Of a DNA stretch of 64,000 bases, positions 1-64,000 are shown one piece after another. Each line of letters begins with the position of its first letter. The stretch's first letter is position 1. The DNA is taken from positions 62,001 through 126,000 of the forward strand of contig NZ_QEKH01000007.1 in assembly GCF_003096415.1 (NCBI RefSeq), in the 5' to 3' direction. The notes beneath the pieces are model-generated. The model had not been told where the DNA came from. It saw nothing but the letters and a program-made list of their open reading frames with translations, and ran no database searches. The position numbers were made by a program, and so were the translations under genes. Source of the stretch: Victivallis vadensis (GTDB taxonomy: Bacteria > Verrucomicrobiota > Lentisphaeria > Victivallales > Victivallaceae).

Positions 1-898
1 GTGCCGAATACTTCAGATCCGGGAAAGGCGGAACGCCTTTCCCTCCGGGAGGGGGAGCCCTGATGGAGACAGGCATGGTTGTACAGGAGCGGCACACCGC
101 TCCGGTCGGCGCAAAGCCTGCTTTTTTGCCCGGAATGACGAGTACGGCGAAGCCGCACGGAGGAATGGAGGGAGGGGCCCACGAAAAGTACCCGCAGCTT
201 TTGGGCTTTGCCCAAAAGTCCCGAGGCCCGTGGCCGAAGGGAGGCAACTTTTTGGGGAGGGGGCACTCCCTGCGCCTGCTGCCGCCGGAGGTCACGCGCG
301 AAACCTCCAGATGCTAACCATCTGATTTGAAGTTACTCTGATGGAGGCTGAACTCTCCCTACCTTTTCATACAGGCAAGATTCAGTAAGGCTCGTATTCA
401 AAGATATGCTTGTCTGTGATATGACAATTGTATTGTTGCCTGACCTCGCCTTGCCTATATGGGAGTTTAGCTCTTATCAGCCTCCATCAGGGTATCTTTC
501 TATTACCCGGTCAGCATCTGGAGGTTTCGCGCGTGACCTCCGGCGGCAGCAGGCGCAGGGAGTGCCCCCTCCCCAAAAAGTTGCCTCCCTTCGGCCACGG
601 GCCTCGGGACTTTTGGGCAAAGCCCAAAAGCTGCGGGTACTTTTCGTGGGCCCCTCCCTTCATTCCTCCGTGCGGCTTCGCCGTACCCGTCATTCCGGGC
701 AAAAAAGCCGACGCGGTCGCCGACCGGAGCGGTGTGCCGCTCAGGTACTCGCCTGCCTGTCCACAGTAGAGCCTCCCCCCATCCGGAGGGAAAGGCGGTA
801 CGCCTTTTCCGGATCTCAAGTATTCGGCGCCGGCACCTTGCCGGTCGGGGTCAAGGGGCGAAGCGCCCTTGTCGCTGCGATCAGCAGCGAAATCCCCG
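1..898. repeat. Large palindromic intergenic element, copy 1 (left end cut by window)
   Basis: Positions 121-315 and 513-707 are inverted copies of each other, 195 bp long with only a couple of mismatches seen by eye. They enclose a centre at 316-512 that is also conserved in the copy at 60220-60905. Outside these arms lie further, less perfect inverted modules. The centre has its own inverted pair, CTGATGGAGGCTGA near 338 and TCAGCCTCCATCAG near 477. The right end, which reads GCGAAATCCCC, stops three bases before the stop codon of the next gene at 901. Each arm has a short inward-facing reading frame (63-317 plus, 511-819 minus) ending in the same peptide. I regard these as by-products of the repeat. 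No transposase is present. Confidence 0.85.
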
Positions 899-900
899 GG

Positions 901-2040
901 TCAGCGGCGGAACATGGGGGAATCCAGACCGAACATCCGCTGCTTCAGGTCCAGATAATACAGATAGTCGTTTTCGTCGACGTTCGGGGGGCAGCGGTGG
1001 TCGCAGAAGGGGATGTAGCCGCCGCGTTCGACATAGGGGACGAGCGACTCCATGTACGCTTTGATCGCTTCGCGGCCGGAGCCGAGCTGGATTTTGTCGA
1101 AACCGCCCATGATGCGCAGCTGCCCCCGGTAGCGGTCGAGCAGTTCGCCGGGATGGGCGCACCCCATCACTTCAAACGGGAACAGGCAGTTGATCCCTCC
1201 TTCGAGGAAATAGGGCAGGATCGGTCGCACGTCGCCGTCGCAGTCGGTGTACCAGAGGTCGATGCCGTACTGGTCGAGCTTCCGTCGGATGCGCTTGTAA
1301 CGCGGCATCACGATATCGCGGAAGAAATCGACGGTCACGATCGGGCCGTTCTTGAAACAGATATCCTCCCAGCCGGACGCGAAATCGAACCGGAAGTGCG
1401 GCAGCAGCTGGTCGAGGGCGTCCTCCACCAGCACGCAACAGGTTTCCACCATGTCCTCGACCATCTCCGGGTAGTCGAACATCGCGTATGCCAGCCCTTC
1501 AAAGGTGAGCATGTCGCGGATTTTGCCGATCATCGAACCGCAGTAGACGCCGAGCGGATAGTCGCGCGTTTCGGGATGGAGCGCCTGCAGCGCGGCCACG
1601 TCGATTTTCCGAGCGGGATCGTCGCGTCGGAACCGCTCCTCCCTGCACCGCTTCCAGTCCTCGGGCGTCACGATGCTGGCCTTGAGGTAGTGCGGGATGG
1701 TGTCGTGCCCGTCGAGCGGCACTTCCGCGAGCAGGCCGTCGCCGTTGATCAGGATTTTGGAACTCCCGCGCGTTTCGATCACCTTCGATTCAAAGGGGGG
1801 TGACATCCACGTGTTGCCGCCGATGCACTCGATCCGGTCGAAACCGAAGAAGCGGTCGGCCTCCGCGTTGCTGCGGATGCCGTTGTCGCGGAACATCTTC
1901 CACTCCGTGAAATTCTCATCCCAGTAACCGAACTCCATATTGAAGCAGCGGTCGACGCCCTGCGAGTTCATCTGGCGGCGGAAGCGTTCCCTTCCGGTCA
2001 TCGTTCCGGGCCACGGCTGACGGATCGGCTGAATTTTCAT
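901..2040 (-). CDS. Uroporphyrinogen decarboxylase-like family protein
   Basis: This 379-residue protein resembles the uroporphyrinogen decarboxylase (UROD)/cobamide methyltransferase superfamily, a TIM-barrel family. The motif WYTDCDGDVRP near residue 265, followed by LFPFE and a C-terminal GGYIPFCDHRCPP segment, matches the substrate-site and closing strands of that family. It is probably not the haem enzyme, because it stands apart from haem genes and the sequence is diverged. A methyltransferase-like role or an unknown role is likelier. The start at 2040 is chosen because GGAGAT lies just upstream; an in-frame start at 2097 lacks a good ribosome site. It lies on the same strand as araBDA, 133 bases downstream of araA. 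The stop codon almost touches the palindromic repeat. Confidence 0.75.
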   Translation of the reverse strand: MKIQPIRQPWPGTMTGRERFRRQMNSQGVDRCFNMEFGYWDENFTEWKMFRDNGIRSNAEADRFFGFDRIECIGGNTWMSPPFESKVIETRGSSKILINGDGLLAEVPLDGHDTIPHYLKASIVTPEDWKRCREERFRRDDPARKIDVAALQALHPETRDYPLGVYCGSMIGKIRDMLTFEGLAYAMFDYPEMVEDMVETCCVLVEDALDQLLPHFRFDFASGWEDICFKNGPIVTVDFFRDIVMPRYKRIRRKLDQYGIDLWYTDCDGDVRPILPYFLEGGINCLFPFEVMGCAHPGELLDRYRGQLRIMGGFDKIQLGSGREAIKAYMESLVPYVERGGYIPFCDHRCPPNVDENDYLYYLDLKQRMFGLDSPMFRR

Positions 2041-2173
2041 CTGATATCTCCTTGACTTTGCCGGTTGCACATCCTGCGCCTCAATCTTTTTCGTCACCGG
2101 CCGAACCCCGGCAATCAGAAATCAGCGTTCATCCGGTAAAAAAATAAATCCGCAATCCCCCCTCCGGTTCCGG

Positions 2174-3601
2174 TCAGCGGATCACGACAAGTTCAACCCC
2201 GGCGATGCGGGCGTAATCCTCCATGAATTCCGTGGTCAGGGCGGGGGCGTTCACGCTGTGGTGCGCGCCGCCGGCTTCAATCCAGCGCCTCGCGCCTTCG
2301 GCGAGATCGGGCTTCGGAATCCAGACGGTGCTGGCGACCGGGAGCTTCGGAAGCGGCGCGTCGGGGGCGACGATTTCCAGTTCGTTGACCACCAGCCGGA
2401 AGTCTGCTCCGAATTCGACCATCGTCGCGTTGATCGCGTCGCCGGGGGCGGTCGTGAACACCAGCCGCGCCGGATCGGCTTTGCCGCCGATGCCGAGCGG
2501 ATGCACTTCGAGGCTCGGTTTGCCCGCCGCGATGGAGGGGCAGACTTCAAGCATGTGCGCGCCGAGCACCCGCTCGCGGCCCGGCTCGAAGTGATAGGTG
2601 TAATCCTCCATGAAGCTGACGCCGCCGGGCCGTCCCGCCGCCATCAGCTTCATGGTGCGAAGCAGCGCGGCGGTTTTCCAGTCGCCTTCGGCGCCGAAGC
2701 CGTAGCCGTCGGCCATCAGCCGCTGCGACGCGAGGCCGGGGAGCTGGTCGAAGCCGTAGAGGTTTTCAAAGGTGGTGGTGAAAGCCGAATAATTTCCAGC
2801 TTCGAGGAAAGCGCGGATGCCGATCTCCTGCCGGGCGGCGGCGCGGATCGACTTCATCGCCGCATCGGAACGGTCCGGCACCGCGTAGAGGTCGAAATAC
2901 TCCCCGACCAGCTTGTCGGTTTCCGCATCCGTGACCTGCGAAACATACTTCAGCACGTCGCCGACGCCGTAGCCGTCGACCGCGTAGCCGAACTGAATCT
3001 GCGCATCCACCTTGTTGCCCTCGGTGACCGCGACTTCGCGCATGTTGTCGCCGATGCGGGCGACCCTCATCGTCTGCGAATCCAGCCAGGCGGCGGCGAC
3101 GCGGCTCCATACGTCGATCGCGGCGCGCACGCGCGGCGTGTCGCAGTAGCCATTGACCACCTTGCGGCGGATGCCGAGGCGGGTGCAGATGTAACCGAAT
3201 TCGCGGTCGCCGTGGGCGGCCTGGTTCAGGTTCATGAAATCCATGTCCATCGACGCCCACGGGATGTCGCGGTTGGCCTGCGTATTCAAGTGGAGCATCG
3301 GTTTCTGCAGCAGCTTCAGGCCGTTGATCCACATCTTGGCCGGACTGAAGGTGTGCATCCAGCAGATCACCCCCGCGCAGGCTGGGTCGACGTCAGCGGC
3401 CCGGAGCGTCGCGGTGACCTCCGCCTGGGTTTTGACGGTCGGCTTCCAGACGATGTCAAGAGCGATTTCACCGGAACCGTTCAACGAATCGACGATCCGC
3501 CGTGAATGTTCCGCGACCTGTTTCAGAGTTTCCTCTCCGTAGAGGTGCTGACTGCCGGTGATGAACCAGATCCGGTAACTCTTCAAACTATTTCTGCCCA
3601 T
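2174..3601 (-). CDS. araA: L-arabinose isomerase
   Basis: AraA converts L-arabinose to L-ribulose in the cytoplasm, the first step of arabinose catabolism. The protein has 475 residues, close to the usual 470-500. The N-terminal strand reads FITGSQHLYG, typical of the family. FMEDYTYHFEPG near residue 330 and HMLEVCP carry metal-binding and catalytic Glu/His residues. GGAHHSVN near residue 443 carries the C-terminal His. The chosen start overlaps the end of araD by 14 bases, with GGGAAG about ten bases upstream. Starts at 3619 and 3610 are in the same frame and cannot be excluded. It is the last gene of araB-araD-araA. Confidence 0.95.
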   Translation of the reverse strand: MGRNSLKSYRIWFITGSQHLYGEETLKQVAEHSRRIVDSLNGSGEIALDIVWKPTVKTQAEVTATLRAADVDPACAGVICWMHTFSPAKMWINGLKLLQKPMLHLNTQANRDIPWASMDMDFMNLNQAAHGDREFGYICTRLGIRRKVVNGYCDTPRVRAAIDVWSRVAAAWLDSQTMRVARIGDNMREVAVTEGNKVDAQIQFGYAVDGYGVGDVLKYVSQVTDAETDKLVGEYFDLYAVPDRSDAAMKSIRAAARQEIGIRAFLEAGNYSAFTTTFENLYGFDQLPGLASQRLMADGYGFGAEGDWKTAALLRTMKLMAAGRPGGVSFMEDYTYHFEPGRERVLGAHMLEVCPSIAAGKPSLEVHPLGIGGKADPARLVFTTAPGDAINATMVEFGADFRLVVNELEIVAPDAPLPKLPVASTVWIPKPDLAEGARRWIEAGGAHHSVNAPALTTEFMEDYARIAGVELVVIR

Positions 3602-4286
3602 AATACGCATTCTTCCCATGCTTGCGATTGTAATGCTTTTCGATCAGCGCCTCCTTGAGCCGGGCGGCGGCGGGATTGACCTGTTCGGTCACGAGGGCCA
3701 TCCGGCACAGTTCCTCAAGGACTTTCGCGTTGTAAAGCGCCTTCGCGGCGGTCGTCCCCCACGTGAACGGCCCGTGCCCGGCGACCAGCGCCATCGGAAT
3801 CTCATCCGGATTCAGGTGTTTTTTGCGGAAGCATTCGACGATCTGGAGGCCGGTTTCGGTCTCGTAATCATTGGCGATGCGTTCGTCGGGCATGAATTCA
3901 GTACAGGGAATATCCGCCGCGAGGTGGTCGGCGTGGGTGGTGCCGTACAGCGGCACCGAACGGGCCGCCTGCGCCCAGCCCACCGCATAGGTCGAATGGG
4001 TATGCACGATCCCGCCGATCTTCGGGAAAGCGCGGTAAAGCACGGTGTGCGTGTTGGTGTCGCTGGAGGGGCGCAGCCTCCCCTCGACCGCTTCGCCGGT
4101 TTCGAGGCTCACGATCACCATGTCCTCGGGGCGCAGCCGGTCATATTCGACGCCCGAGGGCTTGATCGCGTAGACGCCCGCTTTGCGGTCGACGGCGCTG
4201 ACGTTGCCGAAAGTATAGATCACCAGCCCGAGCTTCGGAAGTTCGAGGTTGGCCTGATGACAGATTGCCTTAAGCTCCTCATACAT
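3588..4286 (-). CDS. araD: L-ribulose-5-phosphate 4-epimerase
   Basis: AraD turns L-ribulose 5-phosphate into D-xylulose 5-phosphate, which enters the pentose phosphate pathway. The 232-residue length matches the E. coli enzyme (231). It belongs to the class II aldolase/adducin fold. HTHSTYAVGW near residues 94-103 gives two zinc-binding His residues, and AGHGPFTWG near 170 gives the third. The start ATG at 4286 lies inside the last codons of araB (8-base overlap), so translation is probably coupled. A much longer reading frame upstream in this frame is antisense-like junk over araB and is not used. Confidence 0.95.
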   Translation of the reverse strand: MYEELKAICHQANLELPKLGLVIYTFGNVSAVDRKAGVYAIKPSGVEYDRLRPEDMVIVSLETGEAVEGRLRPSSDTNTHTVLYRAFPKIGGIVHTHSTYAVGWAQAARSVPLYGTTHADHLAADIPCTEFMPDERIANDYETETGLQIVECFRKKHLNPDEIPMALVAGHGPFTWGTTAAKALYNAKVLEELCRMALVTEQVNPAAARLKEALIEKHYNRKHGKNAYYGQK

Positions 4287-5868
4287 GGCGCATCGTCTCC
4301 TGCTCCAGCAATTTCCCGAAAGCGAGATAACGCTGATATTGTTTTTCGTAGACGGGGACCGCCGCCGGATCGGGTTCGTACACCTTGTCGAAGCCGGAAC
4401 CCATCTTCTCCATCGCCGCGCCGAGGTCCGGATGCACCTTCGCCGCGACCGCCGCGAACATCGCCGCGCCGAGCGCGCACGCCTGATCCGCCGCCGCCAC
4501 CTTGATCGGCAGGTTGAAGACATCCGCGCAGAGCTGCATCACAAAGGAGGATTTGCGGCTGATCCCGCCGATCGCGGCGACCGCGTTGACCGGAACCCCT
4601 TCCGAACGGTAGCGTTCGACGATCGCGCGCGCGCCGTAGGCGGTGCTTTCGGCCAGCGCCCGGTAGACCATCGGGGCGGTCGAACCGAGGTTCAACCCGA
4701 AGATCGCCCCCGTGAGGTGCTGGTTCGCGTCGGGGGTGCGGCGGCCGTTGAACCAGTCCACCGCCATCACGCCGGTGGAGCCGGGCGGAATCGCGGCGGC
4801 TTCGGCTTCGAGTTTCGGCAGAGAGATGTCTCCGGCATAGCCGAGCAGCCGCTTGAACCACGCGTACACGTCGCCGAAAGCGGACTGTCCCGCTTCCAGC
4901 CCGACAAGTCCCGGCACCACCGAGCCGTCGACCTGCCCGCAGATGCCTTTCACGCACTGCGGGATTTCGGGGGCGACCAGAATGTCGCAGGTGGAGGTGC
5001 CGATCACCTTGACCAGTTCATAAGGCTGGATCTGTGCGCCGACCGCCCCGAAATGGCAGTCGAAGGCGCTGCCGCCGATCACCACGTCCGTGGAAAGCCC
5101 GAGCTTCGCGGCCCACTTCGGCGAAAGCGTGCCGACCGGAACGTCGGCGGTGCAGGTTTCGGTGTAAAGCCGGTCGCGAAGCCCGGCCAGCAGCGGGTCG
5201 ACTCCGGCGAGGAACTCCTCGGAGGGCAGCCCGTCCCAGGTTGCGTGCCACATCGCCTTGTGCCCGGCGGCGCAGCGGCTGCGGACCATGGTGAGCGGCT
5301 CGGTGCGGCCGGCCAGTTCGCCGGTGATCCAGTCGCAGTGCTCGACCCAGCTGTACGCAGCGGCGCGGACCTCCGGATCGGCCTTCAGCGTGTGCAGGAT
5401 CTTGCTCCAGAACCATTCGCTCGAATAGATGCCCCCTTCGTAGATGCGGAAATCGGTCCCGCCCCAGCTTGCGGCATACTCGTTGATCCGGGCCGCCTCG
5501 GCGATCGCGGTGTGGTCCTTCCACAAAATGAACATCGCGTTGGGGTTGTCGGCGAACTCCGGTTTCAGCGCGAGCGGCGTGCCGTCACGGTCCACCGCGC
5601 ACGGGGTCGAGCCGGTGGTGTCGATCGCGATGCCGGCGACGCGGGAAGCATCCTGCCCCTTGAGCGCGCCTTTGATCACCGCCTCGACTCCCTCAAGGTA
5701 ATCGAGCGGGTGCTGGCGGAATCGGTTGTTCGCGGCGTCGCAGTATCTGCCCTCCGCCCAGCGGGCGTAATTGTGTACGCAGGTGGCGAGCTGCTCGCCG
5801 TTTTCGGTGACCAGCACGGAGCGGACGCTGTCGGAGCCGAAATCAAGACCGATCAATAATTTTTCCAT
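4279..5868 (-). CDS. araB: Ribulokinase
   Basis: AraB phosphorylates L-ribulose with ATP. The 529-residue protein belongs to the FGGY sugar kinase family. The N-terminal phosphate-binding segment GLDFGSDSVRS is at residues 6-16. The central IGTSTCDI and GQVDGSV segments, and the C-terminal AIGGISRKSSF adenosine-binding stretch, fit AraB. The family is usually 530-570 residues. The start at 5868 begins MEKLLIGLDFG and follows GGGGAAAA. The reading frame stays open upstream to 8100, but that part is the antisense of the alpha-galactosidase gene. This is the first gene of the araBDA operon and is divergent from the alpha-galactosidase. Confidence 0.95.
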   Translation of the reverse strand: MEKLLIGLDFGSDSVRSVLVTENGEQLATCVHNYARWAEGRYCDAANNRFRQHPLDYLEGVEAVIKGALKGQDASRVAGIAIDTTGSTPCAVDRDGTPLALKPEFADNPNAMFILWKDHTAIAEAARINEYAASWGGTDFRIYEGGIYSSEWFWSKILHTLKADPEVRAAAYSWVEHCDWITGELAGRTEPLTMVRSRCAAGHKAMWHATWDGLPSEEFLAGVDPLLAGLRDRLYTETCTADVPVGTLSPKWAAKLGLSTDVVIGGSAFDCHFGAVGAQIQPYELVKVIGTSTCDILVAPEIPQCVKGICGQVDGSVVPGLVGLEAGQSAFGDVYAWFKRLLGYAGDISLPKLEAEAAAIPPGSTGVMAVDWFNGRRTPDANQHLTGAIFGLNLGSTAPMVYRALAESTAYGARAIVERYRSEGVPVNAVAAIGGISRKSSFVMQLCADVFNLPIKVAAADQACALGAAMFAAVAAKVHPDLGAAMEKMGSGFDKVYEPDPAAVPVYEKQYQRYLAFGKLLEQETMRHV

Positions 5869-6132
5869 CGTTTTTCCCCTGTCTGCAGATGTTGAAATTC
5901 CCTTCGATCCATCGAAATATAGCCCGGATTGCGGCGGATGCAAGCCGTCTTTCGACCGGATCGCCCGGAAATCTCTCATCATGCGCTTGATGATAACGAA
6001 ATCGCCGAACTCTCCGCGCCGAATGAAAAAAGCAAGGCGATACATGTTTTTTTCGCTCCGCGACTTGCAGACGGCGGAAAATGCGGCTACCTTGTCTGCG
6101 ACACAGAAACTCAACACGGGAACAGCGCAATT
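5869..6132. promoter_or_regulatory. Divergent control region between araBDA and alpha-galactosidase
   Basis: This 264-base space separates two divergent genes. On the minus strand TTGCAT and TATATT are spaced by 16 bases upstream of araB. The plus strand shows only a weak candidate (TTGCAG, 17 bases, TACCTT). A near-perfect 18-base palindrome at 5976-5993 has half-sites TCATCA and TGATGA around GCGC and is a candidate operator serving both directions. No arabinose regulator gene lies beside it. Confidence 0.4.
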
Positions 6133-8262
6133 ATGAAAATCTTTGAATTGCTCCGGAAAGTCGAATGCGGCGACATGACCCTCCTCTATATGAAAGAGGG
6201 TGAAAAAGTGATGTTCACGATGGTTCCGGCCGGGATGGAAGCGCAGATCGCAACCCACCGCCGGTCGCTGCGCAAGACACTGGGCTGCCGGGGAGCCGTG
6301 CGGGCGCTCGGCTGCGATTTCCCGGCGGTGCGGCCGGAGAGCCTGGTGCAGTTCAAGGCGGCGGGCGACGCCTATTGGGACAACTTCTCCGCCGGCTGCA
6401 CCATGCGCAACTCCGGCAGCGTCGACCTGCTGAAATTCACCGGCCAGAAAGAAGAAAACGGCGCGGTCGTGACCTCCTTCGCCGATTCGCGCGGGCTGGC
6501 GGTCGACCACATCGTCCGCCACGAAGCCGGGAAGCCCTGTCTGGAGATCACCACCTCGATCCGCAACACCGGCACCGGAACGGTCAAGCTCGAATACCTC
6601 GCCAGCTTTTCTCTGGGGCTGCTGTCGCCGTTTCAGGCGGACGACGGCTCCGGCTGCTACCGGATTCACCGCTGTTTCTCCAACTGGAGCGCGGAGGGAC
6701 GATTGGAGAACCGCTCGGTTGAAGAACTGAATATGGAGATGTCGTGGCAGGGATACGGCGTGCGCTCTCTGCGGTTCGGCGAACGCGGTTCGATGCCGGT
6801 GCGCGACTTTTTTCCGTTCCTCGGCTTCGAGGACACCGCCGCCGGCGTCACCTGGGGCGCGATGCTCGACGCGGTCGGCTCGTGGGAGCTGGAGGCGGCC
6901 CGTTCCAACGACTTCTTCAACCTCTCCGGCGGTCTGACCGACCGCGAATTCGGCGGCTGGACCAGAGAACTCGCGCCCGGCGAAACCCTGACCGGCCCGG
7001 TCGCAACCGTGAGCTGCGTCGCCGGGAGCGTGGATGCGCTGCTGCCCCGGCTGGTCGCCCGGCAGGAGGCGTTCCCGGTGCCGGAGATTGACCGCGATCT
7101 GCCGGTGATCTTCAACGACTGGTGCACCACCTGGGGACGGCCGACCGAGAAAAACCTGCTGCCGATCGCGGAAACGCTCAAAGACCGCGGCATCCGGTAC
7201 TTCATGCTGGATGCGGGCTGGTTTCAGGCGGAGGGCGATGCGCTTTCCGGCGTCGGCGACTGGAACATCGGCGCGGGCAACTATCCCGGCGGGCTGCCCG
7301 CCTTCACCGCGAAACTGCGCGAACGCGGCTTCATCCCCGGCGTCTGGTTTGAGTTCGAGGTCGCCACGAAGGACTCGAAGTTTTTCGCCGAACACCCGGA
7401 GCTGCTGCTCCATCTCGACGGCGAAGTATTGAAGTCCGGGCCGCGCAGTTTCCTCGACTTCCGCAGGCCGGAGGTAGTCGGACATCTGGCGCAGAAGGTG
7501 ATCCGTTTCCTGAAGGAGAACGGCTTCGGCTACATCAAGGTGGACTACAACGCCCCGACCGGCTTCGGCTGCGACGGCGGCGATTCGCCCGCCGAGGAGC
7601 TGCGCAGACACCTTGAGGGCGTTGCGGAGTTCTTCCGCCGGATGCGCCGCGAACTCCCGGAGCTGGTGATCGAAATCTGCTCTTCCGGCGGCCACCGCCT
7701 GAGCCCGGCGTGGATGCAGCTCGGCACGATGGCGAGCTTTTCGGACGCGCACGAGTCGATCGAAATCCCGATCATCGCCGCGAACACCGCGCGGATGATT
7801 CCGATGCGCCACAACCAGATCTGGGCGGTGCTGCATCCGGACGACGACGACCGGCGGCTCGGCTATTCGCTGGCGGCGGGAATGCTCGGGCGGCTCTGCC
7901 TCTCCGGCGAGGTTGCCCGGCTCGATGCCCGCCAACAGCGGCTCGTGGACGATGCGATCGCGTTCTACCGCAAGGCCGTCCCGGCGATCCGGCGCGGCAC
8001 GATCGAACTCCGGCGCGATATGAATGACGCCTGGACCCGGCCCGCCGGAACCCAGTGTTTCCTGAGGCGCGGTGAAAATCAGACGCTCGCGGTCGTGCAC
8101 ACCTTCGCCGATTCACCCGAAACGCTCCGCATTCCGCTGAAGGGCGAAACCCGGATCGCGGCGGCGTTCCTGCCCGGCGGCGTGACCGCCGAAGTGGCGC
8201 GGCAGGAGCTTTGTTTGCGCAACCTCGCTCCCTTCACCGGCGCGGCGCTGCTGCTGGAATAA
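6133..8262 (+). CDS. Alpha-galactosidase, GH36-like
   Basis: This 709-residue protein resembles GH36 alpha-galactosidases, which remove terminal alpha-galactose from oligosaccharides. It has an N-terminal beta-sandwich followed by a TIM barrel. FMLDAGWF near residue 360, the nucleophile strand YIKVDYN near 470, CSSGGHR near 515 and the acid/base segment FSDAHE near 536 are all in the expected order. No signal peptide is seen, so it probably acts in the cytoplasm on imported sugars. The start ATG at 6133 begins MKIFELL and has only a weak GGGAAC ribosome site. The frame is open upstream to 5929, but that region holds the divergent promoters. Confidence 0.88.
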   Translation: MKIFELLRKVECGDMTLLYMKEGEKVMFTMVPAGMEAQIATHRRSLRKTLGCRGAVRALGCDFPAVRPESLVQFKAAGDAYWDNFSAGCTMRNSGSVDLLKFTGQKEENGAVVTSFADSRGLAVDHIVRHEAGKPCLEITTSIRNTGTGTVKLEYLASFSLGLLSPFQADDGSGCYRIHRCFSNWSAEGRLENRSVEELNMEMSWQGYGVRSLRFGERGSMPVRDFFPFLGFEDTAAGVTWGAMLDAVGSWELEAARSNDFFNLSGGLTDREFGGWTRELAPGETLTGPVATVSCVAGSVDALLPRLVARQEAFPVPEIDRDLPVIFNDWCTTWGRPTEKNLLPIAETLKDRGIRYFMLDAGWFQAEGDALSGVGDWNIGAGNYPGGLPAFTAKLRERGFIPGVWFEFEVATKDSKFFAEHPELLLHLDGEVLKSGPRSFLDFRRPEVVGHLAQKVIRFLKENGFGYIKVDYNAPTGFGCDGGDSPAEELRRHLEGVAEFFRRMRRELPELVIEICSSGGHRLSPAWMQLGTMASFSDAHESIEIPIIAANTARMIPMRHNQIWAVLHPDDDDRRLGYSLAAGMLGRLCLSGEVARLDARQQRLVDDAIAFYRKAVPAIRRGTIELRRDMNDAWTRPAGTQCFLRRGENQTLAVVHTFADSPETLRIPLKGETRIAAAFLPGGVTAEVARQELCLRNLAPFTGAALLLE

Positions 8263-8269
8263 TCGTCCC

Positions 8270-8315
8270 TCCGGCGGGAACCGGCAAATATGCTTCGGCA
8301 TCCGCCTCCGCCGGA
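8270..8315 (+). terminator. Candidate terminator after the alpha-galactosidase gene
   Basis: TCCGGCGG at 8270-8277 pairs with CCGCCGGA at 8308-8315. The loop holds a small TTCG-capped hairpin at 8290-8301. An A/T-rich stretch follows, though there is no clean T run. It lies between the alpha-galactosidase stop and the next promoter. Confidence 0.4.
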
Positions 8316-8341
8316 AATTCGGAAAATTTTTCGACAGCCTA

Positions 8342-8399
8342 TTGACATCGAATGCCGTTTATGGTATAATATTATCGTCAGTGTTAACCGTGTTAACCG
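8342..8399 (+). promoter_or_regulatory. Sigma-70-type promoter with tandem TGTTAACCG operator
   Basis: TTGACA (8342-8347) and TATAAT (8365-8370) are separated by exactly 17 bases, with TGG before the -10 box (an extended -10). Eleven bases downstream, TGTTAACCG occurs twice head to tail at 8382-8390 and 8391-8399. A repeat over the expected transcription start suggests autorepression by the GntR/LacI regulator that begins at 8415. Confidence 0.8.
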
Positions 8400-8414
8400 C
8401 AAACGGTAATTATT

Positions 8415-9506
8415 ATGGTCGAAGAGATCCGCAAAACCAATGCCGCGAGCCTGCGCGAAGCGATCACCCTCTACTTTGAGGAGGAGATCCGCAGCGGGCG
8501 TCTGAAGCCCGGCGACGTGCTGCCGTCGTCGCGGGAACTGGCGGAGCGGCTGGACACCAGTTTCCCCAATGTCCACAAGGCGCTGGTGCCGCTGGCCAAG
8601 GCAGGCCTGATCCTGCGCGACCGCCGGAAAGGGACGGTGGTGCTTGAACCCCGGCAGGAGCTGCGCAGCGTCGCGATCTATGTGTACCGCGAGAATCTCG
8701 ACGATATGCCGCAGTTCCAGCGGATTCTGATCGACCGGATCACGGAGCGGCTGCGCGAGCGGGGAATCGCCGCCCGGCTGCTGCTGGACAACGGGCTGCT
8801 GTTCGGCATGGAGCAACTGGAGAAATGGGTGAAGAACCGTGAAGTTCAGGGCGTGATCGTGCCCATCGGCAGCCGCAACGCCATCCTGCCCCGGAAACGG
8901 CTTCAGGCGCTGCCGGCGGCGGTGGCGGCGGGAGATACGGTCGGGCTTGACATGGCCGGCTGGCTGAAAACAGCGATCGGAGCGGCGGCCGGGGCGGGAT
9001 GCCGCCGCCCGGCGGTAATCACCGCCGCGGAGCGGTACCGCATGGCGGGGGGGAAGTGGCGGGAAACCGAATTTTTCCGCACACTGCATGCGGAGTTGAA
9101 GCATCACCAGCTGGAGTGCCCGGAACAGCTGATCCGCTGCATCCACGACGAATCGCAATATTTCCGGGCAGGGGAACAGATGACCGCATTCGGATTCCGG
9201 CAATGCAACGAACTGCTGGCGCTGCCGGAGGCGGAACGGCCCGATGCCCTGCTGGTCTTCCCCGACCAGCTGATCACCGGAATCATGCTCTCGGTGATGC
9301 GGAACCCGGTTCCGGTCCCGGCCGCGCTCAAGCTCTTCGTGCACCGCAACTGGGAGATCGAGGAACCGCTGTTCCTGCCCGCGACGATGATCGGCATCAG
9401 CATCGACGAGTGCGCCGGGAAGTTGATCGACAACCTGCTCGCGGCCTGTCACCGGCGGCCGGTCAGACAATACCGGATTCAGCCGGAAGTGCGCACCGCC
9501 TGTTGA
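8415..9506 (+). CDS. GntR-family regulator with LacI-type sensor domain
   Basis: This 363-residue cytoplasmic protein has an N-terminal GntR winged helix-turn-helix (residues 10-75, with [19 protein letters not shown]) fused to a LacI-like sugar-binding domain (from about residue 85). That arrangement is typical of sugar-responsive repressors of the AraR type. It is the first gene of a plus-strand group with a prepilin, a GH71-like, a GH43-like and a six-hairpin enzyme, which it probably controls. The leader is short and the tandem repeat TGTTAACCG lies 16-33 bases before the start. No strong ribosome site is visible before the ATG at 8415. The effector sugar cannot be read from the sequence. 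Confidence 0.85.
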
Positions 9507-9637
9507 GGCAGTCAGCGAAAGTTGAGGCGAGCAGGAAGAACCGGACGGGCGATCGTGCACGCCGCAGGCGGCCTTCAAAGGAAACACAACCGGCTTATAA
9601 CCGAGGCAGGAAATACATAACGGGAAAGGATAAGCAC

Positions 9638-10369
9638 ATGCAACACCCAAAGTACACCGGATACCGGAACGGCTCTGCCATGATGCGTCGGAATTTCACA
9701 TTGATCGAGCTGCTTGTCGTGATAGCTATTATCGCGATTCTGGCGGGGATGCTGCTGCCGGCGCTGAACCAGGCGCGGAGCAAGGCGCACGAGGCGAGCT
9801 GCGTGTCGCGGCTCAAGCAGATGGGAAGCGCGGTTTTGAGCTACGCGGACGGCAACGAAGGCTTCTTCCCGTTCAAGGGCTACCAGTACTACGAGGAATA
9901 CATGCTCGGGAAAACGCTGGGGGCAAGCCTCTCCTCCAGCGGCGATTACGTGGCGGTGAATCCGAAGTTCTACCTGTGCCCCGCCGACGGCGTGCCGATG
10001 GAGGCGCGCGCGGATTCGGAAAATAAGATCTGGACGAAGGTGGGCCTCCCGGATCGGTGGGCCTACGTCGCCCTCTCCTACGGCGCGAACGAACACGTGT
10101 TCGGTTCAAGCCTCACCGACGCCAACAAGCTGCCGCGCAAGGTCAACCGGATCCGGCGTCCCTCCGAAACGCTCGGCATCGCCGACAGCCGGAAGCGCGG
10201 CATCGACAACCGCCCCGACCTCGGTTACCGGCACAGCACCCGGGCGAACATCAACTTCGTCGACGGCCATGTGGCCGGGCGCAGCTTCGAGGAGCTGCCG
10301 GACATCAACGACGCGGACTTCGACCGCCGGATCACCTTCTGGTACGGCGGCATCAACCCGAATCCCTAA
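9638..10369 (+). CDS. Prepilin-like protein with H-X9-DG domain
   Basis: This 243-residue protein has the type IV pilin/pseudopilin leader [19 protein letters not shown] at residues 19-37, with the conserved Glu at position +5 of the mature form. It ends with [13 protein letters not shown], the H-X9-DG motif of prepilin-associated proteins in this phylum. It is expected to sit in the inner membrane through its N-terminal helix, with the rest outside the cytoplasm. The usual Gly before the cleavage site is replaced by Asn. The start at 9638 has GGGAAAGGA upstream. It lies between the regulator and three sugar-degrading enzymes, with no clear promoter of its own. Confidence 0.85.
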
Positions 10370-10418
10370 AAAATACGTGCAAATTCAGGATAACCAGTAA
10401 AAAATCAAGGAGTCGAAC

Positions 10419-11909
10419 ATGCAATTCAAGCAATTAAGCTGCCTGCTTGCGGGAATCGCCGCATCCGCGGGAATCGCCGGTGCCCCGGCGCCGGAAAAGG
10501 ATTTCCGGCTGCCGGAGGAGACGTTCTTCAGACAGAATACCGACTTCAGGGACAACCGGAGGGTATTCGCATGGTATATGGTCTGCATCGGCCCCTACAA
10601 CGGCGGCTGGGACGCGCCGGTGGAGGAGTACAAAAAACAGATCCGCATGGCGCAGTCGATGGGCATCGACGGCTTCGGGCTGGACGTGATGCGCCCGAAC
10701 CGGCAGTACAAGGAGGCGATCGCGAAAATTTTTCAGGCGGCGCGCGAGCTGGACAGCGGTTTCAAGCTGTTCTTCAAGTTCGACTACGGCAGCCGCGATT
10801 ATGAAGAACAGGTCGCCGACATGGTCGCGCTGCTCAAACAGTACGGGCAGGACAAATGCTACGAACAGTATCAGGGCAAGCCTCTCGCCGGTTATTACGG
10901 GGTCGATCTGGTGATCGAGGAGAATCCCTCCAAAAGCGTGAAGTGGTGGCGCGACAAGGTCGCCCCGGCGCTGAAAGCGGCTAATCTGGACATCTTCTTT
11001 GTGCCGACCACGTTCGTGCAGGCCCGGAAGGGCGGGCGGCAGGAGGCGGTGGACGCGTCGGTCGCCGAATGGGGCGACCTGGCACAGGGGATGTCGATCT
11101 GGCAGATCCAGACCTCGCCGTTCGGCGGCGGGCTGCAACTGCTGGAACGGCAGGCGCAGGCCCAGCACAAGGCGGGCAAAGCGTGGATGACGACCGTCAG
11201 TTTTCACTACTGGTGGGGCTCCAACCGCAGCGTGCCGACCTCGTGGCTGTGGATGCCGGGCCGCCCGCTGAAGCCGGAATTCGCGAAAAACGGCACCTAC
11301 TACGAACACGGCGGCGGCAAGGGGCTGGAACTGCAGTGGCGTTCGGTGATGGAAGTGCAGAAGCCTGAATGGGTGATGCTGCTGACCTGGAACGACTACA
11401 ACGAATCCTACATCGAGCCGGTCGACGACTACAAGAACTATCCCAACGGCACCTCCGACGCGCCGCGCGGCTGGTACAAGCCGATGGCGGGGCTGGGCGA
11501 ACTGAACCGCTACTTCATCCAGCATTACAAGACCGGCGTGCAGCCGGAAATCACCGCCGACAGCCTCTTCTGGTGCTATCGGACCAGCAGCCAGAAACTG
11601 GCCGCGTCGGCCGACCCGGACCGCCCGCCGGTGAAGATCGGCAACGGGCCGGTCGGCGACGACCTCTACCTGACGACCGCGCTGACCGCTCCCGCGGAGC
11701 TGCGGGTGAACTCCGGCGGCCGGGAAACGCGCCATTCCGTCCCCGCCGGAATCGGCCAGACCGTCGTGCCGTTCCAGCCGGGACGCCAGCAGTTCTCGCT
11801 GTGGCGCGACGGCAAAAAGCTCGTCGAAGCCGAAGGCGAACCGGTCGTGGATGCGATCGAATTTTACTGCTACTGGCCGACGACCGGCTATGCAACCGCA
11901 GGCAGATGA
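10419..11909 (+). CDS. Secreted GH71-like glycoside hydrolase
   Basis: This 496-residue protein has a Sec signal peptide in its first 21 residues, probably cut near AGA-PAP. The body resembles GH71 (alpha-1,3-glucanase) and related GH99-like TIM barrels: FAWYMVCIGPYNGG near residue 50, GIDGFGLDVM near 85, and LTWNDYNESYIEP near 322, which is a strong family hallmark. A small C-terminal domain from about residue 400 may be a beta-sandwich. It probably cleaves an alpha-glycan outside the cytoplasm, but the true substrate is unknown. The ribosome site AAGGAG precedes the start. The GH43-like gene follows after 19 bases. Confidence 0.8.
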   Translation: MQFKQLSCLLAGIAASAGIAGAPAPEKDFRLPEETFFRQNTDFRDNRRVFAWYMVCIGPYNGGWDAPVEEYKKQIRMAQSMGIDGFGLDVMRPNRQYKEAIAKIFQAARELDSGFKLFFKFDYGSRDYEEQVADMVALLKQYGQDKCYEQYQGKPLAGYYGVDLVIEENPSKSVKWWRDKVAPALKAANLDIFFVPTTFVQARKGGRQEAVDASVAEWGDLAQGMSIWQIQTSPFGGGLQLLERQAQAQHKAGKAWMTTVSFHYWWGSNRSVPTSWLWMPGRPLKPEFAKNGTYYEHGGGKGLELQWRSVMEVQKPEWVMLLTWNDYNESYIEPVDDYKNYPNGTSDAPRGWYKPMAGLGELNRYFIQHYKTGVQPEITADSLFWCYRTSSQKLAASADPDRPPVKIGNGPVGDDLYLTTALTAPAELRVNSGGRETRHSVPAGIGQTVVPFQPGRQQFSLWRDGKKLVEAEGEPVVDAIEFYCYWPTTGYATAGR

Positions 11910-11928
11910 GGAAAAACAGCAAACCATC

Positions 11929-13320
11929 ATGAACGATACCTACTGCAATCCGCTGGCGATCCCCGGAATTCCGGTCAGCCGGGTCGCGCTCAACCCGGAA
12001 TACCGGGGGCCGTGGTGGCGGGAGTTCGGCGACCCGAGCGTGATCCGCTTCAAGGGGATGTACTATTTGTTCGCCTCCTGCGCGATGGTCTGGAGTTCCC
12101 CCGACCTGATCCGCTGGCAAAAACACGAGATCAACCTGAACGACGTCGGCTGGGCGCCCGCCGTGGCGGAAAAGGACGGGCGGCTCTACCTGACCGCGTC
12201 GTGGGAGGGAAGCCGCATCTGGACCACGGCCGACCCGCTGGGACACTGGGAGTGCCTCGGCGAAATCAAAGATGAAAAGGGCGAACACCTGTCATGGGCC
12301 GATCCGGCGCTCTTCACCGACGCGGACGGGACGATGTACTGTTACTATTCGCTCGGCGTGAACCGGGGCCTCCGGGGCGTGCCGCTCTGTTCCGGCGACC
12401 CGACCCGCTTTGCGGCGGCTCCGACCTGCTTTTTCGAGTTCAACCCGGATCACTGGTGGGAGCGGTTCGGCGAATGCAACCAGAATCCGTATTTCTCCCA
12501 CCTCGAAGGCGCGTCGATGACCCGGCACGGCGGCAGGTACTACCTCCAGTACAGCGCCGCCGGGGCGGAGTGGCGCAACTATTCGGTCGGCTGCTATGTG
12601 GCGGACCATCCGCTCGGCCCTTTCACGCCGCAGAAGCGCAACCCGGTGCTGATCCAGCGCGGAGGCATGATCAACGGCTGCGGCCACAATTCGATCGTCG
12701 AGGACGAACAGGGACGGCTGTGGTGCTTCTACACGATCCTGATGCGCCGCTTCCGGGGGCTGGAGCGGCGCATCGGCATGGACCCGGTGCACTTCGACGA
12801 AAACGGCGAGCTGTACGTCGACGGTCCGAGCGAAACCCCGGTCCGCATCGACGGCACTCCGACGGGCCGGCTGCTGCTGAGCGCAGGCCAGCCGGTCGAG
12901 GCTTCGAGCTTCCGCGTCGGCCACGAACCGGACCTCGCGCTCGACAACTACATCCGCACCTATTACGAGGCCGCGCCGGAGGACCCTGCCCCGACGCTGA
13001 CCGTCGACCTGCTCGGCAAGTTCGACGTGGCGGCGGTCCGGGTGATCTTCCATGAGAAGCTCACGCCGCACGAGGTGCTTCCGGCCCGGTTCCGGTTTCT
13101 GGTCGAGGGGACGCTCGACGGCGAAACGTGGTTCCCGCTGGCCGACTGCCGCGGCAAGACATTCGACGGACACATCCGCTACGAAACCTTCGAGCCGCGC
13201 TCCGTTGTCAAGGTGCGGCTGACCGTGACCGGCACGCCGGGCGGGCAGCCCGCCGGAGTCGTCGACTTCGCGGTGTTCGGCAACGCGTCGGAAGCCGGTT
13301 ACCGGGGAGAACCGCGATGA
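11929..13320 (+). CDS. GH43-like beta-propeller enzyme with C-terminal carbohydrate-binding-like domain
   Basis: This 463-residue protein has a five-bladed-propeller signature of GH43/GH62-type enzymes. FGDPSVIRFKGMYY gives the catalytic base Asp, WADPALFTDADG a second Asp, and HLEGASMTRHGGRYYLQYS the likely acid Glu. The last 140 residues look like a discoidin (F5/8 C) beta-sandwich. Members typically remove arabinose or xylose side chains, which fits araBDA nearby. No signal peptide is visible with the chosen start at 11929; a longer frame starting at 11890 or 11851 overlaps the upstream gene. The stop overlaps the next start (ATGA), indicating coupling. Confidence 0.8.
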   Translation: MNDTYCNPLAIPGIPVSRVALNPEYRGPWWREFGDPSVIRFKGMYYLFASCAMVWSSPDLIRWQKHEINLNDVGWAPAVAEKDGRLYLTASWEGSRIWTTADPLGHWECLGEIKDEKGEHLSWADPALFTDADGTMYCYYSLGVNRGLRGVPLCSGDPTRFAAAPTCFFEFNPDHWWERFGECNQNPYFSHLEGASMTRHGGRYYLQYSAAGAEWRNYSVGCYVADHPLGPFTPQKRNPVLIQRGGMINGCGHNSIVEDEQGRLWCFYTILMRRFRGLERRIGMDPVHFDENGELYVDGPSETPVRIDGTPTGRLLLSAGQPVEASSFRVGHEPDLALDNYIRTYYEAAPEDPAPTLTVDLLGKFDVAAVRVIFHEKLTPHEVLPARFRFLVEGTLDGETWFPLADCRGKTFDGHIRYETFEPRSVVKVRLTVTGTPGGQPAGVVDFAVFGNASEAGYRGEPR

Positions 13321-15404
13321 ACTGGCGCAGCGGACATCCCTTTTTCAAACACGGCATCGGCGCCGACCGCGTCTCCTTCTCCGGCGGGCGCCTCGCCGCC
13401 GATCTCGCCCGCCACGGCGGCCTGACCGCGATCCGCTATTACGGCGCGCAGCGGTTCGGGGACACCGGTTTCTTTCAGGCCGACCCGATTTCGGCGTGGG
13501 CGCTGCTCTTCCGGCCGATGGTGCGGTTCGACGGAATGCGGCGCTACGCGCTGGAATTTCACGATACGTCGGTCTACCCGACCGGCTACCGAAGTTGCTG
13601 CGAACTGGAGGGGGTGCCGTTGGAACACGAATGTTTCCTGGCCAACGACGCGCTGATCTTCCGGCTGAAACTCCCCGCCGGAACCGGCGGACACACGCTC
13701 GAATTTGAACTGATCAACACCGACCGATGCACCCGGACCGACAAGCCGACCCGGCACTGGGAGCGGCTGCACGGCCCGTACTGGCGGATCACCGACCGTT
13801 ACTCCGATGAAACAATACGGCGCGAAAAGGAGGCGGGCTACCTGACGCTTGCCCAGCGCGGCGACCGGTATGTGCCGCAGGTGCAGAGCGCGGTCACCGA
13901 ATTCGGCGTGGCGGGCGGCGGGCCGGTGCGGTTCCGCGAAACGCCGCACCTGTTCCGCAAACACTATTACGCGCAGGATGTGGAGTCCGGCGAATGTTTC
14001 TTCCTGCTCGGTTTCGGGCACAAAGGCCCGCAGGAACTGCAGCAGCGCCTCGCGGAGTATTGCGAACGCAGGGCGGAACTGTTCGCGCCCCCGGCGGAGA
14101 ATACGGCCCGTTTCCACACCGGCAGCCGTCCGCTCGACTCGTTTCTGCACGAGGCGGGCGGCATCATCGACTCGCTGAAGGTCCGGGACATCCCCGGCGG
14201 CATCCGCGCCGCCGACTCCGGCTACTGGATCTGGGGGTGGGACGGGATGGTCCACGCCGACGCCCACGGCTGGCTGAACCAGTCCGGCTTCCTGGCGGAA
14301 ATGCTCCGCTTCTACCGCGACACCGCCGATCCGGTCAACGGGATTTTCCACGAAATGACCATCGACGGGCGGCCTTTCCTGTCGATGGCGCCACCGGCCC
14401 AATGCCTCTACGCGGTGATGCTCTACTATTATTATGTGTTCACCGGAGACCGTGCGCTGCTGCGCGAATACATTGTTTTCGCGGACAAACTGGTGCGCCG
14501 CGCCGGAGCCGACGCCATCGGCGGCCTGATCCGGGGCGTGTCGCTCTACCCCGACCATCCCGAGGATCTCGAACAGGACGGGAACGACCTCAGCGTTTTC
14601 AACAACAGCATCTACTTTCAGGCGCTGCGAACGCTGGAGCGGCTGCACGGCGAACTCGGCGATGCGGACGAATGCGAGGAATACCGGCAGCTTGCGGAAC
14701 GGACCCGCCGGGACTTCGCGAAATTCCGCGCCCCGGAAGGGGGCTTTTACGATTCGCTGTCGGCAACGGATCTTTCGCCGCGCCGCCATCGCCCGGTCTA
14801 CGCCATCCTGTACGAAACACCGTTCGCCGACGAACTTCTGACGCCCGCCGACGCCGCCCTCTGCGGCCTTTTCTCCACCCGGCAGGGATGCCGGATCCTG
14901 CCGCTGGACGACAGCCGCTGGATGTACGACGGCAATCAGCTGGGAATGTACATGCCGTGCACCGAACTCTGGTTCCGCGAACTCCACTCAAAACTCGATC
15001 CGGCGCAGGCGCGGCGAAAGCTGTATGCGGACGTCATCTGGAACTGGTCGCGCCTGACGCTGCCCGAGGCGCTGACCTGCGAATACGAAAACCACGGTCT
15101 CACGCCGGACAATCCCGGCCGCAAACAGCTTTTCACGGTGAAGGCGTGGGTCGGCGCGCTGTTCCGCTTCGCCGGAGGCGTCGAACTGTCGGAACGCGGG
15201 CTGCACTTCCGCGACAGCGCCGATCCGCGCTTCGCCGTCTCCGGCCTTGCGCTGCGCGGCTCCTCCGTCTCGATCCGCCAGCGCGGCGGTTCCGGGCCGG
15301 TGCTCCGGCTGCGGCTGAACGGCAGGCTCCTGCCGGATACCCGCCTGATCCCCTTCGAGCAACTGCGCACCCGGTGCAGCACGGTTACGGTGGAGAGAGC
15401 CTGA
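13317..15404 (+). CDS. Six-hairpin glycosidase-like protein
   Basis: This 695-residue protein has an N-terminal beta-rich domain and a C-terminal (alpha/alpha)6 toroid resembling amylo-1,6-glucosidase, GH63, GH78 and related enzymes. GYWIWGWDGMVHADAHGW near residue 300 and SRWMYDGNQLGMYMPCTELWF near 530 are typical acidic, aromatic-rich active-site loops of such toroids. No signal peptide is seen. It is coupled to the GH43-like gene by a 4-base ATGA overlap and ends the plus-strand group. Its 3' end overlaps the end of the convergent regulator gene by 20 bases. The precise family and substrate are not clear. Confidence 0.7.
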   Translation: MNWRSGHPFFKHGIGADRVSFSGGRLAADLARHGGLTAIRYYGAQRFGDTGFFQADPISAWALLFRPMVRFDGMRRYALEFHDTSVYPTGYRSCCELEGVPLEHECFLANDALIFRLKLPAGTGGHTLEFELINTDRCTRTDKPTRHWERLHGPYWRITDRYSDETIRREKEAGYLTLAQRGDRYVPQVQSAVTEFGVAGGGPVRFRETPHLFRKHYYAQDVESGECFFLLGFGHKGPQELQQRLAEYCERRAELFAPPAENTARFHTGSRPLDSFLHEAGGIIDSLKVRDIPGGIRAADSGYWIWGWDGMVHADAHGWLNQSGFLAEMLRFYRDTADPVNGIFHEMTIDGRPFLSMAPPAQCLYAVMLYYYYVFTGDRALLREYIVFADKLVRRAGADAIGGLIRGVSLYPDHPEDLEQDGNDLSVFNNSIYFQALRTLERLHGELGDADECEEYRQLAERTRRDFAKFRAPEGGFYDSLSATDLSPRRHRPVYAILYETPFADELLTPADAALCGLFSTRQGCRILPLDDSRWMYDGNQLGMYMPCTELWFRELHSKLDPAQARRKLYADVIWNWSRLTLPEALTCEYENHGLTPDNPGRKQLFTVKAWVGALFRFAGGVELSERGLHFRDSADPRFAVSGLALRGSSVSIRQRGGSGPVLRLRLNGRLLPDTRLIPFEQLRTRCSTVTVERA

Positions 15405-16527
15405 CGCGGCGTTCCGCCTCCGCCGCCCCGCCCTGCAGCTCGTAACCGGCGGCGGAGCGGACGAATGAGGAGGGGATCACCAGTTCCGGCGTTTTGATGA
15501 TCTTGTCGCAATCATCGGCCGGACGGCGGCCGTTGATGATCTCCAGCAGCACATGCGCCGCGTCGCGCCCGATATCCTCCATGCGGATATCGATCGCCAC
15601 CGGCCGGGGATAAAGCCCGTGCAGGTGAAAATCGTTGTTGTCGCACCCGACGATCGTGAATTCCGCCGGATTGCGCCCCAACTGATAGATGATCTGGTAC
15701 AATGGAGTGCATGCGAGGTCGTTCGGCACGAAAATCCCCGTCGGCTCCCGGCTTTCGAGCGCCGGGGCCAGTTGGCGCCGCCCCTGTTCCATATATTCCG
15801 AAAAGGGCAGGAAATAGGGGTCGAGCGGCAGTTCCGTCACCCGATGGCCGAATTCGGCGACCCGGGCCGCAAAACTCCGGTAGCGGCTCTCGTTGAGATT
15901 TTCCGGCAGCGGCCCGAAAGTGATGAAACGGCGGCAGCCGCACCTGACCAGATACTCCGCGGCCAGCGGGCCGATCGCGTCGTTGTCATAAGTGATCTGG
16001 GGATAACCGCTTCTCTGCCGGTAGTCGCCGAGCACCCGGACCCGCGGCACTCCGGCGGTGATCGCCAGTTCCTCCTCGCTGACGCTTCCGGCGGTGGAAA
16101 AGACCAGCGCGTCGACCTCCCGCTTCAACTGTTCGATCGCCTCCGCCTCATTGGAGGCCGCCACCAGCGAGTGCAAGGTCAGATGCTCCGGCTCCATCAC
16201 TCTGGCGCATCCCCGGATGATCTTGTAATAGCTGATCAGGTGGTCGGGATTCCCCTGCCGGTCGCGGTCGCTTTTGAAAATCAGAAAACCGATGCGGCGC
16301 TTGCGTCCGACGAAGGTTCCGATCCTCTCGCGCTGATACACCAGCCCCAGCTCCGACAGATTCCGCAGCACCTTGCTGATCGTCAGGGGATTGACGGCGA
16401 ACTCCTGCGCAAGCTGATTCACCCCCGGCAGTTTCCCCAGATAGATGCCGCTGTTGATGCGTTCGATGATCTCCTGCTGAACCCGGGCGGCCTTGGTCCG
16501 GCGTCTCGGCTGTCTTGAATTTTCCAT
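15385..16527 (-). CDS. GntR-family regulator with LacI-type sensor domain
   Basis: This 380-residue protein has an N-terminal GntR winged helix (about residues 15-75, with LPGVNQLAQEFAVNPLTISKVL) and a LacI-like sugar-binding domain starting at KRRIGFLIFKSDRD. It is transcribed away from the heparinase-like/prepilin/transporter operon. A 13-base motif is shared, in mirror orientation, just downstream of both promoters. It therefore very likely represses itself and that operon, and is released by a sugar derived from the operon substrate. The start at 16527 follows a weak ribosome site. Its end overlaps the convergent six-hairpin gene. Confidence 0.87.
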   Translation of the reverse strand: MENSRQPRRRTKAARVQQEIIERINSGIYLGKLPGVNQLAQEFAVNPLTISKVLRNLSELGLVYQRERIGTFVGRKRRIGFLIFKSDRDRQGNPDHLISYYKIIRGCARVMEPEHLTLHSLVAASNEAEAIEQLKREVDALVFSTAGSVSEEELAITAGVPRVRVLGDYRQRSGYPQITYDNDAIGPLAAEYLVRCGCRRFITFGPLPENLNESRYRSFAARVAEFGHRVTELPLDPYFLPFSEYMEQGRRQLAPALESREPTGIFVPNDLACTPLYQIIYQLGRNPAEFTIVGCDNNDFHLHGLYPRPVAIDIRMEDIGRDAAHVLLEIINGRRPADDCDKIIKTPELVIPSSFVRSAAGYELQGGAAEAERRVRLSPP

Positions 16528-16553
16528 GTTCCAGTGTTGTCCGGGATATATTT

Positions 16554-16602
16554 ATAATGCAACTGTTTTATATAATTATATCATAACAATACGAAAAAGC
16601 AA
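16554..16602 (-). promoter_or_regulatory. Promoter and operator of the regulator gene
   Basis: On the minus strand TTGCTT (16602-16597) and TATAAT (16580-16575) are 16 bases apart. Eight bases downstream lies ACAGTTGCATTAT (read on the minus strand, 16566-16554), the same 13-mer that follows the divergent promoter at 16774. Confidence 0.75.
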
Positions 16603-16773
16603 TGGCGACATCCGATTATTCCGCATTTTTCATCCTGATAAAGCGGATTTTTCCCTGTATCTGCACCGTAAACTACCATAGCTGATTCAGCAGAGGCAGG
16701 CCGGATACCGGAAACGGAGAGGGCGTTTTTCACTTCATTTTCCATATTTTTTTCATTTTTTCCGATTTTGCCA

Positions 16774-16824
16774 TTGACATTTGCCGCAAATGTTGGTATA
16801 ATTAAAATAGTACAGTTGCATTAT
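16774..16824 (+). promoter_or_regulatory. Promoter and operator of the heparinase-like operon
   Basis: TTGACA (16774-16779) and TATAAT (16797-16802) are 17 bases apart, with TGG before the -10 box. ACAGTTGCATTAT lies at 16812-16824, over the likely transcription start. The rest of the 373-base space between the two genes is A/T-rich and shows no gene. A leader of about 90 bases precedes the start at 16901. Confidence 0.8.
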
Positions 16825-16900
16825 TTAATTGACAGATACCGGAGAAATCCCCGGCTTGTCCCAATCAATATCGTCAACAGCAAACAGTAAAGGGCTCCCG

Positions 16901-19900
16901 ATGGCAAAGACATACGTGCCGGTCATGCTGGCGATCGCAACCGCGTTTGCAATCCATGCGGCGGAAACCGGCCTTACGCATCCCGTGCTCCCCCAGAGCG
17001 AATGGCAGCTGAATCTGCAGGAGATACCGGAAAGCGGCGGCAAATACAACGCCGAAGCCGACCGGCTGATCGCCCTGCCGCTCGACGAACTCAAAAAGCA
17101 AGTGAGAACCGCCGCCGCCCGAATCAGGTCGGTCGATGAGCGCGCCGGGGATTACGAGGACGCCGCCAATGTGCTCGCTTACCGTGCGCTGCAGGAAAAG
17201 AACGAGGATTACGCCCGGCGCGCGCTGTGGATCCTCTATTTGATCGCGGAGCAGACCCGCGATATTTTTGAAACCCGCCCGACCTTTTTCAACCCCGGCA
17301 CCACGATTTCGCCCTCCGTTTACGCCTATGACAAGCTGCACGACTCGCCCGCCTGGAAGCATCTGCCCGCGGATGCCAGAAAAACGGTGGAGGAGTGGTA
17401 CGTCAGAAGCTCGTGGTCCTTGCTGCGCAGCCTCGCCCAGACCGGAAAGCTGGTCAATATGATGCCGCACGCCATCCAGCGCGGAACCGGGACGGCGCTG
17501 GTGCTGAACTCCCCGGAGCTGATGCGCGGCTGGATCGGCTTCTGCGACCGCTTCCTCTCCCCCGGCCAGTTCCTGTCGGATGGGATTTACGAAGATTTCT
17601 CCCCCTCCTACCACTATCAGGTGATGAACCACCTCCGCCCGGCGATGTTCAATTTCGAGCAGTTCCGCGACCCGCCCGGCTATCGCGATCTGGTCTACGG
17701 GCTCAAGCTCGACGGCACTTACTCCTTCCGCGACCGGTGGCCGCTTTACGAGCTCGCCGCCCGGGCGGACGACAGCCTGCGCTTCCCGGACAACCGCCTG
17801 ATTCCGCTGGGGGACACCCATTGCCCGCCCTCCGCCGACGAAGCGCCGGGAACCGGCCCGACCCGGAATCTGGAATTCAACCACGCCGGCCACTTTTCGC
17901 TGAACCACGGTTCCGGGGCGGCGCAGCAGCAGCTCCATCTGACCTTCGCCCCCATCCTGCACGGGCCGCCCTACGGCGGCGGCCATGCCCACATGGACAA
18001 TCTGGGGCTGATCCTCTACGGGGCGGGTTCCGACTGGCTCGCCGACGCCGGTTACGCCGCCTACGCCGACGGTTTCGGCTCCACGGACAAATACTTTCAT
18101 CACACGGTGCGCAGCCACAACACCGCGTTCGCCTGGGACCGTTCGGCAGAGCCATACCGCAACCGGGATCAGAAGCCCTCCCGCTCCCGGCTGCTCGCCT
18201 ACGAGGACGGCAGCGGCAGCGCCGGAAACCTCCGGCTTCTCGAAGCCTCGTCCCCCGGAGACGCGGCGGACAAAGTCGCCCTGCGCAGGCGCCTGCTGCT
18301 CCAGATCGCGGTCGATGACGCCGCCTGCTACACGCTCGACCTTTTCCGGCTGAAAGGCGGAGAGGTCCACGAAAGCTACCTGCGCCAGACCGAGGACGAA
18401 CCCTGCACCCGGACAACCGATGCGCCGCTGAAAGCCGAAACCGGCACGCTGAAAGAGATTCTCGGCCCGAAACGCGGCAGCGACTACAACAACTATCTGC
18501 ACTTCTTCCGGGAAGTCAAAAGCGCCGACGGCAGCCGCCCGCTGAACTATGAATGGCGCGGCAACGACAGCGGCAACCGGCTGAATGTATTCCTGAACCC
18601 GGTCCCCGGCTCCGTCAGCTACTTCGCCACGATCCCGAACCTGCGGCTGTATAAATTCAAAAATCCCCGCCGGGAGGACGGCGGCAGGGCGATTCCGTTC
18701 GGCAAGCTGCGCGGCGACCACCTGACCCGCACCCGGCCTGTTTCCCGGGACGAGCTGACCGTATTCGGCGCGCTCTATGAAGTGATCCGCAAAGGCGAAC
18801 CGGCGGCGGTAACCTCCGTCGACTGGTTTCAGGACGGCGGCGCGATCGCGGTCACCGTCACAGGGAAGATGGGGACGGACCTCATTTACAGCAGCGACGA
18901 CACCGCGGTGCGCACCGTCGGAACGATGCATTTCTCCGGCCCGCTGGCGGTCGTGCGACGGACTTCCTCCGGCGAGGTCCAATGGGTCTACACCCGGGGC
19001 GGCGCCTGGGTGAAGGGCGACGGCTTCCTCGCGGCGGGCAAGCCCGCCGACCGGCTGGGCGTCGTCGGGCTTCCTCCCGGACGGCAGCCCGCCGCCGAGC
19101 AGATCTCGGGCAATGAGCTGCTCGTCAACGCTCCCCCCGAAAAACTCGCCGGGCTGGACGGCCGGTGGATTTACCCGGAGCTGAGCGACGGCAGCGGCTA
19201 CGGCGTCAAAGTGGTCCGCGTCGAACCGCACGGCACGGTCAGCCGGCTGATTCTGGCCAACTCCCCGGTTTTCCGGGCCGACGGCAAGTCCACCCGGGTG
19301 TACATGCTCGGAAAGGAATACACGTTCCCCGGCACTCCCGAAATCGATATCGCCTGGCCCTCATTCGTCAGCAAGGATCACCTGAAAGACGGCACGCCGC
19401 CGGTCAACACCAGACTGGAGTTCTCCAAAGTGGCAAAAACCTCCCCGGCCTTCGCCTCGGTGGAATTTCTGAAAAAGCAGGGGTGGCGGGTCAACCGGGG
19501 AGCCGACAGTGACGAGGCGTTTTCCGTCCGGAGCCGGATCAACCCGTTCGCCCGGCCGATCCACCCCTCCGCCCCGCTGCTGCAGCTCTGGAACAACGGC
19601 AAGCAGGGAACGCCGGAAGCCGTTTATCCCTTCGGGCCGCTTCCTTCCGGCTCCATCCGGACCTCGCTCGGCACGGCGGGCGTCCAGAATCAGGGAGCAG
19701 TCCTGCGCCTCAATGCCGGAAATTCACCCCTGCTGGAACTCCGCCTCAACAACAATACCGACGGCGAAATCAGGCTCGGCGACAAAGTGATCCGGTTCCA
19801 GTCGGCTTCACGATTCCTGAAACCGCAGAATTTCGACCTCCGCTGGAAAGACGCTTCACCGGACAAACAGGGCCTGCTGACCGTGAAATCCGGCTCAACC

Positions 19901-20026
19901 GTCCTCTGCGCGGATGAGCCATTCGCACAGCCGGGGATTCCCGACCGCTTTTCCCTGACCGTGGGATACGACGGCGCCGCCAACCGGGGCCTGCTTGCCG
20001 GCGACACCGTCATCAGTAACAAGTAA
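16901..20026 (+). CDS. Secreted heparinase II/III-like polysaccharide lyase
   Basis: This is a large 1041-residue protein with a signal peptide (first about 20 residues, cut near IHA-AET). An N-terminal (alpha/alpha) toroid domain is followed by the heparinase II/III-like beta-sandwich. GGGHAHMDNLGLILYG near residue 359, then DWLADAGYAAYADGF and HTVRSHNTAFAWDRS, match the His- and Tyr-rich active site of that superfamily, which cleaves uronic-acid polymers. It is longer than typical members; the extra 350 C-terminal residues are of unknown role. The start at 16901 follows AAAGGG. It leads an operon with a prepilin and a transporter. Confidence 0.8.
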   Translation: MAKTYVPVMLAIATAFAIHAAETGLTHPVLPQSEWQLNLQEIPESGGKYNAEADRLIALPLDELKKQVRTAAARIRSVDERAGDYEDAANVLAYRALQEKNEDYARRALWILYLIAEQTRDIFETRPTFFNPGTTISPSVYAYDKLHDSPAWKHLPADARKTVEEWYVRSSWSLLRSLAQTGKLVNMMPHAIQRGTGTALVLNSPELMRGWIGFCDRFLSPGQFLSDGIYEDFSPSYHYQVMNHLRPAMFNFEQFRDPPGYRDLVYGLKLDGTYSFRDRWPLYELAARADDSLRFPDNRLIPLGDTHCPPSADEAPGTGPTRNLEFNHAGHFSLNHGSGAAQQQLHLTFAPILHGPPYGGGHAHMDNLGLILYGAGSDWLADAGYAAYADGFGSTDKYFHHTVRSHNTAFAWDRSAEPYRNRDQKPSRSRLLAYEDGSGSAGNLRLLEASSPGDAADKVALRRRLLLQIAVDDAACYTLDLFRLKGGEVHESYLRQTEDEPCTRTTDAPLKAETGTLKEILGPKRGSDYNNYLHFFREVKSADGSRPLNYEWRGNDSGNRLNVFLNPVPGSVSYFATIPNLRLYKFKNPRREDGGRAIPFGKLRGDHLTRTRPVSRDELTVFGALYEVIRKGEPAAVTSVDWFQDGGAIAVTVTGKMGTDLIYSSDDTAVRTVGTMHFSGPLAVVRRTSSGEVQWVYTRGGAWVKGDGFLAAGKPADRLGVVGLPPGRQPAAEQISGNELLVNAPPEKLAGLDGRWIYPELSDGSGYGVKVVRVEPHGTVSRLILANSPVFRADGKSTRVYMLGKEYTFPGTPEIDIAWPSFVSKDHLKDGTPPVNTRLEFSKVAKTSPAFASVEFLKKQGWRVNRGADSDEAFSVRSRINPFARPIHPSAPLLQLWNNGKQGTPEAVYPFGPLPSGSIRTSLGTAGVQNQGAVLRLNAGNSPLLELRLNNNTDGEIRLGDKVIRFQSASRFLKPQNFDLRWKDASPDKQGLLTVKSGSTVLCADEPFAQPGIPDRFSLTVGYDGAANRGLLAGDTVISNK

Positions 20027-20065
20027 CCAGACAAGAGAGATTTATCAATAGAAAAGGAGCCGATC

Positions 20066-20773
20066 ATGGAAATTCCGGTAACAAAACTCATCCTCCCGTT
20101 CCATCGCCAAAAACACCGTTTCACCCTCATTGAGCTGCTCGTTGTCGTCGCGATTATCGCGATTCTGGCGAGTATGCTGCTGCCGACGCTGAACAAGGCG
20201 CGGGAGAAATCCATGAGCATCCAGTGCCTCAGCAACACGAAACAGTGCGCCCTGGGCATCAACTTGTATATGAGTGACTTCGATTCGTATTTCTTCAGCA
20301 GCCAGACCTACGCATGGGGGCTGAAACTGCGGGACGGCAATTACATCACCTGGGGGCCGCTGTTCTGTCCCAAAGGCAAGCAATCTCCGTCAATGATCAA
20401 AAACAACCACTTTTTCACCTATGCGGCGCGATATTTCATCACACCGAACGGAGGAAGCGCCTACAACACCAAGCAGGCGGTCAGGGACGGCAAGGCCTCG
20501 AACATGTTTCTGGTGCTGGACGGGGCGAAACTCGACGTCGGGATGCTCACTCCGCACTACCGGCTGCACGAGAACAACGTCAATTACGCCAACTTCCACC
20601 TCGCCCACGGAGCGACCGGGAACATCGCTTTTCTGGACGGCCACGCGGAGGCGGTGCAGGCGCAGGGGCGGGTGCGGGACCTGGTGATGCCCGCCCAGTC
20701 CGGCACCGGTTACTCCCGGATCATGGCGGTGTGGCGCAACCTCGGCGACCGGATCACGGTTCCGGCCCCGTAA
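20066..20773 (+). CDS. Prepilin-like protein with H-X9-DG domain
   Basis: This 235-residue protein has the leader [19 protein letters not shown] at residues 18-36 and a C-terminal [13 protein letters not shown] motif. The -1 residue is Arg instead of Gly. AAGGAG lies upstream of the start. It is placed between the secreted lyase and the sugar transporter in one operon, 39 bases after the lyase and 19 bases before the transporter. A pseudopilin-like role serving this locus (secretion, display or binding) is inferred only from position. Confidence 0.85.
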
Positions 20774-20792
20774 CCCCGGAGCAGGCGGAACC

Positions 20793-22169
20793 ATGACAAA
20801 GCAATCGCACACCCCGGGTGCCGGACGCTGGACGGCGGGAACGCTGACCTACACCTCCGCCGGGATCGGAATATTGTTCTTCTGGCTGCTGTGGGGAGAT
20901 TTCGCGTGGTCCATGAAAGACCGGGCCGTGACCAGCGTGGCCACGCTGATGGTGAAATCGTTCGGCGTTTCCGACTTCATGTTCGGGCTGCTGATCCTGT
21001 CGTTTCCGAACTTCACCAATGCCGTTCTCGGGCCGCTGGTCAGTTACTTTTCGGACCGGCACCGCGGGCGCTTCGGCCGCCGGATTCCGTTTCTGGCGTT
21101 CACCGTGCCTTTCATCGTGACCGGCATGCTGGGACTGGCCTTCACGCCTCTCCTCGGCGAAATGCTGCACAACGCCGCGGGAGCGGACACCCTCTCCCGC
21201 CACACGGCCTCGCTGATCGTATTCGGAGTGTTCTGGATCATGTTTGACTTCGGGAATACGCTGGCCAGCTCCATTTTCACGGCACTGGTCAATGATGTGG
21301 TGCCGACCTCCCTGCTCGGGCGTTTCTTCGGGCTTTTCCGCGGGATCAGCCTGGCCGCGGGGGTGATCTTCAACTATTTTCTTCTCGGCCGCGCGGAGAG
21401 CCATTCCATGTGGATTTTTCTGGGGCTTGCGCTGCTGTATGCGTTCGGCTTTACTTTGCTTTTGTTCAAGGTCAAGGAGGGGGAGTATCCGCCGGCGGAG
21501 CGCGCGCTGCCCTGCACGCCCCGGAATATCCTCTTCATCTTCCGCGATTACTTCCGGGAGTGCTTCGCCCTGCCGTACTACCGGTGGGTGCTTTTCGCGA
21601 TTCCCGTGGCGGGACTCGCCAATATTCCCTTCAACGCGTACAGTATCTTCCATGCGAAAAGCCTGCACGTCAGCATGGACAGCCTGGGGAAATATTTCGC
21701 CTACACCTATATCATCTCCTTTGTGCTGAGTTACTTTCTCGGAGTGCTCGCCGACCGTTTCCATCCGATACGCATGGGGATTCTGTCCACCGCGCTGTAC
21801 GGCGTCGTAGCCTTCACCGGATGCTTTTTCATCACGGACCAGCTCTCTTTCGCGATCGTTTTCATCCTGCACGGGGTGCTGGCCGGCTGTTTCGGAACCC
21901 TGACCGCCTCTTTCGGGCCGCGCCTGTTTCCGCGCATGCTGTTCGCGCAGTTCAATTCGGCGATGTGGATTCTGCAGTCTTTGAGCTGGGTCATCGTCAC
22001 GCCGGTGATCGGGAAAATCCTCGACCTGATCGGCCACCAGTACCATTACACGCTGTTCGCCGGAGGAATCTTTTCGATCTTCGGCGTACTGATCCTGCTC
22101 AAGGTCTACCGGGAATTTCTCAAACTGGGCGGCGACGCCAACTACAAAGCTCCCGACATTGCCGCCTGA
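20793..22169 (+). CDS. Sugar:cation symporter-like MFS transporter
   Basis: This 458-residue membrane protein has about twelve hydrophobic segments. The loop DRHRGRFGRRIPF near residue 89 is a hallmark of the glycoside-pentoside-hexuronide (GPH/MelB) group and related major facilitator proteins. It probably imports the sugar or oligosaccharide released by the lyase at 16901. The start at 20793 follows GGAGCAGGCGG. It is the last gene of the operon; its stop is only 16 bases from the stop of the convergent GH71-like gene, with no visible terminator. Confidence 0.85.
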   Translation: MTKQSHTPGAGRWTAGTLTYTSAGIGILFFWLLWGDFAWSMKDRAVTSVATLMVKSFGVSDFMFGLLILSFPNFTNAVLGPLVSYFSDRHRGRFGRRIPFLAFTVPFIVTGMLGLAFTPLLGEMLHNAAGADTLSRHTASLIVFGVFWIMFDFGNTLASSIFTALVNDVVPTSLLGRFFGLFRGISLAAGVIFNYFLLGRAESHSMWIFLGLALLYAFGFTLLLFKVKEGEYPPAERALPCTPRNILFIFRDYFRECFALPYYRWVLFAIPVAGLANIPFNAYSIFHAKSLHVSMDSLGKYFAYTYIISFVLSYFLGVLADRFHPIRMGILSTALYGVVAFTGCFFITDQLSFAIVFILHGVLAGCFGTLTASFGPRLFPRMLFAQFNSAMWILQSLSWVIVTPVIGKILDLIGHQYHYTLFAGGIFSIFGVLILLKVYREFLKLGGDANYKAPDIAA

Positions 22170-22185
22170 CGCCCGCTTTCGAGTT

Positions 22186-24657
22186 TCACAGGCCGATCAG
22201 CCGCGCCCGCCCGGCCATCCGGGCGACTTCGCTTTCGGTCAACGCCCGCCCGGCGATGGAGAGCCGCAGCAACGTTCCACGGAAGCGGCCGCTTCCCGCT
22301 CCGGCGAAATCGTGCAGGCGTTCCGGCACGCCGCCGATGAAGAAGCCTTCGTTGGAACGGGTGCCGTCGCACGGGGCGGAGGCCTCCAGTCTGCCGTCGA
22401 GGTACAGCCGCAGTTCCCGGCCGTCATAGGTGACCGCCGCATGATGGAACCGCCCCGGCGTCAACCGTGTTTTCGAGGTCACGGTCACATTGGAATCCGG
22501 CCAGCGCCGGTGCTTTCGCATCCGCTGCGCGGAAACCGTTCCATCCCCGTTGACCAGCAGATTTGCCTGCGCCCCGTGCTGAAACGCGATGTATTGCCGA
22601 TTGCCGTCCGGCGGACTGTCGCAGCGAAACAACGCCTCCAGCGTCAGCGGCCCATATGGAACCGCTTCCGCCGGCGGCCGCAGGATCAGGTCACCGTTGA
22701 ACTTCAACGCCCGGCTTTCGCGGCGCTTGAGCGAAATGAACGGCCAGCGTTTGAAGCCGGGATCGGAAACGATATCGAAATTTCCGGTTGCATCGGCAAT
22801 CTTCCACGGGCGCTCCGTGCCGGAGGGCGCGAAAATCCACTGGGCGCACAGTTCGTCCCGCCCGAAAAACGGACGGCTCCAGATCGTCGGCGAATAAGCG
22901 TAACTGCCGTCCGGGAACTGCGCCAACACCTGATAGTAAATCTCGCGACCGACGGAATCCGGCAGTTTCCAGTCGAGATAACCGTAATCCGGTTTCTGCT
23001 TGAAAAGCTTCATATCCACGGAGTTCTGTCCCGGAAGCACATCGTCGCCGCCCCCCTCCCCCGGCAGCGTCATCCGCCGCAGCGGATGACCGTTGCCCGC
23101 GACCGCGAACCGGACCGTCGCCGGGTCCGCTCCTTTTACGGTCCAGTTCAGACGTCGCAGGCCGTCGTGCCAGGCGGCGTTGACATTCCTGCCGTTCACC
23201 GAAAGCTCCACGCTCCGCTCCAGCCCGGCCAGCCGGTGCAGAGGAATCGAGTAGTAAAGCTGGTCATGCCGGTCGACCGGCGGCGTCACCGCCACATCGG
23301 GCAGATTCGGATAGTCGCGGCGCTCTTTCCCGGCGGAGACGGAGACGGAAACCCGGATCACCCGGCTCCTGCTCCGATCCGCCCGGAGCGCATCGTCCCA
23401 GCGGACCGCCTCCAGCTTCGTCAGGTCGACCTCCGGAAGCGTCCGTTCGGCAAGCGTTTCGCCGCGCTCCCCGGCCAGGCGGATCGTCACATCGGCGCGC
23501 CCGGCCATGCCGGAAGCCGGAAGCGGCAGGAATTCCAGCGTCAGAAATTCGCCGGAACAGAGCGCCTTGCGGTAGGAAAGCACACACTGCACCTCGCCCT
23601 CCCGCGCCGGAGCGATCCGGTGTCCGTTGAAACCGGTCAAAAATCGCTCCGCGATTTCCAGCCGCGAAGTCAGAGTGCCGAAGGAGGGCAGCAGCGTGGT
23701 CGCCTCCTTGTAGTCGTTGGCGACCCAGTGCAGGAAAGCGGGAGACGCCTCCCGGGTGCGGCTCCATACGTTCCGCAGGAAAGCGGTGCCGTCATGATCG
23801 ATGAAATTGCGGTTGTAGGGCCGGTCGCTCAGATAACCGGGCCACAGCGTCGCGCCGACATATCCGGCGGCTTTCAACCCCGCTCCGAGGCGTTGCATCT
23901 TACCCGGGAATGTGGCCGCTTCTTCAAGCCCGGAGCAGCCGAAGTTGAAGACGCCGTCGAAAAGCTCGAGGTACGGCCGGTATTTTTCGAGGTCGAAATC
24001 GCCGGTCAAGGCGGGCCTCAGCCCGCCCAGCTCCATGATCCAGAAAATATCGTGTCCCGCCGCCTGCGTCCGGGCGATCGCCTCGCGCCAGAACTCCACC
24101 GGGAACTCATGTGTGGAGTAGAGCAGGATCACCGGCCGCCCTCCGATTCGCCGCCAGAATGGGGAGTTCCCGAACTCCTTCATCATCAGGTCGATATTGT
24201 CACAGAAGAACGCGACCGCCTTTTCGTGCCCCATCTGCCGGTATGCGGCGATGAATTCAAGGAACGGAATCATCCTGATCCGGCACTCCGGAATCTCCGA
24301 AGCCGCGACCGTCATGTACCGCATCAGTTGGAGCTGCCGGTCGATCCGGTGTCCGGCGGCAGGGTTGCCGAGCGCGGCGTGGTTGTAGAACAATCCGTCC
24401 ACGCCGACCGTGTTCCAGCCGTGCTTCTGCAGCAATTCCAGTTCGGCGCGGTGGGCGGCGACCGCCAGTTCCGGGATGCCGTCGTATGTCCTGCCGGTCA
24501 TCCGCAGCGGCAGCACCGAAAAATCGCGCGGCGTGACCGTCCCCGCGCCGCTGTGATAAGGCACATACCACCCCATATAGGTGGCCACGGTCATTTTTTC
24601 TTCAGCTGCCGCAAGCAGCAGCGGGAACAGCAAAAAACAGAATCTGCCGATTTTCAT
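22186..24657 (-). CDS. Secreted GH71/GH99-like hydrolase with C-terminal LamG-like domain
   Basis: This 823-residue protein has a short signal peptide (MKIGRFCFLLFPLLLAAAEE). The N-terminal 350 residues form a GH71/GH99-like TIM barrel: VATYMGWYVPYHSG, GWNTVGVDGLFYN, RIRMIPFLEF, and HWVANDYKEAT near the end. The last 200 residues form a concanavalin A-like (LamG) sandwich: LTLEALFRC, FHHAAVTYDGRELRLYLDGRLEA. It is likely an exported enzyme with a sugar-binding module. It follows the prepilin gene by 18 bases and is the last gene of a minus-strand operon. Confidence 0.75.
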   Translation of the reverse strand: MKIGRFCFLLFPLLLAAAEEKMTVATYMGWYVPYHSGAGTVTPRDFSVLPLRMTGRTYDGIPELAVAAHRAELELLQKHGWNTVGVDGLFYNHAALGNPAAGHRIDRQLQLMRYMTVAASEIPECRIRMIPFLEFIAAYRQMGHEKAVAFFCDNIDLMMKEFGNSPFWRRIGGRPVILLYSTHEFPVEFWREAIARTQAAGHDIFWIMELGGLRPALTGDFDLEKYRPYLELFDGVFNFGCSGLEEAATFPGKMQRLGAGLKAAGYVGATLWPGYLSDRPYNRNFIDHDGTAFLRNVWSRTREASPAFLHWVANDYKEATTLLPSFGTLTSRLEIAERFLTGFNGHRIAPAREGEVQCVLSYRKALCSGEFLTLEFLPLPASGMAGRADVTIRLAGERGETLAERTLPEVDLTKLEAVRWDDALRADRSRSRVIRVSVSVSAGKERRDYPNLPDVAVTPPVDRHDQLYYSIPLHRLAGLERSVELSVNGRNVNAAWHDGLRRLNWTVKGADPATVRFAVAGNGHPLRRMTLPGEGGGDDVLPGQNSVDMKLFKQKPDYGYLDWKLPDSVGREIYYQVLAQFPDGSYAYSPTIWSRPFFGRDELCAQWIFAPSGTERPWKIADATGNFDIVSDPGFKRWPFISLKRRESRALKFNGDLILRPPAEAVPYGPLTLEALFRCDSPPDGNRQYIAFQHGAQANLLVNGDGTVSAQRMRKHRRWPDSNVTVTSKTRLTPGRFHHAAVTYDGRELRLYLDGRLEASAPCDGTRSNEGFFIGGVPERLHDFAGAGSGRFRGTLLRLSIAGRALTESEVARMAGRARLIGL

Positions 24658-24675
24658 TCCGATGGATTCCCCCTG

Positions 24676-25515
24676 TCAGTCGTTGGCGTCGCGGGTCCAG
24701 AAACCTTTCGGCAGCGTGGCGGAGCCTTTGCCGATGGTTCGGATATAGTCGAGCGTGACCGCCCGTCCGTCCGCGAACAGGTAATTATTGTTGCCGTTGT
24801 GATATTCCGGCATCTGCAGCGAGACCGGCGTGGAGGCAACCGTCGCGTACAGGTTGATGACCCGGTTGTTGCCGCAGAACAGCAACCGGTCGGCCGGCAC
24901 TTTCACTTCGCCGAGCGCGATCAGCTCCGAAGGACGCGGCACCATCGAACTTTTCAGGGATTTGCCGAACTTGCTCCAGCCGATGCCGAGTTGCAGGCTG
25001 TTGTCTTTTCCGGTCGTGTCCGCTCCGGAATTCATCGCATAACTGCGCGGCTTCAGTCCCGCGAAGGCGGCGTTGCCGTAGTCGCGGTCCGCCGTATCGG
25101 AGGGGCACCGGAAAATGCTCAGCGAACCGGCATTCCCCCACTGCGCCCCGGCGTAGCCGAGCAACAGCGTGACCCATGTCTTATCGCTGTCGGCCTGATG
25201 CCATAAATACGGGTAGTACTCCCGATTGTCCCCCACATACATGGTCATCGCGGTACCGAGCTGTCTCAGGTTCCCGACGCACTTGATCTTGCGCGCCTGT
25301 TCCCGCGCCTGATTCAGCGCCGGGAGCAGCATGCTCGCCAGAATCGCGATGATCGCAACGACGATGAGCAGCTCAATAAGGGTGAAACAGCATTTTTTCG
25401 GGAAAGACGAGAGGCGCAGCCCGGCGGGAGCGGGGAAGGACGGGCCGTTGCAAGTTCGTCCGGCAAGTCTGGCGAACAGTTCGTCAAGGAAGAAACGGCA
25501 ACTGGACAAATTCAT
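24676..25515 (-). CDS. Prepilin-like protein with unusually long leader and H-X9-DG domain
   Basis: This 279-residue protein has [19 protein letters not shown] beginning after a 43-residue leader, much longer than the 7-22 residues of most others here. The leader is basic and Pro-rich and may derive from inserted DNA. The C-terminal motif is [13 protein letters not shown]. Cys stands at -1. The start ATG overlaps the stop of the FAD oxidoreductase gene (ATGA), with AGGAGATG upstream, so translation is coupled and this long leader start is well supported. The GH71/LamG gene follows. Confidence 0.83.
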
Positions 25516-26798
25516 TTTTTCATCTCCTGAATCACTTCTTTATAATCAACGTTTCCCGGGAATACACGATTGCGGGCGGCGAGCGCGGCCAGCACTCCGG
25601 CGGCCTCTCCGGTCACGGCGGCGTTGCCGGTCACGCGGTAGCTGGCGTGCGCGAAAAAATCTCCACTGATGCAGCGGCCCGCCATCAGCAGGTTCGGCAC
25701 TTCCCCGGCGATCAGGGCGCGCAGCGGAATCTCGTAAAACTCAGCCTTCGGCGGCGCATCTTCCAGTTTGCAGCCGCCATCCGGATACAGCGCATGAACA
25801 TCAATCGCAAACCGGACCCGGCAGATGCCGTCGGGATGCCGCCGCCCGTTCATCACATCGTCCAGCGTCACGCAGTACCGGCCCGCCAGCCGGCGCCCTT
25901 CCCGGACGCCGATCCGCGCCCCGGTCGCCACCAGCCGGACATTTTCCCAGGCCGGGCCGCGCGTTTTCAGAATTCGGACCTGCCGCCCGATCTCCCGGCG
26001 CGCTGCGATCGAGGCGGCGGTCAGGTCGGCGGCACTGATGCCGGAATAGCCATACTGGTGGTTGGCCATCAGCATGAAAAGTCCGTTTCCCAGATGGAAC
26101 AGCGCGACTCCCCGGTAGCTCGGCCGGTAATCCCCCTCGCAGAGCAGTGCGGCGAAACGGTCCGCCGCCTCGTCCCAGTTGCCTCGCCGGATCAGGTACG
26201 GCCTCATCTGCGCCGCATCGAGGCCGGTCAGCAGTGCGAGCAGCGACATCGGCTGCGTCCGGTGTTCCTGCGGATCGCCAAGTTCAAACGGGTTTCCGGC
26301 GGCGGCGCCGAGATCCCCGTCGCCGGTGCAATCGATAAATACCCGGCCGCGCCACGCCTCACAGCCGGATTTGGATTCCGTAACCAGACAGGCGATCGCT
26401 CCGTCCGCAGAACGGCGCGCCGAGGTGACGCGGGTATAGCAGCGGATTTTCACCCCCGCTTCCATGCAGAACTCGTCGAGCAACGCCTTCATCGCTTCAA
26501 TATTGAAGGCGGGAGTGCCGTCACCGGCGAATTCAAGTTCGCCGCGCCGCCGCAACGTCCTGACGATCCGGGCCAGCAGCGTTCCGGACGGCTTGTCTTC
26601 CGCATCGAGAATCCACGCCAACGCCCCGGAAGTCCACACTCCGCCGAGACAGCCGGCCTCCTCGATCAGCAAAGTATCGGCTCCCGCTTCGGCGGCGGCG
26701 ATTGCGGCGCACACTCCGGCCGGGCCGCCTCCGGCGACGACCACGTCGGCGCTTCCGGCGACGGGGATATGTTTGGGTTCAAGTTCAATGGTATCCAT
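25512..26798 (-). CDS. FAD-dependent oxidoreductase
   Basis: This 428-residue protein has an N-terminal dinucleotide-binding motif [22 protein letters not shown] (residues 18-39) followed by [26 protein letters not shown] lies near 190 and [32 protein letters not shown] lies near the C-terminus. This is the FAD_oxidored family pattern, often found next to sugar-degradation genes in Planctomycetes and Lentisphaerae. The reaction is unknown, possibly sugar or sugar-acid oxidation. There is no signal peptide. The start at 26798 follows AAGGAAAA; longer starts lie in the promoter region. It is the first gene of the operon with the prepilin and the GH71-like enzyme. Confidence 0.82.
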
Positions 26799-26823
26799 GA
26801 TTTTCCTTTTTTTCATATATGAT

Positions 26824-26872
26824 ATTATACCGGAAAAAAAATTTTTGACAATCTCCGAAAAGGCTGTATTTT
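26824..26872. promoter_or_regulatory. Overlapping divergent promoters
   Basis: On the plus strand TTGACA (26845-26850) and TATTTT (26867-26872) are 16 bases apart. On the minus strand TTGTCA (26851-26846) and TATAAT (26829-26824) are also 16 apart. The two -35 boxes share bases, so RNA polymerase cannot use both at once. Confidence 0.65.
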
Positions 26873-26901
26873 TATACAATCCGGCTATCATGGAGGAAAA
26901 A

Positions 26902-27759
26902 ATGATTTTTTCGGAGTTAAAAAGGTCTGCTTCCCGTTCCCGGCACGAAACCGCCCTGCTGGCCATCGAAGCGAAATTCGGCGTGGGCATCACCATTCAC
27001 GACCTGTACGGCAAAATCGGCCTGGCGGAACCGGGCTCGCCGCTGTTCGGGCGGCACCTGCACCCGCTGGAGTGCTGCCGGTGGGGACGGCGGAACAATC
27101 CGGGCTGGAACAGCCGCTGCGTGAACGATTGTTTCCGGGAAACGGAACTCCATGCCGCCAAGCGGCGGGAACCGTTCCTGAAGGAGTGCTGGACCGGGCT
27201 GTGCGAGCTGGTCGTGCCGATCCAATACCAGAAGGTGCACCAGATCACCATATTCGCCGGGGTATTCAAGGGTTCGGAGCCGCGCCGTTCCCACCTGCCG
27301 GAGACCTTCGAAGCCGTCTACCGGACGCTGCCGGAACCCGATCCCGAAATTCTGGCGGGATTGGCGGAGCTGCTCCATACTTTCGGAACCGGCCTGTTGA
27401 AAGAGCTGGAAACCACTGAACTTTCCGAGGACAACCGGCTGGCCCGGATTCGCCGCTACATCGCCAACCACGCCCATGAACGGATCACGCTGGACGATGT
27501 CGCCCGCGAGCTTTTCATTTCAAATTCCAGGACCCGGCACCTGATCACCGAACTGACGGGCCAATCCTTCTCCGAGTTATTGGACGAGGTCCGGATGAAC
27601 CGGGCCCGGCGGCTGCTGCTCTCCGGCGAACGGACGCTCGCCGAAATCGCGGATGCCACCGGTTATGCCAACGTTCACTATTTCAGCAGGCGTTTCAACG
27701 AGTATTTCGGAGAACCGCCCGGCCGCTACCGTCGGAATCACCGCCACGACCGTTCCTGA
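26902..27759 (+). CDS. AraC-family regulator with PocR-like sensor domain
   Basis: This 285-residue protein has an N-terminal domain with a cysteine pattern (LECCRWG, SRCVNDC, LKECWTGLCELVVPI) like the PocR sensory domain. The C-terminus has two AraC helix-turn-helix motifs: ITLDDVARELFISNSRTRHLI and LAEIADATGYANVHYFSRRFNEYFG. It probably activates the divergent FAD oxidoreductase/prepilin/GH71 operon. The start at 26902 is preferred because GGAGG lies five bases upstream; an ATG at 26890 is also possible. Confidence 0.85.
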   Translation: MIFSELKRSASRSRHETALLAIEAKFGVGITIHDLYGKIGLAEPGSPLFGRHLHPLECCRWGRRNNPGWNSRCVNDCFRETELHAAKRREPFLKECWTGLCELVVPIQYQKVHQITIFAGVFKGSEPRRSHLPETFEAVYRTLPEPDPEILAGLAELLHTFGTGLLKELETTELSEDNRLARIRRYIANHAHERITLDDVARELFISNSRTRHLITELTGQSFSELLDEVRMNRARRLLLSGERTLAEIADATGYANVHYFSRRFNEYFGEPPGRYRRNHRHDRS

Positions 27760-27836
27760 CCTCCTCTTCCGCCAGCAGGGTCACACGCCAGCTCCACACC
27801 TGCCGTTCACCGGAAAGCAACATCCGCAAGGCCCGC

Positions 27837-28628
27837 CTATGCCGGCCGCATCCAGTTTTTCCGGAAGGCTTCCAGCGCCGTTTCAAGCGGCGGCAGGTGA
27901 GGCTCCCAGAGCTTTTCGTACTCAAAAATCACCGGAGTCGCGGGCGAATGTTCCGCCAGGAAAGCGAGGAAATCCGCCGCCGGGAAATCCCCTTCGGCGG
28001 GCAGACAGGCCAGCCGCCTGCCGCTCTCCACGCGGCTGTCCTTCAAATGGACTTCGATCACGTTCTCTTTCAGGAGCCCGAAGCTCTCCCGGAACGGTTC
28101 TCCGCCGATGTTGACCGTGTGATGCACATCCCAGACCACCGGCAGCGGTTCGCCCAGCCGCCGGAAGAGTTCGGTGCACTTCGCCGCCGAAGAGTAGCCG
28201 TCGTGAGTTTCCAGCGCCAGACGGCAGCGGCGTCCCAGCGCCCGATAGCGTTTCAGGTTCCGCCGGGCGGCGGCGACCGCCGCATCGTCCACCGGATGCT
28301 CGAACGGCATCCCGCCGAAAATCCGGATATGCGCAATGCCCGCCGCGTCGGCGATCTCCGAAAGCTCCTCCAGTTCGCAGAAATCCGCCTCCGGATCGGA
28401 GAGTCCGAAGCCGCTGCCCAGCAGCGTGATCCGCCCCTCCCCGGCCAGCCGCCGGAACTCTCCGGCATTTTCCGGCAGTTTCAGGTTAGAGGCAAGTTTG
28501 CAATTGCCGGAGAGCGCGCGCAGCTCCAGCAGCCGGAACCCGAAGCGTTCCGCCAGCGCGGCGGCCTCCGGCAGCGACAGCTCCGGACACCCCAGCGTGG
28601 AAATACCCCAGCGGTGTTGATCCTGCAT
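27837..28628 (-). CDS. Sugar phosphate isomerase/epimerase-like TIM barrel protein
   Basis: This 263-residue protein is of the xylose isomerase-like TIM barrel (AP endonuclease 2) family. STLGCPELSLPEAAALAERFGFRLLELR is the first strand, then LALETHDG near residue 140, VWDVHHTVNIGG near 165 and VIEVHLKDS near 185 supply the usual metal-binding Glu, Asp and His residues. It is likely a cytoplasmic sugar isomerase, epimerase or dehydratase. The start at 28628 (ATG) follows GGAAG. On the minus strand TTGAAA-16-TATCTT upstream is a possible promoter. It converges on the AraC gene. Confidence 0.78.
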   Translation of the reverse strand: MQDQHRWGISTLGCPELSLPEAAALAERFGFRLLELRALSGNCKLASNLKLPENAGEFRRLAGEGRITLLGSGFGLSDPEADFCELEELSEIADAAGIAHIRIFGGMPFEHPVDDAAVAAARRNLKRYRALGRRCRLALETHDGYSSAAKCTELFRRLGEPLPVVWDVHHTVNIGGEPFRESFGLLKENVIEVHLKDSRVESGRRLACLPAEGDFPAADFLAFLAEHSPATPVIFEYEKLWEPHLPPLETALEAFRKNWMRPA

Positions 28629-28801
28629 CAAAAAACTTCCTTCATGTTCCGGTACTTATCTTCCCAATTCCATCGGAAAGATACTTCTCCATCTCCATTT
28701 TTCAAGGCGTCGCATGGAATTATTGTTCAAAACTCCGGAAAAATCCGTCTGAACCGGGGTGCTTTTCCAATACCGGCCCGGAATGCGGAGAGTCCGGAAC
28801 A

Positions 28802-28843
28802 AAAAAATATTCTCCGGCGGTTTCAGAAAAAACGCCGGAGAAT
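28802..28843 (-). terminator. Rho-independent terminator of the channel gene
   Basis: ATTCTCCGGCG (28809-28819) and CGCCGGAGAAT (28833-28843) form a perfect 11-base stem with a 13-base loop. On the minus strand the stem is followed by a run of seven T (28808-28802). This is the clearest intrinsic terminator in the window. It lies just after the stop of the gene at 28865-30340. Confidence 0.9.
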
Positions 28844-28864
28844 GCCATCCGTTTGAACCGGGAA

Positions 28865-30340
28865 TTACTTTTTCAGTTTTTCCGCCCAGTCGCCAAGCAG
28901 CCGGGCGGCAACCTCACGGCCGCCGATGCCGAACGCAATGGCCGCGGCAACGCAGACCGCGCCGAGAATCAGCGCGAAAGCAATCTCCACAATGGTCCCG
29001 CCGATATCCATATTGCCGATGGCCAGGGCAACCGTAAAGACAATCACGCCCACGCGGACGGCGGCGACGATCACGGCGCCGCATTTCCCTTTCAGCGAAT
29101 CGGCCGCAAAGTTCGCCAGCCAGACACCGATCAGCAGGACCGCGATGCTCAACAGCACGTTGCCGCCGAATGCCGCCAGAGTCCGGATCAGGTTGGCCAG
29201 TTGTTCAAAACCGAGGATTTCGCAGGCGGCAAGCACCGCCAGGACCACAATGCAGAGAAATGCAAGTTTTCCAACCACCGCGGAAGGCGCAACGGAGTTT
29301 TCATCACCTTCCCGGCGGAATCCCATTCCGGCAATCAGCCGGTCGAAACCGAAATCGGCAACCAGCCGCGCCAGCAGTCCGGAAACGAAGCCCCCCGCCA
29401 GAACCGCACAGAAGACAATCAGCGACGCGCCGATGATATCGCCGGTCGCATTCAGCAGCTTGTCGAAAAAACCGGATACGGAGCTGGACAGCGCCTCGAC
29501 TTTCAGCGCAGTCAATGCGGAAATCACCACCGGAATCGCCACGAGAACATACGCGACGATGCTCACCATCGAAGCCAGCCCGCCGTTGCCGAACAGCTTG
29601 GAAACGCCGAGTTTTTCCCCGAACGCATTCAGGCGGCTGATCACGATCAGCCCGGAAACCGCCCTCCGGATCAGGTTGGCGACAAAAAGCCCGACAACGA
29701 GAATCGCAACCGCGGCAAGCAGATTCGGGATATAGGTCAGCACCTTTTCAAACATCGCCTGAAGCGGCTGGGTGATCCCATAAATCTTCAGCGCATTCAG
29801 GATGGCCGGAAGGAAAAAGAGAAAAACCGTGCAATAGGCCGTTCCTGCGGCATATTCGGCCACCGCCTCCGGTCTTTCGACGCCGATCTGCGCGGCAAGA
29901 CGTTCGTTGAGCTTGCTTTTCAGCAATGTCACTTTCGTAACGGAGCGGACGATTCCCGCCACAATCCAGGCGACGGCGGCGAGCAGCAGGGCGCCGACGA
30001 TATTGGGCGCATACTGCGCGACTGTGGAAATGAAATCCTGAAGCGGTGCGGCCGCCGCATTCAGGTTCAGCACGGAAAAGCATCCCAGCACCGCAAAAAT
30101 CATAATGACGTAATAGATGATTTTGCCGGTAAGGGTGTCGGCGTGACTGATCCGCGGCACTTCCGCCCCATCCGGCAGAATATCTTTCCGGACGGTCAGC
30201 TTCTGTAATGAACCGGAAATCCTGCGGGAAGCGTAAAGAGCGATCAGCCAGCCGATCAGAAGGATCAGAACGGCTCCGACGACATTCAACAGATTACTGT
30301 CGACAATAACCTGCCAGATCTGCTTGAAAAAATCCTGCAT
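28865..30340 (-). CDS. Mechanosensitive-channel-type membrane protein (TM-helix repeat family)
   Basis: This 491-residue protein has about ten hydrophobic helices and repeated segments such as APNIVGALLLAAVAWIVAGIVR, IPNLLAAVAILVVGLFVANLIRR and GGNVLLSIAVLLIGVWLANF. That pattern is of the conserved TM-helix family related to MscS (CmpX-like), but the MscS beta domain is not evident. It is probably an inner-membrane protein involved in osmotic or envelope stress. The start at 30340 follows GGAGGAAAA. It has its own promoter and terminator, so it is a single-gene unit unrelated to the sugar loci around it. Confidence 0.78.
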   Translation of the reverse strand: MQDFFKQIWQVIVDSNLLNVVGAVLILLIGWLIALYASRRISGSLQKLTVRKDILPDGAEVPRISHADTLTGKIIYYVIMIFAVLGCFSVLNLNAAAAPLQDFISTVAQYAPNIVGALLLAAVAWIVAGIVRSVTKVTLLKSKLNERLAAQIGVERPEAVAEYAAGTAYCTVFLFFLPAILNALKIYGITQPLQAMFEKVLTYIPNLLAAVAILVVGLFVANLIRRAVSGLIVISRLNAFGEKLGVSKLFGNGGLASMVSIVAYVLVAIPVVISALTALKVEALSSSVSGFFDKLLNATGDIIGASLIVFCAVLAGGFVSGLLARLVADFGFDRLIAGMGFRREGDENSVAPSAVVGKLAFLCIVVLAVLAACEILGFEQLANLIRTLAAFGGNVLLSIAVLLIGVWLANFAADSLKGKCGAVIVAAVRVGVIVFTVALAIGNMDIGGTIVEIAFALILGAVCVAAAIAFGIGGREVAARLLGDWAEKLKK

Positions 30341-30389
30341 ATACTTTTCCTCCTCTGTTGTTATGATGTTTAGTAGTGAACTGGTAATT

Positions 30390-30417
30390 AATATAACCCA
30401 TAAAAGATATTTTTCAA
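30390..30417 (-). promoter_or_regulatory. Promoter of the channel gene
   Basis: On the minus strand TTGAAA (30417-30412) and TATATT (30395-30390) are 16 bases apart, about 50 bases before the start codon at 30340. Confidence 0.6.
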
Positions 30418-30523
30418 CCAATCAGTAAAAGCAATGGCATCATAAAACGAAAAATTTATAATAATGCTTATGCCGCTTCGAAGATTTTCATCACAAATTA
30501 TTCCGATTTTTTGACTTCTCCTA

Positions 30524-30566
30524 TTGACTTTACTGTATCGATATGGTATAATTATAGTAAATACAG
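30524..30566 (+). promoter_or_regulatory. Promoter of the 30601 regulator operon
   Basis: TTGACT (30524-30529) and TATAAT (30547-30552) are 17 bases apart with TGG before the -10 box. An inverted pair, CTGTAT at 30533-30538 and ATACAG at 30561-30566, flanks the -10 box and may be a weak operator. Confidence 0.7.
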
Positions 30567-30600
30567 AAATCACCCGTTACTACAAGCTCAGGAAAACAGA

Positions 30601-31668
30601 ATGACCAAATCGGACCGGCTTTACGGAGAGTTGAAGAACCGGATCATCGGCTGCGAGCCGGGTTCCGCCTTCTATTCGTTCCGCACGATCATGAATGATT
30701 ATTCCGTCAGCCAGGCCACGGTGACCGCCGCCACCCGCAGGCTGATCGACGAGGGACTGCTCAAGCCGAACACCGGCAAGGAGATGGAGATCACCGACGA
30801 AGTGCTCAAATACCGGCAGGACGCGCCGCCGGTGGTCTGTCTGGCGATGCCGCACTGGCAGTCGGACTGGTACACATTCATCGAACACCACTTCTTCGAC
30901 CTAGCTTCCGAACTCGGCTATCAGCTCGAAGTCCTGCGCTACGACTGGCGCGTCGGCGCCCCGGAGAGCCTGCCGCAGACCAAGATCGACGCGCTGGTGC
31001 TGGTCGCCGATTCGCAGAAGCTGACCGCCGAAAATATCCGGCGGATGAACCAGTACCGCCTCCCCTACGTGATCTTCGCGCGTGACCTCGCCGGAATCGC
31101 CGTGAACTGCGTCGGCCTCGACAACGAATACGCCGGAGCCAAAGCCGCCCACCACCTGATTGAGCTTGGACACCGCTCGCTGGCGGTGGCGGTCTCGCAG
31201 CCGAAGTCGGAGAGTATCTTCTCGCGCATCAAGGGATTCCGCCAGTTCTGCGAACTGCACGGCGTCGGCTGCGAGGTGATCGACTGCGACATCCGCAGCG
31301 GCGATTTCAGCCCGGAAAAAGTGTACCGTGTCCTCCGCGAACGGTTCGCCGCCGGGCGTCCGGACTTCACCGGGCTTTTCACGCTGTGCGAAGATTCGGC
31401 CAGCGGCGTCTACCGCGCCTGCTTTGAAACCGGGCTCAGGATTCCGCAGGAGCTCAGCGTGGTCGCGATCGGCCAGTCGTGGCGGCTCGACTATTTCACC
31501 CCCGCCCTGACCGCGCTCGGCACCGACATCTCCGAAATGGTCCGGCAGACGATCCGTATTCTCAAGAGCAACCTTGCGGCCGCCTCCCAGCTCGACTATG
31601 AACGCAAGCTGGTCAAGCCGCAACTGACAGTCCGAAACTCAACCGCGGCCTTTGCCGCCATCAAATAA
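30601..31668 (+). CDS. GntR-family regulator with LacI-type sensor domain
   Basis: This 355-residue protein has an N-terminal winged helix (residues 5-65: [28 protein letters not shown]) and a LacI-like sugar-binding domain from about residue 78 ([18 protein letters not shown]). [28 protein letters not shown] is a typical hinge and ligand region. It is the first gene of an operon with a prepilin and two clan GH-A enzymes, and probably senses their product. The start at 30601 follows AGGAAAACAGA. Confidence 0.87.
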
Positions 31669-31682
31669 GAAGGAGCATTGCA

Positions 31683-32429
31683 ATGAGAAACCGAGCCGCC
31701 AACTTCACATTGATTGAATTGCTGGTTGTAATAGCAATCATAGCGGTCCTCGCTTCGATGCTGCTGCCGGCCCTGAACAAGGCGCGCGACCGGGCGCGCA
31801 CCGCTTCGTGCCTGAGCAATTTAAAACAGATAGGCATCGCGACGGCTACTTACGCGGCCGACGACAAGGGAGCGATCATCTGGGTCCGGGATTCCACGCT
31901 GATGTACCGGAACAATGCCGGCGGCTGGCCGGCCGGGCTGGGTTTTCTGCATAAAATCGGCTACCTCGCCGCCCCCAAGGCATTCTACTGTCCGACCGAA
32001 CGGAAAAACCGCTATGAAAACCAGACGAAAATGTGGGAGAGCAAGCAGTCCAACAAGTACGACGACAACACCGGCAGCGACGGCATCACCTCCAACTACC
32101 TGCTTCCGAAAGAGGGTGCGCCCTACGATCCCCAGACCACGCAATCGGTCAACCTTGGTTATCCGGGAAGAACGATCTATATTTTCCTTAAGAAACAAAA
32201 GCCCGGCTACTCCTATATTGCGGACGGCTGTCTTCGCGAATACAACGCCAGAACCAATGAAGTCACCGGAGGCTGGCAGTGGGCGCATAACGGACACGCC
32301 GGAAACATTCTCTATCAGGACGGCCATGCGGAAACACTGACGATCTCCCAGGCTAAAATGATGAAAATGACCTCGACGAATTCCAACCACTGGGAAGCCC
32401 ATTATATGGGCTGCTACAATCGCAAGTAA
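31683..32429 (+). CDS. Prepilin-like protein with H-X-DG domain
   Basis: This 248-residue protein has the shortest leader of the set (MRNRAAN, then [18 protein letters not shown]). The C-terminal motif is [14 protein letters not shown], one residue longer than H-X9-DG. The -1 residue is Asn. AAGGAG precedes the start. It lies 14 bases after the regulator and 23 bases before a lipoprotein glycosidase. Confidence 0.87.
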
Positions 32430-32452
32430 TCTTTTTCAACAAGAGGAAAACC

Positions 32453-34003
32453 ATGCATAAACTCCTGACTCCCTTTGCCGCGGGGGCGGCGCTGCTGCTC
32501 GGCGCCTGCGCCTCGACCGATACGCTTCAGCCGGTTCCGGCGGACCGCACCTTCGTGAACTTTTCCGGCGTCTGCCACGGTTCGGTCAACTCCGCGCCGC
32601 TGTGGGGAACCGCCCTCGGCTGGGACCGCTTCGACTTCTCATGGCAGAGCTTCCAGCCGCAGCGCGGCAAGTGGAACAACGCCTACCTCGAAAAATACTG
32701 CCAGCGGATTCTGGCGGCGAAAGCCAAAGGCGTGAAGTTCCTGCCGATCCTCGACTACGGGAACGGCTGGACCGCCGACGGCATCCCGGAACAGGAGTTC
32801 GAACTGGGCGGGCGCGTCTACACCGTGAACCGCCGTCCCGACGGCGATTTCGACGTGGCCGGTTACAACAAGGAGACGGTCAACGGCAGACCGGAGCGAA
32901 TCCTGATCGAAAAGCGCAAAGTGAGCGCCAGACGGATGAGCCAGCGGTTCGTGCCGGACGATCAGATTGCCGACTGGGAACAGTTCGTGCGCAAAACCGT
33001 CACCGCGCTGAAAGCCGAACCGTACGGCGTTGAATACTTTCAGGTCTGGAACGAAGCCCATCCGATGAGCTCCTTCTGGTACGGCGACATGGACACCTAT
33101 ATGAAGAACGTCCACCTGCCCGCCGCGAAGATCATCCATGAACTCGGCGGCAAGGTCGTCTACGGCGGCTGGATCTGCGGCGAATCGATCAGCGAATTCG
33201 TCGCATACCTCGACCGCCATAACGCATGGGATTCGATCGACGTGTTCGACCTGCACTACTTCCCGCTCGCCGGAATGGAGTACCTGGCCCGGGCGCTCAA
33301 AGAACGCGGGTACGAGGACAAAGGCATCTGGCAGACCGAACTCGGTTTCACCGCCGGAGCGAACTTCATCGGCAACCTTTACCCGCGCGTTCTCCACTGG
33401 GCGCTCGAAAACGGCTGGGACCGGGGCGACAAGTACAAGCTCTTCTATTTCGCCTACGGCACGCCGAATGATCCGAAGGCCTACGGCTACAGGCGCGGCC
33501 TGCTGCTCGGCAGGGAGCTGAATTACAGCGGCCGCAGCCTCGAAACCCTTGCCGGAGTCCTCGGCGGGGCGCCGCTCGAACTCTACGGACCGGTCCGCAG
33601 CGTTCCGGCGCTGAAGCCGGAACTGGATGAGCGGCTGAGCAGCCTTGAGAACTTCCGGGTAGGCAACCGGATCGTCTCCGCCGTCCACATGCTGCCCAAC
33701 AACAACGCCAAAATCTTCGTGGACTGGAACGGCGATCTCGACACCATCCACATCGACTACGAAAACCCGCTGCTGCGCCTGAAGTACCCCGAACTCGATC
33801 CGGCCCGCGTCGCCAAAATCGAACGGGTCAGCATGTACGGCACTCGCATCGACCTGACCGACCGTCTGGAAAAGGATGGGAACGGCAGCGCGGTGAACGT
33901 CCCGGTCCGCGAACCCGACCGCAAGGAATTCCGTTACACCGATATGCCGGAAAACTTCCTGCCTGAGGTGTTCTACACCGTAATCACACTCAGGGGAGAA
34001 TAA
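32453..34003 (+). CDS. Lipoprotein glycoside hydrolase, clan GH-A (GH39-like)
   Basis: This 516-residue protein has a lipobox (LLLGAC, Cys at residue 19), so it is probably anchored in a membrane facing outward. The TIM barrel resembles GH39/GH5-type enzymes. FQVWNEAHP near residue 198 supplies the acid/base Glu, and IWQTELGF near 293 the nucleophile Glu. The early motif FVNFSGVCHGS and the SWQSFQPQRGKWN segment are shared with the next gene. The substrate is unknown; beta-xyloside or a related glycan is possible. It is the third gene of the operon. Confidence 0.78.
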   Translation: MHKLLTPFAAGAALLLGACASTDTLQPVPADRTFVNFSGVCHGSVNSAPLWGTALGWDRFDFSWQSFQPQRGKWNNAYLEKYCQRILAAKAKGVKFLPILDYGNGWTADGIPEQEFELGGRVYTVNRRPDGDFDVAGYNKETVNGRPERILIEKRKVSARRMSQRFVPDDQIADWEQFVRKTVTALKAEPYGVEYFQVWNEAHPMSSFWYGDMDTYMKNVHLPAAKIIHELGGKVVYGGWICGESISEFVAYLDRHNAWDSIDVFDLHYFPLAGMEYLARALKERGYEDKGIWQTELGFTAGANFIGNLYPRVLHWALENGWDRGDKYKLFYFAYGTPNDPKAYGYRRGLLLGRELNYSGRSLETLAGVLGGAPLELYGPVRSVPALKPELDERLSSLENFRVGNRIVSAVHMLPNNNAKIFVDWNGDLDTIHIDYENPLLRLKYPELDPARVAKIERVSMYGTRIDLTDRLEKDGNGSAVNVPVREPDRKEFRYTDMPENFLPEVFYTVITLRGE

Positions 34004-34006
34004 TCC

Positions 34007-35479
34007 ATGCTTCACCGTTTTTTCCTGTTCGCGTTTCTATTCGGCAGCACGCTGCTCGCCCCGGCCGTGACCTTCCGCGACTTCTCCGGCGTCTGCCAGG
34101 GAGGAGACGGCAGCCTGAAGCTGCCTTACTGGGACACCCTTGCCGGCTGGAACCGCATCGACATCGCGTGGAACGCCGCCGAACCCGTTGAAGGCCAATA
34201 CAATGAAGCCTATCTCAAAAAGGTTTATTCCAGCATAAGGAAAAATCTCGACCGGGGCGTCAAAATGCTGCCGATGCTCGGCTATGCTCCCGGCTGGGCG
34301 TCGCGGGACGGCGAGTACGTATTCACCTGCGGCGACAGCCGCAAGGTTTACAACAAGCTCGGCGGCAACGAATACCGGCTGCGGGAATTCAAAAAGGAAA
34401 AGAACGGCGGCTGGGTTCCCAGGACCGACAAAGCGGGCAATCCGATCGACAAAACGGTCCGCAACCCGCGCATCCCGCTCGCCCCCGAAAATATCGCGAA
34501 GTGGCAGGCGTTCATCCGCCGCGTGGTCTCCGATCTGCGGGCCGAGCCGTACCGTCTCGAATACTTCCAGATCTGGAACGAAGCCCATCCGAAAAGCGGC
34601 TTCTACGACGGCGAAATGCTGGAATATCTGAAAAACATCCACCTCCCCGCCGCCGAAGCAATCCGCGATCTGGGCGGCAAGGTCGTCTACGGCGGCTACC
34701 CCTGCTGCGGCGCCGTCGACGCACTGGCGCGGGACCTGACCAAAGCGAAGGCGTGGAATTCCCTCGACGTGATCGACATACACTACTTTCCCGAGTGGTG
34801 TATGGACTATCTGCGGCGCAAAGCCGCCGAAAACGGCAATCCCGGCATCGGCGTATGGCAGACTGAAATCGTCTTCCACCGCAATTATTACGCGGTCGCG
34901 CAGATTTATCCGAATGTGCTCTACCGGGGCCTGACCCACAATTGGAAGAATATCGACCGTTACAAGCTCTTTTTCTTCGCTTTCGGCAGTCCCGACGATC
35001 CGAAAGCCTACGGTTACGGCAAGTGCCTCCTCGCCGGAACCACCCTGACACCCCACGGCAAGGCGTTGGAGACGCTGGCCGATATTTTTGGTTCTGAAGA
35101 ACTTGCCGCCTACGACCGCATCGTCAGCATCCCGAAGCTCGACTTCGCCAACAAAGGCGACCGCATCAGCGGCTTCCGTTTCGGCAACAAAATTCTGGTT
35201 GCGGTCAACTTCGACGCGAAAACCCGCGAAAATCAGGAGAAGGAAGGGCTTGAAGTTCTGAAACTGACCTTTCCCGGTCTGAAAACCGAACAGGTGAACT
35301 CTGCGGTTCGCATCGGCGTGTTCGGCGAAAGGCGCGATCTTGCCGTACAAACACTCCCGGACGGCGTCACACTGGAAGTTCCGCTGGCGGAAGAAGAAAG
35401 CAATCGTTACAGCGATAAGTTCCTGAATGAGAAAAGTCTGCGCCGCCCGGCATTCTACACGCTCCTCGAATTGAAGTGA
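34007..35479 (+). CDS. Secreted glycoside hydrolase, clan GH-A, paralogue of the preceding gene
   Basis: This 490-residue protein has a Sec signal peptide and no lipobox. It is clearly a paralogue of the preceding protein: FSGVCQGGDGS, the NxxEPVEGQYN segment, FQIWNEAHP near residue 190 (acid/base) and VWQTEIVF near 283 (nucleophile) are in the same order. It starts three bases after the previous stop, with GGGGAGAA inside the upstream gene. A small hairpin (GATCCCG and CGGGATC, 35478-35495) lies over the stop codon, without a T run. Confidence 0.78.
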   Translation: MLHRFFLFAFLFGSTLLAPAVTFRDFSGVCQGGDGSLKLPYWDTLAGWNRIDIAWNAAEPVEGQYNEAYLKKVYSSIRKNLDRGVKMLPMLGYAPGWASRDGEYVFTCGDSRKVYNKLGGNEYRLREFKKEKNGGWVPRTDKAGNPIDKTVRNPRIPLAPENIAKWQAFIRRVVSDLRAEPYRLEYFQIWNEAHPKSGFYDGEMLEYLKNIHLPAAEAIRDLGGKVVYGGYPCCGAVDALARDLTKAKAWNSLDVIDIHYFPEWCMDYLRRKAAENGNPGIGVWQTEIVFHRNYYAVAQIYPNVLYRGLTHNWKNIDRYKLFFFAFGSPDDPKAYGYGKCLLAGTTLTPHGKALETLADIFGSEELAAYDRIVSIPKLDFANKGDRISGFRFGNKILVAVNFDAKTRENQEKEGLEVLKLTFPGLKTEQVNSAVRIGVFGERRDLAVQTLPDGVTLEVPLAEEESNRYSDKFLNEKSLRRPAFYTLLELK

Positions 35480-35499
35480 TCCCGCTTTCGGGATCGTAC

Positions 35500-36095
35500 G
35501 TGATGCGAAGCGCTTGCTCCTCCGACGCAAAGCGTCTTTGGAGTGCGGAGATTCATCTCTCTCCGTTTTCAAGTCACACGTGAGTTTTATGGTTGACTCG
35601 TCATTGCCGCAATAACAGGCATGGCGTCCGGAGGGACTGCTTTGCCTGAGCGCAAGAACAGGTAAGGTGCCCGGAGGGTAGTGAGCAAGGGACCTTCGAT
35701 TTGCGGATGGCTCCGGGGGACGTCGCGCACGTCCCCCGGCCCCCCTCGCCGGTGGCAGAGGCCGGTCCGGTTGCGAAGCACTTCCGCTCGCGGGCGCGGC
35801 TTCGCCGCTTACTTGCCGGGCTGCGCCCGTCAACCCCTTCAACGCCCGCGTTGCGGGCTACGCCAGGGGGGGCTTCGCTCACTGCGTTCGGCTTCGTCAC
35901 GATGTTCCTCGTTATTTTGCTGCTGCAAAATAATTCCCTCACATTCGCTCGCGGCGCTTGCCGCGCTTACTTGTGCAAGAAAAACGGTTATGGAGACCAA
36001 CCTTCACCTGCATGAGCCAGCCGCCGCGCGCTCCCGAAGGGTGTAGAGCGCGCACCCGGCAGCGCCACCTTGCCGCCATCTGCCTTGAAAAAAAG
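35500..36095. repeat. Dispersed intergenic repeat, family B copy 1
   Basis: The 699-base space between two genes holds a mosaic repeat with no convincing gene. Its segment from about 35773 to 35980 closely matches 55163-55370, and the 36040-36090 segment matches 55445-55490. It is rich in small hairpins, for example TTATTTTGC and GCAAAATAA near 35914-35935. It ends in a version of the GGCACCTTGCC motif also seen in the palindromic elements. Confidence 0.75.
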
Positions 36096-36114
36096 AATTT
36101 CTTGCCGAAATCCT

Positions 36115-36181
36115 TTGACAGCGGGGCATAATCATGATAGATTGAAGCATGACAACTTGCGCAGAAAGTAGTTGAAGCATG
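36115..36181 (+). promoter_or_regulatory. Promoter with direct repeat TTGAAGCATG
   Basis: TTGACA (36115-36120) and TAGATT (36138-36143) are 17 bases apart, with TGA before the -10 box. TTGAAGCATG occurs exactly twice, at 36142-36151 and 36172-36181, 30 bases apart. The second copy covers the start codon of the regulator gene, so the repeat is a candidate autoregulatory operator. Confidence 0.6.
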
Positions 36182-37225
36182 CAGCATCCGATACATCAAC
36201 GCTCCCGGACGCTTCCACGACGGATCGCCGATCATTTCGAGCAGGAAATCCGGGAGGGGCGGCTCCGAGAAAACGACCGGCTTCCCTCCACCGCCGAACT
36301 GGCCCGGAGCTTCGGAGTCAATCTCGAAACGCTGCAGGCCGCCATGAAGGAACTGGCCGGGCGCGGCCTGCTCGAACGGATTCCGGGGCGCGGCACCTTT
36401 ATCCGCCACGGCCTTGCCGGGCGCTGTGTCGGCATCGTTTTCGGACGCGAAATCTTCTACCGCCCCGACCGGCTGTTCCATGCGGTATTGCTGGAGGAGT
36501 TGACCGGCCTGATCCGGCAAAGCGGCTGGAGCAGCCGCCTGTTCGCCTCCGGCGAAGCCGCCGAGTACGACAAGGGCTTCCACGACCTCAAGCAGGCGGT
36601 CAGCGCCGGAGAGATCCGCATCGTCCTCGGACTCTGCGCCAACCGGCTCATCGAGCAGTATTTATGGCAGGCCTGCAGCGTGCCTGCTCCGAAAATCCCG
36701 TTCGAGCTGGACGTTCCCTCTCTGCTGGAGCCGGGGCTGGCCTATCTCGACCGTCACGCCTGCCGTGAAGTGCTGGTGCTGCACTCCTCCGCACCGGAGT
36801 GGCGGCAGGGCATCCGGCAGCTCGATCCGGGCCGTTATCCGCATTTGCGGGCCCACTTCGTGCCGGTCGATCCCCATGATGCGGACCGGGAACAGGTCTA
36901 TCGCACCGCCGCTGCATTCTTTCCGGCCCATCCCGGCTGCGACGGGCTTTTCATCACCGAAGATGCGATGTTCCGCCAGACGGTGACCGCCGCCTGTCAG
37001 TCAGGCCGGCACATCGGCAGCGAACTGAAGCTGATTACCCATGTCAACAAGGGGCTGGAACCCTTTTTCCCGCTGCCGCTGACCCGGCTCGAAATCGATC
37101 CGGCCGACGTCGCCCTTCAGGTCTGGAACCAGCTGCAGGCGCTGCTGCGGGGAGAACCCGAACTGCGCCCCACGCTCCGCCCCCGCCTGATTCCCGGCCG
37201 AACCTGCGGAGAAGCACATGAATAA
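36179..37225 (+). CDS. GntR-family regulator with LacI-type sensor domain (tandem paralogue 1)
   Basis: This 348-residue protein has an N-terminal winged helix (NDRLPSTAELARSFGVNLETLQAAM, residues 30-55) followed by GLLERIPGRGTFIRHGLA and a LacI-like sensor domain. The C-terminus (THVNKGLEPFFPLPLTRLE, then RLIPGRTC) is nearly shared with the next gene, which overlaps by 8 bases. Both probably regulate the nearby sialidase and glycosidase genes. There is no strong ribosome site before the ATG at 36179. Confidence 0.83.
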   Translation: MQHPIHQRSRTLPRRIADHFEQEIREGRLRENDRLPSTAELARSFGVNLETLQAAMKELAGRGLLERIPGRGTFIRHGLAGRCVGIVFGREIFYRPDRLFHAVLLEELTGLIRQSGWSSRLFASGEAAEYDKGFHDLKQAVSAGEIRIVLGLCANRLIEQYLWQACSVPAPKIPFELDVPSLLEPGLAYLDRHACREVLVLHSSAPEWRQGIRQLDPGRYPHLRAHFVPVDPHDADREQVYRTAAAFFPAHPGCDGLFITEDAMFRQTVTAACQSGRHIGSELKLITHVNKGLEPFFPLPLTRLEIDPADVALQVWNQLQALLRGEPELRPTLRPRLIPGRTCGEAHE

Positions 37226-38243
37226 CCCCCTGCAGTTCAAACCGACCCGGCAGGCTCCGGTCTACCGCCAGATCGCCGCGTACTTCGAGCGGAAGATCAG
37301 CGACGGCAGTCTGAAGGAAAACGACCGGCTTCCCTCCACCGCCGAACTGGCCCGGCAGTTCGGCGTAAACCGCGAAACCATCCAGCAGAGCATGCGGCTC
37401 CTGACCCGGCAGGGGCTGTTGGAGCGCGCCCCCGGGCGAGGCAGCTTCATCCGCCGCGGCCTCGCACAGAAAAGCGTCGGGATCATATTCGGGCGGAGGA
37501 TCTTCACCCGTCCCGACCAGTTGTTTTTCGGCACGCTGCTCCGGCTGCTGATCGAACGCGCCGACGATTCCGGCTGGAATTACCGGCTGTTTCCGGTCCG
37601 CGACTCGGAAACGCCGGAGCAGGAACTTGAACCGTTCCGTCGGGAGTACGGCCAGCTCGACGCGGCGATCGAATTCTGCATCCCCGAAAACATCCGGCAG
37701 GCCCTGCTGCGCAATTGCCCGCTGCCGCTCTCAAGCTGCCTCTTTCGCCTCGATGCGGCCGACCTGCTCGAACAGGCCGGACACTATCTGGCAAAGCACG
37801 GATTCCGGCATCCACTCGCCCTTTTCCCCGGCCGGATGCCGGATCTGGAACACGCGCGGATTCCGGCGGAGACGGAAGTCACCCTCTGCGCCGCCGATCC
37901 GCTGTCCGGTTCGGCGGAGGCTTACCGGCTCGTCCGGCGCCACCTCGCCGCCCGCCCGGAGTGCGACGCATTGATCGTACTGGAGGATTCGCTGTACGTG
38001 CCGGCGGTTCAGGCCGCATTCGACGCCGGACGCCGGATTCCGGAGACGCTCGGGCTGGTCACCCATGTGAACCGGGGCGTGGAGCCGTTCTTCCCGCTTC
38101 CGCTGACCCGGCTCGAAATCGATCCGGCCGAAGTCGCCGGCCAGATCAGCCAGGAACTTCAGGCCCGGATGGAGGGCCGTCCGTTCTGCTACACGCCGGT
38201 AAAGGCCCGGCTGATCCCCGGCCGGACCTGCCGGGAACAATAG
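37218..38243 (+). CDS. GntR-family regulator with LacI-type sensor domain (tandem paralogue 2)
   Basis: This 341-residue paralogue of the preceding gene has a winged helix at residues 30-55 (NDRLPSTAELARQFGVNRETIQQSM) and the same C-terminal THVNRGVEPFFPLPLTRLE and RLIPGRTC signatures. The middle of the sensor domain is more diverged, suggesting different ligands. Translation is coupled by an 8-base overlap. The stop codon directly abuts the stop codon of the convergent sialidase gene at 38244, leaving no room for a terminator. Confidence 0.85.
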   Translation: MNNPLQFKPTRQAPVYRQIAAYFERKISDGSLKENDRLPSTAELARQFGVNRETIQQSMRLLTRQGLLERAPGRGSFIRRGLAQKSVGIIFGRRIFTRPDQLFFGTLLRLLIERADDSGWNYRLFPVRDSETPEQELEPFRREYGQLDAAIEFCIPENIRQALLRNCPLPLSSCLFRLDAADLLEQAGHYLAKHGFRHPLALFPGRMPDLEHARIPAETEVTLCAADPLSGSAEAYRLVRRHLAARPECDALIVLEDSLYVPAVQAAFDAGRRIPETLGLVTHVNRGVEPFFPLPLTRLEIDPAEVAGQISQELQARMEGRPFCYTPVKARLIPGRTCREQ

Positions 38244-40010
38244 TTACAACTGCGCCGCCGGATACTCCCGGCAGCGGCATTCGGCCGTCATCAACGCCCG
38301 GTCGAAAACGCGCAATTGCCTCACTTGTTGTCCGACCTGCCACGGTGCGGGACTGAACCGCCGGATCAGACGCGGGTTGAACCGCCGCCAGCCGAACTGC
38401 AGCTCTTCGCCGCCGTCGAGAAAGACCCCGTTGCGCACGAAGCTGACAATTCCCGGCCCGCCGTCCACATTCACGGTGAGAATGTCACCCGAAGCAAGCT
38501 CCGAGATCCGTTCGCTCCGCATCCGGCACTCTTCATTGCCATTGTCCAGCGTCAATATGATACGCAACTCCGGATCAAGCTCTAGAGCAATGCCGCGCCC
38601 GTCGTCGTCCCGCCCCTCCAGCAAACTCCCCGGAACCGTTCCGGCCAGCTCGACTTCAAAAGCACAGCCGTCGGAGGTCAGCATCCCGCCGTGGTTAGGC
38701 TGCGTATAATCGCGGCGGTAAAACTCCGGCAGCTCCGGCGGCGCGCCGCACCGGCTCCCGCCGGGAGCCTCGAACAGGATTCCGGCATCAGGAGTCACGG
38801 ATTCGCCGCGTACTCTCGCCCACATCGTTTCAAGGAAATCCGCCGGAATTTCATGGACACGGGCCAGATTTTTTTCGGTTTCCGTCACAAAGTAACGCCC
38901 CTGCTGCTCGATCAGATCAGGATAACTGAACCGGACCATTGGGTCATCGTGGTAAAGCAGAAGTTCCGGCTCCCCCCAGCGGATCACCCTGCCCTCCGGC
39001 GAATCCATTTCAATGCCGGCCAGCAGCCACGACGGGTTGCGGTCCTCGTAAGCGGCCTGCGGCCGACGGCGGATGAACGGGCCACCGTGATTGTGGAACC
39101 AGTACAAATAGCGTCCTTCCGAACATTTCCAGACGAAATTAGCGGCGCGTGGATGTTTTACGGCGCGGCCGCTTGCCCGGCGCATATAGCGCAGTTCCGG
39201 CCAGCTGCGCCCTCCATCCCGGCTGTACGCTTCGACCGGATAGCCGTCGATGGTGCGGCAGGTCACATAGAGAGAGCCATCGTCGAGCGGCACGAAGCAC
39301 TGTTCCTCAGCGATTGGCCCGCCGCCGGGAGGAGTCCGCAATCCGGTCCCGCCGTCCGGCAGGGTGATCCAATGGGCCTCGCCGGGGTTTTCCACATCGA
39401 ACAGATCGGGACTTTTCAACAGCGATCCCTCGGAACGCTGGTAAAACCCCTCCCCCATCTCCCCGACCCGGATCAGCGAAACCCACGCCGCGCCGTCGAA
39501 CGCGAAAGCCCGGCCGACATTCCAGAAGAAGCGGATCCGCCCCCCGTAGACATTGTTCCGGTCGCAGTCGAACAGTCGGAACGGAATCTCATACCGTTCC
39601 CGGCTCCAGCTGCGGCCGCAGTCGTCGCTGTATTTGAATACGAAGCTGCCCAGACAGTCAACCCGGGTGAATGTGCCACTCCGGTCATGCTTCTCAACCT
39701 CGCGGACATTGTCGGTGTTGCGGTTGTAGAAAATGAACACCCGGCCCGACGGGGCCTTAAGCATCACCGCATAGGAGTTCTCCACATCACCCGGCTCCTC
39801 CACGAAAATCGGTTCGGACCAGGTGCGGCCGAGATCGGTGCTGCGGCAGGTGCACACATGCTGCCCCTGCGCCCCTTCATTACCGGAGCCGGTGGTTACA
39901 CAGCACAGCCACGCACCGTCGCCGGTTCTGACCACATAGGGCTGGTCGGCATAGTTTTCAGCGGGAATCCGGCTGCCGTTGTCCAGCAGCCTCCAATCAG
40001 AGCGTGTCAT
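38244..40010 (-). CDS. Sialidase-like (BNR-repeat) protein with C-terminal LamG-like domain
   Basis: This 588-residue protein is a probable six-bladed propeller with several Asp-box motifs (STDLGRTW, SDDCGRSW, SRDGGRSW), as in sialidases and other BNR proteins. The C-terminal 170 residues look like a concanavalin A-like domain (AFEVELAGTVPG, LRIILTLDNGNEE). No signal peptide is seen. The substrate is unproven: many BNR proteins of this phylum are not true sialidases. GGAG lies before the start at 40010. It follows the prepilin gene by 10 bases and ends the minus-strand operon from 43827. Confidence 0.72.
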   Translation of the reverse strand: MTRSDWRLLDNGSRIPAENYADQPYVVRTGDGAWLCCVTTGSGNEGAQGQHVCTCRSTDLGRTWSEPIFVEEPGDVENSYAVMLKAPSGRVFIFYNRNTDNVREVEKHDRSGTFTRVDCLGSFVFKYSDDCGRSWSRERYEIPFRLFDCDRNNVYGGRIRFFWNVGRAFAFDGAAWVSLIRVGEMGEGFYQRSEGSLLKSPDLFDVENPGEAHWITLPDGGTGLRTPPGGGPIAEEQCFVPLDDGSLYVTCRTIDGYPVEAYSRDGGRSWPELRYMRRASGRAVKHPRAANFVWKCSEGRYLYWFHNHGGPFIRRRPQAAYEDRNPSWLLAGIEMDSPEGRVIRWGEPELLLYHDDPMVRFSYPDLIEQQGRYFVTETEKNLARVHEIPADFLETMWARVRGESVTPDAGILFEAPGGSRCGAPPELPEFYRRDYTQPNHGGMLTSDGCAFEVELAGTVPGSLLEGRDDDGRGIALELDPELRIILTLDNGNEECRMRSERISELASGDILTVNVDGGPGIVSFVRNGVFLDGGEELQFGWRRFNPRLIRRFSPAPWQVGQQVRQLRVFDRALMTAECRCREYPAAQL

Positions 40011-40020
40011 AAAATTCTCC

Positions 40021-40878
40021 TTATAAACGTTCCGGTTTGAAGAAATAAAGATAGGCGTTCGGTGCGCCGATACTTTCGGCATGACCGTCGAAAAACGAGT
40101 AGTTGGCCCGCCCCATATGACGGGTCGGATCAGCGGAACGGCCGCTGCCGTCAAAGCTGAAATTGAACTGATCCGAAGCATTGCCCTCCCGATAGGTCGA
40201 AATCAGCCAGTTTGTTGCATCGCCATACAGCGCACGCTTCGACGGATGCCGGATCCGGCTGCCTTTGTAAAACGGCATCGTGGTGCTGCTCTCGTCATAA
40301 GAGACCATCGTGACGGAGTCGCCGTTGCTGTGATAGCGCATATTCTGGCCGTAACCGGTATAGCTGCGTGATCTGGTCGCCGGATGCCACGACGGACATC
40401 CCCAGAACACCCCGCCCCGGGCCATGATCTCATTCATATCGGTCCCGGCGGCAAATCCGAGATAAGGAGCGAGAAATTCCGGATTCTGCATCACCTTTTT
40501 CGGAGTGGTGAAATAACCGTAACGCGAAGGAGCATAATAATCGTCGTAGTCCATCCGGTACATCGTCTGCCCTCCGGCAAGCTGCCGGATGGAAGCCAGA
40601 CATTTGATGCTCTGCCCCTTTTCACGAGCCTGATTCAGCGCCGGCAGCAGCATTGCCGCCAGAATCGCTATGATTGCAATCACCACGAGCAGTTCAATAA
40701 GCGTGAACAGCCTTACGTGGCCCGATGCGGGGGCGTGTCCGCCGCCCCCCCCTGCGTCCGGCAAGGTGCCGGTGCTGCGTACAGGGCGGTGCAGTGTAAA
40801 GACGCGACCGGTTGGCGGTGGGAAGAAGAGCCGCAAAGCCCTAATAGTTTTTGCTCCGGCTTGCCGCTTGCAGAGCAT
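40021..40878 (-). CDS. Prepilin-like H-X9-DG protein with leader replaced by inserted DNA
   Basis: The mature part is a normal H-X9-DG prepilin ([19 protein letters not shown], then [13 protein letters not shown] near the end). The 59 residues before FTLIELL come from a 353-bp insertion and do not resemble a prepilin leader (Pro, Gly and Arg rich). With the ATG at 40878 the protein has 285 residues, but no ribosome site precedes it. The original start at 41138 is out of frame with this part. Whether the protein is made, perhaps by reinitiation or a frameshift, cannot be told. It is placed between a clan GH-A enzyme and the sialidase-like gene. Confidence 0.6.
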
Positions 40879-41060
40879 TGGCGGAGGCGTAAGAGCTTGC
40901 CGGGAATATGTGAAAAGTTGGGGATGTCTGGTACGGGGAGAGACGCGGCGCTCATCGCCGCTTTCTCTCCCCCGAACCCCTCTCTTTTACGCAGAGCGGC
41001 AGCCGCGAACTGATTGTATATTTTACAAGTTGTGTTCATGAGCAGCTCAATAAGCGTAAA
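40708..41060. mobile_element. Small insertion in the prepilin leader with 21-bp flanking repeats
   Basis: The coding sequence for FTLIELL occurs twice on the minus strand, at 41060-41040 and at 40707-40687, differing at two of 21 bases. The 353-bp offset shifts the frame. Removing one copy and the DNA between them restores an intact prepilin gene from 41138 to 40021. The inserted DNA contains the CCGGCA-CCT-TGCCGG hairpin (40758-40772) found in the large palindromes. It encodes no transposase. A duplicated target site, or recombination between prepilin genes, would explain the direct repeats. Confidence 0.75.
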
Positions 41061-41138
41061 TTGGGCGTACGGAAGGGAATTGCATCTTTGATGAGTTTTC
41101 ATTGCGGAAGCTCCAATCAATGCGGATTTGTTTTTCAT
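41040..41138 (-). pseudogene. Original 5' end of the interrupted prepilin gene
   Basis: Starting at 41138, four bases after the stop of the clan GH-A gene, the frame encodes a 25-30 residue leader (second possible start 41102, MKTHQRCNSLPYAQ) and then FTLIELL. After that it runs into the inserted DNA and stops at 40713. It is the natural start of the prepilin gene before the insertion. Confidence 0.7.
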
Positions 41139-41142
41139 CCTG

Positions 41143-43827
41143 TCATTTCCCCTGTTTCAGATAGTTTTCCAATTCATCGGCGGAACCGGTTCCGGTCACG
41201 AAAGAGGCATAGGGCGAACCGGCGACAAAAGCGTTGCCGAACAAGTCGGAAGCGTGCCATTGCTCCGACGGTTCCGGCTTCCACGCCGCCTCCCGGCAGG
41301 CGGGATCGGGAAGCAGCACCGCCGTACTCCGCCGCCCGTCGCTGAAAATATAAGCGTGAACCAGTATGCCGACCGGGAGCCGCCGGACGAATGCCTTGCC
41401 TTCCAGCACGGAGGTCAAGTTCGCGTAGGCGGCGGCCGACGGATGCAGTTCCCCGGCGGCGGTGATCAGCAGCCGATGCGGATTCAAGGTGCCGTAACCG
41501 TTATGCAATCCCATCGAATACAGGAATACCTTCTCCGCCCCGCACCCGAGCAGCGCGGTCACGAACCGCACGACCCGGTCGCCGGTATCGAAGATTTCCG
41601 ACCGGGACGCCCCCGGCGGAATCGTCCGGTAGAAGCCGTCGCAGGGTTCATTGAGCGGCGACCCCTCGGTAAACCAGACCGGACGCGGCAGCTTGCCGTG
41701 GTGCTCCCGGATCGGACCGATCGCCCGTTCGTATCCCTGCTCCACCTCATCGCCGGGGAAACCGACCAGCCGGGTCAGGTACTGATGATAGCTGATCGCG
41801 TCACAATCCTCCGCCGCCCCCAGCTCGGCCATCCGTTGTGAAAACTCCCGGCCGGGAACCCGGCCTTCATGACCGAGGCCGTCGGTGGTGTTCACGCCGA
41901 GCACCCGCGCCCGGCTGCCGGAGTTGCGGACGGCCTGCCGGACCTGTCTCTGCATCTTGTAGAACTCCGCGGCCGGATCGTCCGGACTCAGGTAGAAGCC
42001 GCCGCCGAAGGAAGCCCAGCGCCTCGCATTTCCCGGCAGTTTCTTCACATAATCGATATGAAAGAACAACGGCAGCCATGGTTCGTTCCAGACATCGAAT
42101 GCGTCGATGCTCCCGCCGTAACGTGTGATGATCCGCTCGCAATATTCCCCGTATTCCCGCATGGAGAGCGGCAGGAAGTACGGAGAAGTCACCGACTGCC
42201 GCAATGTCGGATACGGCACGCTGCTGTTTACCGCGTGACTGCGGAACGATGGGGCGGTGGTGAGTTCGCCGAGCAGCTTCAGATGATGTTTCCGGTAACG
42301 TCGCACGCCGTCGTCGTCGAAGCTCCATTCGCCGGGTTTCCGTTCCAGATAAGCCCAGCCGAGCAGTTGAACCCCGGCATCGTGCAGCCGTGCCCAGTTC
42401 GCTCCGATCGCTTTGGCCATAGTCAGATGGCGGTTGACCGGCTGAACATGAATGCCGAAAGGAGAGTCAGGAGCATCCTTTCCCCAGTACACCGGGCGCG
42501 GCAGCACATTGACCACCCGCTCCACAGCCGGAACGTCAACCGGTTTTCCGGAAACGTCGAGCTGGATCGCCTCCACCTGCCACGGCCCCAGCCGGCGCGC
42601 CGCCGGAAGTTCCAGCGTCAACGTATTCCGCAGCACGCTGCGGTCGCCGGGGAACGGAATCCGGCGGCTTACTGCGTCCCCATAAAGGTTGACCGCCTTC
42701 ACCTCCAGCTCCTTCGCGCCGGGGGCGGTTTTGGACAGCAGCCGCACCCGAACCGGTTCACCGGCAAATACAATCCCGGCAGCCGCCGTTTTTCCTTTTT
42801 CCGGGGCAAGCTCCGTCCACCCCTCCCTTGCAGCTTCGGCGAGCCGTTCCGGGAGTCCCGCATAAAGGGCGTCGCACCACAGCGTGCCGCGAAACGTCAG
42901 TTCGACCGTAAGGATGCCGGCCTGCGAAGGAATAAATTCCGCCGCGACCCGTTTCCACCCCTCTTCCGGTTTCAATTCAAAGGGTCGCCGGGCAATCATC
43001 CGGCTGCCGCACCGGACGGCCAGCTCGCCGGAAGTGGCGCCCTTCAACATCATTCCGGCAGTCAGTCTGCGTCCGGCGGGCGGAGTCAGCAGCGGGGCGC
43101 TGCAGACGGTGACCGAGTCGCGGTAATCGTAGCTGGTCATCACCCCGGAACGCACTTCGATCTTCAGCGGCGGCATGCCGCTGGGGCCGACTTCACCGTT
43201 TTCTTCGGAAAAGGTGACATGGTCGCCCTCCGAAAAACAGTTCTGCCAGCTCCATGCTGCAGGCAATCCGAGCGCCAGCGAATGCTGTCGGAACAGGTTG
43301 CCGTCCTCTCCCGCTTCCAGTTCAGCCGGAACCAGTTCGACATCCCTCAGGTCGAGCGTCGCCGTACCGTTGAGCTGCATGAAAATCGACAGCGGCTCAC
43401 CCTTCGGCAGGCTCCGCAGCGTGAATACCCGTGAAAACGTCCCCCACTCCTGTTCAGGAGAAACCGCCTCCTTGAACAGCCATCGAAACGGCGCATTCAC
43501 CATCCGTATTCCGGTGTTCAGCCGTGCCCTCCCCTGCAGCCGGGCCCGAAAGCTGAGCCGCCAGGTTCCGGCTTCGAAATCCGGCGGCAGCCGGAAATCG
43601 AACTGGCAGTAACCGTTCTCAAGCCTCCGCACATCAATGCGCTGAAACTCCCGGCCGTTCTCGCGCTCCACGGTATAGTGAACCCACGCTTTCGCCCAGC
43701 CGGAATTTTCCCGCCAGCCCGGCAGCAGTTCCCCGGTAACCCGGCCCTCGGACAAAGCCGGATCGACGGTAAGCGCCGCCGCGGTACATGCCGCTGCGAG
43801 CAGCAGCAGTGATAAAATCCGGACCAT
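41143..43827 (-). CDS. Secreted multidomain glycoside hydrolase, clan GH-A
   Basis: This 894-residue protein has a signal peptide (MVRILSLLLLAAACTAAA). Residues 20-180 and 200-350 look like carbohydrate-binding beta-sandwich domains (FDFRLPPDFEAGTWRLSFRARL). A TIM barrel follows from about residue 460 (FGIHVQPVNRHLTMAKAIGANWARLHD). DVWNEPW near residue 580 and WFTEGSP near 718 carry the acid/base and nucleophile Glu residues of a retaining clan GH-A enzyme, closest in style to GH39. The start at 43827 follows AAGGAG. It is the first gene of the operon with the interrupted prepilin and the sialidase-like gene. Confidence 0.77.
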   Translation of the reverse strand: MVRILSLLLLAAACTAAALTVDPALSEGRVTGELLPGWRENSGWAKAWVHYTVERENGREFQRIDVRRLENGYCQFDFRLPPDFEAGTWRLSFRARLQGRARLNTGIRMVNAPFRWLFKEAVSPEQEWGTFSRVFTLRSLPKGEPLSIFMQLNGTATLDLRDVELVPAELEAGEDGNLFRQHSLALGLPAAWSWQNCFSEGDHVTFSEENGEVGPSGMPPLKIEVRSGVMTSYDYRDSVTVCSAPLLTPPAGRRLTAGMMLKGATSGELAVRCGSRMIARRPFELKPEEGWKRVAAEFIPSQAGILTVELTFRGTLWCDALYAGLPERLAEAAREGWTELAPEKGKTAAAGIVFAGEPVRVRLLSKTAPGAKELEVKAVNLYGDAVSRRIPFPGDRSVLRNTLTLELPAARRLGPWQVEAIQLDVSGKPVDVPAVERVVNVLPRPVYWGKDAPDSPFGIHVQPVNRHLTMAKAIGANWARLHDAGVQLLGWAYLERKPGEWSFDDDGVRRYRKHHLKLLGELTTAPSFRSHAVNSSVPYPTLRQSVTSPYFLPLSMREYGEYCERIITRYGGSIDAFDVWNEPWLPLFFHIDYVKKLPGNARRWASFGGGFYLSPDDPAAEFYKMQRQVRQAVRNSGSRARVLGVNTTDGLGHEGRVPGREFSQRMAELGAAEDCDAISYHQYLTRLVGFPGDEVEQGYERAIGPIREHHGKLPRPVWFTEGSPLNEPCDGFYRTIPPGASRSEIFDTGDRVVRFVTALLGCGAEKVFLYSMGLHNGYGTLNPHRLLITAAGELHPSAAAYANLTSVLEGKAFVRRLPVGILVHAYIFSDGRRSTAVLLPDPACREAAWKPEPSEQWHASDLFGNAFVAGSPYASFVTGTGSADELENYLKQGK

Positions 43828-43879
43828 AGATACTCCTTGTATTTGTGTTTCCAACGGCACAGATCTGTTTCTCACTGTT

Positions 43880-43908
43880 ATTATACCTCAGAAATCCTCA
43901 TTCACCAA
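43880..43908 (-). promoter_or_regulatory. Promoter of the 43827 operon
   Basis: On the minus strand TTGGTG (43908-43903) and TATAAT (43885-43880) are 17 bases apart, about 50 bases before the start codon. Confidence 0.6.
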
Positions 43909-44004
43909 GACCGTTTTTGTGACATATTTAACACAATCGTGCCATTTTCACTTGTTTTTTCATCGGCTGCGTGCATATTGAAAAAAGACGAAAGGGAAGA
44001 AACA

Positions 44005-44883
44005 ATGCTGCCGCAATCAGAGATCATCGAACGCAACCGGCTTCTGTTGCAAGCATTGCGGGGAGGAATCGAATTGCGGTTCGGCGGAACGATCCTGCAA
44101 TCCGGTCTGTGCCATTACACGCAGGACGATGCCGGAATTGACACATTTGAGCATCGTCACCCTCATTATGAGCTTTCGCTGCTGCTCGCCGGCAGGATGC
44201 ACTACTCCGGTGAAAAGCCCGACGGCGAGAGCGTCACGCTCGACCATCCCGGACTCGACTGGATTCTGATCGCCCCCGGCCTGCCGCATCGCCGCCGGAC
44301 GCTGGCTGACGGTTCGCTGTTGCTGGGGTTTGCGCTGAAAATCAAAAACGACTCCGCCGCGCTGCAGCGGAGCCTGAGAAAACGGCTGCTGGAAATCGAC
44401 GGCGGCACCGTTCAAAAGCTGACGGAGCAACTTGAACTCCTGTTCCGGTCACAGTGCCAGTTCCGGGCGGAACGGCTCCGGCTGTTGCTCTCGGAAATCC
44501 TGCTGGAGTTTTTCGCAGGCAACTTTTCCGCGCAGCTTCACGAAGAACAACAGGCGGGTTGCAGCCTCGATCCGCTTGAACTGGTCGACCATTACATCGA
44601 AGAGAACCTGACCCGCCGCATTACCGCCGACGATATTGCCCGGACCGTCGGCATCTCCCGCCGTCATCTTTACCGACTTTTCACGGAAAAGCACGGCCTG
44701 CCGCTCAAGGAGTACATCATTCGGCAACGCCTCTGCCGCGCCGCCGCCGCACTGACCCATACCGGCAAGCCGGTCAAAGAGATCGCGGCAATGACCGGAT
44801 TTCACAACCTGAGTTATTTCACCCGGCAGTTCCGCCGGATATTCATCCAGCCCCCGGCAACCTACCGAAGGCATGGCGGCTGA
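44005..44883 (+). CDS. AraC-family regulator with cupin sensor domain
   Basis: This 292-residue protein has an N-terminal cupin-like domain (FEHRHPHYELSLLLAGRMHYSG) that probably binds a sugar. The C-terminal AraC DNA-binding domain reads ITADDIARTVGISRRHLYRLFTEKHG and VKEIAAMTGFHNLSYFTRQFRRIF. It is divergent from the clan GH-A operon and convergent with the D-lyxose isomerase gene. Either may be its target. The start at 44005 follows AAGGGAAG. Its 3' end overlaps the isomerase gene by 22 bases. Confidence 0.87.
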   Translation: MLPQSEIIERNRLLLQALRGGIELRFGGTILQSGLCHYTQDDAGIDTFEHRHPHYELSLLLAGRMHYSGEKPDGESVTLDHPGLDWILIAPGLPHRRRTLADGSLLLGFALKIKNDSAALQRSLRKRLLEIDGGTVQKLTEQLELLFRSQCQFRAERLRLLLSEILLEFFAGNFSAQLHEEQQAGCSLDPLELVDHYIEENLTRRITADDIARTVGISRRHLYRLFTEKHGLPLKEYIIRQRLCRAAAALTHTGKPVKEIAAMTGFHNLSYFTRQFRRIFIQPPATYRRHGG

Positions 44884-45581
44884 GCCGCCGGATACTCCTG
44901 GCAGAGGTAATAGCGGCGCGGCTCATCCTCGTCCAGCTCCGGAAAGCGGTTGCCGCCGTGGATGAAAACGTTGTCGGAGCGGTCGTCGCAGACGCTCGAC
45001 ACTTCGCCCGACACCCCGTATTTCACGCCGTCGATCACCATGCCGTCGCCGCCTTCTCCCCAGAACTGGTGGATCGTGCGCGGCGGCAGGCAGATGCTTT
45101 CGCCGGGCTTCAGCGCGACGCGCGAACCCGAACGGATCGTGCGCGCCACGCCGTCCACCGCCAGTTGCAGCGTGCCGCCCGCCGGGTTGCCTTCCGGGTC
45201 CGAAGCGGTCAGCTCCAATACGATCAGGCCGTTGCCCCGGTTGATGATGTCCTCGCGTTTGCTGCGGTGAAAGTGCGCCGGGGCGCGCTGCCCCTCCGGA
45301 TCGAGGATGAATTTCTCGGCGTAGGTTTTCGGGTAGCGCGAATCGTTGTGGCGGCCGTTGCGCAGCGTGAACAGCGTACGCCCGATGTTCGCGAAATCCC
45401 CCGAACCGAAGTCGGTCACATCCCAGCCGAGCATGCAGTCGCGGATTTCATCCGCCTCGCGGCCGCACCGGTCCCACTCCTCCACGCTCCATGTCGCGAA
45501 AGCGGGCAAATGCAGTCCCGCCGCCGCGAATACCCTCCGGGCGATTTCGATGCTTTGATTGATCGTCGAACGTTTCAGCAT
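44862..45581 (-). CDS. D-lyxose isomerase
   Basis: This 239-residue protein matches the D-lyxose ketol-isomerase family, a cupin-fold enzyme that converts D-lyxose to D-xylulose and often also acts on D-mannose. The segments PAHFHRSKREDIINRGNG near residue 100 and PPRTIHQFWGEGGDG near 165 supply the metal-binding His and Glu residues. There is no signal peptide, so it is cytoplasmic. AGGAG precedes the start at 45581. Its tail CLCQEYPAAQ-like end resembles that of the sialidase-like protein at 38244 (REYPAAQL), probably by chance. Confidence 0.85.
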   Translation of the reverse strand: MLKRSTINQSIEIARRVFAAAGLHLPAFATWSVEEWDRCGREADEIRDCMLGWDVTDFGSGDFANIGRTLFTLRNGRHNDSRYPKTYAEKFILDPEGQRAPAHFHRSKREDIINRGNGLIVLELTASDPEGNPAGGTLQLAVDGVARTIRSGSRVALKPGESICLPPRTIHQFWGEGGDGMVIDGVKYGVSGEVSSVCDDRSDNVFIHGGNRFPELDEDEPRRYYLCQEYPAAQPPCLR

Positions 45582-45671
45582 AATGTTTTCTCCTGTATCA
45601 TTTGTCATTCCTGACCATGTCGTTGTGAGGAAGAAGCCGTGCCGTTTTCTCGGCACATTGCTAATATACCC

Positions 45672-45733
45672 CGGTTTTGGGATTTTTGCACAGCAAAAAT
45701 CTCAAAACCGCCCCCGGCGCCGGCACCTTGCCG
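45672..45733. repeat. Long hairpin followed by the CCGGCACCTTGCCGG motif
   Basis: Positions 45672-45689 and 45693-45710 form an 18-base stem with one G-T type mismatch and a three-base loop. The hairpin motif CCGGCA-CCT-TGCCGG follows at 45719-45733. It lies between the stop of the GH42-like gene and the start of the isomerase gene. It may end the upstream transcript but lacks a T run; it looks like a remnant of the dispersed repeats. Confidence 0.6.
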
Positions 45734-45782
45734 GTGCGGAGTACTGCCCATAGCCCCCATAAACTGATGGATATTACCCCCG

Positions 45783-48700
45783 TCACTGCGGAGTGATCCG
45801 GTAGAGTTGGAGTTCACCGATGCGCACCGGGTCGGCATCGAAGGCCAGACGGCCTCCGACGCTTTTCAGCACACCGATCCGTCTGGCTTCCCGGTGGAAC
45901 TTCTCCACGAGATAATCGCCGTCCGGCAGGCCGGACAACACCACACGGGTAGCGGCGCGGCCGTACTTCTTTTCCGCCGCGGCTTCGTCAAGGATTGCCT
46001 TCGAGCCTCCGGCGGAACGGCGCTGAACCGCCGCGTAGATCACGCCGTCCTTCTGTTTCCGCACCGTCTCGAAGCCGCGGTCCAGCGTGCCGTCGGGGTG
46101 TTCGAGCCGGATCCGGCGCTTCACGCCTGCGGCCTCCAATACCGTTTCATAGGTTTCCGGGTCGTAGAACCAGTCCCCGAACGGAGCGCCGCCGGGCGCG
46201 GGCAGCGGATTCTTCTTCGCCGCAATGCGGAATACGTCGGGGTTCTCCCTGCCGAGCAGCCGGGTCAGCTCGTGGCGCAGCTCCGGCTTTTCATAGCAGA
46301 ACTCCCCCGCGTTGCCGATCAGCAGCAGCCTGCCGCCGTTTTTCACATACTCCGCCAATTCCAGCATCGCGCTTTCACGCAGCAGCGGCGCGTTGACGAC
46401 CGCCAGCTTGAACCGGTCCAGCTTCACCCACGGGGTGTATTCGCTCTTCATGTGGACTGGTATCTGCTTGTAGCTGAAGAGGTCGAGGAAGGGTTCGATG
46501 CCGGTGATGTTCTGGAAGGTGGTATCGCGCTTGCGGAAAAGCTGGTCGGTCTTGCTCGCGTACACGACCACCTCCGGCTCGTCCGGTTCCGCCGCGATCC
46601 ACTCCCGGATCGCCGGGTAACAGGCCGCCAGATAATCCAGCGACGGCAGCGCCCGCAGCCCGTCCCCCTTCATCCGGCTGTGCCAGCGGTAAGTCCACAG
46701 CCACGGTTCGCGGTAGACGCTGCCGTAGAAGATATCCGAATCGATCGTCAGCGTGCTGGTCGGCACGAACTGGTGGTTTTCGCGCTGGAACGGCACTCCG
46801 GCCAGATAACACATGCTGGCCAGTCCGAGCGACGACACGCACGGCGAATCCTCGTGCTGGAATGCGACGCCCTTGCCGCGCAATACCGGCAGCAATGGTT
46901 CGATCGCGTTGGGCATGTGACGGTTGTAAAGCACGATCGGCCGCACCGGATCGTATTTGCGGATCAGCGCGATCACGTCACGGTAGACTTCGGTGTAGAT
47001 GCTGAACCGGTACTCCATGAAGTCGCGCATCCCGGAGCTGAGCATCGGGCCGGTTTCGCCCGCACCGACATCCGGGAGCGTGAACACGCGCGGCATCGGC
47101 TCCGGTTTGCGCCCCTGCGACTTCAGCCAGTTCGCAAACCCCTGCTGCCCCGCACGGGAATAATCGACATAGGTCGGCTCGCGTCCCCACGGGTAATCCA
47201 TGAAATTCGGGTAGATCAGGATGTAGCTGTGCAGGTTGTCGTCTGCCGCATAACGTTTCAGCAGCTCCTCGAAATAGGTGCGGAAGCCGGTCCGGTAGGC
47301 TGCGTCGAAGCTCTGGAACGGCATCCGGGTCGGCATCTTCTGCAGGCCGAACCACGCCCGCGAACCATAGTTCAGCGGATAGCCGTACTGGGTCAGCACC
47401 GGCTGGTTGTCCGGCCACCACCACGGCACTTCGGGCATGCCGGAGCCGGGCATCGGCATTAAATTGTACTTCATGCCGCGGTCGCGCAGGAACCGGATCC
47501 GCCGGTCCATCTCGCTGAACCGGAACACGCCCGGCAGCGGCTCCATGCCGTGCCAGATCGGTTTCAGGGTGACGGCGGAAAAGTTCTTCCTGCGCGGCGC
47601 GACCTGCCGGTCGATCCAGCGGTCGAAGTGTTCGACCACATACTCGTAATCGATCCTCGGCCAGTCGCCGAATTCCCAGTTGGAGTAGAACATCTCCTCC
47701 CAGTAATCGGCCGCGACCGACAGATTGCCCGTTTTGAAGTAGTCGCAATACGGAGTCACATTCGCCGGAACCGGACGGATTTCCGCCGGAGCCGGAGGGG
47801 ATGCGACGCCGAAATGCAGTTCGGCCCGGTCGACCGCCCTGCCCTCCCGCAGCAGGTCGGCGGCGATCGTGTAGTCGGTGCCGTCCTCGACCGGGATGCG
47901 CACCTTCCACTCCGGCCGCCGCTGCACGACCTCGAACCGGACGGGGCGCTTCAGCCAGTCGCGCACCTCGATCCGGCAATCGTTCTTTCCGGCGTTTCTC
48001 AGCACCAGCTCCGCCTGCCGCGTCCCGGCGGGAAACACGTGATCCTTGCGGCCGCTCTCCCAATACGTTCCGGCGGGAGCGAGCGGCGCGACCTCCGGCG
48101 CATTGCTGCCGAAATTCACATAGAGGCGCATCAGCCGCGCCTCCGCGAAGCTGCCGTCCTCCCGCCACGTTTTGCCCTTCACCTCGTAGATGCCGGGGGC
48201 CAGTTCGGGCAGTTCGACCGCCTGTCTGAACAGTTCGACCGGACGGCTTTTGTCGATCTCGAACACCCGTTCGGCGCGCCAGACGGCGGGCTGCTGGTAA
48301 CCGGGCGAAACCTCGATCCGGCAGCGGATTTTCCCCTGTTCGCCGGTCAGGTCGTCCGGAAAGATTTTCGGGCGGTGCGCATCCAGCCCGGCGCGCAGCC
48401 GGTCGCGCATGAACCAGTTGTATTTCGCATCCAGTCCGTTGACGGTCACAAACTCCGGCGTCTTGAGCCAGAATTCGCCGCGCCCGGCGCGGATGTTCTC
48501 CACATCGTGCCTGGCCTCGTCGGTCTGCGGGCCGGGAGCGGGCTGAATACGCAGCCCGACCAGCTCGAACGGCCTCGGCCACAGCCGTTTTTCCACGATC
48601 GGCGCGATGCCGGGCAACACCTCCTCGCGGATGCGTTCGGTCACATTCTCCGGCGTGAAGAAGTCGGTTTTGTTCTCATAGAAGCACCAGACCGAAAACT

Positions 48701-49040
48701 CGTGCATCGCGTCGTAGTGAATCGTGTGAAACGAAGGGCGCGACGAGTAGCCGCCGAGCAGATGCTCTTTGCCGGCGGCGTCGCGGATGATGAAACTCAG
48801 CTCGAAATCCCCTTTCAACCGCGCGAACCAGAAGGTGACCCGATGCACGTCCCGCGCCAGTTCCAGCGGCTTCGCGAGTTTCAGGGTGAAGGATTTCCGT
48901 TCGGGATTCCGGTAGACGACCCGGCTGAACTCCCCGTCGGTCTCCGCGACGCGCGCGAACTCCGAATCCTGCCAGGCGAGCGGAGCGCCGCCCGCTGCCG
49001 CCGCGACGAACAGCATCGCGGATAAAAGCACTCTTTTCAT
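45783..49040 (-). CDS. Secreted GH42-like beta-galactosidase-type protein
   Basis: This 1085-residue protein has a signal peptide (MKRVLLSAMLFVAAAAGG). The N-terminal 400 residues are beta-rich. A TIM barrel lies at about 430-750 (YEYVVEHFDRWIDRQ, FRFSEMDRRIRFLRDRGMKYNLMPMPG), and a flavodoxin-like trimerisation domain at about 800-930 (LAEYVKNGGRLLLIGNAGEF). This order is that of GH42 and related proteins. The usual Asn-Glu acid/base pair is not obvious: the matching strand reads YILIYPNFMDYPWG. FQHEDSP may hold the nucleophile, so activity is uncertain. Its start overlaps the upstream stop by four bases. Confidence 0.72.
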   Translation of the reverse strand: MKRVLLSAMLFVAAAAGGAPLAWQDSEFARVAETDGEFSRVVYRNPERKSFTLKLAKPLELARDVHRVTFWFARLKGDFELSFIIRDAAGKEHLLGGYSSRPSFHTIHYDAMHEFSVWCFYENKTDFFTPENVTERIREEVLPGIAPIVEKRLWPRPFELVGLRIQPAPGPQTDEARHDVENIRAGRGEFWLKTPEFVTVNGLDAKYNWFMRDRLRAGLDAHRPKIFPDDLTGEQGKIRCRIEVSPGYQQPAVWRAERVFEIDKSRPVELFRQAVELPELAPGIYEVKGKTWREDGSFAEARLMRLYVNFGSNAPEVAPLAPAGTYWESGRKDHVFPAGTRQAELVLRNAGKNDCRIEVRDWLKRPVRFEVVQRRPEWKVRIPVEDGTDYTIAADLLREGRAVDRAELHFGVASPPAPAEIRPVPANVTPYCDYFKTGNLSVAADYWEEMFYSNWEFGDWPRIDYEYVVEHFDRWIDRQVAPRRKNFSAVTLKPIWHGMEPLPGVFRFSEMDRRIRFLRDRGMKYNLMPMPGSGMPEVPWWWPDNQPVLTQYGYPLNYGSRAWFGLQKMPTRMPFQSFDAAYRTGFRTYFEELLKRYAADDNLHSYILIYPNFMDYPWGREPTYVDYSRAGQQGFANWLKSQGRKPEPMPRVFTLPDVGAGETGPMLSSGMRDFMEYRFSIYTEVYRDVIALIRKYDPVRPIVLYNRHMPNAIEPLLPVLRGKGVAFQHEDSPCVSSLGLASMCYLAGVPFQRENHQFVPTSTLTIDSDIFYGSVYREPWLWTYRWHSRMKGDGLRALPSLDYLAACYPAIREWIAAEPDEPEVVVYASKTDQLFRKRDTTFQNITGIEPFLDLFSYKQIPVHMKSEYTPWVKLDRFKLAVVNAPLLRESAMLELAEYVKNGGRLLLIGNAGEFCYEKPELRHELTRLLGRENPDVFRIAAKKNPLPAPGGAPFGDWFYDPETYETVLEAAGVKRRIRLEHPDGTLDRGFETVRKQKDGVIYAAVQRRSAGGSKAILDEAAAEKKYGRAATRVVLSGLPDGDYLVEKFHREARRIGVLKSVGGRLAFDADPVRIGELQLYRITPQ

Positions 49041-50260
49041 GGTTTCTCCTCCGTGAATGGAAGTTCAAAAAGCCCGGCCGCCCAGCCGGCGGGGAAAGGC
49101 CGCTCCTGATCGGTCGGGTCAAGCCCCAGCAGCAGCTCCGGCAGCATCAGGCAGCCGAGGTTGGACCAGCCCCAGAAAGGATCGAGGCCCAGCCCGGCGC
49201 CGGTTTCGGCGTTGTAGTATTCGCGCGTCGCCGGATTTTTCAGCACCAGTTCCAGCGAGCGGCGCGCCAGCGTCTCCGCCAACTCCCGGAAACCGTAGCG
49301 GATCAGCCCGTGCATCAGCATATAGTTGACCGGAATCCACGTCGTGCCGCGCCAGTTGCAGCCCCAGTCGTGCAGTTCCTGACCGTAATCCGGCTCATCG
49401 GCGGCCCATGACGCGACCGGCCATGCGAGCCAGAACTCCGCGGGGTTGGCCAGATGCTCCTTTACCAGCCGTTCCGCCTGCTCCGGCGACGCAGCCCCCG
49501 TCCAGAGCGGAATGAATCCGGCAGCCGACTTCACCCGGATGCGTTCGCCGCTGCGTTCGTCGCGGTCGAAGAAAAATCCGGCTCCGTCATCCCAGAAAAC
49601 CCTCCCGGCCGTCTCGCGCAGCCCCCGGGCATGGGCGCGATAGTTCTCCGCCGCCGGAGCGTCGCCGCGCCGTTCCGCCAGAATCGCCATCGCCTCCAGT
49701 TCGCGCAGTAAATAGCAGTTGAGATCCACTCCTTCCACGCGCTGTTCGCCGTAAGCTCCGGCGCGGCGGATCTGGTTGTCCATGCCGGAGTGGTCGGCGC
49801 TGTCCCACACCGCGAGGCCGTTCTTGTCGAAGTCGCAGTACCAGAACCAGTAGTCGAGATAGCGGACCAGCCGCTCCCACAACGCCCCGTCCGGCCAGCT
49901 CCAATCCTCCGTCTGGCGGCAGTACAGCAGCGCGATCTGCGCCAGAAAGGGCTTGAACTGCTGATAGGGGCGGATTTTCAGCAGCGTCCTCGCGGTGAAG
50001 CCGTTCACCAGCTGGCGCGCGAGAAAAGCCTCCAGATTGGAACGGCAGAACTCCGCGACGCCGAACGCCGCCAGATAAAGGTTCTCGAAATAGAGGTCCC
50101 AGTCGTAGAACTCTCTGCTCGAATATCCGGTGACCAGGCGCCGCCCCTCGTATTCGCGGATGCCGCGCTCCCGGATCAGCGCGTTGGTCTCCCGCAGCCG
50201 GGCGCGCAGCCGGGCAAACGTTTCAGCACCGAGCGCCCGTTCGACCGGATGATCCGTCAT
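49037..50260 (-). CDS. GH63/trehalase-like six-hairpin glycosidase
   Basis: This 407-residue protein belongs to the (alpha/alpha)6 toroid group of GH63 and GH37. SREFYDWDLYFENLYLAAFG near residue 48, AVWDSADHSGMDNQ near 155, WGCNWRGTTWIPVNYM near 310 and DPFWGWSNLG near 370 are typical. The Asp in WDSADHSG and a later Glu would be catalytic. There is no signal peptide, so it is probably cytoplasmic. The start at 50260 overlaps the upstream stop by four bases (ATGA), and its stop overlaps the next start in the same way. Confidence 0.8.
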   Translation of the reverse strand: MTDHPVERALGAETFARLRARLRETNALIRERGIREYEGRRLVTGYSSREFYDWDLYFENLYLAAFGVAEFCRSNLEAFLARQLVNGFTARTLLKIRPYQQFKPFLAQIALLYCRQTEDWSWPDGALWERLVRYLDYWFWYCDFDKNGLAVWDSADHSGMDNQIRRAGAYGEQRVEGVDLNCYLLRELEAMAILAERRGDAPAAENYRAHARGLRETAGRVFWDDGAGFFFDRDERSGERIRVKSAAGFIPLWTGAASPEQAERLVKEHLANPAEFWLAWPVASWAADEPDYGQELHDWGCNWRGTTWIPVNYMLMHGLIRYGFRELAETLARRSLELVLKNPATREYYNAETGAGLGLDPFWGWSNLGCLMLPELLLGLDPTDQERPFPAGWAAGLFELPFTEEKP

Positions 50261-51927
50261 CGTGCCGACACCTCCACCGAATCCAGCTTCAGGCGGACCT
50301 CCTGCACCATCGCGCGGCCCATCGGCCACTCCGGCGTTTCATACAGCCCGCCGAACGCGAACTTCCGCAGAATGCGGCCGGGGCGGTCCAGCACCGTTTC
50401 GCCGTCAAGCCGCACCAGCAGCCGGTCGCGTTCCAGCGTGACCGCGAGACGGAAAGCCTTGCGCATCTCCAGAACGGCCAGCTCCAGCTTCTCCCCGGAG
50501 GCGTCGCGGAACACCAGCAGGTCCTGCGCCCGTTCCGGGCACCATTCGGTCAGCAGCGTTCCGCCGTCACGGGTCTTGCCGCCGACGGTCAGCAGCGGGA
50601 AATCCTCCTCGCGCCGGTAGAACAGCTCCAACTCCCCCGACACCGTCACCGCGTCGGCGCGGGTCTGGGATTCGGTCAGCACCACGCCGAGCGTCGCCCA
50701 GCGATGGCCGAAGCGGGCGACGCCGCACTTCCGGTCCACGATCAAGCCGGTGCGGCCGCCGCGCGGCATCAGGAACGGGCCGGAAAAATCCGGCAGCTCC
50801 TGCACCACCGCCCCCATGATCGAATTGGGATAGGTGTAGGCCAAATAGAGCTTGCCGTCATGCGCGAAACCGTTCGGATAGAACGCCCTCCCCCCGGCGG
50901 GCTGCACCACCGGCCCCGGCAGCAGCAGATCGGGTTCGCAGACCGGCGACGCATAGAGCGACAGGAAATAGCGGTCCTGGTCGATCCGCGACGGCAGGTT
51001 CACCACCCAGTCGTTCATCACCATCAGCAGAGTATCCGGGCCGCCGGTGCGACTGACCGCGTAGTTGCGGCAGATGATCGAATCGACCTCGACCGGCCGG
51101 CACTTCGGCCAGCTTTCGCCGCCGTCGGCACTTTCGGCGTACAGGATCATCCAGTGCGGTTTCATGAACGGGTCAAGCTCCCGGTTGTCCTGCGAACTGG
51201 AGTTGCGGATCAGCATCCCGATCCGGCCGTTCCCCTGCTCGAACAGCATCGGCTCCCACAATCCGAGGTATTTCGCGCCCGGCAGCCGCTCCGGGTCCTC
51301 GCCGAGCTCCTCCCAGCCCACCGCCTCGGCGGGACGGCTCCAGTGCCACGACTTTCCGCCGTCGCGGCTGATCAGGTGCGCGGCGTAGCGGGTGTCGCCG
51401 ACGACGTACTGATCGGCGACATACGGCAGGCTCGCCGGGAACAGCATCGCCCCGTCCGAAGTGAGCAGCCCGTGGTTGGTCGGGAAGCCGACCACCTGCC
51501 CCTCCAGCTCCGGCGGCGCAGCGGGCACCTCGACATTCTCCCAGTGGAGCCCGTCACTCGAATGCGCGACGAAAGTGCGGCGCGCCTTGTAGTCGCACCA
51601 CGCGCAGAACAGCGTTTCGTCACGCCAGTTGATGAAAGCGGGCTGCCACTGGTTGTCGGATTCGACCGGATTGCGGCAGCCGGCGGCGGCGGTGAAGAGC
51701 TTCACCGGCGTGGACCAGTGGATGAAATCCTCCGACACCGACAGGAAGTTGAACTGGCCGGGCACGCCTTCGGCCCCGGTTTCGTTCGCGTTCCACGACG
51801 CGAGGAACTTCCCCTGGAAGCGGACGATGTCCACGTCGTGATTGTAGCGCAGATACGGCTTTTTGCCGTTGCGCGGGCAGTAGATCGGGTTATAGGATAC
51901 TTCGGGATCGTAGATCGGGAGAGTCAT
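50257..51927 (-). CDS. Sialidase-like (BNR-repeat) protein
   Basis: This 556-residue propeller protein has Asp boxes (SRDGGKSWHW near 190, SADGGESW near 270) and related blades (SSDGLHWEN). The last 130 residues may form a concanavalin A-like domain (LEMRKAFRLAVTLERDRLLVRLDGE), as in the protein at 38244 and some GH32-type enzymes. No signal peptide is seen. The catalytic Arg triad of sialidases cannot be assigned by eye. It is the middle gene of a coupled operon, 15 bases after the beta-helix gene. Confidence 0.72.
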   Translation of the reverse strand: MTLPIYDPEVSYNPIYCPRNGKKPYLRYNHDVDIVRFQGKFLASWNANETGAEGVPGQFNFLSVSEDFIHWSTPVKLFTAAAGCRNPVESDNQWQPAFINWRDETLFCAWCDYKARRTFVAHSSDGLHWENVEVPAAPPELEGQVVGFPTNHGLLTSDGAMLFPASLPYVADQYVVGDTRYAAHLISRDGGKSWHWSRPAEAVGWEELGEDPERLPGAKYLGLWEPMLFEQGNGRIGMLIRNSSSQDNRELDPFMKPHWMILYAESADGGESWPKCRPVEVDSIICRNYAVSRTGGPDTLLMVMNDWVVNLPSRIDQDRYFLSLYASPVCEPDLLLPGPVVQPAGGRAFYPNGFAHDGKLYLAYTYPNSIMGAVVQELPDFSGPFLMPRGGRTGLIVDRKCGVARFGHRWATLGVVLTESQTRADAVTVSGELELFYRREEDFPLLTVGGKTRDGGTLLTEWCPERAQDLLVFRDASGEKLELAVLEMRKAFRLAVTLERDRLLVRLDGETVLDRPGRILRKFAFGGLYETPEWPMGRAMVQEVRLKLDSVEVSAR

Positions 51928-51942
51928 GGTTGCAAACCTCTG

Positions 51943-53802
51943 CTATTTTTGCGGACCGCAGTCCATTGTGCCGGGACCATACAGGACCGGAGCTTTCACA
52001 TCCGGCCCGGAGTTGGAAATCCGGTTGCCGGAAACTTCGACGTTTTTCGATTCGGTCAGGTAGATCGCGGCGGCGTTCGCGCGGATCAGCCGGTCCGCGT
52101 CCGGCGGAATCGCCTCGAAGAACGCGCCGTCAATCGTGTTGCCCGCGATCCTGCCGCCATCGGTGTTGGCCAGGAAGATGCCGAAAGTGCCCGCGGTGAC
52201 GATCCGGTTGTTTTCGATCGCGATGTCCCGGCACAACTGCACGCCGCGCGCCGCGTGCCAGTCCGCGGCGGCGGAGTAGACCAGGATCGCCGCCCCTTCA
52301 AGGTGGTGCTTGCGCCCCTGCATGCTCATGCAGACCTCGCGGAATTCGTTGTTGCGGATCGACACATTCGACGGCCCGGCGCCTTCGAGGAAGTAGTTTT
52401 CACTGGCCATGTAGAGGCCGGACATCATCATGCGCTCGATCCGGTTGTTTTCGATCGTCACGCCGTCGCCCCGGCACAGGATGCCGCGCGTGAAGCCGTC
52501 GTGAAAGTAGTTGTTCACGATCCGAGCGCCGTTACCGGAGTGGCCGAAGCTCTCCAGCAGGTCGTACCGCCCCAGTTTCACCGGCGCGTCGAACTTCAGC
52601 CGGTACAGGAAGAACTCCCGGCCGTAGAAACCGGCGCTGCGCATCCCGGCGGCTTCCATTTCTCCGGGCAGTTTCGCCGCGTCGGCGCGGGCGGCGGGGT
52701 CTTTTTCGAGCACGGCGCTCACCACCGTCGCGCTCCCTTTCGGGGCCAGGGAACCGAAGGTGTAGAACCGGAGCTTTTCGCCCTCGAACTTCTCCGGCGC
52801 GATGATCGAAGCGGCCAGCACTTCGTCCGGCGCGGTCTGGCGGCTGACCAGCGAAAACATCCCGTGGATATTGATCAGGTCGTCGCAGCCCCACGAAAAC
52901 TCACACTCCTCGATCAGCGGCCCCTTCGCCACCTTCGTCGAGTGGAAGATATCGGCGGAGCAGACGATCAGCCGCTTCGTGCCGGGACGGCGCACCACCC
53001 GGCAGCGGCGGTAGGCGTTGCCCCCTTCGCCGCCCTCCTCGGTGAACGCCATCTGGCCGGAGCCGTAGACGGTCACGTTTTCAAGCGTGATCCCCGAACA
53101 GTCCACCAGTGCGACCGCCTGCCGGTAGCCCCGGTAAGGCAGCACCAGCGTGTCCCCCTCCTTCACGATGCCGGGATCGACGAACGGGCTGTTGTTGCGG
53201 ATTTCGGCCCGGTACCTGCGGCTCCCCAGCGGTTCGAGTCTGGAGACCCAGTCCAGCCGGGTCGGCAGCATCCGGGTGGTCTTTTCGTCGAAAAAGATCG
53301 CCTTGACCTGTCCGGGCCGTTCCAGCCACAGCGGCAGCACCGGCTCCGGGAAGCCGGGCGCCAGCTCGATTTCCAGCGATTTCGCCGCCGGGTCCAGTTT
53401 CGTGACCCTTCCCTGCGAATGGCCCAGCGGATAATAGTCCACCGTCAGGTTCGACAGCTTCACGTTGCGGCAGCGGCGCATGGAAACCAGATCAATCCGG
53501 CGGCGGCCGTCCACCCAGAAGGTCGCGCCGGAAGCATCGATTTCCAGATCCCGGACATCCTGCAGGAAAAAGTTCCGGGTGGGCTGTTCGTCGAACCGGT
53601 AATCCCCCGGCGGAATTACGAACTTCCCCGCCCCCGCCTTCACCGCCGTCTGGAAATCCCGCATCAGCTTCACCGTGCGGGTGCGCTGCGCCGCAAGGTC
53701 CGCCTCAGTCCACTTCGCAATCTCCGGCGGATAGGCGTCATTCGCCCCAGACGTCAGCGCCAGCACCAGCGCCGCCAGCATCAACAGAGTTTTCTTCATC
53801 AT
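51943..53802 (-). CDS. Secreted right-handed beta-helix protein, possibly GH110-like
   Basis: This 619-residue protein has a signal peptide (MMKKTLLMLAALVLALTSGA). Repeated strand-turn units (VSIRNNEFREV, IAIENNRIVTAG, GRIAGNTIDGA, VEVSGNRISNS) form a parallel beta-helix. ECEFSWGCDDLINIHG near residue 295 resembles the acidic motif of GH110 alpha-1,3-galactosidases, which would fit glycan degradation together with the sialidase-like and galactosidase-like neighbours. The GH110 call is tentative. AAGGAAAG precedes the start. It lies 9 bases after the prepilin gene. Confidence 0.7.
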   Translation of the reverse strand: MMKKTLLMLAALVLALTSGANDAYPPEIAKWTEADLAAQRTRTVKLMRDFQTAVKAGAGKFVIPPGDYRFDEQPTRNFFLQDVRDLEIDASGATFWVDGRRRIDLVSMRRCRNVKLSNLTVDYYPLGHSQGRVTKLDPAAKSLEIELAPGFPEPVLPLWLERPGQVKAIFFDEKTTRMLPTRLDWVSRLEPLGSRRYRAEIRNNSPFVDPGIVKEGDTLVLPYRGYRQAVALVDCSGITLENVTVYGSGQMAFTEEGGEGGNAYRRCRVVRRPGTKRLIVCSADIFHSTKVAKGPLIEECEFSWGCDDLINIHGMFSLVSRQTAPDEVLAASIIAPEKFEGEKLRFYTFGSLAPKGSATVVSAVLEKDPAARADAAKLPGEMEAAGMRSAGFYGREFFLYRLKFDAPVKLGRYDLLESFGHSGNGARIVNNYFHDGFTRGILCRGDGVTIENNRIERMMMSGLYMASENYFLEGAGPSNVSIRNNEFREVCMSMQGRKHHLEGAAILVYSAAADWHAARGVQLCRDIAIENNRIVTAGTFGIFLANTDGGRIAGNTIDGAFFEAIPPDADRLIRANAAAIYLTESKNVEVSGNRISNSGPDVKAPVLYGPGTMDCGPQK

Positions 53803-53811
53803 CTTCTTTCC

Positions 53812-54642
53812 TTACAGGGTGTTCAGAAACGAGACCCACCACGTTTCGCCCCAGATGTCGTCGATATTGTTGTAAAGTTCGGCATAGCTTTTGTTGTCCA
53901 CCCGGCCGTCCGCCATCATCACGTTCGCCCGGTTCTGATGGCGGCGGCTCGCCACGCCGATATTGGAGGTGGTCAGCCAATCCTTCTGCTTCGGGCTGCG
54001 CACCTGAATCGCCCCGTGCTTGGCCACCGTTCCGGGCGTACTGCACCATTCGGAGTCGAGCACCGCCGCCCGCTGTCCCGGCTGCGGAATCCGCGTCAGC
54101 TTGATCGGCAGCGTCTTCGCACCGCGCGGATAGGCGCCCGCCCCGTCCACTCCCGGAATCGGAATGATCATCCGATCCACATTGCAGCCGTAGGAAAAGG
54201 AATTGTTGATTACCGCCGTAACTCCCGGCGTCGACTTGCTGACCGGCGTTGACGGGCAGAGCCAGATTCCCGAACACGGAATGCGCGGATTCTTATTTTC
54301 CGCATCCCGGATCGTCTCCGGCTCCGGCAGGCCGCCCGCCATATACAGCAGGTCCTGCCATGTACGGTTCTTATCCCCGTCCAGCAGCCACGCCGCGACC
54401 GGCACACAATCGTTGTTTTCCATCGTGTAAACCGTGAACCCTGTACCGATCTGTTTTAAATTGCTGGTGCATTTGATGCTCTTCGCCCGCTCCCGCGCCC
54501 CGTTCAGAGCCGGCAGCAGCATCGACGCCAGAATCGCGATGATTGCAATCACAACCAGCAGTTCGATCAGCGTAAAATTCCGCTTTCTACCGCCATGCCT
54601 GTTTCCACGCCGCATCAGCCTGTTTTCTCTTGCGTTATCCAT
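53812..54642 (-). CDS. Prepilin-like protein with H-X9-DG domain
   Basis: This 276-residue protein has a basic 22-residue leader followed by [19 protein letters not shown] and a C-terminal [13 protein letters not shown] motif. The -1 residue is Asn. The strong ribosome site AAGGAGGG precedes the start at 54642. It is the first gene of the five-gene minus-strand operon that ends with the GH42-like protein. No clear promoter is seen upstream, where the family B repeat begins. Confidence 0.87.
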
Positions 54643-54699
54643 ATTCCCTCCTTGATAAACGGGTTGTCTGTTTTAAAAGTCATATTTACCTGCCGGCCT

Positions 54700-55495
54700 C
54701 ATGCCGTCCGATGTCAACCTTGGAGTGCGGAGCCCGAAGGGCTTGCTCCCGCTCCGCTTTCCAATCGCACATGACCATGTAGTTATACTTAAGTTTAATT
54801 CGCCTTTCCGTATCATTACCGGCCACAAACTGGGTGCCAGTCGTTTGCGGATGGCTCCGGAGGGCCTTTTCAAGGCCTGCCCGCCTGCGGCGTGCACGAT
54901 CGCCCGTCCGGACCTCCCCGCTCGCTTCGGGACTCCCGTTGACTTGCGAAGCACTCCCATTGATTTTTCCCCGACGCGAAGCGTCTTTGGAGTGCGGAGA
55001 TTCATCTCCGCTTTCCAGTCGCATGTGATCATATAATTATACTTAAGTTTAATTCGCCTTTCCGTATCGTTACCAGTCACAAACTAGTTGTTATATCTTA
55101 TGCGGATGGTTCCGGAGGGCCAATCGCCCTCCGGACCTCCCCGCTTGCCTCGGAACTTCCGTTGACTTGCGAAGCACTTCCATTCGCGGGCGCGGCTTTG
55201 CCGCTTACTTGTCGGGCTACGCCCGCCAACTCCTCACCGTTCGCTGCACTCACTGCGCCGGAGGGGCTTCGCTCTCTACGTTCGGCTTCGTCACTATCGT
55301 TCCTCGTTATTTTGCTACCGCAAAATAATTCCCTCACATTCGTTCGCGGCGCTGACCGCGCTTATTGTGCACCGCGTAAAAGGTTGCATAACCTGTCGTG
55401 TGCCACAAAAACGGCGATTTAGCCTTCGCACGCCCCCCGAAGGGGCATTGGCGGGCGCACCCGGCAGCGGCACCTTGCCGCCCTGTTCTTTAATA
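54700..55495. repeat. Dispersed intergenic repeat, family B copy 2, with internal duplication
   Basis: The 914-base space between two genes contains no convincing gene. A unit starting near 54719 is repeated near 54979, about 255 bases on; both hold TTATACTTAAGTTTAATTCG. The part from 55163 to 55370 matches 35773-35980, and the end (55445-55490) matches 36040-36090. It includes hairpins such as TTATTTTGC and GCAAAATAA (near 55307-55328) and the CGGCACCTTGCCG motif near 55464. Confidence 0.78.
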
Positions 55496-55556
55496 TTATG
55501 ACGAAAAAAAGTCGAAAAGTCAATTGCCATCGATACCAAAAACACGACATCCGATA

Positions 55557-56480
55557 TCAGTTTTCAGACATTTCCTGAAACTTTCGGGGAGTCATGCCGC
55601 GATGCTTCCTGAAAAAGGCGATGAAGTAGCTTGGGGAACTGAAGCCGAGTGTTTTGGCGACTTCGCCGACCATCGCGCCGGCGCGCAGCATCTGTTCGGC
55701 ATTGGCCAGGCGGCGGGAGATGATATACGCATTCAGCGTCATGCCGGTTTCGGCCTGGAAAATCCGGTTGAACTGGCGCTCTCCCACTCCCGACAGCCGG
55801 ATGAAATCCTGCTGGTCGACCGTTCCGTTGATGCGATCCTCGACCAACATGCGGATATATTTGATCAATTCCGGGCGGGACGCGGGCGCGGGACGGGAGG
55901 CCTCCGGCGCCCGGTCCGGCCCCGCCAGAAAGCCGCGCAGCAGCTCAAGGATGCTTCCGTAAAGCAGAAACTCCGCGATTTTCCGGTCGATCCGCCCGCC
56001 GGACGCCACGCAGTCGTCCAGTCCGGCCAGACGGGCGCGGACTCCGGGGGACGGCGACAGCGCAAAGCCGCACTCGCGAATCCGCTCCGGCAATGCGGCG
56101 AGCAACTGCGCCGCCTGCGACGAATGCGGCGAAAACTGCAACTCCGCCGAGCGGATCACCGAAACCTCCTCCATCGAAAAACGGTAATGCAGCGTCGAGG
56201 GCGGAATCAGCACCATCCGGAAATTCTCCCCGGTGTTCTCCATGCGCACCTCGTCGATCACATAGGTCATCGCGCCCGACCTGATCCAGGCCAGTTCGTA
56301 GACCGGATGTTCATGTTCCGGCACCCGCGCCCCCGCCAGATGCACAAGGTCATGCACCACCGCGACCCGGATGCCGATGTCGTCGAACACCAGCGGCGCA
56401 GCCGCCGCCAGCAGTTCGCCCATGAAGCGGTTAAAGAGAAAAACCTGACTGTGAAGTTCCTGATACATAACGCATATCAT
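55557..56480 (-). CDS. AraC-family regulator with cupin sensor domain
   Basis: This 307-residue protein has an N-terminal cupin-like sensor (HEHPVYELAWIRSGAMTYVIDE) and a C-terminal AraC domain (DFIRLSGVGERQFNRIFQAETG and VGEVAKTLGFSSPSYFIAFFRKHRG). It is divergent from the prepilin/GH71 operon at 56650 and probably activates it. The start at 56480 (MICVMYQ) follows GGGAAAACGG; starts at 56504 and 56468 are also in frame. Confidence 0.87.
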   Translation of the reverse strand: MICVMYQELHSQVFLFNRFMGELLAAAAPLVFDDIGIRVAVVHDLVHLAGARVPEHEHPVYELAWIRSGAMTYVIDEVRMENTGENFRMVLIPPSTLHYRFSMEEVSVIRSAELQFSPHSSQAAQLLAALPERIRECGFALSPSPGVRARLAGLDDCVASGGRIDRKIAEFLLYGSILELLRGFLAGPDRAPEASRPAPASRPELIKYIRMLVEDRINGTVDQQDFIRLSGVGERQFNRIFQAETGMTLNAYIISRRLANAEQMLRAGAMVGEVAKTLGFSSPSYFIAFFRKHRGMTPRKFQEMSEN

Positions 56481-56566
56481 ATTACCGTTTTCCCGGAAAT
56501 TCAAGCGCCGTCCCTGCTTCTCTCCGCGCGGCTACAAATTTTTTGCAATATTTTCCGATCGCTCTC

Positions 56567-56595
56567 TTGACAAACCGACATTTCTGCATCATAAT
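56567..56595 (+). promoter_or_regulatory. Promoter of the prepilin/GH71 operon
   Basis: TTGACA (56567-56572) and CATAAT (56590-56595) are 17 bases apart. The leader of about 45 bases ends with the strong ribosome site AAGGAGGAG before the start at 56650. Confidence 0.65.
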
Positions 56596-56649
56596 TACTG
56601 GTAACCGAATAATATGGGATAATATCCAGTCGCCGACTAAGGAGGAGCC

Positions 56650-57429
56650 ATGAAACAGTATTCGTTACGGTATCCGCATATTCATCAACTCTCACGGCTC
56701 CCGATATTTGCCGCAGCCCAGGCGAGATTCCGCAAAAACAGGATGAAAATATGCAGTTTCACTCTTATTGAGCTGCTCGTGGTGATAGCCATCATCGCGA
56801 TACTGGCGAGCATGCTGCTGCCGGCGCTGAACCAGGCGCGGGAGCGGGCGAATGCGATCAAATGCACCAGCAACCTCAAGCAGACCGCGCTGGCGCTGCT
56901 GAACTACAGCGGCGACTACGACGACTACATCATCTTTTCCAACAAACAGGACTACGGCATCTGGGGCTGGCAGCTGTACGAATGCGGCTATGTGCGCGGC
57001 ACGTTGTGGCTGGTTCCCTCGCTGAGCTGCCCGTCGCAGCCCCCGACTTTGAAAGACACGCTGGACCGTACCCCCGGCGTCACCGACGTGCAGTTTGAAA
57101 CCACCTACCAGTACGCGCTGAATATGCTGATGTCGCCGCGGCTGTGGGAGGGGGGCAAGCAATTGAACAAGCTCAGCCAGCTGCGTGAGCCGGGCAAAAC
57201 CGCCAATGTGCTGGAAACGGAGGGGCAGTCGTACACCTACCCGCACATGTCCGAAATGGATCCGGCATGGAAGCTGGCACGCCGCCACAACGGCGGCAGC
57301 TCCTCGAATGTCGCCTTCTTCGACGGGCATGTGTCCAATTACATCCGGATTCCCTTCGATCCGACGTGGGACAAAAGCCGTTTCTGGAACGGCACCGTCG
57401 CCGCCTCCAACATCACCATTTTCTTCTGA
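56650..57429 (+). CDS. Prepilin-like protein with H-X-DG domain
   Basis: This 259-residue protein has [19 protein letters not shown] after a 36-residue leader. An internal Met (MKICS) five residues before the motif would give a short leader, but the ribosome site clearly favours the ATG at 56650. The C-terminal motif is [15 protein letters not shown], two residues longer than H-X9-DG. Ser stands at -1. It is followed after 10 bases by a GH71-like gene. Confidence 0.87.
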
Positions 57430-57439
57430 AAGGCCCGAT

Positions 57440-59398
57440 ATGAAACGACTTCTGCTCGCCGCCCTGCTGACGTTCGCCGCCGGATCGTTCGCCGCAGAGG
57501 CGACCCCGCAATGGCCCTTCGACCGCCGCGCCCCCGAGGAACTGCGCAAGATGGAGCGCAAGGTGTTCGCCCACTACTTTTCGCAGTTCCCCGTTTCCAT
57601 CGACGACGGCAATCCCGACGGTGATTATTATGCGAAGGGCTATCTCTCCCCCGACGGCGAAAACGGCATCCATCGTCCCTACGGACGTTTCATCAACCAG
57701 CGCCCGCTCCCGCGTCTGCCGCGGCTGGTGCCGGACTGGCACGAGCTCGACGTCTATGACGAGGTCCGCATGGCCGCCGAAACCGGCATGGACGGCTTTG
57801 CCTACAACATCCTGACCACCACCGGTTCGCACTGGAAGAGGCTGCTGACGCTGATGAATCAGGTCAACAAATACGGCAAAGGCTTCAAAATCCTGATCAT
57901 GCCGGATATGACCGCCGAATTTTCGGAACATCCCGAACGGATGGTTCCCGCGCTGCTGAAGATCGCCGGCGACCCGAGCCTCTACCGCGACGGCTCCGGC
58001 AAGCTGGTGATCGCCCCCTACAACGCATACGCCCAGCCGCCGCAATGGTGGAAAGAACGGCTCGCTGAGCTGAAAAGCCACGGCGTCGACGTCGTCTTCA
58101 TGCCCGGCTTCCAGGGCTGGTGGAAGTATCTGAAGGACTACCGCGAACTGTGCTGGGGCTTTTTTGACTGGGGCACCAGCGCGCTCGACGAACAGCTCGG
58201 CTGGCGGCGGCAGGCGCTGCGCGAAACGGACCGGTACGGGAAGGTGTTCATGGCGCCGGTCCGGCCGCAGGACTGCCGCCCGCGCGCCGGAATGGCCGGG
58301 GAGGCGCACAACTCCGAACTCTTCCGCGCGATGTGGCAGACCGCGATCGACTACAACGCGGGCTGGGTCCAGCTCGTGACCTGGAGCGACTACTCCGAAG
58401 GCACCGAAATCGCCCCCTCCACCGGTACGCGCTGGGCGTTCTACGACCTGACCGCCTACTATACCAGCTACTTCAAGACCGGCAAGCCGCCGAAGATCGA
58501 GCGGGACGCGATCTACTGGTTCCACCGCCGCCAGCACACCGACGCGCCGTATGATAAAACGCAGCAGACGCGCGGCCCCTTCCGCATCGTCGGCACGCCG
58601 CACAACGAAATCGAGCTTCTCGGCTTCCTGAAAGCTCCCGGCACGTTGCGCATCACGCTGAACGGCAAGGTTCACGAGCAGGCGTTTCCGGCGGGGATGC
58701 ACTCCTTCAAGATTCCGCTGGAATGCGGGCGGCCCGAATTTTCACTGATCCGGGACGGCCGGGAGCTGATCAGACTGACCGGGCACCAGGAGATTGTCAG
58801 AAGCAATCCCTATCAGGATATGCTCTATTATGCCGACGGCGGCACCGCCGAAGCCCCCCGCATCTGGACCGGACCGGAAAAAAAGACGGTCGCCCCGGAG
58901 TTCGGCAAATTGATCCGGCAGGTCTCCTTCCCCGGTTTCCCGCTCGTCTCCGGCAAAGGCGGCAAACCGCGGGAGGTCGGCTTCGGCGGTTCGTTCCGCA
59001 TCCCCGACGAAAGCGAGGCGGTGTTCCACGTCAGGCGCATGGATGTCAAAGCGGATCACGGCTGGGTCGCGCTCTTCCTGAGCGCCGCGACGACGGACGG
59101 CAGGAGCCGCTTCAACCTGACGCCGCGCACCGCAAAGCAGACCTATATTTCCGGCTCCCACCCCGGCACGCCGTTCCGGGTGGTGCGCGACAACTTTCAG
59201 GTGGAATATCCGGCCATCTACCGGCTCCGCCGCACCGGCGGGAAATTGCAGTTCCTCTACGGCAACTATGTCGTCGCCGAGGTCGATGAAAAAGAGTACG
59301 GCAAGCTCGACCGACCTTCCATTTCGATTTCGGCGGAAAAGCCGGAGGACGGCGGGCTGCTCGAATTTTCCGCGATCGAACTGCGCCGGCTGCCCTGA
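57440..59398 (+). CDS. Secreted GH71-like hydrolase with C-terminal beta-sandwich
   Basis: This 652-residue protein has a signal peptide (MKRLLLAALLTFAAGSFAA). The TIM barrel resembles GH71/GH99-like enzymes: FAHYFSQFPVSIDD near residue 42, TGMDGFAYNIL near 115, KILIMPDMTAEF, and LVTWSDYSEGTEIAPS near 312. A C-terminal 200-residue region (FGGSFRIPDESEAVFHVRRMD, ISISAEKPEDGGLLEFSAIEL) looks like a jelly-roll domain of the DUF1080/concanavalin type. It is the second gene of its operon. Confidence 0.78.
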   Translation: MKRLLLAALLTFAAGSFAAEATPQWPFDRRAPEELRKMERKVFAHYFSQFPVSIDDGNPDGDYYAKGYLSPDGENGIHRPYGRFINQRPLPRLPRLVPDWHELDVYDEVRMAAETGMDGFAYNILTTTGSHWKRLLTLMNQVNKYGKGFKILIMPDMTAEFSEHPERMVPALLKIAGDPSLYRDGSGKLVIAPYNAYAQPPQWWKERLAELKSHGVDVVFMPGFQGWWKYLKDYRELCWGFFDWGTSALDEQLGWRRQALRETDRYGKVFMAPVRPQDCRPRAGMAGEAHNSELFRAMWQTAIDYNAGWVQLVTWSDYSEGTEIAPSTGTRWAFYDLTAYYTSYFKTGKPPKIERDAIYWFHRRQHTDAPYDKTQQTRGPFRIVGTPHNEIELLGFLKAPGTLRITLNGKVHEQAFPAGMHSFKIPLECGRPEFSLIRDGRELIRLTGHQEIVRSNPYQDMLYYADGGTAEAPRIWTGPEKKTVAPEFGKLIRQVSFPGFPLVSGKGGKPREVGFGGSFRIPDESEAVFHVRRMDVKADHGWVALFLSAATTDGRSRFNLTPRTAKQTYISGSHPGTPFRVVRDNFQVEYPAIYRLRRTGGKLQFLYGNYVVAEVDEKEYGKLDRPSISISAEKPEDGGLLEFSAIELRRLP

Positions 59399-59404
59399 AC
59401 CGGC

Positions 59405-59433
59405 TTGACATCCGCCTGCTCCGCTGTTATACT
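59405..59433 (+). promoter_or_regulatory. Promoter of the alpha/beta hydrolase gene
   Basis: TTGACA (59405-59410) and TATACT (59428-59433) are 17 bases apart, with TGT before the -10 box. It starts only seven bases after the stop of the GH71-like gene. Confidence 0.7.
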
Positions 59434-59462
59434 ATGCTTCAATACAAAACAGCGGAGCAATC

Positions 59463-60215
59463 ATGTCCAATCAGGAATTTCCGGAAAAAGCCGTATCCTA
59501 CCACGGCTATCGCCTGCACCGTTTCACCTTTGACGGCTGCGAATGCTTCATCGTCGAACCGCACCGGCCGCGCCCCGGCCGCGAATGGTTGTGGAAAGCC
59601 GAATTTTTCGAAGCGTTCCCCGCCTTTGAGCTCGCGATGCTGGAACGGGGCTTTTACCTCGCTTTCATCACCGTCGGCAACACTTTCGGCTGCCCCGATG
59701 CGCTGGAGCATTGGGATGCGTTTTACCGCGAACTCACCACCCGTTACGGCTTCGCCCGCCGGGCTATCCTGTTCGGCCTGAGCCGCGGCGGTCTCTATAT
59801 CTACAACTGGGCCGCGAAAAATCCCGGTAAAGTCGCCTGTCTCTACGCCGACAATCCGGTCTGCGATTTCAAAAGCTGGCCGGGCGGCAAAGGCGTCGGG
59901 CCCGGCAGCCCGGAGGATTGGCAAAAGCTCCTGCGCGACTATCACTTCTCCACCGAAGCCGAAGCCCTCTCCTGGCCCGGCAACCCGGTCGACAACCTCA
60001 AGCCGCTCGCCGAAGCCGGGATTCCGGTGATCCACGCCGCCGCAACCGACGACGAAGTCGTAGCGGTCAGCGAAAACACCGACATCCTGGAACCGCGCTA
60101 CCGCGCCCTCGGCGGCGTCATCGAAGTAATCCGCCACCCCGGCAAACATCATCCCCACGGCCTTCAAGACCCCACCCCGATTATCAACTTCATCCTGAAG
60201 CACAAGCTCTCGTGA
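59463..60215 (+). CDS. Alpha/beta hydrolase
   Basis: This 250-residue cytoplasmic protein has the nucleophile elbow GLSRGG (Ser near residue 107), an acidic residue in AATDDEVV near 195 and a His in HHPHGL near 230, completing a catalytic triad. YADNPVCDFKSWPGG is a typical strand-7 region of sugar-related esterases of this phylum. The substrate is unknown; an acetyl or other ester on sugars is possible. GGAGC precedes the start. Its stop lies four bases from the large palindrome. Confidence 0.78.
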   Translation: MSNQEFPEKAVSYHGYRLHRFTFDGCECFIVEPHRPRPGREWLWKAEFFEAFPAFELAMLERGFYLAFITVGNTFGCPDALEHWDAFYRELTTRYGFARRAILFGLSRGGLYIYNWAAKNPGKVACLYADNPVCDFKSWPGGKGVGPGSPEDWQKLLRDYHFSTEAEALSWPGNPVDNLKPLAEAGIPVIHAAATDDEVVAVSENTDILEPRYRALGGVIEVIRHPGKHHPHGLQDPTPIINFILKHKLS

Positions 60216-60219
60216 TACG

Positions 60220-60905
60220 GGGATTTCGCTCCTATTGGAGCGACCAAGGCGCTTCGCCCTTGGAACCCGACCGGCAAGGTGCCGGTGCCGAATACTTCAG
60301 ATCCGGGAAAGGGGAGCCCTGATGGAGACAGGCAGGGTTGTACAGGAGCGGCACACCGCTCCGGTCGGCGCAAAGCCCGCTTTTTTGCGGGCTTTAGGCA
60401 CTCCCTGCGCCTGCTGCCGCCGGAGGTCACGCTCGGAACTTCCAGATACTGACCATCTGATGTGAAGTTACTCTCATGGAGGCTGAACTCTCCCCTGCCT
60501 TTTCATACAGGCAAGGTTCAGTAAGGCTCGTACTCAAAGATATGCTTACCTGTGATATGACAATTGCATTGTTGCCTGACCTCGCTTTGCGTATATCGGC
60601 AGATAAACTCTTATCAGCCTCCATCAGGGTATCTTTCTATTACCCAGTCAGCATCTGGCCGTTCCGCGCGTGACCTCCGGCGGCAGCAGGTGCAGGGAGT
60701 GCCTAAAGCCCGCAAAAAAGCGGGCTTTGTGCCGACCGGAGCGGTGTGCCGCTCCTGTACAACCCTGCCTGTCTCCAGCAGAGTCTCCCACCCGGAGGGA
60801 AAGGCGGAACGCCTTTCCCGGATCTGCAGTATTCGGCACCGGCACCTTGCCGGTCGGGTTCCAAGGGCGAAGCGCCTTGGTCGCTCCGGGAGGAGCGAAA
60901 TCCCC
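60220..60905. repeat. Large palindromic intergenic element, copy 2 (complete)
   Basis: This 686-base element begins GGGGATTTCGC and ends GCGAAATCCCC. Its arms (about 60220-60455 and 60648-60905) are inverted copies, and the centre (about 60456-60647) closely matches 316-512. It fills almost exactly the space between the stop of the hydrolase (60215) and the stop of the AraC gene (60905). Both arms lack the module at about 130-265 that both arms of copy 1 contain. The CCGGCA-CCT-TGCCGG hairpin occurs near both ends. No protein gene is apparent. Confidence 0.87.
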
Positions 60906-61687
60906 TAGCTGTTCGGCTGCTGGCGGCGGCGATATTCGCCCGGCGGCATGCCGGAGGCGCGGCGGAACGCCCGGTAGAAGCTTTCCAGATTCTCGAAACC
61001 GCACTCCTCCGCGATCAGCTTGATATTGTCGTCGCTGCCGGCGAGACGGGTGCGGGCCAGACGCAGCCGGTAGTTCAGCAGATACTGGTGGGGGCTGCTT
61101 TTGAGATGCTTGGAAAAGAGTGCATACAAATACGGTTCGCTGACTCCGGCTTTCGCGGCCAGCTGCGCCACTGAAAAATCCAGCCGGGAGGCGTCCCGCA
61201 GCAATGCCAATGCCCTCGCCAGCGGCTTCGGAAGCCCGGCCTGCCGCGACTGTCGGTTGCCGATATAGGCTTCCCAGAACACCCGGCGGTGCAGATATTC
61301 GCACAGGAAATTCCGGTCGATCGTTTCATCGTGAAACAGCCGGAACGCATCCTCGACGAACCGGTCCAGCTCCGGTTCCGCCGACCAGAAGGAGACGCGC
61401 GGCACGGTCCGCCTTTTTTCCGGCACCCGGAAGCGGATCGAAATGCAGCGGTACGGGTCTTCCGGCGGCGTCCGGAATACGGTGTATTCGCCCTCGATAT
61501 GCCAGAAAATCGTACCGCGCTCGTATTCGCGCACGCCCTCTTCCGATTCGAAGAACACCCGTCCGCCGGTGATGATTTCCAGCAGTTCCTGCCCCTCGTC
61601 GGTCATCACCGGCCGGATCTCCCGGCCCGGGGGGGCGAGGAAAATGCCGACGCCGACCAGCGCCGTCGGCCGATTGATTTCGGACAT
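60905..61687 (-). CDS. AraC-family regulator with cupin sensor domain
   Basis: This 260-residue protein has an N-terminal cupin-like domain (FLAPPGREIRPVMTDEGQELLEI) and a C-terminal AraC domain (FSVAQLAAKAGVSEPYLYALFSKHL and IKLIAEECGFENLESFYRAFRRASG). It is divergent from the 2-hydroxyacid dehydrogenase gene and may control it. GGAAGG precedes the start at 61687. Its stop codon touches the end of the palindromic element. Confidence 0.87.
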   Translation of the reverse strand: MSEINRPTALVGVGIFLAPPGREIRPVMTDEGQELLEIITGGRVFFESEEGVREYERGTIFWHIEGEYTVFRTPPEDPYRCISIRFRVPEKRRTVPRVSFWSAEPELDRFVEDAFRLFHDETIDRNFLCEYLHRRVFWEAYIGNRQSRQAGLPKPLARALALLRDASRLDFSVAQLAAKAGVSEPYLYALFSKHLKSSPHQYLLNYRLRLARTRLAGSDDNIKLIAEECGFENLESFYRAFRRASGMPPGEYRRRQQPNS

Positions 61688-61901
61688 GGTCCCGCCTTCC
61701 GTTCAATTTCCGCAGCTTTTCCACAATATATAAAACCGGAAAGGGTTTTGCAATGGTTCCCGCCGGAAAAAACGGGAATTTTCCCAAAATTTCCCGATTC
61801 GCCGCTCCGAATGTTGAAAAAAGCGGAACTGAGGGTATATTTCGTATATTATCTTTATCCTTAACATGTACCAAACGGCGGACCGCCGGGAAAGATGAAA
61901 A

Positions 61902-62882
61902 ATGGCGAATAAGAAAGTTGCCGCGCTTCTCTGCGAAAGCGAGGAAAATATCCATTATGTGTACTCCGACGCCCAACTGGCTCAGCTCGCCGGGCTGACC
62001 GACCTCAAGCCGGGCATTTTCAACCGGGCCGGACTGGCCGAAGCCGACCTCTCCGACGTGGAGGTGCTGTTCTCCACCTGGGGCATGCCCTGTCTCACCG
62101 ATGAGGAACTCGCCCGGCTGCCGAAGCTCGAAGCCGTGTTCTACGCGGCGGGAGCCACCGACGGCTTCGCCCGTCCGCTGTTCGCGCACAATGTCAAGGT
62201 GCTCAGCGCCTGGCAGGCCAACGCGATTCCGGTCGCGGAGTTCTGCGTGGCCCAGATCATTCTCGCTCTCAAGGGATACTTCGCCAACACCCGCATGATC
62301 CACTCCCCCGCCGACTGGAGCCGCGAAAAGGCGTACGTCGGTCCCGGCCTGTACGGGGAAACCGTCGCGCTGATCGGCGCCGGAGCGATTTCGACCTGCG
62401 TGCAGGGGATGCTCAAGGCGTTCAATGTGAACGTGATCGTCGTCCCCTCCCGCCCTGAGCGGCGCACCGTTTCGCTGGAGGAGGTGTTCCAAAAGGCGTT
62501 TGTGGTCAGCAACCACCTGCCCAACCGCGACGACAATATCGGCGTGCTGAACGGCAAACTTTTCAGCTCGATGCGCCACGGCGCGGTCTTCATCAACACC
62601 GGGCGCGGCGCGCAGGTCAACGAAGCCGAACTCATCGAAGTGCTGGAAAAGCGTCCCGACCTGACCGCGCTGCTCGACGTCACCCACCCCGAACCGCCGG
62701 CGGAGGGTTCCAAGCTCTACACGCTGCCCAACGTGCAGCAGTCCAGCCATATCGCCGGTTCCGTCAATGACGAGGTCCATCGCATGGCCGACTACATGCT
62801 CGACGAGTTCCGCCGCTACATCGCGGGCGAGCCGCTCAAGTATCAGGTGGTCGAATCCATGTTGCTGACCAGCACGAAATAA
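61902..62882 (+). CDS. D-isomer-specific 2-hydroxyacid dehydrogenase family protein
   Basis: This 326-residue protein has the nucleotide-binding motif VALIGAGAIST near residue 152 and the three catalytic residues in order: Arg in NTGRG near 232, Glu in THPEPP near 263, and His in SSHIAGS near 283. It would reduce a 2-keto acid or oxidise a hydroxy acid with NAD(P)H, possibly a sugar acid. GAGAIS deviates slightly from GxGxxG. The frame at 61812-61835 offers TTGAAA-16-TATATT as a possible promoter. GGGAAAG precedes the start. Confidence 0.85.
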   Translation: MANKKVAALLCESEENIHYVYSDAQLAQLAGLTDLKPGIFNRAGLAEADLSDVEVLFSTWGMPCLTDEELARLPKLEAVFYAAGATDGFARPLFAHNVKVLSAWQANAIPVAEFCVAQIILALKGYFANTRMIHSPADWSREKAYVGPGLYGETVALIGAGAISTCVQGMLKAFNVNVIVVPSRPERRTVSLEEVFQKAFVVSNHLPNRDDNIGVLNGKLFSSMRHGAVFINTGRGAQVNEAELIEVLEKRPDLTALLDVTHPEPPAEGSKLYTLPNVQQSSHIAGSVNDEVHRMADYMLDEFRRYIAGEPLKYQVVESMLLTSTK

Positions 62883-62914
62883 GGGGAAACGCAACCAATC
62901 AGGGGAAGACTGAA

Positions 62915-64000
62915 ATGAAGTATCATGGATTGTGCGCCGTTGCCGCCTCCGCGTTGTTTCTATCGGTTTCCGCCGCTGATTTCGGCTCGTTCCTGGAGAA
63001 GCGGGCCGGAATCTGGAGTTCGGGAGCCGCCGATCTTGTCCGGGATTACCCGGGGAAATTCCGCTGGCTCGACCAGAGCAAAAAACAGGCGCGCGCAATC
63101 CGCACGAAAACCGATCCCCTGACTTTATACGGCGATCCGCTTCAGGAAGTCATTGTCACGCTCGACGGCAAAAAGCAACTCGGTTCGGTGGTTCTGTCGA
63201 TCTACAACCGGGGCGACGCCGGAGAATGGGACCGTGACCGGTTTGAAGAGAAACTCGACCTGGTCCGGGACAAACTGTCCGGCTTTGCCGGCGGCAAAAA
63301 ACCGGAAAACCAGTCCGCCGCGCTCGGCAACGGCGCCAAACTCTTTGCGAACATCTGGCGGACGCCGGAGCTGGATCTGGTGCTGCGCTGGAGCAGTACC
63401 AACCGGAAAGAGCCGGAGTACATCACCCTCGAACTCCTCCCGCCCGGCGAAGCGCCCAAAAACCTCCGCGCCTCGCTGAAAAGCACCGCCGGCGCCGGCA
63501 ACCTGTCGGAACAGGTCAAACAGGACGCCGCCGGTTCGCGCTATCTGGAGATTCCGATGGTTGACCAGGGCGGGAAAGGGTACTGCGTCGCGGCGACCGT
63601 CGAACGTATTCTGCGCTACTACGGTTCGGACATCGACCAGCACGTGATCGCCCAGCTCGCCGCCTCCGACGCGAATGCCGGAACCTCTTTCGAGGCAATG
63701 GTCGACGCGCTCGAAGCGGCGGACTCCCGCCTGGGCGTCCGGTTCAAGCGCCATTACGAGTACAAGTCGCTGCTCTCCTACCGGGGTGTCGAACGACTCT
63801 GCAAAGAGTACAACTCCGCCGCCCAGAAGCTCAAGAAGGAGAGGCTGAAATTCAACGATTTCGTGGTGACGCGGCGGAAAACCAAAACCTTCCAGCTCGG
63901 CCAATTCCTCAGCGCGCTCGATCCGGAGGTCTACTCCGCGGTCAGAATGCGCGACAAGAACAATTATGAGGAGTTCGTCAAGCTCGTCCGTGAAAGCATC
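62915..64000 (+). CDS. Secreted C39-like cysteine peptidase-type protein (3' end beyond window)
   Basis: The frame runs without a stop to the window end, giving 362 residues so far. It has a signal peptide (MKYHGLCAVAASALFLSVSAA). The segment MVDQGGKGYCVAATVERILRYYG near residue 215-237 resembles the N-terminal Gln/Cys motif of C39-like papain-fold peptidases; the catalytic His would lie further on. Residues 20-200 are of unknown type. GGGGAAG precedes the start. It follows the dehydrogenase by 32 bases and may share its transcript. Confidence 0.7.
   Translation, partial: MKYHGLCAVAASALFLSVSAADFGSFLEKRAGIWSSGAADLVRDYPGKFRWLDQSKKQARAIRTKTDPLTLYGDPLQEVIVTLDGKKQLGSVVLSIYNRGDAGEWDRDRFEEKLDLVRDKLSGFAGGKKPENQSAALGNGAKLFANIWRTPELDLVLRWSSTNRKEPEYITLELLPPGEAPKNLRASLKSTAGAGNLSEQVKQDAAGSRYLEIPMVDQGGKGYCVAATVERILRYYGSDIDQHVIAQLAASDANAGTSFEAMVDALEAADSRLGVRFKRHYEYKSLLSYRGVERLCKEYNSAAQKLKKERLKFNDFVVTRRKTKTFQLGQFLSALDPEVYSAVRMRDKNNYEEFVKLVRESI

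What the first reader, a model, noticed from the sequence alone, without database searches (positions are those of the whole stretch)
1..898. The two arms of each palindrome change together
In copy 1 both arms contain an extra block (about 130-265 on the left and its mirror on the right), with about two mismatches over 195 bases. In copy 2 both arms lack this block. Independent insertion or deletion in both arms is unlikely. Some process must copy one arm onto the other, such as gene conversion within a cruciform or template-switching replication.
Basis: seen in the sequence. Interest (0 to 1): 0.75.

Follow-up and report, generated by a model that had tools for sequence, protein, structure and literature searches.

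The report
Mosaic palindromes with partly converted arms
This bacterium carries 37 copies of a ~700-base mirror-image repeat, mostly between the ends of facing genes; the two arms of one copy do sometimes overwrite each other over short stretches, but arms are shuffled among all copies far more than they are kept matched.

Summary
Copy 1 carries a ~134-bp block in both arms (128-261 and 567-700; 2 mismatches) and copy 2 lacks it in both. The inference that arms of one copy change together as a rule is not right. I recovered 37 copies (35 complete, two halves at contig starts). The block sits in only 4 of 70 arms: both arms of copy 1, the right arm only of one copy, the left arm only of another. 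Lacking it is the ancestral state. Arms within a copy are barely more alike (distance 0.150) than arms of different copies (0.172); for 29 of 31 copies the nearest arm lies in another copy. Yet a significant minority of short tracts is shared privately by the two arms of one copy (longest identical run 67 vs 50 bases, never reached by permutation; private k-mers 11 of 89 vs 1.3 expected); copy 1 is the clearest case. Arm-to-arm copying therefore exists, as short tracts on top of free shuffling. What changes in concert is the small hairpin: stem sides agree in 63/65, 68/69 and 64/69 arms. Each arm is a string of hairpins with a T6 tract of fixed polarity; 24 of 35 copies lie between convergent genes. 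It is BIME-like, without a detectable RAYT-type transposase.

The parts
1..897 (+). Copy 1 of the mosaic palindromic element (its first 66 bases lie left of the window, contig C7 61935-62000)
128..261 (+). Extra block in the left arm of copy 1; replaces the 3' half of hairpin I; module of another dispersed repeat (C37, C9 x3, C23)
567..700 (-). Mirror of the block in the right arm, 2 mismatches
122..127 (+). T6 tract at the outer edge of the block; the hairpin half outside it differs between the two arms of copy 1 (CAAAGCCTGC vs ACCGCGTCGGC), so the shared tract ends here
701..706 (-). Mirror T6 tract in the right arm
262..566 (+). Core of copy 1: inner stem (~90 bp per side) around ~125 bp non-palindromic centre; the inner part keeps fixed left and right types in all copies
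60219..60905 (+). Copy 2 of the element, lying between convergent genes that both end at its edges
60397..60703 (+). Core of copy 2
60381..60386 (+). T6 tract of hairpin I in the left arm of copy 2 (mirror at 60714-60719)
901..2097 (-). Gene whose stop codon abuts copy 1 on the right (no Pfam match)
59463..60215 (+). Gene ending 3 bp before copy 2 (no Pfam match)
60905..61687 (-). AraC-type regulator gene converging on copy 2 from the right

Best explanation
The element is a multi-copy, BIME-like intergenic mosaic: a ~705-bp imperfect palindrome made of two mirrored strings of small hairpins around a 305-bp core, placed at the 3' ends of (mostly convergent) genes, where each arm offers incoming transcripts a GC hairpin and a U6 tract. 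Its sequence evolves by short-tract non-reciprocal copying (template switching at quasi-palindromes and/or gene conversion) between any two arms of the family, left or right, same copy or another copy. Same-copy copying is one visible part of this and explains copy 1: a foreign repeat module entered one arm of some copy, reached three copies, and in copy 1 a ~190-bp tract from the T6 tract into the core stem was made the same in both arms. Shown: 37 copies, mosaic arms, weak association beyond neighbouring modules, left and right arms forming one pool, excess private sharing within copies, hairpin loops present in both orientations, convergent-gene location. Inferred: the enzymatic route, the direction of copying, and the termination role.
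For: Pooling of arms: outer-arm distance L-L 0.173, R-R 0.166, L-R between copies 0.172, L-R within copy 0.150 (permutation p 0.0014). No co-inheritance of whole copies: left-left and right-right distances uncorrelated, r = 0.013, p = 0.39. Linkage between module alleles in one arm is mostly lost beyond the next module or two. Same-copy copying: 5 of 16 doubleton variants shared by the two arms of one copy vs 0.25 expected; private 14-mer events 11 of 89 vs 1.3 expected, in 8 copies; longest identical run 67 vs 50, and 64.6 vs 50.8 without copy 1, 0 of 20,000 permutations. Loop inversion, the second footprint of template switching (PMC8604942): hairpin E loops in both orientations (GTTCC/GGAAC, GTTTC/GAAAC, GTACC/GGTAC, GTGCC/GGCAC); block hairpin GGGC-TTT-GCCC in copy 1 vs GGGC-AAA-GCCC in the other two copies. 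Local hairpins are the coherent unit: stem sides agree in 63/65 (B), 68/69 (E), 64/69 (I; 4 of the 5 exceptions are the block arms), against left-right agreement of 23/30, 21/34, 11/34. Position: 24 of 35 between convergent genes, stop codons commonly 2-30 bp from the ends; T6 polarity the same in all 69 readable arms, with GC stems directly before it for the alleles folded.
Against: The within-copy excess is modest for whole arms and absent for modules F, H and I. Reads are not available, so assembly could have mirrored or hybridised some tracts. The generic terminator scan did not flag the T6 hairpin in copy 2. Gene directions were inferred from codon-position GC, not annotation. No active machinery was identified.
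Confidence: 0.62

Rival explanations
1. Assembly artefact: a short-read assembler walked the same arm twice or mixed arms of different copies, creating both identical arms and mosaics.
For: Fragmented assembly (87 contigs); contigs C51 and C64 start inside the core of an element and their arms share a 132-base identical run, the kind of place where an assembler breaks.
Against: Mosaicism is seen at 20-50 bp scale, well inside a read; copies lie in unique gene contexts inside long contigs; copy 1 arms still differ at 2 sites in the block and have different hairpin halves just outside it. A break at identical arms would bias against seeing homogenised copies, so the measured excess may be too low.
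Confidence: 0.15
2. Selection for pairing of the two arms (one giant hairpin as RNA or extruded cruciform) keeps them alike by compensatory changes, with no copying.
For: A very stable giant hairpin is predicted; outermost modules A and B and the core-stem site J match within copies more than chance.
Against: Module I agrees between arms in only 11 of 34 copies and F less than chance, while local stems agree almost always; a 134-bp block with private variants cannot arise by single compensatory steps.
Confidence: 0.1
3. Copy 1 is a recombinant of a copy with the block on the left (L034-like) and one with it on the right (L033-like), so no arm-to-arm copying happened there.
For: The hairpin halves outside the block in copy 1 are the L034 type on the left and the L033 type on the right.
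Against: The two copy-1 blocks differ at 2 sites and share several variants absent from L033 and L034 (loop orientation, CCCACGA, junction G, GCGAAACC); each matches the other copies at only 96%. Recombination followed by copying remains possible.
Confidence: 0.13

Closest known systems
BIMEs / REP pairs (bacterial interspersed mosaic elements; PMC3733652)
   Same: Intergenic, palindromic, modular, many copies, mostly between convergent or same-direction genes, proposed roles in termination and mRNA stability; evolution by gene conversion proposed long ago (Higgins 1988, cited in PMC3733652).
   Different: 705 bp near-palindrome rather than 20-40 bp units; mirrored strings of about nine hairpin modules around a fixed core; no Y1 transposase found in the genome; GTAG/CGTC tags were not examined.
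REPINs with RAYT transposases (PMC3116915)
   Same: Two inverted palindromic units around a variable centre, with stem-compensated variation.
   Different: No PF01797 gene in this assembly although the control search works; much larger.
Quasi-palindrome template switching (PMC8604942, PMC8794818)
   Same: Arm homogenisation, loop (spacer) inversion and multi-base compensatory stem change are the footprints seen here.
   Different: Described mostly for short inverted repeats; here tracts reach ~100-190 bp and donors appear to include other copies.
Arm-to-arm gene conversion in long inverted repeats (Y-chromosome palindromes and chloroplast inverted repeats, cited in PMC8604942)
   Same: Two arms share private variants.
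   Different: There arms stay nearly identical (own knowledge); here they stay ~15% different and exchange freely with other copies.

Membership tests
BIME-like mosaic intergenic palindromic repeats | Multi-copy and intergenic, at gene 3' ends | tested here: met
   37 copies; 24 of 35 between convergent genes, 9 mixed, 2 divergent by codon-position GC
BIME-like mosaic intergenic palindromic repeats | Mosaic of short palindromic modules | tested here: met
REP/REPIN with RAYT | Y1 HUH transposase (PF01797) in the genome | tested here: not met
   0 matches, control genomes ring; genome 99.5% complete, 87 contigs
REP/REPIN with RAYT | GTAG or CGTC tag at the unit | not tested
   not examined
Quasi-palindrome template switching | Arm homogenisation with private variants | tested here: met
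Quasi-palindrome template switching | Spacer (loop) inversion | tested here: met
Arm-to-arm gene conversion in long inverted repeats | Arms of one copy much more alike than arms of different copies along their whole length | tested here: not met
   0.150 vs 0.172; nearest arm in another copy for 29 of 31
Insertion sequence derivative (MITE) | Terminal inverted repeats of an IS in the same genome | tested here: inconclusive
   Eleven copies have a CCGTGTGCAAGTTT-like end on one or both sides, also present near contig ends typical of a collapsed IS; the IS itself was not recovered; target-site duplications were not tested
Described Rfam RNA families | Match at gathering score | tested here: not met
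   0 matches in the window

The most novel reading that the evidence does not exclude
A bacterial intragenomic population of arms that behaves as if sexual: about 70 mirrored arms exchange modules of 20-50 bp to near linkage equilibrium across the chromosome, left with right and copy with copy, through hairpin-driven template switching, while each arm keeps a U6 hairpin for termination at convergent genes.
Probability: 0.35. Interest if true: 0.7.

Novelty: new variant of a known kind. Interest (0 to 1): 0.5.

Why it matters
Thirty-seven large copies with many alleles per module give a natural record, in one genome, of how often a palindrome arm is copied onto its partner, onto another copy, or flipped in a hairpin loop. 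Template switching has mostly been measured at short inverted repeats; here tract lengths and donor choice could be measured directly in a few strains. It also shows how matched arms in one pair of copies can mislead: the family shows exchange everywhere and only modest within-copy matching.

Tried and rejected
Empty sites in congeners: the gene pair at copy 2 is not together in the eight congeners searched, so no empty site was obtained. Viral contigs: three hits to a 20-mer, only ~44-bp GC-rich similarity. Phage records: no match. My first pattern for the IS-like end was mistyped and found nothing, then repeated correctly. The IS at the contig ends could not be recovered. A simple ORF-length rule for gene direction failed because antisense frames are open, so codon-position GC was used. 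Subfamily history as cause of within-copy likeness was rejected by the Mantel test.

Full report
Observation. Copy 1 is a large imperfect palindrome with arms 120-351 and 477-708 (95% complementary), and copy 2 is a second one with inner arms 60319-60486 and 60614-60781 (89%). Copy 1 has the block 128-261 and its mirror 567-700, with two mismatches; copy 2 has neither. Copy 1 begins 66 bases before the window.

The family. The genome (5.2 Mb, 87 contigs) holds 37 copies: 35 complete and two halves at contig starts. They are ~705 bp long with ends GGGATTTCGC...GCGAAATCCC. The core is ~305 bp in most copies, ~403 in six and 503 in one, the larger sizes fitting extra units of ~98 bp. The core was not found in 40 related genomes including eight congeners. 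One congener, G005, has a ~52-bp module (hairpins B and C) in many copies inside other strings of hairpins.

The block is rare and one-sided elsewhere. It occurs in 4 of 70 arms: both arms of copy 1, the right arm of L033 and the left arm of L034. Nearly all other arms have a complete hairpin I, whose 3' half the block replaces, so lacking the block is ancestral. The block is a module of another dispersed repeat at C37, C9 (three tandem units) and C23. Copy 2's arms differ from each other by loss of hairpin E on the left.

Outer-arm distances: within copy 0.150, between copies left-right 0.172, left-left 0.173, right-right 0.166; within-copy excess p = 0.0014 by permutation; in 29 of 31 copies the nearest arm is in another copy. 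The excess is in the outer modules A to E and in the core stem, not in F, H or I. Left-left and right-right distances are uncorrelated (r = 0.013, p = 0.39), so there are no inherited subfamilies to explain it. Module alleles in one arm associate mainly with neighbours.

Arm-to-arm copying does occur. Five of 16 doubleton variants are shared by the two arms of one copy against 0.25 expected. Private 14-mers: 11 of 89 events same-copy against 1.3 expected, in eight copies. Longest identical run: 67 within vs 50 between, 64.6 vs 50.8 without copy 1, never reached in 20,000 permutations. In copy 1 the tract runs from the T6 tract, outside which the two arms carry different hairpin halves, into the core stem, and contains several variants absent from the other two block-bearing copies. 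A crossover between an L034-like left and an L033-like right could have brought the blocks together, but does not explain those shared variants.

What changes in concert is the small hairpin. The two sides of a local stem agree in 63/65 (B), 68/69 (E) and 64/69 (I) arms, four of the five I exceptions being the block arms; left and right arms agree in 23/30, 21/34 and 11/34 copies. Hairpin loops occur in both orientations. Arm homogenisation and spacer inversion are the two described footprints of template switching between inverted-repeat arms (PMC8604942), and multi-base compensatory stem change has been attributed to it as well (PMC8794818). Gene conversion by homologous recombination is not excluded; the route is inferred.

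Function. By codon-position GC, 24 of 35 copies lie between convergent genes, 9 have one gene pointing toward and one away, and 2 are divergent; stop codons often lie 2-30 bp from the ends. All 69 readable arms have the T6 tract in the same polarity, so that transcripts entering from either side meet a U6 tract, and none has A6; example sequences of the four hairpin-I alleles fold into a GC hairpin directly before it, two strong and two weaker. The generic scan did not flag it in copy 2. Bidirectional termination is therefore plausible and untested. REP elements also lie mainly between convergent and same-direction genes (PMC3733652). No Y1 transposase gene was found, so it is not a standard REP/RAYT system.

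Ends and short forms. Eleven copies have a CCGTGTGCAAGTTT-like end on one or both sides, five of them on both (L034, L038, L060, L061, L065), and two further copies (L046, L047) sit in another flanking inverted repeat. Related short palindromes containing only the outer modules A and B occur next to such ends, so the element may grow or shrink at its centre; this is not shown.

Limits. The assembly is fragmented and no reads are available. Contigs C51 and C64 start inside elements and share a 132-base identical run; if they are the two halves of one copy, copies with identical arms break the assembly and within-copy homogenisation is underestimated. The organism was not identified.

Noticed in passing
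L142, L143, L144 (C7:25501-26000, C7:139501-140100, C27:32501-33200): Short palindromes made only of outer modules A and B; L142 and L143 lie between IS-like CCGTGTGCAAGTTT ends on both sides, L144 has such an end on one side only.
   Followed up: partly
L046, L047 flanks: The element sits exactly in the middle of another inverted repeat (25 of 25 bases mirrored in L047).
   Followed up: partly
Core of L060-L065 and L052: Core enlarged from 305 to about 403 or 503 bp, apparently by extra ~98-bp units.
   Followed up: no
window 9684-9781, 20109-20206, 31693-31790, 56747-56844 and mirrored copies: Repeated N-terminal methylation (prepilin-like) signal genes; the one tested (56650-57429) matches N_methyl and DUF1559 in Pfam.
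   Followed up: partly
window 35771-35969 and 55167-55364; 54752-55184: Other dispersed hairpin-string repeats in the same window.
   Followed up: no
contig ends C35, C38, C13, C49, C60, C30: Near-identical ~185-bp ends, probably a collapsed insertion sequence whose end resembles the flanks of some element copies.
   Followed up: partly

What the first reader, a model, noticed from the sequence alone, without database searches (positions are those of the whole stretch)
16554..16824. Matched 13-bp operators placed symmetrically behind two divergent promoters
ACAGTTGCATTAT lies at 16812-16824 on the plus strand and at 16566-16554 on the minus strand. Each copy begins 8-9 bases after a TATAAT box. 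One promoter drives the GntR/LacI regulator and the other the heparinase-like/prepilin/transporter operon. The symmetry gives a clear prediction of the regulator's binding site and suggests possible DNA looping across 246 bases.
Basis: partly seen in the sequence, partly recalled or inferred. Interest (0 to 1): 0.6.

Follow-up and report, generated by a model that had tools for sequence, protein, structure and literature searches.

The report
Twin repressor sites at divergent promoters
Two identical 13-base DNA tags sit at the start points of two back-to-back promoters and are most likely the binding sites through which a sugar-sensing repressor controls both its own gene and a polysaccharide-degrading operon, an ordinary kind of gene control seen here in a little-studied group of bacteria.

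Summary
ACAGTTGCATTAT occurs twice, inverted, 8 and 9 bases behind the -10 boxes of two divergent promoters, and nowhere else exactly in the 5.2 Mb genome. Of 2862 mismatched regulator/divergent promoter pairs from the same genome, none shares 13 in-register bases.

Most likely these are the two operators of the adjacent regulator, which has a GntR-type DNA-binding domain fused to a LacI-type sugar sensor (AraR architecture). Its nearest relatives by DNA-binding domain, in other genomes of the family, carry a related element behind their own -10 boxes. In G005 and G006 it lies at both divergent promoters, inside blocks that stay identical while the surrounding DNA has diverged. The shared core is RYARYTRY, ACAGTTGC here, a degenerate relative of GT-N4-AC.

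Looping is not supported: centre spacing is 253 bp here but 247 and 225 bp in relatives, without shared helical phase. Separate operators, one per promoter, are the simpler reading and are already described for GntR regulators (PMC4494728).

Verdict: real, well-placed, ordinary local autoregulation; a new member of a known kind. Binding itself is inferred, not shown.

The parts
16812..16824 (+). Operator copy at the divergent (heparinase-like) promoter; inferred core ACAGTTGC at 16812-16819
16554..16566 (-). Operator copy at the regulator's own promoter; inferred core ACAGTTGC at 16566-16559
16774..16802 (+). Consensus sigma-70 promoter TTGACA-17-TATAAT of the heparinase-like operon
   Evidence: 12 of 12
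16575..16602 (-). Promoter TTGCTT-16-TATAAT of the regulator gene
   Evidence: one search lists a neighbouring 9 of 12 alternative instead
15385..16527 (-). Regulator: GntR winged helix (residues 13-73) + LacI-type sugar sensor (190-350), AraR-type architecture
16901..20026 (+). Heparinase II/III-like secreted protein, first gene of the divergent operon (open frame from TTG 16829)
   Evidence: PF07940
20066..20773 (+). Prepilin-like protein (N-terminal methylation motif)
20793..22169 (+). MFS sugar transporter

Best explanation
The two 13-mers are operators of the repressor encoded at 15385-16527. Shown: position, exact identity, uniqueness in the genome, register behind both -10 boxes, domain make-up of the regulator, and a related element at the same place in its nearest relatives. 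Inferred: a dimer of the regulator binds each copy over the transcription start and keeps RNA polymerase from starting. One copy gives negative autoregulation; the other represses the heparinase-like/prepilin/MFS operon; a sugar bound by the LacI-type domain releases both. Each operator acts on its own promoter, and no loop is needed. The likely contact core is the imperfect 8-bp palindrome RYARYTRY (ACAGTTGC here; GTAGCTAC, GTAATTGC, ATAGTTGT and ATAGCTAT in relatives), a degenerate form of the family's GT-N4-AC.
For: Only two exact copies in 5.2 Mb, both here; in-register match reached by 0 of 2862 mismatched promoter pairs. GntR HTH + Peripla_BP_3; best solved HTH relative is AraR (4egy). 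Four closest HTH relatives in other genomes (52-55% HTH identity) carry related elements behind their -10 boxes: 8 to 11 of 14 positions identical to our regulator-side copy, most of the rest transitions. In G005/G006 the elements lie in blocks conserved at both divergent promoters while the rest of the intergenic region diverged. The next HTH clade has ATAGCTAT 0-5 nt behind the -10 in 5 genomes, repeated in two. In the own genome RYARYTRY occurs in 6 of 126 windows behind regulator -10s, among them both members of this HTH group (L155, L119; Fisher p 0.002 but partly circular). Our window ranks 1st to 5th of 127 in likeness to the relatives' 22-26 nt windows. Class level: similarity between the regulator-side window and the rest of its own intergenic region exceeds that between loci in all but 2 of 5000 permutations (53 loci).
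Against: No binding data. With 40-nt windows our site ranks only 14th-48th of 126 against the relatives; the good ranks came after I shortened the windows. Across 125 own-genome regulators recognition-helix similarity does not predict similarity to the 13-mer (Spearman -0.02). The 13-mer is not palindromic by plain scoring (palindrome p 0.66 for this window), and the recognition helix lacks the Arg that contacts G in AraR and FadR. No close ortholog of the regulator was found in 137 genomes of the order, so the exact 13-mer cannot be footprinted.
Confidence: 0.77

Rival explanations
1. The two operators are joined by one tetramer or higher oligomer that loops the 253-bp spacer and silences both promoters together.
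For: Two identical inverted sites; 253 bp is 24.1 turns at 10.5 bp per turn. AraR is reported to bind paired boxes cooperatively with a small loop (PMC4218819 passages).
Against: Relatives with the same layout have 247 and 225 bp (23.5 and 21.4 turns), so phase and length are not kept. The AraR pairs described in those passages are boxes within one promoter. GntR divergons whose inter-site distance grows with the intergenic region are read as operon-specific (PMC4494728).
Confidence: 0.12
2. The 13-mers are operators of another regulator, for example one of the many paralogs, so that the locus is cross-regulated.
For: 127 GntR HTH matches in the genome. Paralog L198 has a duplicated element AAAGTAGTACAGTTGTT sharing TAGTACAGTTG with our divergent copy.
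Against: The 13-mer is confined to this locus, as expected of a local autoregulator. Elements like it follow HTH relatives of this very regulator. In my judgement (not computed) the L198 overlap of 11 bases lies within what so many comparisons can give.
Confidence: 0.08
3. The match is a copied promoter fragment or an mRNA 5'-end element without a protein reader.
For: The copies lie at the predicted 5' ends of both transcripts in the same sense, and similarity extends to 18 nt.
Against: -35 boxes and spacers differ, so similarity is confined to the -10 and operator zone. The window has no Rfam match. Relatives keep related elements at both promoters although the rest has diverged.
Confidence: 0.03

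Closest known systems
AraR of Bacillus subtilis (GntR HTH + LacI/GalR sensor; araE/araR region)
   Same: Same two-domain architecture; local repressor of a sugar operon and transporter with autoregulation; AraR is the best solved HTH match (4egy). AraR facts from passages of PMC4218819.
   Different: AraR's boxes are longer palindromes around GTACGTAC, with paired boxes inside single promoters; here there is one site per promoter with a degenerate core, and the recognition helix has Pro and Ser where AraR has Arg-63 and Arg-67. Not an AraR ortholog; effector unknown.
GntR-family divergons with operon-specific double sites (FadR and HutC subfamilies; PMC4494728: abstract, passages and section 5 read)
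   Same: Two sites in one divergent intergenic region, each near the gene it controls; autoregulation of the regulator gene.
   Different: That study covers FadR, HutC and YtrA regulators, not the LacI-sensor hybrids, and the taxon table I saw lists no Lentisphaerota.
BioR, NanR, NagQ, FarR operators (as listed in PMC4494728)
   Same: Examples of GntR proteins whose sites depart from the GT-Nx-AC palindrome.
   Different: Other sequences and other subfamilies; resemblance only in being exceptions.

Membership tests
AraR-type GntR/LacI hybrid regulators | N-terminal GntR winged helix and C-terminal LacI/GalR-type sensor | tested here: met
   PF00392 43.9 bits and PF13377 51.2 bits, both over cut-off
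AraR-type GntR/LacI hybrid regulators | Arg in the recognition helix contacting G (AraR Arg-63) | tested here: not met
   Alignment with 4egy puts Pro there, Ser at Arg-67 (contact table in PMC4494728)
AraR-type GntR/LacI hybrid regulators | Palindromic GT-Nx-AC operator | tested here: inconclusive
   ACAGTTGC fits only as a degenerate form; GTAGCTAC in the G005/G006 relatives fits GT-N4-AC fully; palindrome score of our window is not significant
AraR-type GntR/LacI hybrid regulators | Sugar effector releases DNA | not testable with these tools
   none
GntR divergon with operon-specific double sites | Two copies of one site in a divergent region, each near its own gene's promoter | tested here: met
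GntR divergon with operon-specific double sites | Sites follow the regulator across genomes | tested here: inconclusive
   Related, not identical, elements at both promoters of G005:C60 and G006:C219; no close ortholog available to test the exact site
GntR divergon with operon-specific double sites | Regulator binds both sites | not testable with these tools
   none
Loop-forming operator pair | Conserved spacing or helical phase | tested here: not met
   253, 247, 225 bp; 24.1, 23.5, 21.4 turns

The most novel reading that the evidence does not exclude
In this LPG-type clade of GntR/LacI hybrids, whose recognition helix has lost the family's Arg-G contact, the operator is read mainly through purine/pyrimidine pattern (shape) as RYARYTRY. 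Operators can then drift by transitions while staying functional: one relative's site differs from ours at 5 of 14 positions, all transitions. A genome with over a hundred such regulators would be a natural set for decoding how paralogous repressors keep private operators.
Probability: 0.15. Interest if true: 0.6.

Novelty: new member of a known kind. Interest (0 to 1): 0.28.

Why it matters
It gives a precise, testable binding site for one of 127 GntR-type regulators in a genome of the family Victivallaceae (placement inferred); three searches of the held paper library listed no such operator study for the group (listings and abstract starts only). The wider pattern is more useful than the single site. 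Intergenic regions before these regulators are rich in repeated motifs (43 of 114 regions at shuffle p of 0.05 or below, some of them dispersed repeats), so operators of many paralogs could be read off in bulk and matched to recognition helices.

Tried and rejected
Looking for close orthologs to footprint the exact 13-mer: none in 78 family genomes, 137 order genomes or the first scan of genome contigs. A second scan with three relatives' proteins returned 4 loci, the relatives already known, which gave names: the contig matching G004:C30 in length is titled uncultured Victivallaceae bacterium, and those matching G005 and G006 are titled uncultured Lentisphaeria. Family placement of the window rests on this and is inferred.

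A recognition-helix to 13-mer correlation inside the genome: negative. Comparing 40-nt windows with relatives: weak, rank 14 to 48 of 126; windows of 22-26 nt gave rank 1 to 5 of 127, chosen after the first result. A palindrome scan behind all regulator -10s: 12 of 126 at p 0.05 or below, ours not among them. Excess of GT-Nx-AC: none for N4; N2 only, 1 of 100 shuffles, uncorrected for 8 spacings.

The first shuffle survey used unoriented loci and coding DNA and was discarded (loci part; for L051-L080); one search replaced it. Several one search hits are dispersed repeats or the tandem TGCT array, not operators. In one search the rows marked 'opp' with perfect matches (L055, L146, L172, L178) are the same DNA read from both strands and were set aside; L137 matches around its start codon. 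Mirrored loci L111, L183, L189 were dropped. In one search the automatic -10 choice missed the sites of L050 and L215, which I placed by hand, and L220, L228 and L235 gave no usable helix.

Full report
WHAT IS THERE. ACAGTTGCATTAT lies at 16812-16824 (+) and 16566-16554 (-). The plus copy follows a full-consensus promoter (TTGACA, 17 nt, TG.TATAAT) by 9 bases; the minus copy follows TTGCTT, 16 nt, TATAAT by 8 bases. Both copies therefore cover the expected transcription starts. The plus promoter faces a heparinase II/III-like gene, a prepilin-like gene and an MFS transporter; the minus promoter faces a regulator with a GntR winged helix and a LacI-type sensor.

IS IT CHANCE? The 13-mer occurs exactly twice in the 5,199,916-base genome, both here; three further copies have one mismatch and all three lie in predicted genes. 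The repeat alone is only moderately unlikely in this A+T-rich spacer: 1 of 100 shuffles, 1 of 60. The register is what counts. Using promoters predicted for 54 divergent GntR loci of the same genome, 0 of 2862 mismatched regulator/divergent promoter pairs share 13 in-register bases and the largest shared run is 11 at shifts up to 6. No other locus of the 54 shows an exact in-register pair above 9 bases at shifts up to 2, so the exact architecture is rare even in this genome.

THE CLASS. The genome holds 127 GntR HTH matches and at least 150 Peripla_BP_3 matches, the number scored. I took all 127 GntR loci, called genes with a simple codon score and asked whether the 44 nt behind a regulator's -10 resembles the rest of its own intergenic region more than that of other loci. 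For 53 divergent loci the mean own-locus score is reached by 2 of 5000 permutations. Seven loci beat every other, ours among them; the rank distribution over all 53 is not itself significant (KS p 0.29), so a minority carries the signal. In two of the seven (L171, L198) the second copy lies just upstream of the regulator's own promoter, flanking one promoter rather than sitting at both.

RELATIVES. No close ortholog was found in the order (137 genomes). The nearest by HTH are G005:C95 (55%), G006:C219 and G005:C60 (54%) and G004:C30 (52%), with recognition helices VNPLTVCKALDAL or VNPLTIRKVLDAL against ours VNPLTISKVLRNL. Behind their -10 boxes stand ATAGTTGTAATATA, ATAGTTATAATATA and GTAATTGCATGATR, and at the divergent promoters of G005:C60 and G006:C219 GTAGCTACGTTATA and GTAGCTACGATATA. 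Against our regulator-side copy these show 8-11 of 14 identities, 2-5 transitions and 0-1 transversions. I placed the 14-mers by eye, so the counts lean towards agreement. Independent of that placement, an alignment of the G005 and G006 intergenic regions shows 20- and 15-base identical blocks exactly at these two places in otherwise diverged DNA. The nearest clear divergent gene in G005 is also a prepilin-like protein.

Two further HTH clades support reading such elements as operators. Regulators with the helix [VA]NFMTVNKA have ATAGCTAT 0-5 nt behind the -10 in five genomes, followed by a second ACAGCTAT in two. Regulators with VNVKTM.KA in the own genome (L144) and G044 (L218) have ATGGTTWTA: four same-strand copies in L144, and two same-strand plus one opposite-strand copy in L218.

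THE CORE. The elements of our clade and its neighbour share RYARYTRY: a palindrome in purine/pyrimidine terms, perfect in GTAGCTAC and ATAGCTAT, degenerate in ACAGTTGC. GTAGCTAC is GT-N4-AC, the spacing reported for HutC-type sites, and GTACGTAC forms the centre of the AraR box (PMC4494728 section 5 and passages; PMC4218819 passages). The Arg that contacts G in AraR and FadR is Pro here, which may be why our site departs from the consensus. In the own genome RYARYTRY occurs behind 6 of 126 regulator -10s (shuffle mean 4.4, so no general excess), including both members of this HTH group (Fisher p 0.002). The pattern was drawn partly from our own site, so only the ATAGCTAT clade is a fresh prediction.

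RESULTS AGAINST. Recognition-helix similarity does not predict 13-mer similarity across 125 own-genome regulators. With 40-nt windows our site ranks 14th to 48th of 126 against relatives; 22-26 nt windows give rank 1 to 5 of 127, chosen after the first result. Our window has no significant plain palindrome.

LOOPING. Core centres are 253 bp apart here, 247 in G005 and 225 in G006 (24.1, 23.5 and 21.4 turns). Neither length nor phase is shared, so the data give looping no support, though they do not exclude it. In the survey of FadR- and HutC-type GntR divergons, double sites whose distance grows with the intergenic region are read as independent, each controlling its own operon (PMC4494728).

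MECHANISM. Shown: sequence, register, uniqueness, domains, related elements in relatives. Inferred: a dimer on each copy blocks initiation; the regulator represses itself and the polysaccharide operon; a sugar releases it. The regulon appears local. Membership: AraR-type architecture is met; the Arg contact is not; the operator consensus is met only in degenerate form. I file it as a local GntR/LacI hybrid repressor with operon-specific twin operators, not as AraR.

Noticed in passing
window 403-423 and 60539-60572; loci L010, L017, L019, L024, L028: Dispersed intergenic element of several hundred bases with long inverted-repeat ends and a well-conserved central ~150 nt; no gene called in it at the window 60.5 kb copy and no Rfam match in the window. 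It accounts for the copies of ACAATTGCATTGT (9 in the genome list) that I looked at.
   Followed up: partly
G000 whole genome (127 loci L051-L080, L111-L207): Very large expansion of GntR HTH regulators (127) and LacI-type sensor domains (at least 150) in 5.2 Mb.
   Followed up: partly
L119, L217, L219, L221, L222: Conserved ATAGCTATAAGCG directly behind the -10 of a regulator clade in five genomes, with a second copy in two (L119, L222).
   Followed up: partly
L144 and L218: ATGGTTWTA repeated (four and three copies) around the promoters of related regulators in two genomes.
   Followed up: partly
L198: Duplicated 26-nt element flanking the regulator's own promoter, sharing TAGTACAGTTG with our divergent copy.
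   Followed up: no
L175 upstream region: 147-nt near-identical tandem-like repeat before a GntR regulator; L157 has a long TGCT array.
   Followed up: no
window 16829-16901: The heparinase-like frame opens at TTG 16829, but ATG 16901 with a signal-peptide-like start is the likelier initiation codon.
   Followed up: no

What the first reader, a model, noticed from the sequence alone, without database searches (positions are those of the whole stretch)
60220..60905. A 686-bp palindromic element that exactly fills the gap between two convergent stop codons
The element starts four bases after one stop codon and ends at the stop codon of the facing gene. Copy 1 also ends three bases from a stop codon (897 and 901). 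Long inverted arms with a conserved 190-base centre are not explained by ordinary terminators, which need 30-50 bases. It may be a bidirectional transcription barrier, a structured RNA source, or a mobile element without its own transposase.
Basis: partly seen in the sequence, partly recalled or inferred. Interest (0 to 1): 0.8.

Follow-up and report, generated by a model that had tools for sequence, protein, structure and literature searches.

The report
Repeated hairpin-array element at gene ends
The 686-bp element is one of about 35 long copies of a non-coding repeat found only in this species, built from small hairpins arranged symmetrically around a fixed core and sitting almost always where transcription units end, in a genome that lacks the SbcCD enzyme which normally cuts long palindromes.

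Summary
In detail: 60220-60904 is a near-palindrome that starts 4 bases after one stop codon and ends at the facing one. It belongs to a family of 34 full-length copies (655-961 bp), plus one partial copy, two cut by contig ends, fragments and short 30-63 bp forms. All share the ends GGGATTTCGC...GCGAAATCCC. Placement: 23 convergent, 9 tandem, 2 divergent, none inside a gene, about what random transcription-unit 3' ends would give. 'Exactly fills the gap' is ordinary: the DNA left over (median 29 bp) equals a normal convergent gap (29.5 bp).

The giant palindrome is not what is conserved. Each arm is a row of small hairpins whose stems covary almost perfectly. Arm-to-arm pairing at the same sites is near chance. 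A 269-nt core (92% column identity) was found nowhere else in 137 genomes of the order.

Copies have no target duplication and no coding capacity, and the genome has no HUH/RAYT transposase. SbcC and SbcD, present side by side in five congeners, are missing from this 99.5%-complete genome.

Best reading: a lineage-specific, non-autonomous REP/BIME-like composite element, homogenised by gene conversion, tolerated only at transcription-unit ends, and persisting because SbcCD is absent. Termination or mRNA-end protection is plausible but unshown.

The parts
60220..60904 (+). Complete copy of the element (685 bp), ends GGGATTTCGC...GCGAAATCCC
1..896 (+). Second copy, 961 bp in all (begins 64 bases before the window); both arms carry a matching extra ~125-bp stretch
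60220..60415 (+). Left arm: row of local hairpins
60416..60684 (+). Conserved 269-nt core (92% mean column identity over 26 copies), found only in this genome
60685..60904 (+). Right arm: same hairpins in reverse order
60227..60242 (+). Local hairpin H1 (alleles CGCTCC..GGAGCG and CGCC..GGCG)
   Evidence: 68 of 68 arms paired at the varying site (51 expected)
60244..60263 (+). Local hairpin H2 (CCAAGGCGCTTCGCCCTTGG or GCAGGGCGCTTCGCCCCTGC)
   Evidence: 67 of 68 paired, 38-52 expected
60270..60286 (+). Local hairpin H3 (ACCGGCAAGGTGCCGGT); its 20-mer has 321 matches (up to 2 mismatches) in this genome and also occurs in relatives
60345..60362 (+). Local hairpin H5 (GGAGCGGCACACCGCTCC)
60372..60395 (+). 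Local hairpin H6 with a T6 loop (AAAGCCCGCTTTTTTGCGGGCTTT), several compensating alleles
60797..60819 (+). Local hairpin H4 in the right arm (truncated in the left arm of this copy)
281..547 (+). Core of copy 1

Best explanation
It is a non-coding, non-autonomous interspersed repeat of one lineage, of the REP/BIME or MITE-like kind but much larger. Shown: each arm is an ordered row of short self-complementary hairpins, mirrored on the other side of a conserved 269-nt core, with an outer GGGATTT/AAATCCC clamp. Shown: about 35 long copies sit at transcription-unit 3' ends; some copy pairs have nearly identical cores while their arms differ; no target duplication is made. Shown: SbcC and SbcD, present in five relatives, are not found in this genome. 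Inferred: copies spread by an unknown or vanished factor and are homogenised by gene conversion, possibly also converting the short 30-63 bp hairpins that share the same ends. Inferred: they survive only where they break no promoter or operon, and long near-palindromes are stable because SbcCD is gone. Inferred and weaker: once placed right after a stop codon, the end hairpins serve as bidirectional 3'-end hairpins for termination or mRNA protection.
For: Dispersed family with fixed ends. Placement: 23 of 34 convergent, p = 7e-12 against gene pairs; 2 divergent against about 28% expected, p = 0.002; none in genes. Local hairpins covary while long-range pairing stays near random expectation. 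No target duplication in the long copies. Sister copies with nearly identical cores but diverged arms, such as L031/L032 and L018/L040. Short forms of 30, 34 and 63 bp with the same ends, 6 of 7 convergent, match the products expected from deletion between H1/H1' or H2/H2'. No Y1/HUH transposase. SbcC/SbcD absent here and present side by side in G001, G002, G003, G005 and G008; the operon that carries them in G005, G002 and G003 is conserved here without them. In 1.24 Mb of this genome every long near-palindrome found is this element.
Against: No movement was observed and no empty orthologous site was found; relatives are only about 66-81% identical here and not syntenic. No mobilising enzyme was identified. 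The SbcCD link rests on one genome; G006 and G007 also fall below the cut-offs, yet no long copy of this element was found there. In the outer 60 bp, arms of one copy are somewhat more alike than arms of different copies (0.080 against 0.126 in the first block), so some arm-arm coupling exists. Termination is unsupported by a U-tract.
Confidence: 0.62

Rival explanations
1. The element is a functional bidirectional terminator or 3'-end processing signal, selected at convergent genes, and its spread is secondary.
For: 23 of 34 convergent; in many sites only 0-15 bp separate stop codon and element, leaving little room for another terminator; end hairpins are kept by compensating changes; ordinary convergent gaps here carry stems of 8 bp or more in 21% of cases against 0% when shuffled.
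Against: The convergent share equals that of random transcription-unit 3' ends (0.72 observed, 0.62 expected, p = 0.28). No U-tract terminator beyond chance. A 30-bp hairpin would do; the 269-nt core and inner hairpins are unexplained.
Confidence: 0.25
2. It is a MITE of the resident insertion sequence whose terminal repeat is AYGCCGTGTGCAAGTTTC, moved by that transposase.
For: 11 of 34 long copies carry that repeat on one or both sides. Short palindromes with the repeat (L051, L062, L064) and one long copy (L037) show 6-7 bp target duplications.
Against: 23 of 34 copies lack the repeat. Its presence is not clustered on the core tree (10 changes against 9.5 when shuffled). Nearly identical cores occur with and without it (L031/L032). 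The element boundary is the same either way, so the repeat is better read as a host site.
Confidence: 0.1
3. It is a source of a structured RNA, the core being an RNA gene.
For: The core is conserved at 92% column identity with an asymmetric centre.
Against: No Rfam match even at E up to 1. The core fold has almost no covariation support (term -0.98). No promoter beyond chance. Not conserved outside this genome.
Confidence: 0.08
4. The palindrome arose by chance nesting of unrelated hairpins or by an assembly artefact.
For: Many unrelated intergenic hairpins exist in this genome.
Against: 34 copies with the same ends, order and core in more than 20 contigs, with the same symmetry.
Confidence: 0.01

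Closest known systems
REP sequences and BIMEs (bacterial interspersed mosaic elements)
   Same: Many interspersed extragenic palindromes, mosaics of hairpin modules, often between convergent genes (PMC1525189, PMC2817692), no coding capacity.
   Different: REPs are 20-40 bp (PMC3733652); this is 655-961 bp with a unique 269-nt core and mirror symmetry. No GTAG or CGTC tag in the arm consensus, and no RAYT (Y1) transposase in the genome.
MITEs of bacterial insertion sequences
   Same: Short non-autonomous inverted-repeat elements; some copies lie inside a terminal-repeat pair shared with a resident IS.
   Different: The unit's own ends are not IS terminal repeats, and long copies have no target duplication at those ends.
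Intrinsic bidirectional terminators
   Same: Hairpins directly after stop codons of convergent genes.
   Different: About 20 times longer, no U-tract, conserved core, repeated at unrelated loci.
Long DNA palindromes restrained by SbcCD (established knowledge from E. coli)
   Same: Near-palindromes of several hundred bp; the genome lacks SbcCD.
   Different: Here they are a natural, dispersed repeat family, with a non-palindromic centre of about 130 bases.

Membership tests
REP/BIME | Many extragenic palindromic units in mosaic arrays | tested here: met
REP/BIME | Unit length 20-40 bp | tested here: not met
   Long unit is 655-961 bp; only the single hairpins and the 30-63 bp forms come near
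REP/BIME | GTAG or CGTC tag at one end of the palindrome | tested here: not met
   Neither tetranucleotide occurs in the arm consensus printed; tag definition from the PMC3733652 abstract
REP/BIME | Associated Y1 HUH transposase (RAYT) in the genome | tested here: not met
   PF01797: no match in G000, matches in 4 relatives, control genomes ring
MITE | Terminal inverted repeats shared with a resident autonomous element | tested here: not met
   The shared repeat lies outside the unit and on only 11 of 34 copies
MITE | Target-site duplication | tested here: not met
   None in 34 long copies at the unit's own ends; present only around the outer IS repeat in 4 of 8 loci with both repeats
Intrinsic terminator | GC-rich stem followed by a U-tract | tested here: not met
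   One weak site, 0.7 expected by chance
Intrinsic terminator | Transcripts end at the site | not testable with these tools
   Needs RNA-seq or Term-seq
Known RNA family | Match to an Rfam covariance model | tested here: not met

The most novel reading that the evidence does not exclude
Loss of SbcCD in one species allowed a family of ~700-bp near-palindromes to form and spread, in a homing-like way by gene conversion, into small hairpins at the ends of transcription units, so that hairpin 3' ends act as landing sites for ever larger nested hairpins.
Probability: 0.25. Interest if true: 0.75.

Novelty: new variant of a known kind. Interest (0 to 1): 0.52.

Why it matters
Long palindromes are normally unstable in bacteria because SbcCD cuts them. 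A natural genome with some 35 dispersed near-palindromes of 0.7-0.9 kb and no SbcCD, beside congeners that keep SbcCD, makes it testable whether that nuclease limits the size of extragenic palindromic repeats. The family also shows how a repeat can grow and homogenise while only its small hairpins are preserved.

Tried and rejected
Rfam at gathering and at E up to 1: nothing. Plasmid, phage, viral and genome-contig searches for the core: nothing. RAYT/REP machinery: absent. Target duplications at the long copies: none. Insertion at the dyad of older palindromes as a general rule: only L004 and L011, plus copies lying in the outer IS repeats, show clear flanking inverted repeats; overall flank complementarity is weak beyond about 4 bases. 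Arms as a co-evolving pair: rejected, arms assort nearly at random between copies. Empty sites in relatives: not found, synteny is lost; G005 and G001 AraC-type genes simply end in TGA with no element. IS identity by Pfam on the two short end fragments: no match; the IS body was not found in the assembly, so its family is not assigned. Papers: no description of such repeats in Victivallis, a guessed candidate genus, was found.

Full report
Observation. The window holds a near-palindrome at 60220-60904 with arms of 94 bp (96% complementary) and 168 bp (89%) and a folding energy far beyond shuffles. [quoted passage not shown] A second copy, 961 bp, spans the left end of the window.

Family. The window's genome (5.2 Mb, 87 contigs, 99.5% complete) holds 34 full-length copies of 655-961 bp, one 615-bp partial copy (L046), two copies cut by contig ends and a few fragments. 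All full copies share the ends GGGATTTCGC...GCGAAATCCC within 0-2 mismatches. Six have a repeated ~90-bp stretch inside the core region (about 800 bp in all) and one a 204-bp one. In a 1.24 Mb sample every inverted repeat with arms of 80 bp or more and a spacer up to 600 bp is this element: 7 of 7. In the same sample there are also same-ended short forms of 30, 34 and 63 bp, which equal the products expected from deletion between the H1 or H2 hairpins of the two arms (the deletion is an inference). No long copy was found in 60 relatives and the core in no other of 137 genomes of the order; pattern and similarity searches of other collections were empty. One hairpin module (H3) does occur elsewhere in this genome and in its relatives, in other hairpin arrays.

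Placement. With a simple codon-model gene caller, the 34 copies lie 23 convergent, 9 tandem, 2 divergent and none inside genes. Against all neighbouring gene pairs (15% convergent) p = 7e-12. Two controls temper this. The DNA left between element and stop codons in convergent sites without the outer IS repeat (median 29 bp) is what ordinary convergent gaps measure (median 29.5 bp; p = 0.60), so 'exactly fills' is not special. And if the unit is a transcription-unit 3' end, taking tandem gaps of 100 bp or more as unit borders, the expected convergent share is 0.62 against 0.72 observed (p = 0.28). Divergent sites are depleted (p = 0.002). The rule is therefore 'ends of transcription units, not promoters, not operons'.

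Anatomy. Aligning all 68 arms shows local hairpins with alternative alleles whose two sides change together: at the main varying pairs of H1, H2, H4 and H6, 63-68 of 67-68 arms pair where about 30-52 would by chance; H6 has three pair types at one position. At the same sites left-to-right arm pairing is near its random expectation (286 of 406 against 268.5 over all tested pairs). Arms of one copy differ by 12.8%, arms of different copies by 14-15%; only the outer 60 bp are clearly more alike within a copy. So the maintained thing is an array of small hairpins; the giant palindrome follows from mirror order plus homogenisation. Compensating alleles could also be produced by quasi-palindrome correction during replication, so they show maintenance of hairpins, not necessarily selection.

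Core. The 269-nt core has 92% mean column identity over 26 copies, no Rfam match, almost no covariation support for its predicted fold and no promoter-like match.

Mobility. No target duplication flanks the unit. A longer outer repeat (AYGCCGTGTGCAAGTTTC) that is also the end of a resident IS flanks 11 copies on one or both sides; short palindromes inside it show 6-bp target duplications, so that IS has moved such sites. But presence of this repeat is unclustered on the core tree, and cores nearly identical in sequence occur with and without it. It is therefore read as a host site, not part of the unit. In several sister pairs identity is highest in the core and falls in the arms, as expected of gene conversion. 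There is no Y1/HUH transposase in the genome, although four congeners have one.

SbcCD. SbcC and SbcD lie side by side in five congeners (G001, G002, G003, G005, G008) and were not found here. In G005, G002 and G003 they sit in an operon after a glycerophosphodiester phosphodiesterase gene. The rest of that operon is conserved in this genome at C1:63176-67657, with other genes where sbcD and sbcC would be. From established knowledge, SbcCD cuts long hairpins and makes long palindromes unstable in E. coli. The association here is one genome and so correlative; G006 and G007 also fall below the cut-offs without long copies of this element.

Verdict. Observation confirmed. Interpretation partly supported: a 3'-end-located, non-autonomous repeat, with local hairpins rather than the long palindrome as the preserved structure, probably made possible by loss of SbcCD. 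A transcription role is plausible but unshown.

Noticed in passing
L236-L269 and C1:216446, C3:141480, C5:42806 in the own genome: Many paralogous prepilin-type genes ([12 protein letters not shown] leader) share a repeated GC-rich leader with the same 20-mer CCGGCAAGGTGCCGGTGCCG and a long upstream hairpin; 36 such 20-mer sites in G002 and 19 in G003.
   Followed up: partly
L272:2300-3900, L273:2300-3100 (G005): Tandem ~270-540-nt hairpin-rich units between genes, each preceded by a promoter-like TTGACC-17-TAAAAT; they end in H2/H3-like modules and a terminator-like hairpin. Possibly an undescribed repeated small RNA; no Rfam match.
   Followed up: partly
L061, L067, L068, L071, L073, L074, L076, L077: Multi-copy insertion sequence with ends ACGCCGTGTGCAAGTTTT that breaks the assembly at contig ends; its transposase body was not found assembled.
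   Followed up: partly
L051, L062, L064: 70-109 bp palindromes bounded by that IS repeat with 6-bp target duplications: small MITEs carrying only the outer hairpins of the element.
   Followed up: yes
window 1-896: Copy 1 carries a matching ~125-bp insertion in both arms at mirror positions, absent from most copies. How both arms gained it is unexplained.
   Followed up: no
C2:6038, C2:39083, C2:96083, C5:28810, window 45640-45735: A second intergenic hairpin array downstream of genes: GCCTCCGGCGGC, CCGGGGGCGCTTCGCCCCCGG, H3, then a long GGTTTTGAGATTTTTGC..GCAAAAATCTCAAAACC stem.
   Followed up: no
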